From contig PLZI01000028.1 in the NCBI GenBank assembly GCA_003152095.1, forward strand, positions 1-38,671: a DNA stretch of 38,671 nucleotides, written 5' to 3'. Position numbers and translations under genes: made by a program. The DNA is from Acidobacteriota bacterium (GTDB lineage: Bacteria > Acidobacteriota > Thermoanaerobaculia > UBA5066). Every line of letters starts with the position of its first letter. Positions within the stretch are counted from its first letter, which is position 1. This document shows, in pieces, positions 1 through 38,671 of the stretch. The notes below the pieces were generated by a model that did not search any database, had not been told where the DNA came from, and worked only from the letters and a program-made list of their open reading frames with translations.

Positions 1-695
<695 letters not shown>

Positions 696-723
696 GCGGG
701 GGATCGGGAAAAGAAAGACGCCA

Positions 724-1041
724 ATGGGCAACGACAGAATCCGCATCCGACTCAAGGGTTACGACTACCGGATCCTCGACCAGTCGACGACCGAGATCGT
801 CGACACGGCGCGGCGCTCCGGTGCGAAGGTGGCGGGGCCGATCCCTTTGCCGACGACCATTGCCCGTTGGACGGTTAACCGCTCGCCGCACGTGGACAAG
901 AAATCGCGCGAGCAGTTCGAGATGCGGACGCACAAGCGCCTCCTCGACATCTTCGAGTGGACGCCGCAGACGGTCGACGCGCTCACGAAGCTGGAGCTCC
1001 CGGCCGGCGTCGAAGTCGAAATCCGGACGATGGGCAAGTAG
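724..1041 (+). CDS. rpsJ: 30S ribosomal protein S10
   Basis: S10 is a 30S head protein that in many bacteria also acts in transcription antitermination as NusE. The 105-residue product has normal length and the family signatures [16 protein letters not shown] and GPIPLPT, with a conserved C-terminal [10 protein letters not shown]. The start ATG at 724 follows a purine-rich stretch (GGGAAAAGAAAG). It is the first gene of the S10 cluster; rplC follows after 55 bases, one of the longer gaps in the cluster. Confidence 0.98.
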
Positions 1042-1096
1042 GAACGAGAACAAGAGACCGCCCCGTTTCTTCCAGAGACGAGGCGAGGAAAGAAAC

Positions 1097-1753
1097 ATGA
1101 TCAACGGAATTCTGGGACGCAAGATCGGGATGACCCAGGTCTTCGAGGCGGACGGCACGGTCGTGCCGGTCACCGTCGTCGAAGCGGGGCCCTGCCTGGT
1201 CGTCCAGCGAAAGACGAAGGACAACGACGGATACGACGCCCTCCAGCTCGGGCTGGTCGGGCGCGTCTCGCCGCGGCGGCTCACGGCCCCCGCGAAGGGA
1301 CATTTCGAGAAGGCGGGCGTGCCGCCCACGAAGACTCTCGGCGAGGTGCGCTGCGACGCCGACGAGAAGGCGGCGCCGGGCGACAAGGTGCTCTGCGACA
1401 TCTTCGCCGAAAAGGAGCACGTCGACGTCGTCGGCGTCTCCAAGGGCAAGGGTTTTCAGGGCGTCGTCAAGCGCCACGGCTTCGCCGGCGGCGCCGCGAC
1501 TCACGGCTCGATGTTCCACCGGGCGCCGGGCTCGATCGGGCCGTCGGCTTTCCCGTCGCGGGTCTACCCCGGCACGCGGTCCTCGGGCCGCATGGGCGGC
1601 AAGCAGACCACGATGAAGAACCTCATCGTCGTGCGCGTGGACGCGGAAAACCACTTGCTGTATCTCCGGGGCGCGGTTCCGGGAGCTCGAAACACGGTCG
1701 TCAAGATCGTGAAGAAGCTCTCCGGCAAGGCCGGCCGCGGAGCGGCGGCGTAA
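1097..1753 (+). CDS. rplC: 50S ribosomal protein L3
   Basis: L3 is a primary 23S rRNA-binding protein whose loop reaches toward the peptidyl transferase centre. The 218-residue product opens with [17 protein letters not shown] and contains the loop signature [19 protein letters not shown]. The ATG at 1097 is chosen because the protein matches the family from residue 1 and GAGGAAAG precedes it. A 7-bp inverted repeat, GTTTCTT (1065-1071) and AAGAAAC (1090-1096), brackets this ribosome-binding site and could fold over it. That repeat may be chance. Confidence 0.98.
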
Positions 1754-1760
1754 AGGGGCG

Positions 1761-2504
1761 ATGATGGCGACGACCAGAAAGACCCCTGCGACGAAGGCCC
1801 CCGCGACGAAGAAGGCCGTGGCCCGGTTGGAGGCGGCGAGCGATGCGAAGACGGGCGCTGCCAAAACGAGCGAAAGCGCGTCGCTCACGCTTCCGCTTCG
1901 CAACCTCAAGGCCGAGACGGTGGGCGAGGTCACGCTGCCGGAGGAGATCTTCGGCGTGCCGTTCCGCCGCCACCTCGTGTGGGAGGTCGTCAAGCAGATC
2001 CGCGCGCGCGAGCACCGCGGCACGCACAAGACGAAGGTCCGCTCCGAGGTTTCCGGCAGCGGCAAGAAGCCGTTCAAGCAGAAGCACACCGGCCGTGCGC
2101 GCCAGGGCGGCGGTCGCCCGCCGATCCACCGGCACGGCGGCACGGCGTTCGGTCCGACTCCGCACTCCTACGACCTGAAGGTCAACGCGAAGGCGAAGAA
2201 GGCGGCCCTCCGCTGCGTCCTCTCCGAGAAGGCGCGCGGAAACCAGGTCGTCCTCCTCGACACGCTCGAGCTCGGCAGCCACCGGACGAAGGATTTCGCG
2301 GGCGTGCTCGCGAAGCTCGGCGTCGCGGGGAAGGCGCTCGTCCTCGACCGGAAGGACAACGTCAACCTCTCCCGCGCCGCGGCCAACAACCCGAAGGTCG
2401 TCGCGATGGACGTCCTCGGCATCAATGTCTACGACGCGCTGAACGCCGGCACGCTCGTCTTCTCCGAAGACGCGCTCCGGACGGCCATCGAGGTGCTTGC
2501 ATGA
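1761..2504 (+). CDS. rplD: 50S ribosomal protein L4 with N-terminal extension
   Basis: L4 binds 23S rRNA and lines the exit tunnel; in some bacteria it represses the S10 operon. At 247 residues it is longer than the usual 200 to 210. Residues 1 to about 36 form an Ala/Thr/Lys-rich extension. The normal core follows, with the tunnel-loop signature KKPFKQKHTGRARQGG and RRHLVWEVVKQIRA. Two adjacent ATGs (1761 and 1764) are possible. The second has better spacing from AAGGGG, so the start is uncertain by one codon. It overlaps rplW by 4 bases. Confidence 0.97.
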   Translation: MMATTRKTPATKAPATKKAVARLEAASDAKTGAAKTSESASLTLPLRNLKAETVGEVTLPEEIFGVPFRRHLVWEVVKQIRAREHRGTHKTKVRSEVSGSGKKPFKQKHTGRARQGGGRPPIHRHGGTAFGPTPHSYDLKVNAKAKKAALRCVLSEKARGNQVVLLDTLELGSHRTKDFAGVLAKLGVAGKALVLDRKDNVNLSRAAANNPKVVAMDVLGINVYDALNAGTLVFSEDALRTAIEVLA

Positions 2505-2800
2505 GCGAGAGAACGATGCAGTCCGTGCTCGTGCGCCCCGTCCTCACGGAGCGCTCCACGTCGATGAGCCAGACGCAGAACGTCCTCACGTTCGACGTCG
2601 CCAAGGGCGCGAACAAGATCCAGATCCGCAAGGCCGTCGAGGCCCTCTTCCAGGTCAAGGTCGAGGCCGTCCGCGTCGTCGCCATCGGCGGGAAGATCAA
2701 GAAGGTCGGCAAGTCGATCGGCCGGGCCCAGGACCGCAAGAAGGCCTACGTGAAGCTGGCGAAGGGCCAAAAGCTTCCGGCCCTCTTCGAAGGGGTGTAA
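2501..2800 (+). CDS. rplW: 50S ribosomal protein L23
   Basis: L23 sits at the tunnel exit and docks trigger factor and SRP. The 99-residue product starts at the ATG that overlaps the rplD stop as ATGA. It shows the family pattern VRPVLTERST and FDVAKGANKIQIRKAVEALFQVKVEAV, followed by the basic GKIKKVGKSIGRAQDRKKAYVKL. Length is normal. Translational coupling to rplD is likely from the overlap. rplB follows after 6 bases. Confidence 0.97.
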   Translation: MSERTMQSVLVRPVLTERSTSMSQTQNVLTFDVAKGANKIQIRKAVEALFQVKVEAVRVVAIGGKIKKVGKSIGRAQDRKKAYVKLAKGQKLPALFEGV

Positions 2801-2806
2801 CGCGCC

Positions 2807-3628
<822 letters not shown>

Positions 3629-3644
3629 GGATTCGAGGAAAAAC

Positions 3645-3998
3645 ATGTCTCGTTCCACGAAAAAGGGGCCGTTCGTCGACACGCCGCTCCTCGAGAAGCT
3701 CACCGCGATGAACGCGGCGGGGGAGAAGCGCGTTCTGAAGACCTGGTCGCGCCGCTCGACGATCCTGCCCGACATGGTCGGCCACACGCTCGCCGTCCAC
3801 AACGGCAAGAAGTTCATTCCCGTTTACATCTCGGAGAACATGGTCGGGCACAAGCTCGGCGAGTTCTCGCCCACGCGCACCTTCAAGGGCCACTCAGGCA
3901 AGAAGGTCGAAAAGGGCGCCACGCCGGGCGCACCCGGCGCGCCGGGCGCACCGGGCGCGCCGGGTGCCGGAGCTGCCGTGCCGGCGGCGAAGGCCTGA
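3645..3998 (+). CDS. rpsS: 30S ribosomal protein S19 with Pro-Gly-Ala repeat tail
   Basis: S19 is a 30S head protein that contacts S13 and A-site tRNA. Residues 1 to about 90 match the family ([48 protein letters not shown]). The usual length is about 92; here there are 117 residues because of a collagen-like tail of five Pro-Gly-Ala units and GAAVPAAKA. The tail follows [10 protein letters not shown] without a frame problem, so it is not a read-through artefact. The start is preceded by GAGGA. The tail's function is unknown. Confidence 0.97.
3924..3968 (+). repeat. Five tandem 9-base units encoding Pro-Gly-Ala in rpsS
   Basis: Five consecutive units of the form CCN-GGN-GCN encode the S19 tail. 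The third base of the Ala codon alternates between GCA and GCG, giving an 18-base higher period with one silent difference. This suggests duplication of an 18-base unit. The tract is a possible site of length variation between strains. Confidence 0.9.
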
Positions 3999-4009
3999 GG
4001 AGCAAAGCG

Positions 4010-4672
4010 ATGCAAGCCATAGCCCGTCTCCTCCATTACCGGGGGTCAGCCCAGAAGATCCGGCTCGTCGCCGACCTCATCCGGATGAAGCCCGTCGGCA
4101 AAGCGCTCGCGACCCTGCGCACGACGCGCAAGAGCTGCTCGCCCGACCTCCTCAAGCTCGTGGAATCCGCGCTCGCGAATGCCCGCCAGAACGAGTCCGG
4201 CGTGGACGCGGATGCGCTCGTCGTCGCGAGAATCCACGTCGACGAGGCGGGCCGCAAGCCTCTGCAGCGCAACTCGATGATCCGCGCGATCTCGAACTAC
4301 AAGAAACGCTTTGCGCGCCCGCGCTTCATGAGCGGTCCGCAGGGCCGCATGTGGCTCGTGCCGCGCCCCTTCTGCCACGTGACGGTCGTCCTGTCGGATG
4401 ACGCCGCCGCGCGGAAGGAAGCGGGTCTCAAGGCCGAGGCCCCGAAGCCACTCGTGAAGAAGCGCCAGGGCCGCGTCGCGGCCGCCGTCTCCGCCGCGGC
4501 GCATCGCCCCGGCCGCGAGAATCGGGCGGTCGAGCGGGCGCACAAGAAGGTGCAGGCTGACGAGAGACGGGCCGACCGGATCGAAGCTGCGGAAGCCAAG
4601 CCCGCGGGGCCGAAGAGCGAAAAGCACGAGAAGAAGTCGAAAAAGCCGACGAAGCCGGAATCGGCCGGGTAA
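4010..4672 (+). CDS. rplV: 50S ribosomal protein L22 with long basic C-terminal extension
   Basis: L22 helps form the exit tunnel and binds all six 23S domains. Residues 1 to about 131 are the L22 body: ARLLHYRGSAQKIRLVADLIR, LLKLVESALANA, and RPRFMSGPQGR before the C-terminal strand HVTVVLSDD. The family norm is about 110 to 115 residues. Here about 90 more follow, rich in Ala, Lys, Glu and Arg and probably disordered. The extension stays in frame and ends 12 bases before rpsC. Its role is unknown; tails of this kind also occur on L29 and L17 in this window. Confidence 0.96.
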   Translation: MQAIARLLHYRGSAQKIRLVADLIRMKPVGKALATLRTTRKSCSPDLLKLVESALANARQNESGVDADALVVARIHVDEAGRKPLQRNSMIRAISNYKKRFARPRFMSGPQGRMWLVPRPFCHVTVVLSDDAAARKEAGLKAEAPKPLVKKRQGRVAAAVSAAAHRPGRENRAVERAHKKVQADERRADRIEAAEAKPAGPKSEKHEKKSKKPTKPESAG

Positions 4673-4684
4673 CGGGAGCACACG

Positions 4685-5332
4685 ATGGGTCAGAAAGTTC
4701 ACCCCTACGGTTTTCGCATCGGCTACAACCGCACCTGGCATTCGCGCTGGTATGCCGAGAAGGACTACCTCAAGTTCCTGCACGACGACTTGAAGCTCCG
4801 CGAGGAGCTCAAGCGGGACCTCGCGAACGCGGCCGTTTCCGAGGTGGAGATCGAGCGCGGGAACAAGCTGAAGATCAACATCATGACCGCCCGTCCCGGC
4901 GTGATCATTGGGAAGAAGGGCGCTTCCGTGGACCAGCTCCGCGACCGGCTGCAACAGCGGCTCGGGAAGGACATCCACGTGAACATCGTCGAGATCCAGC
5001 GCCCCGAGACGGACGCCCAGCTCGTCGCCGAGTCCATCGCGATGCAGCTCGAGCGCCGCGTCGCGTTCCGCCGGGCGATGAAGAAGGGCATGGAGTCCGC
5101 GTTCCGGTTCGGTGCGCAGGGCATCAAGATCCGTTGTGGCGGCCGCCTCAACGGCGCCGAGATCGCGCGCTCGGAGTGGTATCAGGAGGGCCGCCTCCCG
5201 CTCCACACGCTCAAGGCCGACATCGACTACGGCTTCGCCGAGGCGCGCACGACCTACGGAAAGATCGGCGTCAAGTGCTGGATCTACAAGGGCGACCTGC
5301 ATCGGGCCAAGTCGCGCCGGAAAGTTGCGTAA
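4685..5332 (+). CDS. rpsC: 30S ribosomal protein S3
   Basis: S3 lies at the mRNA entry tunnel and has helicase activity with S4 and S5. The 215-residue product shows [24 protein letters not shown], the KH-domain motif [17 protein letters not shown], and the C-terminal domain with [23 protein letters not shown] and [14 protein letters not shown]. Length is normal for the family. The ATG at 4685 has GGGAG upstream. Confidence 0.98.
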
Positions 5333-5344
5333 GGAAGACCTCTC

Positions 5345-5770
5345 ATGTTGATGCCGTCAAAGGTCAAGTATCGGAAGCAGCAGCGCGGCCGTATGCGCGG
5401 CACGGCGCATAAAGGCTCGGATCTCTCGAACGGGGAGTACGGGCTGCAGGCGCTCGAGCCGGGCTGGCTCACCGCGCGCCAGATCGAGGCGGGCCGCGTC
5501 GCGGTCCAGCGCCACGTGAAGCGCGGCGGAAAGCTGTGGATCCGCGTGTTCCCGGACAAGCCGATCACGAAGAAGCCCGCGGAAACCCGTATGGGCAAGG
5601 GCAAGGGTGCGCCCGAGGGCTGGGTCTGCGTCATCAAGCCCGCCCGCATTCTCTTCGAGATGGAAGGCGTCGACGAGAAGACGGCGCGCGAGGCCTTCGG
5701 CCTCGCGGCCGACAAGATCGGGATCAAGACCCGATTCGTGTCGCGCACGTTCCTGGCGACGGTGAGGTGA
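5345..5770 (+). CDS. rplP: 50S ribosomal protein L16
   Basis: L16 binds near the A site and organises tRNA binding on the 50S. The 141-residue product has the family start [19 protein letters not shown] and the conserved [23 protein letters not shown] later in-frame ATG exists, but the upstream one at 5345 matches the family and has AAGGAAG before it. It ends two bases before rpmC. Confidence 0.98.
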
Positions 5771-5772
5771 CG

Positions 5773-6270
5773 ATGAAGATCCAGGCCATGCTCGACTGGT
5801 CCCCCGAGGAGAAGGCCGCCAAGGCGAAGGAGTGGGCGCAGTCCCTCTTCACGCTCCGCCTCCAGAAGGCCACGGGCCAACTCGAGAACCCGATGAAGAT
5901 CAAGGAGCTCCGGAAGGACATCGCCCGCCTGAAGACCGCGCAGCACATGACTGCGGCGGAGGAGGCGGCGGCGGCGGCGCATGAAGTGGCTCAGGGGACG
6001 GCGGCCGAAGAGAAGATTCCTGCGAATGAAAAGAAAACTGGCGCGGTGCCGAAGTCGGCGCGTTCGGCTGGTGCATCCGGCAAGGGCGCGAAGAAGCGCG
6101 CGGCAGCCCACAAGAAGAACGCGGCAGCCCACAAGAAGAAGACGAGCGGCGCGGCTGCCAAGCCCCACGCACCTTCCAAGAAATCTGCGGGCGCGTCCGG
6201 CGAGAAAGCGGGCCGCTCGAAGGCCAAGTCCGCTCCCGCAAAGACCGGCACGAAAAGCAAGAAGAAGTAG
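5773..6270 (+). CDS. rpmC: 50S ribosomal protein L29 with about 100-residue C-terminal extension
   Basis: L29 sits beside L23 at the tunnel exit. Residues 1 to about 60 are L29: an N-terminal helix followed by [32 protein letters not shown]. The usual protein is 60 to 70 residues; this one has 165. The rest is Ala/Lys/Ser-rich and includes two copies of AAAHKKN. The extension carries one pair of the AT-rich arms seen elsewhere in the window (6014-6033 and 6172-6188). A tail here would emerge near the nascent-chain exit. That placement is inferred from the family's location. Confidence 0.95.
6014..6188. repeat. Inverted AT-rich arm pair in rpmC extension (weak copy)
   Basis: The left arm AGATTCCTGCGAATGAAAAG (6014-6033) resembles the window-wide core GATTTCTTNGAAGG only loosely. 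The right arm CCTTCCAAGAAATCTGC (6172-6188) is close to the complement of the core. Both lie in the non-conserved L29 tail and are in frame. This is the most degenerate of the eight pairs. Confidence 0.4.
6100..6140 (+). repeat. Direct repeat, 21-base period, in rpmC
   Basis: GCGGCAGCCCACAAGAAGAA occurs at 6100-6119 and again at 6121-6140. It encodes two AAAHKKN units in the L29 extension. The two copies are identical at the DNA level, which points to a recent duplication. Confidence 0.85.
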
Positions 6271-6286
6271 TCCGTAACAGGAAGCA

Positions 6287-6703
6287 GTGAGCACGACCAT
6301 GAGCAGCACCCCGAACACCCAGCCGGAGGCCGGCGTATCTTCCACGGCCGCCGAGCCACGGCACACCCGCAAGGTCGGGACCGTCGTCTCGAACAAGATG
6401 GAAAAGACCGTGGTCGTCGAGGTCTCGCGCCTCGTCAAGCACGAGCGCTACGGCCGCTACCAGAAGAAGTCGGCGCGCTTTCTGGCGGACGACCGCGTCC
6501 TGAAAGCCCAGCCCGGCGACACCGTGGAGATCGAGGAAACCCGGCCTCTCTCGGCCCGCAAGCGCTGGCGCGTGACCGCGATCGTGACGAAGGGCCGCGT
6601 TGCGGTCTCCGACACGGCCGACGTTCCGGGGAGCGGGAAGAAGGTCGCGGAGAAAAAAGTGCCCGCGAAGAATGCGTCTCGGCCGGCACGGAGGGCGTCA
6701 TGA
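6287..6703 (+). CDS. rpsQ: 30S ribosomal protein S17 with extensions at both ends
   Basis: S17 is a primary 16S-binding OB-fold protein. The core is clear: [38 protein letters not shown] and [20 protein letters not shown]. The family norm is about 85 residues. Here an N-terminal Ser/Thr/Pro stretch of about 27 and a basic C-terminal tail bring it to 138. The GTG at 6287 is chosen because AGGA lies 4 bases before it. ATG at 6299 is the alternative and has no good ribosome-binding site. The 3' end overlaps rplN as ATGA. Confidence 0.94.
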
Positions 6704-7074
6704 TTCAGATGGGGACGATCCTCGAGGTCGCGGACAACTCGGGCGCCCGCCGGCTCGCCTGCATCAAGGTGCAGGGCGGCTCGACGGGTGACTTTGGCCG
6801 GATCGGCGACGTCATCACGTGCTCGGTGAAAGAGTCGAATCCCGACGCGCCGGACACGGTCAAGAAGGGCAAGGTCGTCAGAGCCGTCATCGTGCGCACG
6901 GTGCGCGAGCACCGGCGCCGCGACGGCAGCTACATCAAGTTCGACACGAACGCCGCCGTCCTCGTCAACGATGAAAAGGAGCCGATCGGCACCCGCGTGT
7001 TCGGGCCGGTCGCGCGCGAGCTCCGCGAGAAGAAGTTCATGAAGATCATCTCGCTGGCTCCGGAAGTCATCTGA
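6700..7074 (+). CDS. rplN: 50S ribosomal protein L14
   Basis: L14 lies at the subunit interface. The 124-residue product begins [24 protein letters not shown] and carries [28 protein letters not shown], with [27 protein letters not shown] at the end. All are standard for the family, and the length is normal. Its ATG overlaps the rpsQ stop. Confidence 0.98.
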
Positions 7075-7076
7075 CC

Positions 7077-7442
7077 ATGAAGAAGAAGCAGCCGACGTAC
7101 GCCGGGAAGCGCCGGATCCGCAAGGACGACCTCGTCGTCGTCCTGACGGGGAAGGACCGCGGGGCTCGCGGAAAGGTCCTCAAGATGCTGCCCGAGAAGG
7201 GCCGCGCGGTCGTCGAGGGCGTGAACAAGATCAAGCGGGCCACGCGCGCGAACCCGCAGAAGAACATCAAGGGCGGCATCCTCGAGCGCGAGGCGCCGAT
7301 CGCCCTCTCGAACCTCATGCTCGTCGACCCCGAGGGTGGCAAGCCGACGCGCGTGGGGATCCGTCCGGAGGGCGGCGAGTGGGTGCGCTACGCCAAGAAG
7401 AGCGGGACGACGATCGGCACGCTCCGGCCGGCGGGCGAGTGA
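7077..7442 (+). CDS. rplX: 50S ribosomal protein L24
   Basis: L24 is an assembly-initiator protein of the large subunit. The 121-residue product has the KOW motif ([24 protein letters not shown]) near residues 15 to 40. [30 protein letters not shown] follows, as in the family. The ATG is two bases after the rplN stop. Its ribosome-binding site lies inside the end of rplN, so coupling is likely. Confidence 0.97.
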
Positions 7443-7449
7443 GGACGAC

Positions 7450-7995
7450 ATGAGCACTCCACGTCTCGCCGAGAAGTACCGAAAAGACGTCATCCCGGTC
7501 CTGAAGAAGGAATTCGGGATCGACAACCCGATGGCCGTTCCGAAGGTGGAGAAGGTCGTCCTCAACATGGGGATCGGCGAGGCCATTACGAACGCGAAGC
7601 TCGTCGATACCGCCGCCGAGGAGCTCACGAAGATCGCCGGCCAGCGGGCAGTGGTCACGCGGGCGAAGAAATCCATCGCCACGTTCAAGCTGCGCGCCGG
7701 AATGCCGATCGGCTGTCGCGTGACGTTGCGGGGCGAGCGGATGTACGAGTTCCTCGATCGCCTCATGAACGTCGCGCTCCCGCGCGTCCGCGACTTCCGC
7801 GGCGTGCCGACGCGCGCGTTCGACGGCCGGGGCAACTACACGCTCGGCGTCAAGGATCACCTCATCTTCCCCGAGATCGACCCCACGAAAATCGACAAGT
7901 CCAAGGGTCTCAACGTCACCATCGTCACGACGGCAGGCTCGGATGACCGGGCCCGGGTTCTTCTGAAGGAACTCGGAATGCCGTTCGGTCGATAG
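7450..7995 (+). CDS. rplE: 50S ribosomal protein L5
   Basis: L5 binds 5S rRNA and contacts P-site tRNA. The start is the ATG at 7450, giving 181 residues as expected. An upstream in-frame start at 7336 would lie inside rplX and is not used. Signatures are [47 protein letters not shown], and [17 protein letters not shown]. Confidence 0.98.
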
Positions 7996-8021
7996 ATCAA
8001 GCAAGGTCAAGGAGCGCAGGC

Positions 8022-8207
8022 ATGGCTCGTCGCGCCGCCATCATCAAGGCGAATTCGAAATTGAAGTACGCGATCCGGAAGCGAAACCGCTGCATGCGCT
8101 GCGGGCGTCCGCGTGCTTTCCTCCGCAAGTTCGGCTTGTGCCGCATCTGCTTCCGGAACCTCGCGCTCGCGGGCTACGTGCCCGGAGTGACGAAGGCGTC
8201 GTGGTGA
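8022..8207 (+). CDS. rpsN: 30S ribosomal protein S14, zinc-binding short form
   Basis: S14 is a 30S head protein. The 61-residue product is the short type with a zinc ribbon: C-x2-C in NRCMRCGRP and C-x2-C in [11 protein letters not shown], ending [11 protein letters not shown]. It begins [11 protein letters not shown], close to the family's MAkkam. The start at 8022 is preceded by AAGGAGCG. Confidence 0.98.
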
Positions 8208-8217
8208 GGAGGAGACG

Positions 8218-8616
8218 ATGAACATCAGCGATCCCGTCTCCGATCTCCTCGCGCGCCTGAGGAACGCCCTGTCCGCCCGGCACGAGAAGGCCGACGTCCC
8301 GTCGTCGCGCTTCAAAGTCGAGTTGGCTCGCATCCTCAAGGACGAGGGTTACATCAAGAACTTCAAGGTCATGGACGACCGGGGCGGAAGCCTCCTGCGC
8401 CTCTACCTGAAGTACGACGACGCGGGGAACCCGGTCATCCACGGGTTGACGCGATCGAGCAAGCCCGGCCGGCGCTTCTATGCCGGCAAGGACGAGCTCC
8501 CGGAGGTCCTCGGCGGCCTCGGCGTCGCCATCGTGTCCACCTCGCAGGGTCTCCTCTCCGGCAACGACGCGAAAAAGCGCGGCGTCGGCGGCGAGGTCGT
8601 CTGCACGGTGTGGTGA
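8218..8616 (+). CDS. rpsH: 30S ribosomal protein S8
   Basis: S8 is a primary 16S rRNA-binding protein and in E. coli the spc-operon repressor. The 132-residue product has DPVSDLLARLRNA at the start, FKVELARILKDEGYIKNF, and the C-terminal STSQGLLSGNDAKKRGVGGEVVCTVW, which is diagnostic. A strong GAGGAGGAG precedes the ATG. Confidence 0.98.
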   Translation: MNISDPVSDLLARLRNALSARHEKADVPSSRFKVELARILKDEGYIKNFKVMDDRGGSLLRLYLKYDDAGNPVIHGLTRSSKPGRRFYAGKDELPEVLGGLGVAIVSTSQGLLSGNDAKKRGVGGEVVCTVW

Positions 8617-8625
8617 GGAACGCCC

Positions 8626-9183
8626 ATGTCTCGAGTCGGTAAGAAACCCATCACCATTCCCAAGGGAGTGGACGTCCAGATCGCGGGCTCGATCGTCACG
8701 GTCAAGGGGCCGAAGGGCTCCGTCGTGACGCCGATTCTCGCGGGCGTGTCCGTCGAGAAGAAGGACGGCCTCCTCAACCTCGTGCGCGGCGGCGAGGAGA
8801 AGAAGGACAAGGCTCTCCACGGACTGAACCGCGCCCTCCTCCAGAACGCCGTGCTCGGCGTGACCGACGGCTTCAAGCGAGAGATCGACCTCGTCGGCAT
8901 CGGCTTCAAGGCCGAGGTCAAGGGGAAGAACGTCGTGTTCAGCGTCGGCTTCTCGCACGTCGTGACGTTCCCGATGCCCGACGGCATCAAGGTCGACGTT
9001 GCTCCGGACGCGAAGGCCAAGGACATCACACACGTCATCGTGACCGGCGTCGACAAGCAGAAGGTCGGCCAGACGGCCACCGAGATTCGCGGCATCCGTC
9101 CGCCGGACCCGTACAAACTGAAGGGATTCCGCTTCGTCGGCGAAGTCCTGAAGAAGAAGGCCGGCAAGGCCACGGGCAAGTAA
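8626..9183 (+). CDS. rplF: 50S ribosomal protein L6
   Basis: L6 lies near the factor-binding site of the 50S. The 185-residue product starts MSRVGKKPITIPKGVDV and holds the two L6 repeats. GLNRALLQNAVLGVTDGFKREIDLVGIGF marks the junction and TATEIRGIRPPDPYKLKGFRF the C-terminal signature. Length is normal. Confidence 0.98.
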   Translation: MSRVGKKPITIPKGVDVQIAGSIVTVKGPKGSVVTPILAGVSVEKKDGLLNLVRGGEEKKDKALHGLNRALLQNAVLGVTDGFKREIDLVGIGFKAEVKGKNVVFSVGFSHVVTFPMPDGIKVDVAPDAKAKDITHVIVTGVDKQKVGQTATEIRGIRPPDPYKLKGFRFVGEVLKKKAGKATGK

Positions 9184-9201
9184 GGTAGGGAAGCAGGCAC
9201 C

Positions 9202-9570
9202 ATGGACAAGGCACAGGCCCGGGTTGAAGCGAAAACGCGCATCCACGCGCGCATCCGGCGGAAGGTCAAAGGCACGGCCGAACGGCCGCGCCTCGCGGTT
9301 TCCCGCACCCTTCGCTGGATCTCCGTGCAGGTCATCGACGACGCCGCCGGCACGACTCTCGCCCACGCGACGTCGCGCGAGGAAGGCGTGCGCGGGAAGG
9401 CGAAGAGCGCGGCCAACAAGACGGCCGCCGTCAAGGTGGGGGCGCTCATCGCCGAGCGCGCCCAGGCAAAGGGGATCCTCGCGGTCGTCTTCGACCGCGG
9501 CGGCCATCTCTACCACGGCAACGTGAAAGCGCTCGCGGAAGCCGCTCGCGAGAAGGGGTTGAAGTTTTGA
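9202..9570 (+). CDS. rplR: 50S ribosomal protein L18
   Basis: L18 binds 5S rRNA with L5. The 122-residue product shows [20 protein letters not shown], the middle [19 protein letters not shown], and the C-terminal [32 protein letters not shown]. All match the family. The stop overlaps the TTG start of rpsE (TTGA). Confidence 0.98.
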
Positions 9571-10235
9571 GCAGCAACGCGCCGACCAATCGTCCCCCGC
9601 GTCCGAACCGTCCCGGCGGCCGCTCCGGCGGTCCCGGCGGCCCGCCGCAGCGCCCGCCGGGCGCTCTCGGTGAAGGCCGCGCGGGAGCCGACCTCATCGA
9701 TCACGTCGTGCACATCAACCGCGTGACCAAGGTCGTCAAGGGCGGCAAGAACTTCTCCTTCTCGGCCCTTGTCGTCGTGGGCGACGGACATGGCCGCGTC
9801 GGCTACGGCGCTGGCAAAGCGAAGGAAGTTCCGATGGCCATCAAGAAGGGGATCGAGATGGCGAAGAAGAAGATGATCAGCGTTCCGCTGAAGGGCAAGA
9901 CGATCCCGCATCCGATCGTCGGCCACTACGGCGCGGGCCGCGTCATGCTCAAGCCGGCCTCCGAGGGCACGGGCGTCATCGCGGGTGGCGCCGTCCGCGC
10001 CGTACTCGAGTCGGCGGGCGTCCAGAACATTCTGACGAAGTCGCTCGGCACGACGAATCCCCACAACGTCGTCAAGGCCACGTTCGACGCGCTACTGCAC
10101 CTGCAGCTCGAGTCGACGATCGCGAGGGCCCGCGGCGTGGGCAGCGGCGAGCCGAAGGCGGAAGCGGTCCCGGCGGCCCCGGTTCCGGCAGCGCCGGCGG
10201 TGGCGGCTCCGGAGACCACGGAGAAGATCGGATGA
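9567..10235 (+). CDS. rpsE: 30S ribosomal protein S5 with extensions at both ends
   Basis: S5 lies near the decoding centre and affects fidelity. The core runs from about residue 36 ([31 protein letters not shown]) through [18 protein letters not shown] to [17 protein letters not shown]. An N-terminal Pro/Gly/Arg tract of about 33 residues and an Ala/Pro-rich tail of about 35 bring it to 222. The start is a TTG (9567) overlapping the rplR stop, with AAGGGG about 10 bases upstream. No ATG lies before the core, so TTG is the best choice. Confidence 0.95.
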
Positions 10236-10639
10236 GTGAGACCGGAAAGAGCGATAAGAAAAAAGAAGAGAAGAAGATTTCTGCGAAAGTAAATGCGCCC
10301 GCGCCCGCCGTGCCGGCGGAGCCGAATGAGCCTGGCGAAGCGAACGCCGCGCCGGCCCTCTCTTCCCCTTCTAAGAAATCTTCCGCGGCCGCGTTAGCGG
10401 CCGTGCAGAAGCCCCCTGCGGCCGCGAAAGCGGCCGCTCCGAAGGCAAGCGGAGCTCTCCGTATTCGTCAGGTCAAGTCGGGCATTTGCGCGCCCGTCGA
10501 TCAGAAGCAGACTCTCTTCGGGCTCGGCCTCCGTCGCATTCGGCACGAGGTTGTTCGCCCCGACACCCCGACGGTTCGGGGCCAGGTCCACAAGGTCCGC
10601 CACCTCGTCGAAATCGTCGAGGGCGGCGTGGCGAGGTAA
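10232..10639 (+). CDS. rpmD: 50S ribosomal protein L30 with about 74-residue N-terminal extension
   Basis: L30 is a small 50S protein. The family protein, about 60 residues, corresponds only to residues 75-135 here: [47 protein letters not shown]. The first 74 residues are Lys/Glu- then Pro/Ala-rich. They hold a pair of the AT-rich arms (ISAKVNA and PSKKSS in protein) and two short hairpin-forming repeats. The ATG overlaps the rpsE stop as ATGA, which supports this early start. Confidence 0.94.
10273..10383. repeat. Inverted AT-rich arm pair in rpmD extension
   Basis: The left arm GAAGATTTCTGCGAAAG (10273-10289) and the right arm CCTTCTAAGAAATCTTC (10367-10383) are inverted complements at 14 of 17 positions. 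The spacer is 77 bases of Pro/Ala/Glu-rich coding sequence. The protein read-outs ISAKVNAP and PSKKSS recur almost unchanged in cysS. Confidence 0.75.
10385..10437 (+). repeat. Two tandem GCGGCCGC tetraloop hairpins in rpmD
   Basis: GCGGCCGC-GTTA-GCGGCCG (10385-10403, closing with a G-T wobble at 10404) and GCGGCCGC-GAAA-GCGGCCGC (10418-10437) are each 8-bp stems with 4-base loops. They begin 33 bases apart. The second has a GNRA loop. They encode Ala-rich linker (AAALAAV, AAAKAAA) in the L30 extension. Their proximity just after the inverted-arm pair is striking, but a role is not shown. Confidence 0.7.
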
Positions 10640-10642
10640 CGC

Positions 10643-11095
10643 ATGTCGCACGGCCTCCACAACCTCGGCCCCCGCAAAGGCGCCACCACGTCGAAGAAGC
10701 GCGTCGGCCGCGGCCCCGGCTCGGGCCTCGGCAAAACATCGGGCAAGGGGCACAAGGGCCAGAACTCCCGCAGCGGTTATTCGCACCTTCGCGGCCATGA
10801 GGGCGGCCAGAACCCGCTTCACCGCCGTCTCCCGAAGCGTGGCTTCACGAACATCTTCCGCAAGGAGTGGACGACGGTCAGCGTCGAGTCTCTGGAGCGC
10901 ATGTTCAGCTCAGGTGACGCGGTGACGCTCGAGGCCCTCAAGAGCGCCGGCGTCAAGAAGACGAGCCTTGGCGTGAAGGTCCTCGGTTCGGGCGAGCTGA
11001 AGAAGGCGCTCATCGTCTCCGCGCACCATTTCACCGAGGGCGCGAAGAAGAAGATCGAAGCCGCGGGCGGCCGTTGCGAGGTCGTGACCCGGTAA
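10643..11095 (+). CDS. rplO: 50S ribosomal protein L15
   Basis: L15 is a late-assembling 50S protein. The 150-residue product opens with [35 protein letters not shown], a typical basic Gly-rich tail. It then has [19 protein letters not shown] and the C-terminal [16 protein letters not shown]. The stop overlaps the secY start (TAATG). Confidence 0.97.
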
Positions 11096-12501
11096 TGCAG
11101 ATTTTCGAGACGTTCCGCAACATCTTCGCGATTCCGGACCTGAGGAAGCGAGTCCTCTTCACGTTCGGGCTGCTCGCGATCTACCGGATCGGTTCGCACA
11201 TCCCGACGCCCGGCCTCGATGCGTCCGCTCTCGAAGAGTTCTTCAAGGCGAGCGCGGGAGGCCTGCTCGGCTTCCTCGACGTGTTCTCCGGCGGCGCGCT
11301 CCGGCGGCTGTCGGTCTTCGCGCTCGGCATCACGCCTTACATCACGGCGTCGATCATCCTCCAGCTCCTCACGGTCGTATGGCCCTATCTCGAGAAGCTC
11401 TCGAAAGAAGGGGAGATGGGGCGCCGGAAGATCACGCAGTACACGCGGTACGGCACGGTCATCCTTTCGGTCGTTCAGGGCGCCGGCATCTCCCTCTGGC
11501 TCTGGAGCCAGACGACGCCGAGCGGGCGCTTCCTCGCGCTGCGCGACCCGGCCTCGGATTCGGGCAAGCTCGCCTTCATCCTTCTCGCGATCCTGACGCT
11601 CACGACGGGCACGGCGTTCGTCATGTGGCTGGGCGAGCAGATCACGGAACGTGGCATCGGCAACGGGATCTCGCTCATCATCTTCGCGGGCATCGTGGCG
11701 GGCCTCCCGACGGCGGTCTTCAATTCCATCCAACAGGTGCAGCGCGGCGGGATGTCGCTCTTCACGGGAATCATTCTCCTCGTGTTCATGATCGGCGTCG
11801 TCGGGGCCATCGTCTTCGTCGAGCGCGCCCAGCGGCGCATCCCGGTGCAGTACGCCAAGCGCGTCGTCGGCCGCAAGGTCTACGGCGGACAGAACACGTA
11901 TCTGCCCCTGCGCGTGAACACGGGCGGTGTCATCCCGATCATCTTCGCCGTCTCGATCATCCAGTTCCCGCAGTACATCGCGTCGGCGGCCAAGAGCGAC
12001 TTCCTGAAGAAGATCGCCGAGCAGCTCGCCATCGGCCAGCCGCTCTACAACCTGTTCTACGGGCTCGGGATCATCTTCTTCTGTTACTTCTACATTTCGA
12101 TCATCTTCAATCCGAACGACACGGCCGAGAACATGCGCAAGTACGGCGGCTTCATCCCGGGCATCCGTCCCGGCAAGGCCACGTCGGACTACATCGACAA
12201 CGTCCTCACACGCATCACGCTCATCGGTGCCGTGTATCTCGTGGTCGTCGCCCTCATTCCCGAGTTCCTGATGATGGGCTTCAAGGTGCAGGGCATCCCG
12301 GGCATCGGGCCCTGGCTCGACGCGCACCTCCCGGCCTTCGTGACTCAGGGTCTCGGCATCAGCTTCTTCTTCGGCGGCACGTCGCTCCTCATCGTCGTGG
12401 GCGTCGCGATGGACACCGTCCAGCAGGTGGAGTCGCAGCTCGTCATGCGCAACTACGACGGCTTTCTGAAGAAGGGCCGCATCCGGGGGCGCCGCGGCTG
12501 A
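11095..12501 (+). CDS. secY: Preprotein translocase channel subunit SecY
   Basis: SecY forms the membrane channel for protein export and insertion. The 468-residue product has ten hydrophobic segments. Landmarks are FGLLAIYRIGSHIPTPG at TM1, the plug-region SGGALRRLSVFALGITPYITASIILQLL, the cytosolic loop RRIPVQYAKRVVGRKVYGG, and KYGGFIPGIRPGKATSDYID. The ATG at 11095 overlaps the rplO stop. An upstream in-frame start inside rplO is rejected because the family begins near IFETFRNIF. Confidence 0.98.
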   Translation: MQIFETFRNIFAIPDLRKRVLFTFGLLAIYRIGSHIPTPGLDASALEEFFKASAGGLLGFLDVFSGGALRRLSVFALGITPYITASIILQLLTVVWPYLEKLSKEGEMGRRKITQYTRYGTVILSVVQGAGISLWLWSQTTPSGRFLALRDPASDSGKLAFILLAILTLTTGTAFVMWLGEQITERGIGNGISLIIFAGIVAGLPTAVFNSIQQVQRGGMSLFTGIILLVFMIGVVGAIVFVERAQRRIPVQYAKRVVGRKVYGGQNTYLPLRVNTGGVIPIIFAVSIIQFPQYIASAAKSDFLKKIAEQLAIGQPLYNLFYGLGIIFFCYFYISIIFNPNDTAENMRKYGGFIPGIRPGKATSDYIDNVLTRITLIGAVYLVVVALIPEFLMMGFKVQGIPGIGPWLDAHLPAFVTQGLGISFFFGGTSLLIVVGVAMDTVQQVESQLVMRNYDGFLKKGRIRGRRG

Positions 12502-12503
12502 CG

Positions 12504-13091
12504 ATGCTTTCCGCGATCGTGTTCTTCGGCCCTCCCGGCTCGGGAAAGGGGACTCAGGCGTCGCGGCTTGCGGCGTCTGCCGGCATTCCCCAGATCTCGA
12601 CGGGCGACCTGCTTCGCAGCCACGTGGCCCGGGGGACGGCGCTCGGCGCGATCGCGAAGCCGATCATGGAGTCGGGCGCGCTCGTGCCGGACGACCTCGT
12701 GACGAAGATGCTGAAAGAACGTCTCTCAGAGAGGGATGCGAAGAGCGGGGCGATCTTCGACGGATATCCGCGCACGGTCGCGCAGGCCCGGTCTCTCGAG
12801 GCGCTCCTCAAGGACGAAGGCGGGCGGGTGGACGCGGTGCTCTTCATCGACGTACCCGACGCCATCCTCGTGGACCGGCTGCTCAAGCGCGCGACGCTCG
12901 AAGGCCGCGCGGACGACACGAAAGAGACGATCGCGGAGCGCCTGCGCGTCTATCGCGAGAAGACGGCTCCGCTCGCCGAGCTCTACCAAAAGGCGGGCAC
13001 ACTCGTCACGATCGACGGCGACCGCTCCGTCGAGACGGTCGCCGCCGACGTGACCGCGGCCCTCGCGCGCGCCCGAACGGGGGCCGCGTGA
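12504..13091 (+). CDS. adk: Adenylate kinase, short-lid form
   Basis: It interconverts ATP, AMP and ADP in the cytoplasm. The 195-residue product has the P-loop FFGPPGSGKGTQ (residues 7-18), the AMP-site ISTGDLLR and IFDGYPRTVAQA, and a short lid around LEGRADD with no zinc cysteines. It ends IDGDRSVETVAADV. Its place between secY and map is the common spc-cluster order. The stop overlaps the map GTG. Confidence 0.97.
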   Translation: MLSAIVFFGPPGSGKGTQASRLAASAGIPQISTGDLLRSHVARGTALGAIAKPIMESGALVPDDLVTKMLKERLSERDAKSGAIFDGYPRTVAQARSLEALLKDEGGRVDAVLFIDVPDAILVDRLLKRATLEGRADDTKETIAERLRVYREKTAPLAELYQKAGTLVTIDGDRSVETVAADVTAALARARTGAA

Positions 13092-13906
13092 TCACCTGCA
13101 AGGGTAAGTCCGAGATCCTCAAGATGGAGCGCGCCGCGCGCATCGTGCACGAGGTGCTCGCCGAGTGCATCGCGGCGTGCCGTGCGGGCGCCACGACCGA
13201 GGACATCGACCGCGTCGCGGCGGCTGGCATCGCGTCGCGCGGCGGCAAGGCCGCGTTCCCGGGCTACCGGGGCTACCCGAAGACGATCTGCATCTCGGTG
13301 AACGACGAGGTCGTGCACGGCATTCCGTCGCCGAAGCGCGTTCTCAAGGCGGGCGACGTGGCGGGGCTCGATCTGGGCGTGATCGTCGAGGGCTACTACG
13401 CCGACGCCGCGCGCACGATCGCGCTCGAGCCCGTGCCCGCGCCGGTTCGTGAGCTGATCGAGACGACGCACGCCGCGCTCCTCGCGGGCATCGGGGCCGT
13501 GACCGTGGGCGGGCGCATTGGCGACGTGGGAGCGGCCGTCGAGGCCGTTGCGAAGGGCCGGAGGTACGGTGTCGTGCGGGAGTTCGTGGGCCACGGAATC
13601 GGAACGGCGCTCCACGAGGAGCCGCAGGTCCCGAATTACGGCCCGGGAGGCAAACGCGAGATCATTCGGGAAGGCATGGCGCTCGCGATCGAGCCCATGT
13701 TCAACCTCGGAGCCGCCGCGGTCGCGACCGACGCCGACGGCTGGACCGTGCGCACGAAGGACGGCCGCGTATCGGCGCACTTCGAACACACGGTGGTGGC
13801 GACGGCGCGAGGGCCCGTCGTTCTCGGATTTGGGCGGTTTACGGCCGGCTCGGCGCAAACGGGCGCCCCCGGCTTTCACGAGTATCCGCTTCCCGTCGCG
13901 GTCTGA
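13088..13906 (+). CDS. map: Methionine aminopeptidase, type I
   Basis: It removes the initiator Met after deformylation, so it works with the def gene in this window. The 272-residue product has all five metal ligands by motif: D95 (GLDLGV), D106 (YYADAAR), H169 ([12 protein letters not shown]), E202 (IEPMFN) and E233 (HFEHTV), plus H77. The GTG start overlaps the adk stop. The C-terminus runs about 25 residues past the last strand (FGRFTAGS to the end), a small extra tail of unknown use. Confidence 0.97.
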
Positions 13907-13926
13907 CGGGAGCGAGACAGAGGTTT

Positions 13927-14145
13927 ATGTCGAAGGAAGACGCCATCGAAGTGACCGCGACGGTGATCGAGCCGTTGCCGAACGCGATGTTCAAGGTCGA
14001 GCTGGAGAACAAGCATCAGGTGCTCGCGCACATCTCCGGAAAGATGCGGAAACACTTCATTCGCATCCTGCCCGGGGACAAGGTCCTCGTCGAGCTTTCG
14101 CCGTACGACCTGACCCGCGGGCGCATCATCTACCGGTACAAGTGA
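13927..14145 (+). CDS. infA: Translation initiation factor IF-1
   Basis: IF-1 occupies the A site during initiation. The 72-residue OB-fold product reads [20 protein letters not shown] and continues [30 protein letters not shown], typical of the family in length and motifs. AGAGG precedes the ATG. It sits in the normal map-infA-rpmJ order. Confidence 0.98.
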
Positions 14146-14158
14146 ATCGAGGTCCCGC

Positions 14159-14272
14159 ATGAAAGTTCGCACGTCCGTCAAGAAGATCTGCAGCAAGTGC
14201 AAGGTGATCCGCCGCGCCGGCGTGGTGCGGGTCATCTGCGAGAACGTCAAGCACAAACAGCGTCAGGGCTGA
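14159..14272 (+). CDS. rpmJ: 50S ribosomal protein L36, zinc form
   Basis: A 37-residue protein: [19 protein letters not shown] and then [18 protein letters not shown]. It has the zinc set C11, C14, C27 and H32 of the C+ type. It lies 13 bases after infA and 13 before rpsM, exactly where L36 is expected. GAGGTCCC upstream of the ATG is a usable ribosome-binding site. Confidence 0.97.
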
Positions 14273-14285
14273 AGAGGAATTCGAA

Positions 14286-14669
14286 ATGGCTCGTATCGCA
14301 GGCGTCGACCTTCCCCCGAACAAGCGCGTCGAGATCGGCCTGACCTACATCTTCGGGATCGGGCGTCCCAGCTCGGGCAAGATCCTGGAGACCGCGAAGG
14401 TCGACCGGAATACGCGCGTCAAGGATCTTTCCGAGGACGAAGTGTCCCGGATCCGTAAGACCATCCAGGACCAGTACGAAGTCGAGGGTGATCTCCGCAA
14501 GGAGACGTCCCAGGACATCAAGCGCCTCATGGAGATCGGCTGTTATCGTGGCGTCCGGCACCGCCGGAACCTGCCCGTCCGCGGCCAGCGCACCCACACG
14601 AACGCCCGTACGCGGAAGGGGCCTCGCAAGGGCGCCGTGGCCGGTAAGAAGAAGGCGACGAAGAAGTAA
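14286..14669 (+). CDS. rpsM: 30S ribosomal protein S13
   Basis: S13 contacts P-site tRNA and the subunit bridge. The 127-residue product starts [22 protein letters not shown]-type and has [39 protein letters not shown], the C-terminal signature. First gene of the alpha cluster. GAGGAA lies upstream of the ATG. Confidence 0.98.
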
Positions 14670-14679
14670 GGAGGGGGCG

Positions 14680-14708
14680 ACGGGGGAACCGCAGGGCGGT
14701 TTCCCCGT
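14680..14708 (+). promoter_or_regulatory. Strong hairpin between rpsM and rpsK
   Basis: ACGGGGGAACCGC (14680-14692), loop AGG, and GCGGTTTCCCCGT (14696-14708) pair over 13 positions with a single G-U wobble. No U tract follows, so it is not a standard terminator. It ends 23 bases before the rpsK ATG and 12 before GAAGGA. It could be an autoregulatory protein-binding site, an mRNA processing or stability element, or a translational control element. The alpha operon's known regulator in E. coli is S4, acting upstream of rpsM, so a link is only a guess. Confidence 0.75.
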
Positions 14709-14731
14709 GCCTCCGAACAAGAAGGAAAAAT

Positions 14732-15160
14732 ATGGCGACACCGACCGAAGCCTCTGCGACAGCGAAGCCCGCCGGCAAGGGCAAGAAAAAAGGCCCGAAG
14801 AAGGACAAGAAGAACATCCCGCACGCGCTCGCGACGGTGCAGGCGTCCTTCAACAACACGATCGTCTCGATCACCGACCAGCAGGGCAACGTCCTCGCCT
14901 GGTCGTCGGCCGGGCGCATCGGCTTCAAGGGCTCGCGCAAGGGCACGCCCTTCGCGGCGCAGCTCGCCGCGGGCAACGCGGCCCAGATCGCCCAGGAGAG
15001 CGGCGTGCGTTCGCTCGACGTCCGCGTGAACGGCCCGGGTGCCGGCCGCGAGAGCGCCATTCGCGCCCTCGCCGCCGCAGGCATCGACATCCGTTCCATC
15101 AAGGACGCGACGCCCATTCCCCACAACGGCTGCCGGCCGCGCAAGCGCAGGAGGGTCTGA
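14732..15160 (+). CDS. rpsK: 30S ribosomal protein S11
   Basis: S11 lines the E-site mRNA path on the platform. The 142-residue product has a Lys/Ala-rich N-terminal stretch of about 25 residues. The core follows: [39 protein letters not shown], and the C-terminal [26 protein letters not shown] precedes the ATG. Confidence 0.98.
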
Positions 15161-15162
15161 CC

Positions 15163-15789
15163 GTGGCTCGCTATCGTGAATCCGTCTGCCGGCTGTGCCG
15201 GCGCGAAGCGATGAAGCTGTTCCTCAAGGGGGACCGCTGCTTCACCAACAAGTGCGCCATCGAGCGCCGCAACTTTCCGCCGGGCCAGCACGGCAAGCGC
15301 CGCTCCAAGATTCTCGGCTATGGCATCCAGCTTCGTGAGAAGCAGAAGCTGAAGCGGTTCTATGGAGTCCTCGAAGGCCAGTTCCGGCTCACGTTCGAGG
15401 CCGCCGAGCGCATGCGCGGCGTCACGGGCGAGAACCTGCTCTCGCTCCTCGAGCGCCGCCTCGACAACGTCGTCCACCGTCTCGGCTTCTCCGGCTCGCG
15501 CGCGCAGGCGCGCCAGCTCGTCCGTCACGGGCACGTCCGCGTGAACGGCAAGAAGGTGAACGTGCCGAGCTACGTCGTCGTGGCCGGTGCCGTCGTCTCC
15601 GTCAAGGAAAAGAGCAAGACGAACCCGCTGATCGCGGGGGCCGTCGAGACCGCGAAGGGTCGGGGCGTCCCGGCGTGGCTCGAGTTGAACGCATCCGAGT
15701 TCCAGGGCAAGGTCGTGGCGCTTCCGAAGCGTGAGGACGTCGCTCTGCAGGTCAACGAAAAGCTCATCGTCGAGCTCTACTCGAAGTAG
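15163..15789 (+). CDS. rpsD: 30S ribosomal protein S4, zinc form
   Basis: S4 nucleates 16S assembly and often represses the alpha operon. The start is the GTG at 15163, two bases after the rpsK stop, giving [18 protein letters not shown] and 208 residues. Four cysteines (C9, C12, C26, C31 by count) form the zinc site of the C+ type. The S4 RNA-binding domain is [28 protein letters not shown] lies upstream of the GTG. Confidence 0.97.
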
Positions 15790-15852
15790 TTTTGCGCGAA
15801 TCGTTCCCGCGCGCGCCGCACAGCGGATAAGTCGCAGGGACAGGAGAGACAC

Positions 15853-16824
15853 ATGTTGTGGAAGGGTTTCCAGCGTCCGAACCGTCTCGAGGTCGATGAA
15901 GAGAAGGGCAACTACGGCCGGTTCACGGCGCAGCCGCTCGAGCGCGGTTGGGGCACGACGGTCGGAAACGCGCTCCGGCGCGTCCTCCTCTCGTCGATCG
16001 AGGGTGCCGCCGTCACAGCGGTGAAGATCGAAGGTGTCGAACACGAGTTCACGGCCGTGCCGGGCGTCGTCGAAGACGTCACGGACATCATTCTCAACCT
16101 CAAGGGTCTCGCGATCCGTCTGCATGAGGACGGCCCGCGCGCGCTCACGCTCGACGTGAAGACGAAGGGCAGCGTGACCGCCGACGCCTTCGAGGACGAC
16201 GCGCAGCTCGAGATCCTCAATCCCGACGCGCCCGTCGCGACGCTGGCCGACGGCGGACGCCTCCGTCTCGAGGCCACGGTCAGCAAGGGCCGCGGCTACG
16301 TGCCCGCCGACCGCAACTTCGATCCGGAAGCGCCGATCGGCACGATTCCGCTCGACTCGGCCCATTCGCCGGTCCGCCGCGTGAACTATCACGTCGAGGC
16401 GGCGCGCGTCGGCCAGGCGACGGACTACGACAAGCTCGTCATCGAGGTCTGGACGAACGGTACCATTTCGCCGCGCGACGCCGTCGGCGTGGCGGCGGTC
16501 CTTATTCGCGAGCATCTCGCGATCTTCGTGAACGTGGAGACCGACGAGGCGGCCGCAACGGCCGGCGCCGAGATGCCGCAGAGCGAGCTCGACGCTCTTC
16601 TCGATACGAACGTCGAGGAGCTCGAGCTCTCCGTGCGGAGCGCGAACTGCCTGAAGAACGCCGGTATCCGTTCGCTTCGCGAGCTCGTCCAGAAGACCGA
16701 GAAGGACATGCTGGAGACGAAGAACTTCGGGCGCAAGAGCCTGAATGAGATCAAGGACATCCTGCGCGACAAGGGTCTCGCCTTCGGCATGAAGCTCGAG
16801 CCCCCGGTCGGCGCGGGGCGCTGA
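15853..16824 (+). CDS. rpoA: RNA polymerase alpha subunit
   Basis: Alpha dimerises to start RNA polymerase assembly and its C-terminal domain binds UP elements and activators. The 323-residue product has the N-terminal domain with [27 protein letters not shown] and the dimer and beta contacts. A linker follows, then the C-terminal domain from about residue 255 ([31 protein letters not shown]) with the helix-hairpin-helix [11 protein letters not shown]. Length is typical. The 63-base gap after rpsD holds a GGACAGGAGAG ribosome-binding region and nothing else I recognise. Confidence 0.98.
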
Positions 16825-16831
16825 GGCTTCC

Positions 16832-17494
16832 ATGCAGCACAATCGAGCAGGCCGCAAGCTCGGCCGGACGACCGCGCATCGCAAGTCGCTCTTCCGGAAC
16901 CAGCTTTCGTCCCTCATCACGCACGAGCGCATCCAGACGACGCTGCCGAAGGCGAAAGACCTCCGGCCGCTCATCGAGAAGATGGTCACGCTGGGCAAGC
17001 GGGGAGGCCTCCACGCGCGCCGCCTCGTCCTGAAGACGATTCCCGAGGCGACGACCGTCAAGAAGCTCTTCGAGGAGATCGCGCCGCGCTTTCAGGCGCG
17101 GACCGGCGGCTACACCCGGATCCTCAAGCTCGCACGGCGTCCGGGCGACGGCGCCGAGATGGCGATCATCGAGTTCATCGACTTCGACTGGGCGCACCGG
17201 CAGGCCGAGAAGAAGGTGGCGGCAAAGGCGGCGGAAGAGAAGAAGACTTCCCTCCTCGAGAAGGCGAAAAAGCTCGTCTCCGGCAAAGGCGAAGGCAAGA
17301 GCGAAGGCGAAAAGAGCGAAAAGGCCGACAAGAAGGCCGAGGGCCCGGAGGCCGAGGCCGAGACCGTGAAGGGCGAAAAGAAAGCGAAGGCTCCCGTCGA
17401 GAAGAAGAAGGGTTACACGGCGCCGAAGGGGCCGAAGGGCTACGGACCGAGGGGCGGCGGCTCCCACGGCGGCGGCAAAATCAAGACCGGATAG
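16832..17494 (+). CDS. rplQ: 50S ribosomal protein L17 with long C-terminal extension
   Basis: L17 is a 50S protein near the tunnel exit. Residues 1 to about 120 are L17: [24 protein letters not shown], the middle [31 protein letters not shown], and [26 protein letters not shown] further 100 residues are Lys/Glu/Gly-rich and end in a Gly/His stretch ([14 protein letters not shown]). The extension is in frame and stops before the terminator. Function of the tail is unknown. Confidence 0.96.
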
Positions 17495-17509
17495 GAATCG
17501 AAGTGCCAT

Positions 17510-17540
17510 CGGGCCCGCGCAAGCGGGCCCGGTTTCTTTT
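17510..17540 (+). terminator. Intrinsic terminator of the ribosomal gene run
   Basis: CGGGCCCGC (17510-17518), loop GCAA and GCGGGCCCG (17523-17531) form a perfect 9-bp stem with a GNRA tetraloop. GTTTCTTTT follows. It lies 15 bases after the rplQ stop and just before the convergent receiver-domain gene. It has no U tract in the reverse direction. Confidence 0.93.
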
Positions 17541-17546
17541 CGCCCG

Positions 17547-17939
17547 TTACCCGAGCGCTTTCTCGATCTCCTGGATGAGGACTTTCGTCGAAAAGGGTTT
17601 CGTGAGGTAGCTCGACGCCCCGAGGCGCAGGCCGAGGTCGCGCTCGGACGGAAGCGTGCGAGCCGTGAGCATCACGATCGGCAGGCGCGACGTTGCGGGA
17701 TTCTCCTTGAGGATGCGGCAGACGTCGAAGCCCGTGAGGCCGGGCGTGAGAGAGACGTCGAGAAGGACGAGGTCCGGAGCCTCCTCGCGCACGAGGCGCA
17801 GCGCCTCCTCGCCGCTCGTCGCCTCGATCGGCTGAAGTCCCGTGAGGCGGAGCTTGAAGGAGAGGATCTTGAGGATCGTGGGCTCGTCGTCCACGACGAG
17901 GATTTTGCGGCCCGCGAGGCTCGGCGAGAGGCTGCTCAA
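17547..17939 (-). CDS. Single-domain response regulator (receiver only)
   Basis: A 130-residue CheY-like receiver with no output domain. The acidic pocket is D17 and D18 (ILVVDDEP), the phosphorylation site is D61 (LVLLDVS), and T92 (MLTA) and K114 (LTKPF) complete the switch. No kinase gene is in the window, so its partner is unknown. The start is a TTG at 17939, with no clear ribosome-binding site. It lies 12 bases after acpS. A four-codon ATG...TGA stretch ends exactly at this TTG, so coupling is possible but unproven. Confidence 0.88.
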   Translation of the reverse strand: MSSLSPSLAGRKILVVDDEPTILKILSFKLRLTGLQPIEATSGEEALRLVREEAPDLVLLDVSLTPGLTGFDVCRILKENPATSRLPIVMLTARTLPSERDLGLRLGASSYLTKPFSTKVLIQEIEKALG

Positions 17940-17951
17940 CGGGTCGCCATT

Positions 17952-18380
17952 CTAGAGCGGCGCGCCCGTCAGCACGACGACGGCCGCGGCCAGATCGCGC
18001 GTGTGCGTGATCGTCACGTGCGCTCCCGACACGCCGAGCCGCGCGCCCTGGACGCGCGCCCGACCGAAGAGCGCGAGGCGGGGCGGCCCGCCGGGGTCGC
18101 GCACGATCGCGAGCTCGCGAAAGGCGATCCCGCGCATTCCGGTGCCGAGCGCCTTCATCGCGGCTTCCTTCGCGGCGAACAGGCCCGCGACGTGCTCGGC
18201 GTACGCCGGGGACTCCTTGGGACGGCGGATTTCGCCCGGCTGGAACAGTCTCTCGACGAAGCGCGCGCCATGGCGCTCGAGGGCGCGCGCGACGCGCGGG
18301 ATCTCGCACAGGTCGACGCCGAGTCCGACGACGAGAGAACCCGCCGGGAGGCCGTCGTCGGCCGTGACGCGACGGGTCAT
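17952..18380 (-). CDS. acpS: Holo-[acyl-carrier-protein] synthase
   Basis: It transfers phosphopantetheine from CoA to acyl carrier protein. The 142-residue product has the two AcpS motifs: GLGVDLCEIPRV with the Mg ligand D23, and GLFAAKEAAMKALGTG with E72. It ends HVTITHTRDLAAAVVV, also typical. The ATG at 18378-18380 overlaps the stop of the upstream small gene as ATGA. The family norm is 120 to 126 residues, so a GTG nearer VVGLGVD is possible. An upstream in-frame start at 18461 would overlap the membrane gene and is not preferred. Confidence 0.9.
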   Translation of the reverse strand: MTRRVTADDGLPAGSLVVGLGVDLCEIPRVARALERHGARFVERLFQPGEIRRPKESPAYAEHVAGLFAAKEAAMKALGTGMRGIAFRELAIVRDPGGPPRLALFGRARVQGARLGVSGAHVTITHTRDLAAAVVVLTGAPL

Positions 18381-18664
18381 GCGGTTCCCCCCGGGGCGGT
18401 GGAGGCGGCGTCGCGCCGGGGCTCGCGCCTCCAGGCCTCGATCTCGGAAGCCGCCGCCCACAGATGCAGCAACCCGAGGCCGAGGAGGAAGCTGCGGAAA
18501 TAGGGCGAGGCGAGGAAGGCGCGCGCGATCTCCGGCGATCGTCCGATGACGCGCGCCGTCCAGTATCGGCTCCAGGGCGCGAGCGTCAGGAAGGCGCCGG
18601 CCTCGAGGGCGTACACGACGAAGAGAGCCCGCAAGAGCCGGTTGCCGCCTTTAGGCCGCGCCAC
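18377..18664 (-). CDS. Small two-helix membrane protein of unknown function
   Basis: A 95-residue product I do not recognise. Two hydrophobic segments are visible: about residues 10-30 (LLRALFVVYALEAGAFLTLAP) and about 55-75 (FRSFLLGLGLLHLWAAASEI). The loop between them carries WSRYWTARVIGRSPE. The C-terminal end is Arg-rich. The GTG start at 18664 is chosen because a promoter-like TACAAT ends 6 bases before it and no earlier start has a ribosome-binding site. This would make the mRNA leaderless. It is translationally overlapped with acpS, but its function need not be related. Confidence 0.65.
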   Translation of the reverse strand: MARPKGGNRLLRALFVVYALEAGAFLTLAPWSRYWTARVIGRSPEIARAFLASPYFRSFLLGLGLLHLWAAASEIEAWRREPRRDAASTAPGGTA

Positions 18665-18670
18665 GCCCGG

Positions 18671-18700
18671 ATTGTAGAGGGACGGCCGCGAGTGGGTCAG
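18671..18700 (-). promoter_or_regulatory. Putative promoter for the small membrane gene and acpS
   Basis: On the minus strand, CTGACC (18695-18700) and TACAAT (18671-18676) are 18 bases apart. The -10 box ends 6 bases before the GTG at 18664, the spacing expected of leaderless transcripts. The -35 box overlaps the stop codon of the upstream FecR gene. Confidence 0.5.
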
Positions 18701-20622
18701 GTCTGGCGGAACGGAGAGCCCTGAGCCCTTCCGCCGAACGACCGGAGAGCTCCCTCGCGCCTCGCCGGCTGAGGAGCGGGCGCCGCTTGGGGAGCGGGAG
18801 CTGGTGGTGCCTGAGGCGCGGGAGCGGGCGCCGCCCTCGGGGCCTCGCGGACGGGCGCTTCTCGAGGTGACGGCTGTACCTCCCGCGAGCGCTCCCTTTC
18901 GATCACGCGAGGCTGCGGCGCGCGCCAGCCCGAGTCGTCGTGGTGTGCCGGTCGGTCCTGGGAACGGCGCTGGATGGGCGCGGGAGCCGGTGACGAGGGA
19001 GAGCGCCAGCCCTCGTCGCCCCGGCGGGGCAAAACGCCGCGCTCGTGGGAGGAGGCCTCCCCGGGACGCACCGGGCTTTCGGAGGCGGATACGCCCCGCG
19101 CAGGGCCCCGGTCGACGCCCTGGCGCCAGGAGTCCGCGGACGCGCTCTTGTCCGCGCCGCGCGGACTCTCGAGAGGCATCTGGCGGTAGGCGGGATCCTG
19201 GCCGGCGCGCACGACGGTGCGGCGAAGCTCGTCCTGGGCGGCGGGCGTGAGCGTGCGGTCGCGGCGCAGGACGGCGGTGAGGCCTTCGTTCACGGACCCC
19301 GGCGGTGTGCCACTTTCCGTGATCGGGATGCGGCGAATCGCTTCCTGGATCGACGCTACGGGGCTGCTGCCGCGCTCGAAGCGCAGAGGCGCCGACGCGA
19401 CCACGCTGATCTCGCCCGGCCGGAAGCTCACGCGGTCTCCGCGGACAATGTCGCGCGCCGGATCGAGCCGGATCCCGAGCCGCCTGGCCGCCACGTAGTG
19501 CCATCCCCTCGGGTCGATCTGGCCCACCGCGACGTGCCCGCGAAGGTGGGGGTAGATGAGGGGGCTCGGGCCGCCGACGACCGCGTGCGCGTGATGGTAG
19601 TACGTGGCGTAATACCCGATCGGACACCAGCCCACCCAGTCGGGCGTGTAGTTCCAGTAGACCCAGGCGGGCGAGTACTCCGCGCCGGGGACCCACAGCC
19701 ATCCCCGCAAAGCGTCGTAGACCCACGTCCCGTAGTGATACGGGAGCCAGCCCCACGGCTCGGCGGAGACCCACGTCATGCCCGCGGGCGTCCAACGCCA
19801 GTACCCGAGCGAGTACGGCGTCCAGCCGGCGGGCACGCGCGGCCTCCAGCAATACGTGCCGTACGCAGAGACATACGACCAGCTGCCGTAATCGTCGAAG
19901 GAGGCCGTGTCGTAGTCGTACGTGAAGTCCGACGAGACGTAGCGGGTCGTCTCGCGGCGGTCGGTCCGGTCCCGCCGCTCCTCGACGAAACGCGCGAACC
20001 GGTCGCGGGGCGATGCGGACACGTCGACCTCGATTTCGCTGTCCCCGCTCACGTAGGCGTATTCGCCCGCGCGCACGAGCGCGGGGCCGCCGCGGCCCTG
20101 GACCTCGACCTTGCCCGAGAGGACGTAGACCTCGGTGCCGCGGCGCCCGGCATCCACGCGAAAGAGGCCGCGGGACGCGGCGAGAATCGTGGCGTCGTCG
20201 GTGTCGAGACGCAGGGCGCGCTCCCTCGTTGTGACCTCGCGCACCTCGACGGCGGCCGTGCCGCGCGCGAGGAAGAGAAGATCGCGGTCGTCGTCGGCCT
20301 CGTAAGTGCGCGCCATCCGCTCGAAGCGAAGATCGGTGTACCCGTCCACCCGCACGACGTTCCCGTCGGCGAGAACGGCCTCCGCGCGCGATCCGACTCC
20401 GGTGACGAGGCTGTCCCCCGGGAGGACCGGCATGTTGATTCGGGCCGCGGTGTCGTCCTCGGCTTTCGAAATGAGGGAAACGTCGGGCGACACGTACGAG
20501 AGGTACGTGTACCCCTCCCGCTGAGCGTCCGCGCGGCCCGGCGCGGCGGCCGCGGCGAGGAGAAGGGCGGCGGCGAGAGCGGACGGCCGGAGCCAGCGGG
20601 CGTTCACGTTCGGTCCCTGCAT
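18697..20622 (-). CDS. Secreted FecR-domain / DUF6600-type protein with Pro-rich C-terminus
   Basis: A 641-residue protein with a probable signal peptide (hydrophobic core SALAAALLLAAAAAPG, likely cleavage near ADAQ). The next 200 residues match a FecR-like beta domain: LPGDSLVTGVGSRAEAVLADGNVVRV and GLFRVDAGRRGTEVYVLSGKVEVQG. Residues about 240-360 form a Trp/Tyr/Gly-rich region of the DUF6600 type (YGSWSYV, GYWRWTPAGMTWVSAEPWGW, YHYGTWVYD, WVPGAEYSPAWVYW). The remainder is Pro/Ala/Arg-rich and likely disordered. No membrane anchor or catalytic motif is seen. Start is ATG 20622; a GTG at 20607 is an alternative. Function is not known; proteins of this layout are frequent in Acidobacteriota, from memory. 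Confidence 0.8.
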   Translation of the reverse strand: MQGPNVNARWLRPSALAAALLLAAAAAPGRADAQREGYTYLSYVSPDVSLISKAEDDTAARINMPVLPGDSLVTGVGSRAEAVLADGNVVRVDGYTDLRFERMARTYEADDDRDLLFLARGTAAVEVREVTTRERALRLDTDDATILAASRGLFRVDAGRRGTEVYVLSGKVEVQGRGGPALVRAGEYAYVSGDSEIEVDVSASPRDRFARFVEERRDRTDRRETTRYVSSDFTYDYDTASFDDYGSWSYVSAYGTYCWRPRVPAGWTPYSLGYWRWTPAGMTWVSAEPWGWLPYHYGTWVYDALRGWLWVPGAEYSPAWVYWNYTPDWVGWCPIGYYATYYHHAHAVVGGPSPLIYPHLRGHVAVGQIDPRGWHYVAARRLGIRLDPARDIVRGDRVSFRPGEISVVASAPLRFERGSSPVASIQEAIRRIPITESGTPPGSVNEGLTAVLRRDRTLTPAAQDELRRTVVRAGQDPAYRQMPLESPRGADKSASADSWRQGVDRGPARGVSASESPVRPGEASSHERGVLPRRGDEGWRSPSSPAPAPIQRRSQDRPAHHDDSGWRAPQPRVIERERSREVQPSPREAPVREAPRAAPAPAPQAPPAPAPQAAPAPQPARREGALRSFGGRAQGSPFRQT

Positions 20623-20683
20623 TATGCTATGCGACCTCCGTACCACGAGCCGCTGGACCTCTCCCGTCCCCTCGCGGGGACGC

Positions 20684-20710
20684 TTGACCGGGCCTGGGAA
20701 GCCCTGCAAT
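20684..20710 (+). promoter_or_regulatory. Weak promoter candidate for def
   Basis: TTGACC (20684-20689) and TGCAAT (20705-20710) are 15 bases apart, shorter than ideal. They lie 54 bases before the GTG of def in the 142-base divergent space between the FecR gene and def. No operator or other structure is obvious in that space. Confidence 0.25.
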
Positions 20711-20764
20711 CTCGACGCGCCGGTACGGCTCCTGAAAAGGGGAGAGCGATCCGCCGGAGCGCAC

Positions 20765-21280
20765 GTGGCCATACGCGAAATCGTCAAGTACGGGGATCCG
20801 CGACTCGTCGCGAAGAACGAAACCGTGAAGGTGTTCGACGATCCGGGCTTCGCCGCGCTGATCCAGGACATGAAGGAGACCTGCTGGGCGGCGCCGGGCG
20901 TTGGGCTCGCGGCGCCGCAGATCGGCGTCAACCTGCGCGTCGCGATCGTGGACCTCTCCATCGGAAAGGACCCGTCGCAGGTGCTCGTTCTCGTCAACCC
21001 GGTCGTCGTGGACGCGCAGGGGCTCATCCGCGACGAGGAGGGATGTCTCTCGCTCCCCGATCTCGTCGAGACCGTCGCGCGGCCGGAGAAAGTGACCGTG
21101 GAAGCGTTCGACGAGCGCGGCAACAGACGGGCGCTCGATGGGCGTGGCCTGCTCGCCCGCGCGTTCTGTCACGAGGTGGACCACCTCGACCAGAGGCTCT
21201 TCGTGGACCGGCTCTCGTCCCTGAAGAAGGGACTCGTGCTCCGTCAGGTCGTCAAGCGCCAGAAAAAGGGCGCTTGGTAG
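20765..21280 (+). CDS. def: Peptide deformylase
   Basis: It removes the formyl group from nascent N-termini, the step before Map. The 171-residue product has motif I GVGLAAPQIG (residues 45-54), motif II EGCLS with metal ligand C94, and motif III HEVDH with H136, E137 and H140. The start is the GTG at 20765, with GGAG 5 bases upstream, matching the family N-terminus (IREIVKYGDPRL). A longer reading frame from 20624 adds sequence unlike the family and is rejected. It is convergent with the following regulator gene, 18 bases apart. Confidence 0.96.
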   Translation: MAIREIVKYGDPRLVAKNETVKVFDDPGFAALIQDMKETCWAAPGVGLAAPQIGVNLRVAIVDLSIGKDPSQVLVLVNPVVVDAQGLIRDEEGCLSLPDLVETVARPEKVTVEAFDERGNRRALDGRGLLARAFCHEVDHLDQRLFVDRLSSLKKGLVLRQVVKRQKKGAW

Positions 21281-21298
21281 GCGACGCGAAGCGCGCCT

Positions 21299-22210
21299 CT
21301 AGGCGCCGGCCTTCGTGCGCAGCTCGTCGATGAGCTGCAGCCGGTGAAGCGTGCGGCCGAGGTGGGCCGCGAACGCGATGAGGTGCTCGAGCTCGGGCGA
21401 TTCGCCGGGCGGCGGAAGCGGTCCGCGGCGACACAGGCGGAGGGTGCCGAGAAGCTCGCGGCCCCCGAAGACGGGAGCGGCTGTGATGGTCCAGTCCTGG
21501 CCGGCGTCGCGTGTCTCACCCGGAAGCCGCGGCGCGCGCCCGGTCTGCGGGTCTTCCTCGAGGCCGAGCGTCGCGAGGAACTCCGGAGGGGCTCCGCCCG
21601 GCCAGGCGGTCGAGGCGGCCGCCGACAGCTCGACATGCCCCACGCGCCTCACATGCAGGGTCACGCCGTCGGCGCCGAAGACGGACGAGATCCGGTCGAG
21701 GATGGGGACGAGGAGACGCGTCCGGAAGTCCTCGGTCGTGACGCCGTCCTCCTCGACCTTCGCCGAGATCTCCTGCTGCAGCTCGAGGATCTGGGTGCGC
21801 GCCGTGAGCGCGTCGAGAAGTTCTTTGATGCGGAGCGCGTTCTTCACGCGCGCCTTCAGCTCGCGGGCGGAGAAGGGCTTCGTGACATAGTCGTTCGCGA
21901 GCGCCTCGAAGCCCTGCAGGAGGTCTTCCTCCTCGGTGCGGGCGGTCACGAAGATGACCTGCGTGCCTGCGGTCGCTCCCGTGGTCTTGATGCGCCGGCA
22001 GACCTCGTAGCCGGAGAGGTCGGGCATGCGGACGTCGAGAAGAACGACGTCCGGCGGGCGCGCGTCCACCTTTTCGAGGGCCTCGGTGCCGGAAAGGGCG
22101 CTCTCGAAGTCGCACCCCAGCTCGTAGGCGATGTACGACGCGACTTCAGCCTGATACGGATCGTCGTCCACGAGGAGGAGCAGCGGGGCTGCGGCAGGCG
22201 ATCGGAACAT
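21299..22210 (-). CDS. Response regulator: receiver plus coiled coil plus GAF-like C-terminal domain
   Basis: A 303-residue cytoplasmic protein. Residues 1-125 are a receiver with D15-D17, phosphorylation site D59 (VVLLDVRMPD), T89 and K111 (YVTKPFSARELKARVKNAL). A probable coiled coil follows (about 126-150, KELLDALTARTQILELQQEIS). The C-terminal half reads like a GAF-type sensor domain (LVPILDRISSVFGADGVTLHVRR, then FGGRELLGTLRLCRRGP). That assignment is by overall pattern only. There is no DNA-binding, kinase or cyclase motif. The ATG at 22210 is supported by the match to the receiver start. It is divergent from cysS. Confidence 0.82.
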   Translation of the reverse strand: MFRSPAAAPLLLLVDDDPYQAEVASYIAYELGCDFESALSGTEALEKVDARPPDVVLLDVRMPDLSGYEVCRRIKTTGATAGTQVIFVTARTEEEDLLQGFEALANDYVTKPFSARELKARVKNALRIKELLDALTARTQILELQQEISAKVEEDGVTTEDFRTRLLVPILDRISSVFGADGVTLHVRRVGHVELSAAASTAWPGGAPPEFLATLGLEEDPQTGRAPRLPGETRDAGQDWTITAAPVFGGRELLGTLRLCRRGPLPPPGESPELEHLIAFAAHLGRTLHRLQLIDELRTKAGA

Positions 22211-22220
22211 CGCGACGAAG

Positions 22221-22267
22221 GGTATAGCAGAACCCTGCTGGCGAAAACCCGGGCGGTCGCCGAGAAT
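22221..22267. promoter_or_regulatory. Divergent promoter region between regulator and cysS
   Basis: On the minus strand TGC-TATACC (the hexamer at 22221-22226) looks like an extended -10 box and ends 10 bases before the regulator ATG. On the plus strand CTGGCG (22238-22243) and GAGAAT (22262-22267) are 18 bases apart, and GAGAAT ends 8 bases before the cysS GTG. Neither gene shows a ribosome-binding site, so both transcripts may be leaderless or nearly so. Matches are weak. Confidence 0.3.
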
Positions 22268-22275
22268 CGCCCGTC

Positions 22276-23790
22276 GTGACGCTCCGCCTCTACAACACGA
22301 TGAGCCGCTCCCTCGAGGAGTTCCGGCCCGTCCGTCCGGGCAAGATCGGGCTCTACACATGCGGCCCCACGGTCTACAACCGCGTGCACATCGGCAACCT
22401 CAGGACGTTCGTCTGGGAAGACGTGATGTGTCGCGTTTTCCGCGCCCTCTCCTACGAGACGACCCAGGTCATGAACCTCACCGACATCGACGACAAGACG
22501 ATTCGCGGCGCGATGGCCGCGGGGCTGCCGCTCCGTGAGTTCACCGACCGGCACATCGCGACGTTCTTCGCGGACCTCAACGCGCTCGGCGTCGTCCCGG
22601 CGACGCTCTATCCGCGCGCCACGGACCACATTCCCGAGATGGTCGCGCTCGTGAAAAAGCTCGCCGCGCGCGGCCACACCTACGAGAGCGACGGGTCCGT
22701 GTGGTTCCGCATCGCGACGTTCCCGGGCTACGGGAAGCTATCGAAGATCGACCTTTCGGCCGTGAAGCGCGGCGCGCGCGTGGCGGACGACGAGTACGAC
22801 AAGGAGGACGTGCGCGACTTCGCGGTCTGGAAAGTCGCGAAGGAAGGCGAGCCCGAGTCCGCCACGTGGACGACCGAGCTCGGCCGCGGACGGCCGGGCT
22901 GGCACCTCGAGTGCAGCGCCATGTCGATGAAGTACCTCGGCGAGACGTTCGACATCCACACCGGCGCCGTCGACAACATCTTTCCGCACCACGAGAACGA
23001 GATCGCGCAGAGCGAAGGCGCGACGGGGAAGCCCTTCGTCAACTTCTGGCTCCACGCCGAGCACCTTCTCGTGGACGGCGAGAAGATGGCGAAGAGCAAG
23101 GGGAACTTCTACACGCTGCCCGACCTCCTCGAGAAGGCCTTCTCCCCGCGCGCGATCCGCTACCTCCTCGTCTCCGTCCCGTATCGCATGAAGCTCAACT
23201 TCACCTTCGATGGGCTCAAGGCGGCGGCGTCGGCGGTCGAACGGCTGGAGTCGTTAGATTTGCGACTCAGAGAACGAGAGGGGAGGAAAGGGAAAGAAGA
23301 AGAGGAGATTTCTTTGAAGGTGAATGCACCCGAGGCGGCAGGCGGGGATTTCGCGGAACGGGTGTCAGCGGCGCATCGGGCGGTGTTCGATTCCCTTGAA
23401 GACGATTTGAACACCGCCGGCGCCCTGGGCGCTCTTTTCTCGTTCGTCAAGGCGACGAACGTGGACCTCGAGGCCGGCCACCTCTCGCCGGCGGACGCCA
23501 CGGCGGCGCGCGGCCTCCTCCACGAGATTGCCGGAAACATCCTCGGCATCATGCCGAGCGACGCCGCCAGCGGCCTCGCCTCTTCACCTTCTAAGAAATC
23601 TCCATCCGAATCTTCATCCGAATCCCGCGATGTCGACGAGACGTGGATCGACGCGCGCATCGCCGCCCGCAAGGCGGCCAAGAAAACACGCGACTTCAAG
23701 GCGGCCGACGCCATTCGGGACGAGCTTCTCGGGAGGGGAATCGTCCTCGAGGACACGCCCCATGGCGTGCGCTGGAAGAGGAAGCCTTGA
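22276..23790 (+). CDS. cysS: Cysteinyl-tRNA synthetase with two in-frame AT-rich inserts
   Basis: It charges tRNA-Cys. The 504-residue product has C29 in YTCGPTVYNRV, the class I signature HIGN (38-41), WHLECSAMS and HHENEIAQSE for the zinc site, and KMAKSKGNF (the KMSKS loop). The C-terminal end, AADAIRDELLGRGIVLEDTPHGVRW, is typical. Two segments look inserted relative to the family: a Lys/Glu-rich one around residues 330-355 and a Ser/Lys-rich one around 433-452. Each contains one arm of an inverted-repeat pair. The GTG start is used. The stop overlaps the -35 box of the downstream leader promoter. Confidence 0.95.
   Translation: MTLRLYNTMSRSLEEFRPVRPGKIGLYTCGPTVYNRVHIGNLRTFVWEDVMCRVFRALSYETTQVMNLTDIDDKTIRGAMAAGLPLREFTDRHIATFFADLNALGVVPATLYPRATDHIPEMVALVKKLAARGHTYESDGSVWFRIATFPGYGKLSKIDLSAVKRGARVADDEYDKEDVRDFAVWKVAKEGEPESATWTTELGRGRPGWHLECSAMSMKYLGETFDIHTGAVDNIFPHHENEIAQSEGATGKPFVNFWLHAEHLLVDGEKMAKSKGNFYTLPDLLEKAFSPRAIRYLLVSVPYRMKLNFTFDGLKAAASAVERLESLDLRLREREGRKGKEEEEISLKVNAPEAAGGDFAERVSAAHRAVFDSLEDDLNTAGALGALFSFVKATNVDLEAGHLSPADATAARGLLHEIAGNILGIMPSDAASGLASSPSKKSPSESSSESRDVDETWIDARIAARKAAKKTRDFKAADAIRDELLGRGIVLEDTPHGVRWKRKP
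23304..23603. repeat. Inverted AT-rich arm pair in cysS (21-base arms)
   Basis: The arm at 23304-23324 (core GATTTCTTTGAAGGTGAA) and the arm at 23583-23603 (core TTCACCTTCTAAGAAATC) are inverted complements at 20 of 21 positions. Between them lie 258 bases encoding the conserved CysRS helical domain, so the two arms sit at separate sites in the protein. They encode ISLKVNAP and SSPSKKSPS. AT-rich codons (ATT, TCT, TTG, AAA) contrast with the gene's usual GC-ending codons. Confidence 0.85.
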
Positions 23791-23816
23791 CACGGGCGCG
23801 AGCTTTCGGGTCTACT
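23787..23816 (+). promoter_or_regulatory. Promoter of the aro-his-trp leader
   Basis: A perfect TTGACA (23787-23792) overlaps the cysS stop. After 18 bases comes TCTACT (23811-23816), which matches TATAAT at 4 of 6. The ATG of the leader ORF follows 9 bases later with no ribosome-binding site, so transcription probably starts at or a base or two before the ATG. This places the start of the biosynthetic operon exactly at the leader peptide. Confidence 0.65.
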
Positions 23817-23825
23817 TCGCGGGTC

Positions 23826-23867
23826 ATGATTCTCGTCTCGCGCCACTGGCACGCGCACCACAACTAA
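23826..23867 (+). CDS. Putative His/Trp-rich leader peptide of the aro-his-trp operon
   Basis: The 13-codon ORF reads MILVSRHWHAHHN. Four of its last seven residues are His (codons 7, 9, 11, 12, all CAC) and codon 8 is its only Trp (TGG). It directly follows a good promoter and precedes hairpins and a terminator in front of a His and Trp operon. These are the hallmarks of a ribosome-mediated attenuator such as enterobacterial hisL and trpL. It has no clear Shine-Dalgarno sequence, so it would be read from a leaderless or near-leaderless mRNA. The sequence is seen; the function is inferred. Confidence 0.75.
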   Translation: MILVSRHWHAHHN

Positions 23868-23892
23868 GCCGGCCGCGCTTCGCGCCGCCGGC
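23868..23892 (+). promoter_or_regulatory. Hairpin immediately after the leader peptide stop
   Basis: GCCGGC (23868-23873) pairs with GCCGGC (23887-23892), and inside it GCGC (23875-23878) pairs with GCGC (23882-23885) around a TTC loop, with one C-C mismatch. It would be opened by a ribosome stalled on the last His codons. Its right side includes CGCGCC (23881-23886), which could then pair with GGCGCG (23908-23913). That placement fits a pausing or switching hairpin. Confidence 0.6.
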
Positions 23893-23899
23893 CCATCGA

Positions 23900-23950
23900 G
23901 GTCCGGAGGCGCGCGGGTTTCTCAGGAAGCACCCACCCAACCCCCTCCGG
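23900..23950 (+). promoter_or_regulatory. Putative antiterminator helix
   Basis: GGTCCGGAGG occurs twice, at 23900-23909 and at 23949-23958. The upstream copy (CCGGAGG, 23903-23909) can pair with CCTCCGG (23944-23950). That same left arm (23943-23949) is needed by the terminator hairpin, so the two helices exclude each other. The leader-ORF segment CGCGCC (23839-23844) can pair with GGCGCG (23908-23913) and would block the antiterminator when no ribosome covers it. These three helices follow the classical 1:2, 2:3, 3:4 layout. Confidence 0.6.
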
Positions 23951-23971
23951 TCCGGAGGGAGTTTTCGTTTT
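23943..23971 (+). terminator. Attenuator terminator and ribosome-binding-site sequester before aroDE
   Basis: CCCTCCG (23943-23949), loop GTC and CGGAGGG (23953-23959) form a 7-bp stem followed by AGTTTTCGTTTT. The right arm contains GGAGGG, the ribosome-binding site for the TTG of aroDE at 23970. The hairpin could therefore stop transcription or, if transcription escapes, hide the ribosome-binding site. Both modes give the same regulatory sign. Confidence 0.7.
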
Positions 23972-25553
23972 GGCCCTGACCGCGGAGAACACGCTTCTCG
24001 TCGCCTCCGTCGCGCCGGTTTCGAACGCCGAGGCGTTCGAGGCGCGGGCGGCAATCGCCGATCTGCCCCCTTCGACCGCGGTGGAACTGCGCCTCGACGG
24101 CTTCGCAGAGGCGCCGGCGTATTCCGCGCTTCGCGCGTGCTTCGAAGGAAGACCCCTGATCGCGACGGTCCGTTCCGCCTCCGAAGGCGGCGGATTTCGC
24201 GGCAGCGCCAAGGAGGCCCAGCGACTCCTTTCGGAGGCCGCAGCCGCCGGGTTCGAATTCGTCGACGTCGAGCTCCGCCGTGACGGCGGAGGCGACGTCC
24301 CGGCCATCCCTCCTGCGAAGAAAATTCTCTCTCTCCACGATACCGAGGGCGTGCCGGCGGATCTCCACGCCCTCGTCGCCCGCATGCTCGCGACGCCGGC
24401 CCGGTTCGTGAAAGTCGTCGCGACGGCGAACGATTCCGGAGATGCTCGCCGCCTTCTCGAGCTTCAGGCCGCGCACCGGGACGGCCGCCTCGCGGCATTC
24501 GGCATGGGCGAGGCCGGCATCGCCACGCGCGCGCTTGCCCCGTATCTCGGCGCGGCTCTCGCGTTCGGCGCTCTTCTTCCCGGGCGCGCCACGGCGCCGG
24601 GACAGCTTCTCGCGCGTGACCTCTGGGAGATCTACGGCGTGGGCCGGAAGCGGAACGTGTCCCGGCTCTTCGCGATTCTCGGGGGCGTGGTCTCGCACTC
24701 GCTCTCGCCGGCTCTCCACAACGCGAACTTCGAAGCGCTCGGCATCGATGCGCTCTATGTCCCGTTTGCGATGCGGATGCTCGGGCGAGAGATCGAGTCT
24801 CTCCACGCCTCGCTCGACGCCCTCGGCCTGCCTCTGGCCGGGTTGTCCGTGACGATTCCGTTCAAGGAAGAGGCCGCTCTCCTCGCGGGGTCGGCGGAGG
24901 ACGGAGACGGGGCGGTGAACACGCTGCTCAGAACGAGCCCGACGGGCCAGCCGCTCCGGCTGCGCGCGGCGAACACCGACCGTACCGCGTTCGAGGCCGT
25001 GATTGAAGATGCTCCGAAGGAGAAAAGGAAAGAGAAGGGGAATGCGGGGGTCGCTCTCGTCCTCGGGGCGGGCGGCACGGCGAGGGTCGCTGTGGATGTT
25101 CTTAGAAAGAAGGAATATGAGGTCTTTCTCATGAACCGAGGCGACGAGCGCGGTGCGGCGCTTGCGAGAGCCAAGGGCGCCCATTACGTTTCCAAGAAAT
25201 CTTCAACGGCGTTTCCCCAGCCGGATGTCCTCATCAATGCGACGCCGCTTGGCCTGAATGAGGGCGATCCTCTTCCCTGCGAGCGGAGTCTCTTGCACCC
25301 CGGGATGCTCGTCATCGACGCGCCGTATCGCGCGGGCGGGACGGAGCTCGTCAAGGCTGCGCGCGCCGCCGGTGCGCGCGTCGTGGACGGCCAGGCGTTG
25401 CTCCTCATCCAAGCCGCGGGCCAGGCGACGCTTTTCACGGGCCGCAAGACAAGCCCGGAAAATCTGCGCAGCCGCCTTTCGACGCGCTTTCGTTCTCTCT
25501 TCTCGTCGTTCGAGAAACCTGTTCGAAGCTCCTCGCCGGAGATCGTGGCGTGA
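23970..25553 (+). CDS. aroDE: Bifunctional 3-dehydroquinate dehydratase (type I) / shikimate dehydrogenase
   Basis: It performs steps 3 and 4 of the shikimate pathway. The 527-residue product has an AroD half (about 1-215) with ELRLD (39-43), H123 (LSLHD), Schiff-base K148 and R187 (GEAGIATR). The AroE half (about 230-490) has SHSLSP (242-247), K299 (TIPFK), N335 and D337 (NTD), the NADP loop GAGGTAR (366-372) and Q481. The start is a TTG with GGAGGG 10 bases upstream inside the terminator hairpin. The 35-residue C-terminal tail is not typical. Arm-like AT-rich patches lie at 25005-25026, 25093-25117 and 25189-25204. Head gene of the operon. Confidence 0.94.
   Translation: MALTAENTLLVASVAPVSNAEAFEARAAIADLPPSTAVELRLDGFAEAPAYSALRACFEGRPLIATVRSASEGGGFRGSAKEAQRLLSEAAAAGFEFVDVELRRDGGGDVPAIPPAKKILSLHDTEGVPADLHALVARMLATPARFVKVVATANDSGDARRLLELQAAHRDGRLAAFGMGEAGIATRALAPYLGAALAFGALLPGRATAPGQLLARDLWEIYGVGRKRNVSRLFAILGGVVSHSLSPALHNANFEALGIDALYVPFAMRMLGREIESLHASLDALGLPLAGLSVTIPFKEEAALLAGSAEDGDGAVNTLLRTSPTGQPLRLRAANTDRTAFEAVIEDAPKEKRKEKGNAGVALVLGAGGTARVAVDVLRKKEYEVFLMNRGDERGAALARAKGAHYVSKKSSTAFPQPDVLINATPLGLNEGDPLPCERSLLHPGMLVIDAPYRAGGTELVKAARAAGARVVDGQALLLIQAAGQATLFTGRKTSPENLRSRLSTRFRSLFSSFEKPVRSSSPEIVA
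25005..25205. repeat. AT-rich arm copies in aroDE
   Basis: Left-type patches are GAAGAT..CCGAAGGAGAA (25005-25024), a second GAGAAGGGGAATGC (25032-25045) and TTCTTAGAAAGAAGG (about 25099-25113). The right-type arm is TTTCCAAGAAATCTTC (25189-25204), whose complement is close to GAAGATTTCTTGGAAA. They lie in the AroE half around the NADP loop and encode Lys/Glu-rich or SKKSS residues. Confidence 0.5.
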
Positions 25554-27181
25554 AGATCGAGAGGCCCGATCCGAACCTGCCGCGCGGCGTCCAGGCGTTC
25601 CTCTTCGACGCGGCCGAGCGCCGCCGCAAGGCCGAGGATTCTGTCGTGCGGAGGCTCCAGGAAGCGGGCCTGCGCGAGGTCATCCTGCCCGTCCTCGATT
25701 TCGCGGACCCGTACGCGGGCGTGACAGCCGAAGGCGACGAGCGCGTCTACCGGTTCCTCGACCGGCAGGGAAACACGCTCTCGCTCAGGGCGGACTTCAC
25801 TCCCATGGCCGCGCGGGTCATCGCGCCGCGCCTGGGCACGCTCTCGGGGCCCGTGTCTCTCTTCTACCGGGGCGACGTCGTGCGAGACGAAGAGACCGGT
25901 GTGGGGCGCCGCCGCGAATTCGCGCAGGTCGGCGCCGAACGTTACGGGGACGGCCGCCCGGAAGCGGATGGAGAGATGCTCGCGCTCGCCCTCTCGTGTC
26001 TGGGCGACATCCCGGCGGCGCGCCTGAGGCTCACGCTCGGTTGGGCAGGCCTCCTCGAACGGCTGCTCGTCGCGGTCGCGCCGGCGCTCGCGAAGGGCGG
26101 GGGCTCCGGACTCGCCGACGCCGTCGCCGCCGCCCGCGCCCGTCACGTGACGCAGCTCGAAGCGCTCCTCCGCGCCTCCGGTGCGGCGGAAGCGGCCGCC
26201 GTCCAGGTCGCTCGGGCTCTGCTCGTCGGATTCGAGCCGGGTTCTCAGCTCTTCCGGCCGCCCGTGCTCGCCGGCCCTTCGGCGGAGCTTGCGCGTGCCG
26301 CCGCGCTCGCGCGGTCCGCCCGGCCGGGACTGCCGGTCGTCGTCGACCTCGCGGACGCGCCCCAGGCCCCCTACTACACGGGGCTCACGTTCAGCGTGGA
26401 CGCCGCCAGCGGCGGCGGAACCATCGCCGGAGGCGGAAGGTACGACGGCCTGCTGGCGCGGTTCGGCACGGCCACGCCAGCCCTCGGGTTCTGCATCGGG
26501 CTCGAAACGCTTGGCGCCGGCACGGAAGCCGGCGAGGAGGCCGTGCGGCCGCTCCGCATCGCGGTGGGGAAGGGCCGGCTCCTTTCAAAGGCGCTCGAGG
26601 CGCTCCGCGCCGGTGGCGCGTCGTTCGGCGAGCCCGATGGGCGGCGCCTCCTCGTGCCCGCGACCGACGGCGCGTTCGAGCTCCTCCTCCTCAAGGACGA
26701 CGACGTGCCGACGTATGTGGCACACGGCGGAGCCGATCTGGGTATCGTGGGCAGCGACCGCGTCGCCGAGAGCGGCGAGGACGTCACGTCGCCCGTCGAG
26801 CTGCCCTTCGGCACCTGCCGACTGTCGCTGATTGGGAGGGCGGGCGAGCCCTTCCGTCCGAACGGCCAACCCGTGCGCGTGGGTACGAAGTATCGGCGCC
26901 TCGCCGCCCGCTACTTCGACGAAAGAAAGATCGCCCACGAGATCGTCCCGCTCGCGGGCTCGGTCGAGCTCGCGGCGGCGCTGAAGCTCACGGACGTCGT
27001 CGTGGACCTCATCGAGTCGGGCTCCACGATGGCCGCGAACGGCCTCGCCGAGATCGAGACCATCCTGCCGAGCTGCGCGACGCTCATCCTCGGGCGCGCC
27101 TCGCTCGTGGCGCGCCGCGCCGAGATCGCGGAATTCGTCGAGCGCCTGCGGGCCCACGTGGGGAAGGCGAAAGCTTCATGA
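25550..27181 (+). CDS. hisZG: Fused ATP phosphoribosyltransferase: HisZ regulatory subunit plus HisG short-form catalytic subunit
   Basis: It catalyses the first step of His synthesis, ATP plus PRPP to phosphoribosyl-ATP. Residues 1 to about 325 are HisZ, a HisRS-like fold with LSLRADFTPMAARVIA, motif 2 FYRGDVVRDEETGVGRRREFAQVGAE, and motif 3 GGGRYDGLLARFG. Residues 333-543 are short-form HisG: LRIAVGKGRLL, ADLGIVGSD, LPFGTCRLSLIG, and the PRPP loop DVVVDLIESGSTMAANGL (482-499). In most bacteria with short HisG the two are separate polypeptides in a hetero-octamer. No stop or frameshift separates them here. The GTG start overlaps the aroDE stop. Confidence 0.93.
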   Translation: MKIERPDPNLPRGVQAFLFDAAERRRKAEDSVVRRLQEAGLREVILPVLDFADPYAGVTAEGDERVYRFLDRQGNTLSLRADFTPMAARVIAPRLGTLSGPVSLFYRGDVVRDEETGVGRRREFAQVGAERYGDGRPEADGEMLALALSCLGDIPAARLRLTLGWAGLLERLLVAVAPALAKGGGSGLADAVAAARARHVTQLEALLRASGAAEAAAVQVARALLVGFEPGSQLFRPPVLAGPSAELARAAALARSARPGLPVVVDLADAPQAPYYTGLTFSVDAASGGGTIAGGGRYDGLLARFGTATPALGFCIGLETLGAGTEAGEEAVRPLRIAVGKGRLLSKALEALRAGGASFGEPDGRRLLVPATDGAFELLLLKDDDVPTYVAHGGADLGIVGSDRVAESGEDVTSPVELPFGTCRLSLIGRAGEPFRPNGQPVRVGTKYRRLAARYFDERKIAHEIVPLAGSVELAAALKLTDVVVDLIESGSTMAANGLAEIETILPSCATLILGRASLVARRAEIAEFVERLRAHVGKAKAS

Positions 27182-28572
27182 TGAGGATCGTCGACGCGGC
27201 CACACGCGCCGGGCGCGCGGAGCTGGAGATTCTGCTGAAGAGCCGCCGCGGCGGCTCTCCCGATTTCGCCACGCTGAAGCAGGTCCTGCCGATCGTCGAA
27301 GACGTTCTGCGAAGAGGGGAACCCGCGCTGAGGGAATACGTGAAGCACTTCGACCTGGACTCTCGCTTGTCGTCCGGGCGCTTTTCTTCGAAGGGTGAAA
27401 GAGGGCGCGGCGTCATGGGGCCGGCGCCGCGGTTTCGCGACCAGCTGTTTCACCCTTCTAAGAAACTCTTGATCAATCCTCGTCTCCAGAGGCTGCCTCG
27501 CATGGACGCGTCGTTCGTCCGCGCGTTCCGCCTCGCCCGCCGGCGCATTGAGGCTTATCACCGCAAGCAGCTCTCATGCGCATCGTCGGGCTTCTCTTTC
27601 AAAGACTCTCTCGGCGTCTCCTTCACCGAGAAGCCCGTGCCGTTCGACTCCGTGGGCGTCTACGTGCCGGGAGGCCGGGCGTTCTATCCGTCCTCGCTCC
27701 TGATGGGCGTCGTGCCGGCGCGCATCGCGGGAGTGCCGCGGGTCGTCGTTGCGACGCCGCCTCGCGCGTGGGCGTCCAGCCCCGAATTGCGCTGGGCGGC
27801 GCGCGAGCTGGGCGTCGACGAGGTTCTCCTCGCGGGCGGGGCCCACGGCATCGCGGGCCTCGTCTCCGTATGCGGCGTCGCGAAGATCGTGGGCCCCGGC
27901 AGCCGCTTTGTCGCGGCAGCGAAGCAACTCGTCTCGGGCCTCGTGGCCGTGGACATGCCGGCCGGGCCCTCGGAAGTGCTCATCGTCGCTTCGGGCGACG
28001 CCGACCGGGCCCTCGTCGCCGCGGACCTCCTCGCGCAGGCGGAGCACGATCCAGATGCGCTCTGCCTCCTGTTCACGGACTCGAAGGCTCTTGGCGCCGA
28101 CGTGCGGGCCAGCGTCTCGCGGCAATGGACGTCCCTCGATTCGGTTTCTTTGAAGGGGAATGCAGATACGGCGCACGCCTCGCTGCGTCGGCGCGGCCGA
28201 ATCTTCATTTTCGAGGAGATCTTTCGCGCCGCGTCCGTTGGCGCTCAGATTGCCGCCGAGCACGTTCAGTTGATGGGGAGGTCCGCCGAGAAGCTCAGCC
28301 GTCTTCTTCTTCCCTCCGCCGGCGCCCTGTTCATCGGCTCGTCGACGCCAACGGCGCTCGGCGATTACGTCGCGGGACCGAACCACGTGCTGCCCACGGG
28401 CGGCGCGGCGCGCAGTTTCTCGGGTCTCTCGGTGCGTGACTTCCTGCGCTGGGGCCGTTCCGTGAGCGTGCCGGAGAGGGCGGCGCGGCGCCTCGCGCCT
28501 TCAGCTGCGGTCCTCGCGCGTTTCGAAGGCCTCGTGGCGCACGCGGAGTCTCTCGAGAGGAGGGCACGATGA
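27178..28572 (+). CDS. hisD: Histidinol dehydrogenase with N-terminal-domain inserts
   Basis: It performs the last two oxidations of His synthesis. The 464-residue product has VPGGRAFYPSSLLMGVVPARIAGV, GPGSRFVAAAKQLV, AGPSEVLIVASGDAD and LLAQAEHDPDA with the zinc ligands Q and H. EHVQLM (catalytic Glu-His), YVAGPNHVLPTGG and the C-terminal GLVAHAESLERR follow. It is about 25 to 30 residues longer than usual. The excess falls in the N-terminal domain around residues 65-100, where an inverted AT-rich arm pair sits. Start ATG 27178 or 27181, both in frame; the first overlaps the hisZG stop. Confidence 0.95.
   Translation: MMRIVDAATRAGRAELEILLKSRRGGSPDFATLKQVLPIVEDVLRRGEPALREYVKHFDLDSRLSSGRFSSKGERGRGVMGPAPRFRDQLFHPSKKLLINPRLQRLPRMDASFVRAFRLARRRIEAYHRKQLSCASSGFSFKDSLGVSFTEKPVPFDSVGVYVPGGRAFYPSSLLMGVVPARIAGVPRVVVATPPRAWASSPELRWAARELGVDEVLLAGGAHGIAGLVSVCGVAKIVGPGSRFVAAAKQLVSGLVAVDMPAGPSEVLIVASGDADRALVAADLLAQAEHDPDALCLLFTDSKALGADVRASVSRQWTSLDSVSLKGNADTAHASLRRRGRIFIFEEIFRAASVGAQIAAEHVQLMGRSAEKLSRLLLPSAGALFIGSSTPTALGDYVAGPNHVLPTGGAARSFSGLSVRDFLRWGRSVSVPERAARRLAPSAAVLARFEGLVAHAESLERRAR
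27382..27466. repeat. Inverted AT-rich arm pair in hisD (19-base arms)
   Basis: TTTTCTTCGAAGGGTGAAA (27382-27400) and TTTCACCCTTCTAAGAAAC (27448-27466) are inverted complements at 17 of 19 positions, with a 47-base spacer. They share the extension GGGTGAAA, which is not in the general core, so the two arms of this pair match each other better than they match arms elsewhere. They encode FSSKGER and HPSKKL in a non-conserved part of HisD. Confidence 0.85.
27586..28163. repeat. Further single arms in hisD
   Basis: GTTTCTTTGAAGGGGAATGC at 28144-28163 is a good copy of the left arm and encodes SLKGNAD. TTCTCTTTCAAAGACTC near 27588-27604 is its best, imperfect complement in this gene. Here the order is reversed, complement first, unlike the eight regular pairs, so they may be independent copies. 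Confidence 0.5.
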
Positions 28573-29636
28573 CGGGCCGGCCGGTTCCGGTGCGCGAGGA
28601 GATCAGGGCGCTCGGCGCCTATCGCCTCGCACCCGAGGATGCGCCGCCGATCCGCGCGAAGCTCGACTTCAACGAGTCGCCGTTCGACGTGCCCGGGGAG
28701 ATCCGCGCCGACGTCCTCGCGCGCCTCGCCGCGAAGAGGTGGGGCCGCTATCCGGAGTTTGGAGCACCACGCCTGAAGAAGGCCATCGCCGAGGCGATCG
28801 GCCGGCGGCCGGAGGAGATCGTCGTCGGGAACGGCTCGGGAGAGGTGATCCTCGCCGCCGTCTCGGTGTTCGCGGGCGGACGGACGCTCGTGCTTCCGAC
28901 GCCCACGTTCTCGCTCTACGGACAGATCGCGGCGATCGCCGCCGCGCGCGTCATGGACATACCCCGTGAGGGAGCGGATTTCGAGCTGGCCGAGGAGGAG
29001 TTCCTCGAGGCCTCGGCACGGCCCGGCGCCGTTCCGCTCGTATGCTCGCCCAACAACCCGACGGGCGGCGTCGTGCGGAGCGCCTTCCTGGATCGGTTGC
29101 TCGACATTGCTGCCGTCGTCCTCCTCGACCAGGCGTACGTCGACTTCGCCCCGAGCGCGGACGATGCTCTCTTGTCCTTCGGCTCCCGCCGGAACCTCGT
29201 CGTCTTTCGCACCCTGTCGAAGGCGTACGCGGCCGCGGGCTTCCGGATCGGATACGCGGTCGCGCCGCCCGCGCTCGTCGTCGAGATCGAGAAGGCCGTC
29301 CTTCCATTCAGCGTGGATCTCGCGGCCGAGGAGCTGGCGGTCGCCGTCCTGGCCCATCCGGAGGTCGCGCGCTCCCAGGTGGCGCGGATCGTGGCCGAAC
29401 GCGGACGCGTGGCCGAAGCGCTCGCCGCGGCGGGCTGCGCAGTCGCGACGTCCTCCGCGAACTTCCTCTTCGTGCGTCCGCCGGACGGCGATGCCGCGCG
29501 GGTGCGTCGGGGCCTGCTCGACCGGGGCATCCTCGTGCGCGACATGACGGCGGCGGCGCCCGGGCGCCTCCGGGTCTCGATCGGGTCGCGGGCGGAGAAC
29601 GATCTCTTCCTCGAGGCGCTTCAGGAGGTGCTATGA
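28569..29636 (+). CDS. hisC: Histidinol-phosphate aminotransferase
   Basis: A PLP fold-type I enzyme converting imidazole acetol phosphate to histidinol phosphate. The 355-residue product has KLDFNESPFDVP near the start, VVGNGSGEVI, CSPNNPTGGV, LLDQAYVDF, and the PLP Lys K218 in TLSKAYAAAGFRIGY. Enzymes of this family can also act on aromatic keto acids, so it might serve the aromatic branch too. The ATG overlaps the hisD stop as ATGA. Confidence 0.96.
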   Translation: MTGRPVPVREEIRALGAYRLAPEDAPPIRAKLDFNESPFDVPGEIRADVLARLAAKRWGRYPEFGAPRLKKAIAEAIGRRPEEIVVGNGSGEVILAAVSVFAGGRTLVLPTPTFSLYGQIAAIAAARVMDIPREGADFELAEEEFLEASARPGAVPLVCSPNNPTGGVVRSAFLDRLLDIAAVVLLDQAYVDFAPSADDALLSFGSRRNLVVFRTLSKAYAAAGFRIGYAVAPPALVVEIEKAVLPFSVDLAAEELAVAVLAHPEVARSQVARIVAERGRVAEALAAAGCAVATSSANFLFVRPPDGDAARVRRGLLDRGILVRDMTAAAPGRLRVSIGSRAENDLFLEALQEVL

Positions 29637-30229
29637 GCCGGACCGGAACGGTCGAGCGAAAGACGAAGGAGACGTCGATCTCCCTCACACTGACTCTCGA
29701 CGGCGTGGGGCGAACGGACGTCGAGACGCCGGTGGGATTCCTCTCGCACATGCTCGAGACGATCGCGAAGCACGCGCGCGTCGACCTCACGGTGCGAGCG
29801 GCCGGCGACGTGCACATCGACGCGCACCACACCGTCGAGGACGTGGGCCTCGCGTTCGGCGAGGCGCTGGACCAGGCGCTCGGATCGCGCGCGGGCATCG
29901 AGCGCTTCGGCACGAGCCTCGTGCCCCTCGACGAGGCGCTCGCGCGGTCCGTCGTCGATCTCTCGGGCCGGCCCTACATCGTCTTCGAGTCACCGGTCGA
30001 CAAGGAGCTCCTTCTCGTCACGAAGGACTTTCCGTTCGCCCTCGTCGAGGAGTTCTGGAAGTCCGCCGCGTTCCGGGGCAAATTCAACCTTCATGTGGAC
30101 GTGATCCGGGCGAAGAACGGCCATCACGCGGCCGAGGCGGTCTTCAAGTCGGCCGCGCGCGCGCTGCGACAGGCCATGGCGATCACGGGCACGGAGGTCC
30201 TCTCGACGAAGGGGACGCTGACGGCATGA
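29633..30229 (+). CDS. hisB: Imidazoleglycerol-phosphate dehydratase (no phosphatase domain)
   Basis: It removes water from imidazoleglycerol phosphate. The 198-residue product has the duplicated metal-binding motifs HHTVEDVGLAFG and HHAAEAVFKSAARAL, and GFLSHMLETIAKHARVDL. There is no N-terminal histidinol-phosphatase domain as in the E. coli HisB fusion. CAGGAGG lies just before the ATG, which overlaps the hisC stop. Confidence 0.97.
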   Translation: MSRTGTVERKTKETSISLTLTLDGVGRTDVETPVGFLSHMLETIAKHARVDLTVRAAGDVHIDAHHTVEDVGLAFGEALDQALGSRAGIERFGTSLVPLDEALARSVVDLSGRPYIVFESPVDKELLLVTKDFPFALVEEFWKSAAFRGKFNLHVDVIRAKNGHHAAEAVFKSAARALRQAMAITGTEVLSTKGTLTA

Positions 30230-30855
30230 CTGCTACGTCCGTACCGGCCGTGACGCTCGTGGACTACGGGGTCGGGAACACGGCCTCGGTGATCCGCGCG
30301 TTCCGCCGCCTCGGCGCGGAGGTGGACTTCACGGCCGACCTCGACCGCGTGGCGTCGGCCCGGCGGGTCGTCCTGCCCGGCGTCGCCGCGTTCCAACCGG
30401 CCATGAACCGCCTTCTCGAGACAGGGCTCGAGTCGGCCGTGCGCGCCGCTGTCAAGCGCGGTGCGCGCCTTCTCGGACTGTGCCTCGGCTTCCAGCTCCT
30501 CTTCGAGGAGAGCGAGGAGCACGGGGTGAACCGCGGACTTGGTCTCGTGCCCGGCCGCGTTCGCGCGTTTCCCGCCGTCGTGCGCACGCCGCATGTGGGC
30601 TGGAACCAGCTCCTGGCACGCCGTACCGACGGGTTCATGAAGGGAATTGCGGACGGAAGCTGGGTCTATTTCGTCCATTCCTTCCGTCCGGAAGGCGTCG
30701 ACCCCGCCGACGTCGCGGCAGCCTGCGACCACGGCGGAGAGTTCGCGGCCATCGTGCAGCGCGGAAACGTGTGGGGCTGCCAGTTTCACCCGGAGAAGTC
30801 TTCGGAGAACGGCCGCTTCCTCCTGTCGAACTTTCTGGAGGAGGATGCGCCATGA
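30226..30855 (+). CDS. hisH: Imidazole glycerol phosphate synthase, glutaminase subunit
   Basis: It provides ammonia from Gln to HisF. The 209-residue class I amidotransferase has the nucleophile C86 in LGLCLGFQLL, and H188 and E190 in QFHPEKS. VDYGVGNTASVIRAF at the start is typical of HisH. The partner HisF is encoded one gene later, fused to HisI and HisE. The ATG overlaps the hisB stop. Confidence 0.96.
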   Translation: MTATSVPAVTLVDYGVGNTASVIRAFRRLGAEVDFTADLDRVASARRVVLPGVAAFQPAMNRLLETGLESAVRAAVKRGARLLGLCLGFQLLFEESEEHGVNRGLGLVPGRVRAFPAVVRTPHVGWNQLLARRTDGFMKGIADGSWVYFVHSFRPEGVDPADVAAACDHGGEFAAIVQRGNVWGCQFHPEKSSENGRFLLSNFLEEDAP

Positions 30856-31613
30856 GCGGCGGGCGGCTTGCCCTCTGGCCCGCGATCGACCTCATGGGCG
30901 GACGCGTCGTCCGGCTGCTTCACGGCAAGCGTGAGGCCGCGACCTTCTACGATGAACCTCCCGCTCAGGCCGCGCACCGGTTCGCTGCCGAGGGCGCCGA
31001 CGGCATCCACGTCGTGGACCTCGACGCTGCGTTTGGCACGGGAGAAAACAGAAAAGAAATCGAAGAAATACTTTCTGTTTCGGACGCTTCCGGGGTGGCG
31101 GTGCAGGTCGGGGGTGGGCTGCGCACGGCCCCCGCCGTCGAAGATTTCTTGGAAAGGGCGAGTACCGCCCGCGCGGTGGTGGGCAGCTTGCCGTTCCTCG
31201 ACCGCCCCGCCTTCACGCACCTTCTAAGAAAATATAGATCTCTCGTGGTCGCTCTCGACTGCAAGGGCGGCCGGCCGACGGTGCGCGGGTGGTCCGAGGA
31301 CGCCGGGGCGGGGGATGCGGCGTCCGTGGCGCGTTCGCTCGCGGAGCTCGGCGTCTCCGCGCTCCTCGTCACCGACGTCGCGCGCGACGGGACGATGACG
31401 GGTCCGAATCTCGAGCTTCTGTCCGCCGTGCGGGCCGTCTTTTCCGGCGAAATCCTGGCCTCGGGGGGGATGCGCGGAGAGGAAGATCTCGCCCCCGTGA
31501 ACCGCGCGCTCGCGGGCGGGCCCTGCGGCGCGATCTTCGGCCGCGCGCTTCACTCCGGAGCGACGACCGTGGCACGGCTCCGGGCGGCGCGCGACCTCGG
31601 GCGGCCGTCATGA
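30852..31613 (+). CDS. hisA: Phosphoribosylformimino-AICAR-P isomerase
   Basis: A beta/alpha-barrel isomerase in the middle of the His pathway. The 253-residue product has [17 protein letters not shown] (catalytic Asp near 13), VQVGGGLRT and [14 protein letters not shown] (the second Asp). It ends with a normal barrel, [11 protein letters not shown]. Two AT-rich arms (31144-31160 and 31216-31232) and an AT-rich inverted repeat (31046-31080) are within it. The first arm encodes EDFLERAST, a conserved position, so these bases are not all extra sequence. The ATG overlaps the hisH stop. Confidence 0.95.
31046..31080. repeat. AAACAGAAA / TTTCTGTTT inverted repeat in hisA
   Basis: AAACAGAAA (31046-31054) and TTTCTGTTT (31072-31080) form a perfect 9-bp inverted repeat with a 17-base loop. 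It lies in a strongly AT-rich patch coding for [12 protein letters not shown], unlike the surrounding GC-rich sequence. Confidence 0.7.
31144..31232. repeat. Inverted AT-rich arm pair in hisA
   Basis: ATTTCTTGGAAAGGGCG (31144-31160) and CGCACCTTCTAAGAAAA (31216-31232) are inverted complements at 13 of 17 positions, spaced by 55 bases of conserved HisA coding sequence. The shared GCG/CGC ends extend beyond the general core, again pair-specific. Confidence 0.6.
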
Positions 31614-33043
31614 CGGTGGCGGTGCGCGTCATCCCATGCCTCGACGTGGCGAACGGCCGCGTCGTGAAGGGCGTCTCGTTCGAGAACTTGCGTGACGCGG
31701 GCGATCCGGTCGAGGCCGCCGTGCGCTACGAGGCCGAGGGGGCCGACGAGGTGGCGTTCCTCGATATCGCGGCCGCGCACGAGAAGCGCGGGACGCTCGT
31801 GGAGCTCGTCGGACGCGTGGCGGAGGTGCTCTCAATTCCGTTCACCGTGGGCGGCGGCGTGCGCTCGGTGGAGGACGCGGACGCGCTTCTCCGCGCGGGC
31901 GCCGACCGCGTGACCGTGAACACGGCCGCGGTCGAGGACCCTTCCCTCCTCACGCGGCTGGCAGAGCGCTTCGGGGCGCAGTGCGTCGTCGTCGCGATCG
32001 ACGGAAAGCGCGTGCGTCACGGAAGCGGTCTTGCCGTCATGCGCGTGATGACGCACGGAGGACGCCGTGAGACCGACCGGACCGTCATCAAGTGGGCGGC
32101 GGAAGCCACCGGAGCGGGCGCGGGCGAGATTCTCCTGACGTCCGTCGACGCGGACGGCACGCAGGCCGGCTTTGATCTCGAGATGCTGCGTGCCGTGCGT
32201 ACCGCCGTCGACGTGCCGGTCGTGGCTTCGGGGGGCGCGGGCCAGCTCGACGACTTTGCGAAGGCCGTCCTTGTCGGGGGCGCGGACGCGGTGCTCGCGG
32301 CCTCCGTCTTTCACGACCGCGTCTTCACGATCGGCGCGGTCAAAGAAGCGATGCGGCGCGCCGGGCTCGCCGTGCGCCCCGCGCCCGCCCACGTGCGGAC
32401 GCTCCTACTCCGGTACGACGCGAACGGGCTCGTCCCGGTCATCATGCGGGACGTGGTGACGGGCAACGTCCTCACTCTCGCCTGGGCGAATGCGGAGGCG
32501 CTCGCGAAGACGCGCGAGACGGGGCTCGCGCACTTCTACAGCCGGTCGCGCAAGGCCCTCTGGCAAAAGGGCGAGACGTCCGGAAACGTCCAGCGCGTCG
32601 TCGGGATCTCCCTCGACTGCGACGCCGACGCCGTGCTCTACGATGTGCGCCCGTCGGGTCCGGCCTGCCACACGGGCGCGGACTCGTGCTTCTCGCGCGT
32701 GGAGACGTTCGACACCTTCGAGCCAGGCGCCGGGCCCTCGGACGCGCTCGACCTCACGGAGCTCTTCGCGGTCGTGAGGGCGCGGAAGGAGGCGCCCGTC
32801 GCGGGGTCCTACACGAACGAGCTCCTCGAAGCCGGCGTGGCACGCATCGCTCAGAAAGTTGGAGAGGAGGCCGTCGAAACGGCGCTCGCTTCGGTGACCG
32901 GCGACGCCAAGGCCCTGGCCGGCGAGGCGGCCGACCTCCTCTACCATCTCGCGGTTCTCCTCACGGCGCGCGGCGTCGCGCCGGGCGAAGTCGCCGCGAA
33001 GCTGACCGAGCGCCGCGGCGCCCCGCGACGGGAGAACCCATGA
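31610..33043 (+). CDS. hisFIE: Triple fusion HisF-HisI-HisE: IGP synthase cyclase, phosphoribosyl-AMP cyclohydrolase, phosphoribosyl-ATP pyrophosphatase
   Basis: A 477-residue polypeptide carrying three His enzymes. Residues 1 to about 257 are His[19 protein letters not shown] with catalytic D12, VVAIDGKR with D131, and [12 protein letters not shown]. Residues about 262-372 are HisI, with the metal Asp set in DCDADAVL (336-340) and zinc cysteines in [10 protein letters not shown]. Residues about 380-477 are HisE, with [12 protein letters not shown] and [14 protein letters not shown]. Linkers are short and no stop intervenes. HisIE fusions are common; HisF joined to them is, from memory, unusual. 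The ATG overlaps the hisA stop. Confidence 0.93.
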
Positions 33044-34412
33044 GCGTGCCGACCCGCCTCGTCGTGCTCGAGCGGCCCGCCGACCTCACGACCCCCGTCG
33101 CGCTCATGAGGGGACTCCTCGCAGGAGCCGGGCCCTGCTTCCTGCTCGAATCGGTGGAAGGCGGAGACCGTGTCGCGCGCTGGTCGTTCCTCGGAGCGTC
33201 CCCCTCGGGCGAGATCTCGGGCCGTGACGGGGATCCATTCGCCGCGCTCAAGGCGCTGCCTCGCGACGAGAACGTGAGCGGGGGAGACGACCTTCCGCCC
33301 TTCACCGGAGGAGCGGTCGGGTACGCGGGCTACGACGCCGTGCGGCGCCTCGAGCGCCTCCCGGCGACGAACCCCGACCCGATCGGGCTGCCGGACGCGT
33401 GGTTTGGGATCTTCGACGCGGTCATTGCCTTCGACCACGCGCGGCACCGGCTTCTCTTCGTGACGCACGCCGCGAATGGCGACGAAGCCTCCGCGCGCGC
33501 CCGTCTGAGAGCGCTCGAGGAGCGGGCGCTCACCTGGAGCGGCGAAACGCGCCCCCAGACTCTCCCTCCTCTTACCTTCGAAGAATCTCTTCCTCGGTCT
33601 TCCTTCCTCGCGGCGGTCGAGCGCGCCAAGGAGCACATTCGGGCGGGCGACGTTTTCCAGGTCGTCCTCTCGCGCCGCTGGTCCGCCCCCTTCGACGGCG
33701 ATCCGTTCGCGGTCTACCGGGCGCTGCGGTCCATCAGCCCGTCGCCGTACCAGTATTTCCTGAGGACGCCGCACGGCGCGATCTTCGGAGCCTCGCCCGA
33801 GCGTCTCGTGCGCGTCGCGGCGGCCCCCGGCGGCGCGGCCGTGGAGACGATTCCCCTTGCGGGCACCCGCCCCCGCGGCGCGACGCGCGAGGAAGATCTC
33901 GCCCTCGAAAAGGAGCTCCTCGCGGATCCCAAGGAGCGCGCCGAGCACGTGATGCTCGTGGACCTGGGACGAAACGACCTCGGGCGCGTCGCGAAGGCGG
34001 GGAGTGTGCGCGTGGAGGACTTCTTCCACGTCGAGCGCTATTCCCACGTCATGCACATCGCCTCGCGCGTGACGGGCGACCTGGCGCCCGGCAAGGACGC
34101 CGTGGACGCCCTCACGGCGACATTTCCCGCGGGCACGCTCACCGGGGCGCCGAAAATACGCGCCATGGAGATCATCGAGGACCTCGAACCGGTGCGGCGC
34201 GGCGCGTATGGCGGTGCGGTGGGATACCTCGATTTCGCGGGAAACCTCGACGTGGCGATCGCGATCCGGACGGCGGTCGTCGCGAACGGCACGATGCACA
34301 TTCAGGCCGGCGCGGGCATCGTCGCGGACTCTGATCCCGAGTCCGAGGCCACGGAGTGCGAGAACAAGGCCCGCGCCCTCATGCGCGCCGTGGAGAGAGC
34401 GGGGACGTACCG

Positions 34413-34416
<4 letters not shown>
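33040..34416 (+). CDS. trpE: Anthranilate synthase component I
   Basis: It makes anthranilate from chorismate with ammonia from TrpG. The 458-residue product is slightly short but complete. It has the Trp-feedback region [15 protein letters not shown] near residues 30-50, [12 protein letters not shown], and the catalytic core [43 protein letters not shown], and [18 protein letters not shown]. The LLES motif suggests feedback control by Trp is retained. The ATG overlaps the hisFIE stop, joining the trp block to the his block without a promoter gap. A lone right-type AT-rich arm lies at 33575-33592. Confidence 0.96.
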
Positions 34417-34978
<562 letters not shown>

Positions 34979-34982
<4 letters not shown>

Positions 34983-36016
34983 CGACGGCCGCGCACCGTG
35001 CGCTCCGCACCGTGGCGCGTGGGGCGCTGCTGACGCGCGAGGAGGCGCGGGACGCGGTGTCGGCCCTCCTCGAGGAGGACATCCCCGCCGCGATCGCGGG
35101 CGGTCTTCTCGCCGCGTTGGCCGCCGCGGGCGAGACGATCGAGGCCGTGGCCGGCGCCGTGGACGTCCTCAGAGCGCGGGCGATGCGGCCTCCCGTGGAC
35201 CCTGCCCTGGCCGCCCGCGCCGTCGATGTCTGCGGAACCGGAGGCGACGGACTGGGCACGTTCAACGTTTCGACCGCGACCGCCTTCGTCGTCGCGGGCG
35301 CCGGAGCGCCCGTCGCCAAGCACGGCAACCGCGCGGTCTCGTCCGCGTGCGGATCGGCTGACGTTCTCGCCGCGCTCGGCGTCGACATCGAGATGTCTCC
35401 CCGCCGCGCCGCCGAGGCGCTCGCCCGCGCGAACGTCACGTTCTTCTTCGCGCCGCTCTATCACCCGGTGATGAAGAAAATCGGCCCGCTCAGGCGCGAG
35501 CTCGGCGTCAGAACGGTGTTCAATCTCGCGGGGCCGCTCTCGAATCCCCTCGGCGTGACGCGGCAGATCGTCGGCGTGGATCATCCCGAACGGGTCCCCG
35601 TGATCGCGGGGGCGCTCGCGGCGCTCGGCGCCGAGCGCGCGCTCGTGTTCTCGCACGAGACGGGAGGCGACGAGCTCCTGCCCTACGGCCGCACATTCGC
35701 GGCGAACGTGCGCGGCCGGGACGTCGAGCTTCTGCAGCTCGGCGCCGTCGACTTCGGCCTCGACGAGGGAAGTCCCGATCCCTTGAAGGGCGGGGACGCC
35801 GGAACGAACGCCGAGATCCTGAGTGCGCTTTTCGGTGGATTCCGGCGCGATGCGCGAGACGTGATCCTCATGAATGCCGCGGCTGCGCTCGTGGTGGCGG
35901 GGCTGGCGGCGGACTTTCGGGAAGGCGTTGCGAGGGCCGAGGCGTCGCTCGATGACGGAAAGGCGAGGGAAGCCCTCGAGGGTCTCGTGCGAATCTCCCG
36001 AGGCGAAGTCTCGTGA
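34979..36016 (+). CDS. trpD: Anthranilate phosphoribosyltransferase
   Basis: It joins anthranilate and PRPP. The 345-residue product has the Gly-rich VCGTGGDGLGTFNVSTATAFV, the catalytic region AKHGNRAVSSACGSADVL, LYHPVMKKIGPLRRELGVRTVFNLAGPLSNP, and GGDELLPYG. All match the family, and length is normal. The ATG overlaps the trpG stop. A 40-base gap, the only real gap in the operon, follows. Confidence 0.97.
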
Positions 36017-36037
36017 GGGCGCCGTTGCTCAAGACTT

Positions 36038-36227
36038 CTTTGAAAGGGAAGAGGGTGTGAGCGGCTCGATTCTGGGCGAAATTCTCGCGGCCAAGCGAAG
36101 GCGCATTGCGGCTGGCGAGTTCACGGCCGAGGGGGGCGCGCGTGCACGGTCTGGCGCGGGCGCGGCCTTACCCGTTGCTCCGCCGGATGGCGCCCGCTTC
36201 GCGGCTGCTCTCTCTTCCTTTTCTAAG
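36038..36227. repeat. Inverted AT-rich arm pair spanning the trpCF start
   Basis: CTTTGAAAGGGAAGAGGG (36038-36055) and CTCTCTTCCTTTTCTAAG (36210-36227) are inverted complements at 15 of 18 positions. The left arm is outside coding sequence, in the trpD-trpCF gap, and supplies the purine-rich ribosome-binding region of trpCF. The right arm is within the TrpC N-terminal insert. Pairing in the mRNA would cover the trpCF ribosome-binding site. Confidence 0.75.
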
Positions 36228-37499
36228 CAGAATCTTCTTTCTTCTCCCCCTCGTCTTCTCTCCGAAATAAAACAGCGTTCTCCGAGCGCTGGCCTGATCC
36301 TTCCCGAAGCGTCTTCGCGAATCGAGTCCGTCGCCTGCGCCTATCGTCGCGGAGGAGCATCGGCGGTGTCGGTCGTCGTCGAGCAGGACTTCTTCGGCGG
36401 CGACCCGTCGTGGCTGCCCCGCGCGAAGGCGGCGTCGGGCCTGCCCGTCCTGATGAAGGATTTCGTCGTGGACGAGCTCCAGCTGGATTTCGCAGCCGCC
36501 CTCGGAGCCGATGCGGTGCTCCTGATCGTGGCGGCCCTCGACGACGCGGCGCTCGCGCGGCTGCACGCGGCCGCACGGACACGCTCTCTCGCCGTCCTCG
36601 TGGAAGCACACGACGACGCCGAGATCCGGCGGGCGCTCGCCGCGGGCGCGGAGATCGTCGGCGTCAACGCCCGCGACCTCGAGACCTTCGCCGTCGACCT
36701 GCCGGGCATGGCCAGCCTCGGGGCGCTCCTGCCGGCATCCGTCATCCGGGTGGCCGAGAGCGGAATCCGGACGCGTGCCGACGTCGAGGCGCTCGCGGCC
36801 GCCGGCTACGGCGCGTTCCTCGTAGGTGAGACTCTCCTCAGAGCCGCGGACCCGTCCCACGTGCTTCGCGAGTTGCGAGGCGAGAACGCGACCGAGATCA
36901 AGATTTGCGGCGTCACGCGGGAAGAGGACGTCGGCACGTGCATGGAGCTCGGCGTGGACTGGATCGGGCTCGTCTTCGCGGCGGGATCGCCGCGGCGGGT
37001 GACGCTGGAAAGAGGGATTTCTTTGAAGGAAAGAGCGCGGGCGGCCAAGGGTGTCGTGGCCGTCTTCGCGGAGAACACCGAGAAGGAAATCCAGGAGGTG
37101 CTCGAACGCATTTGCCCGGACGTCGTTCAGATGCCGAATCCCCCTCTTCCCCTTCAGAAGAAATTCTCTTCGGTCTTTTCTTTCTGGAACACGATCCGCG
37201 TCGGCCGCGACGACCTTTCCTCTGCGAGGCAAGCTGAAGGCGACGCCCTCCACTTCGACACGTCCGTCGGTGGCATGAGCGGAGGGACCGGGAAGACCTT
37301 CGACTGGTCGCTGTTGAACTCGATCGATCGCGAGCGCCCCGTGGTTCTCGCCGGCGGCCTGAGACCCGAAAACGTCGCAGACGCCGTGAGAAGCGTGAGG
37401 CCCGACATCGTGGATGTGGCCTCGGGAGTGGAATCCGCGCCGGGGATCAAGGACCGGGCGAAAATTAAGGCGTTCGTGAGGGAGGTGCGACGTGCCTGA
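36057..37499 (+). CDS. trpCF: Bifunctional indole-3-glycerol-phosphate synthase / phosphoribosylanthranilate isomerase
   Basis: It performs two consecutive Trp steps in one chain of 480 residues. TrpC (about 1-275): [58 protein letters not shown] and [12 protein letters not shown]. TrpF (about 282-480): [11 protein letters not shown] with the catalytic Cys, [19 protein letters not shown] with the Asp, and [11 protein letters not shown] 25-residue Ala/Gly/Ser insert separates the TrpC N-terminal helix from its core. The GTG at 36057 is preferred since no other start codon lies in frame after the trpD stop. Note the arm pairs at 36038-36227 and 37017-37164. Confidence 0.94.
37017..37164. repeat. 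Inverted AT-rich arm pair in the trpF part
   Basis: ATTTCTTTGAAGGAAAGAG (37017-37035) and the arm at 37144-37164 (core CCCCTTCAGAAGAAAT) are inverted complements apart from small gaps and two mismatches. The read-outs are ISLKERAR and LPLQKKFSS. The right arm is followed by more AT-rich sequence (to about 37195). Confidence 0.65.
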
Positions 37500-38671
37500 G
37501 GCCACCGGAAAGGCCTTTCGCCCGCCGGAGGCTGACGCGCAAGGGCGTTTCGGCGCGTTTGGGGGGCGCTTCGTGCCGGAGACGCTCATGGCGCCGCTCG
37601 AGGAGCTCTCGCGCGCCTACAAGTTAGCGCGGCGCGACCCCGCATTCCGGCGCGAGCTGGACGGCCTCCTCAAGACGTACGCGGGCCGGCCGACACCGCT
37701 CACGTTCGCGAAGCGCCTTTCGGAGAGCCTCGGCGGCGCGCGGATCTACTTCAAGCGCGAGGACCTCCTCCACACGGGAGCGCACAAGATCAACAACGCG
37801 CTCGGCCAGGCCCTCCTCACGAAGCGGATGGGGAAGACGCGTGTGATCGCGGAGACCGGCGCCGGCCAGCACGGCGTCGCGGCGGCGACCGCGTGTGCGC
37901 TGCTCGGGCTCGAGTGTGTCGTGTACATGGGGGCGGTCGACGTGGAGCGGCAGGCGCTGAACGTCTACCGGATGAAGCTGCTCGGCGCGACCGTCGTGCC
38001 CGTGACGGGCGGAACGCGCACGCTGAAGGACGCGATCAACGAGGCGATGCGCGACTGGGTCGCCTCGACCGCGACGACGCACTACATCCTCGGATCGGTC
38101 CTCGGGCCCCATCCTTTCCCGACCATGGTCCGCGACTTTCACGCGGTGATCGGACGTGAAGCCCTCGTTCAGAGCCGCAAGGCCCTCGGGAAGCTGCCGG
38201 ACCTCCTCGTCGCGTGCGTGGGGGGCGGGTCGAACGCGATCGGCCTCTTCCGTGACTTCCTGCCCTTCCGGGAGGTCGAGATGGTGGGCGTCGAGGCCGG
38301 AGGTCGGAGCCTCGCGCCGGGGGAGCACGCCGCCCGCTTCGGCCCGGGATCGGTCGGCGTCCTCCATGGCACGCGCACGCTCATCCTGCAGGACGCGGAC
38401 GGGCAGGTGCTTCCGACGCACTCCGTGTCCGCGGGCCTCGACTACCCCGCGGTCGGTCCCGAGCATGCGCGCCTCGCCGAGCTCGGGCGGACGCGCTACG
38501 TCTCCGTCAGCGACGACGCGGCTCTCGCGGCATTCCACCGCCTCGCCGAGACGGAAGGCATCATCCCGGCCCTCGAGACGGCGCACGCCGTGGCCTGGGC
38601 GATTGAAGAGGCGCCGCGCCGCCCGAAGAGCGCCACGCTCCTCGTGAATCTCTCGGGCCGCGGCGACAAGG
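37492..38671 (+). CDS. trpB: Tryptophan synthase beta chain (3' end outside window)
   Basis: It joins indole and Ser in the TrpA-TrpB complex. The frame opens at a GTG that overlaps the trpCF stop and runs to the window end, 393 codons, so it is nearly complete. Motifs: [17 protein letters not shown], the PLP Lys K99 in [36 protein letters not shown], and [12 protein letters not shown], ending in the [11 protein letters not shown] region. It is of the TrpB1 type that works with TrpA, which is expected just downstream. Confidence 0.95.

Follow-up and report, generated by a model that had tools for sequence, protein, structure and literature searches.

Inverted arms in a cysteinyl-tRNA synthetase gene belong to a genus-specific family of putative DNA recognition sites dispersed as outward-facing pairs

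The cysteinyl-tRNA synthetase (CysRS) gene, cysS, of an Acidobacteriota bacterium (Thermoanaerobaculia; UBA5066) carries two short inverted arms, which are two of approximately 700 copies of a single DNA motif found in the sequence examined from its genus. Comparisons within the genus have established that this motif is dispersed, that it occurs mostly as outward-facing inverted pairs whose arms flank 40-200 bp of native sequence, and that it is conserved at the DNA level with indifference to gene, reading frame and strand. The arms are best explained as members of a site family specific to the genus that would be recognised in double-stranded DNA, the sites being arranged in outward-facing pairs and serving a putative DNA-binding machine, a reading to which we assign a probability of roughly 0.55. 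It is proposed more tentatively that they may form a chromosome-wide system confined to one genus, in which several hundred outward-facing pairs within ordinary genes would constitute two-armed units acting outside transcription. All the evidence is sequence-based and was drawn from metagenome assemblies, including the window in which the CysRS arms lie (the whole stretch of 38,671 nucleotides analysed here, contig PLZI01000028.1 of assembly GCA_003152095.1).

In cysS, the left arm (GGAGATTTCTTTGAAGGTGAA, positions 23304-23324) and the right arm (TTCACCTTCTAAGAAATCTCC, positions 23583-23603) are separated by 258 bases, and the reverse complement of the right arm, GGAGATTTCTTAGAAGGTGAA, is identical to the left arm at 20 of 21 positions, with the sole mismatch falling on the free N position of the motif consensus. 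These coordinates and this match count reproduce those given in a sequence-only reading of the window, which had also considered chance similarity unlikely; in agreement with that judgement, when the window was simulated 100 times with an order-2 Markov model, no comparable inverted repeat arose (21 nt, no more than 1 mismatch, arms within 350 bp of each other). A conserved helical domain had been placed between the arms, and the Pfam domain DALR_2 (residues 372-425) was indeed detected there; solved CysRS homologues are present in the PDB, and the arms correspond to the linkers before and after this domain. The proposal of two separate insert sites within the gene was borne out by alignment with CysRS from sister genera (L032-L035, Thermoanaerobaculia and Acidobacteria MAGs), where neither insert occurs. 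Among same-genus sequences, both arms occur in L031, and the left one occurs in L036, where it adjoins an assembly gap. The alternative that both segments are ordinary conserved CysRS loops fails, since sister genera lack the two of them while L031 has both.

The CysRS arms encode the peptides ISLKVNAP and SPSKKSP, and their claimed recurrence in rpmD was found in the form of ISAKVNAP and SPSKKSS, located in the N-terminal extension of RpmD and again at a motif pair. The peptides are common to CysRS and RpmD because a shared DNA motif underlies both, and the CysRS arms are complementary because two copies of one motif stand in opposite orientation. This motif occurs in every frame, on either gene strand and also in intergenic sequence, and is therefore a property neither of the peptides nor of CysRS. 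The sequence-only reading was correct in recognising related inverted inserts, their recurrence in rpmD and their non-chance origin; it was incomplete in that the signal is a dispersed DNA motif.

The motif consensus is CACCTTCNAAGAAATCTTC plus a pyrimidine-rich outer tail. Its core, TTCNNNGAA, is an imperfect palindrome oriented by its flanks, with CC on the inner side and ATCTTC followed by the pyrimidine tail on the outer side; the outer tail extends over approximately 20 nt, and the inner pyrimidine stretch is shorter. In the window, CCTTCTAAGAAATCT was found 12 times with at most 3 mismatches (0.28 expected), and the pairs are listed in Table 1. The genome to which the window belongs holds 23 exact copies of CCTTCNAAGAAATCT, compared to 0 for a reversed control, and 155 copies within 2 mismatches, compared to 8, while the three other genomes of the genus hold 40, 43 and 27 exact copies. 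The motif is thus present in 4 of 4 genus genomes; it is present in 0 of 10 genomes from six other genera of the family, and a single copy was detected in 3 of 135 further genomes of the class. Shorter words follow the same distribution, with 64-93 copies of the 12-mer TTTCTTAGAAGG in genus genomes and 0 in sister-genus genomes, and with the 10-mer TTTCTTAGAA as the top overrepresented 10-mer of genus sequence (109 copies vs 0.4 expected). Sites were located using a 24-position weight matrix in 2.25 Mb covering three species of the genus (three genomes plus L036), some stretches having been picked for holding exact copies, which yielded 693 sites and 203 outward-facing pairs; the first 1.52 Mb gave 465 sites, compared to 20 in a Markov control at equal threshold. 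An assembly artefact was ruled out by the lack of enrichment at contig ends and by conservation across independent assemblies. No alternative motif dialect was seen in approximately 250 kb from sister genera, a sample of low power, and no paper joining Thermoanaerobaculia and inverted repeat was found in the literature collection searched. In a group of approximately 20 arms (e.g., L113:16741, L125:13910, L136:7005), which are often unpaired, an outer tail like TTTGCAGACCGTC replaces the pyrimidine tail.

Table 1. Positions of the cysS host gene and of the paired motif arms in the window.
Feature	Position	Strand	Remarks
cysS host gene	22276..23790	+	Pfam, sister-genus alignment, solved CysRS homologues; DALR_2 between arms
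CysRS pair, left arm core	23306..23320	-	motif CCTTCAAAGAAATCT on minus strand; exact match to CCTTCNAAGAAATCT; kept in L031, L036
CysRS pair, right arm core	23587..23601	+	CCTTCTAAGAAATCT, exact match; kept in L031
L29-gene pair, left arm	6014..6028	-	in C-terminal extension (gene 5773-6270); weight-matrix pair, conserved in G005
L29-gene pair, right arm	6172..6186	+	
rpmD pair, left arm	10275..10289	-	N-terminal extension (gene 10232-10639); encodes ISAKVNAP
rpmD pair, right arm	10367..10381	+	encodes SPSKKSS
Fused aroD-aroE gene pair, left arm	25095..25109	-	kept in L036
Fused aroD-aroE gene pair, right arm	25188..25202	+	kept in L036
First hisD pair, left arm	27380..27394	-	
First hisD pair, right arm	27454..27468	+	
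Second hisD pair, left arm	28142..28156	-	
Second hisD pair, right arm	28208..28222	+	conserved in G005 and L036
hisA pair, left arm	31142..31156	-	conserved in G005
hisA pair, right arm	31220..31234	+	
Intergenic pair, left arm	36032..36046	-	in gap before trpC-trpF gene
Intergenic pair, right arm	36219..36233	+	before trpC-trpF gene
Fused trpC-trpF gene pair, left arm	37015..37029	-	
Fused trpC-trpF gene pair, right arm	37152..37166	+	

The arrangement of the sites is strongly oriented. Neighbours lying within 300 bp of each other are found 133 times in the -+ orientation, compared to 28 for ++, 24 for -- and 11 for +-, and a correlogram around strong sites shows partners of opposite orientation inward of the site, 40-200 bp away, with almost none outward of it. 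A typical pair faces outward with its arms approximately 100 bases apart, and 287 of the 693 arms are unpaired. Pair interiors consist of native gene sequence and are unrelated between pairs, except for orthologues and kinase paralogues. In L138 (G004 contig 28), five motif pairs stand in a row, each approximately 92 bp apart, in consecutive genes for apparent Ser/Thr protein kinases, whose identity was partly read from the translated sequence in addition to the Pfam tally.

An inverted geometry could be read in RNA, where the arms would form a long mRNA stem or each would act separately, for instance as a Rho-utilisation-like pyrimidine tract. We regard this as very improbable. The predicted fold of the CysRS segment does pair both arms (z -4.6) and the outer tails are pyrimidine-rich; however, a swap test in three genomes, which led to the rejection of hairpin selection, showed that true partners have no greater complementarity than arms exchanged between pairs, and agreement at the variable position of paired arms is only slightly above expectation (z 1.9). 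Neither covariation between arms nor excess complementarity between pair partners was found, which makes a selected hairpin unlikely and points to the CysRS fold as a by-product of two inverted copies. Single arms also lack a sense or antisense bias, pairs straddle divergent promoters, and the window has no match in Rfam, all of which argue against a role in RNA.

Comparison of orthologous sites between species has revealed an identity of 0.83-0.95 within the core, of approximately 0.73 in the flanks and of 0.71 at the free N, which is conserved at flank level. All six fixed core bases are retained in 71% of orthologues; outside the motif the same hexamer is retained in 31%, and decoy patterns are retained in 15-58%. 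Despite this higher core retention the flanks of motif sites are less conserved than the flanks in that comparison. For orthologues of pairs, the 123 comparisons include 90 with both arms retained and 3 with neither, and the spacing drifts across species (e.g., from 278 to 347). These comparisons indicate that the core is kept by purifying selection, acting at fixed places and at the DNA level. Arm retention in coding sequence is 0.83 for unpaired and 0.89 for paired arms; since unpaired arms are retained nearly as well, function may not reside in the pair alone. Some arms arose through in-place substitution without insertion (aroDE), and where an orthologue lacks an arm (26 arms), a length difference of 19-49 nt is found at the same place in about half of the cases.

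With regard to genes, pairs were placed by means of a simple custom gene caller, and 116 of 136 lie inside one gene, where random placement gives 113. Arms occur in every reading frame and on both gene strands, the unpaired strong arms comprising 70 sense, 69 antisense and 44 intergenic copies, with an intergenic enrichment of approximately 4-fold. Pairs spanning divergent genes or promoters number 11, compared to 5.3 expected. Site density is 6.1 per 10 kb in the lowest quartile of gene identity and 0.7 in the highest, and reaches 3.70 per 10 kb in DNA shared between species, compared to 1.51 in lineage-specific stretches. In 17 aminoacyl-tRNA synthetase genes (G000, G004 and G005, with orthologues counted more than once), 41 sites were found where 10 are expected. 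Motif sites in this class of genes are thus approximately four times denser than average, and the IleRS gene has three pairs in two species. A further pair (671 minus, 773 plus) lies in L202:3-1521, at the junction of a gene for an IMS/ImuB-like polymerase and a RecA-like gene, the latter possibly of the ImuA type.

DUS in Neisseria and USS in Pasteurellaceae mark DNA for preferential uptake. The main functional rival holds that the genus motif does the same in natural transformation, having been spread and maintained by biased recombination. It leads among functional rivals because the enrichment in the core genome and in permissive places fits what has been described for DUS (PMC3630211), although on the whole we consider it unlikely. 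The motif behaves as a genus-specific dialect overrepresented genome-wide, its sites occupy all frames, unpaired arms are enriched between genes, and density is higher both in species-shared DNA and in permissive, less conserved genes. ComEC was detected in all four genus genomes, but it is equally present in motif-free sister genera. Degenerate copies far exceed perfect ones in the genus, whereas DUS dialects are described as remarkably conserved within species (PMC3630211). Inverted pairs are known for DUS as well, yet they go with terminator stem-loops and not with 40-200 bp of enclosed coding DNA, and no counterpart of the orientation rule was found in the descriptions of DUS consulted. 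When compared to DUS and USS, the motif is similarly dispersed, lineage-specific, intragenic in permissive places and denser in the shared genome; it is distinguished by being much longer and more degenerate, and by its strict outward orientation around coding DNA.

The pairs could also be REPIN- or MITE-like doublets spread by an arm-recognising transposase, which appears quite improbable. The preponderance of inverted short-repeat doublets with limited spacing recalls REPINs, for which spacings peak at 71 and 110 bp (PMC3116915), and the length differences at about half of the arms missing from orthologues would suit insertion. Nonetheless, Y1 transposases (RAYT family) were found in 0 of 4 genus genomes, flanks outside the motif reveal no clear copying between unrelated arms, and some arms formed by substitution without insertion. 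Pairs are not inserted MITEs, because their interiors are unrelated and the CysRS interior is the conserved domain itself. Both candidates were rejected on the absence of RAYT and on the native interiors, and REPIN fails on location too, since REPs are extragenic and most pairs are intragenic. In short, hundreds of inverted doublets approximately 40-200 bp apart, built from a short lineage-specific motif, resemble REPINs, while a mostly genic position, unrelated native interiors, a RAYT-free genus and a core under purifying selection at fixed places set them apart. Y1_Tnp is present in 8 of 10 sister genomes, representing five of six other genera of the family. The genus genomes (G000, G003, G004 and G005) measure 3.5-3.7 Mb and are smaller than most sisters. 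A likeness also exists to Rickettsia palindromic elements (RPEs), short repeats through which ordinary proteins gain in-frame peptides, but RPEs are inserted units of approximately 150 bp (PMC10969869), whereas here only the arms have the look of additions, the interior being host-gene sequence. Viral carriers were rejected as well, the single pair match (50-80 bp gaps) lying on an AT-rich unrelated phage contig and being taken as chance.

According to the preferred reading of the arms as DNA recognition sites, a putative DNA-binding factor of the genus would recognise outward-facing site pairs in double-stranded DNA, and the role of the sites would concern the chromosome as a whole (its organisation, its recombination, or the marking of own DNA) rather than the host gene. 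The existence of this cognate factor and its purpose are what we infer from the patterns above. Coding sequence would take up the sites in permissive linkers through substitutions and short in-frame insertions, and this accommodation would explain the two odd linkers around the DALR domain of CysRS. At the protein level these linkers, like the L29 and L30 extensions, are most readily understood as side effects of the DNA sites. Looping of 40-100 bp of DNA predicts helical phasing; a first deduplicated set gave a mean resultant of 0.18 at 10.5 bp, and once the anchors were refined and the kinase paralogues taken out, the phasing had a p of 0.08. Neither ParB (ParB_N) nor integrases are expanded in the genus, with counts similar to those of sister genera.

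Noc and SlmA are division regulators with scattered chromosomal binding sites, tens per genome. The genus motif shares with these sites a palindromic core and a scattering over the chromosome, and it is conserved at the DNA level independently of genes; it differs in being far more numerous and in its asymmetric flanks and outward-facing pairs. If the preferred reading is true, lineage-specific chromosomal signals, known so far from a few model groups, would gain an example outside those groups, and one whose two-armed geometry is unusual. The analysis also indicates that universal proteins (CysRS, L29, L30, HisA) can acquire unusual linkers as by-products of selection at the DNA level, which bears on structural and phylogenetic studies. 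With a motif and a set of pairs this specific, a binding factor could be fished out directly.

Additional aspects of the genes in the window were observed. Outside their Pfam domains, L29 is extended by a long stretch at its C-terminus and L30 (RpmD) at its N-terminus, and a motif pair lies in each extension. Three genes are fusions according to Pfam, one joining a dehydroquinase and a shikimate dehydrogenase (23970-25553), one a HisRS-like domain and HisG (25550-27181), and one IGPS and PRAI (36366-37499).
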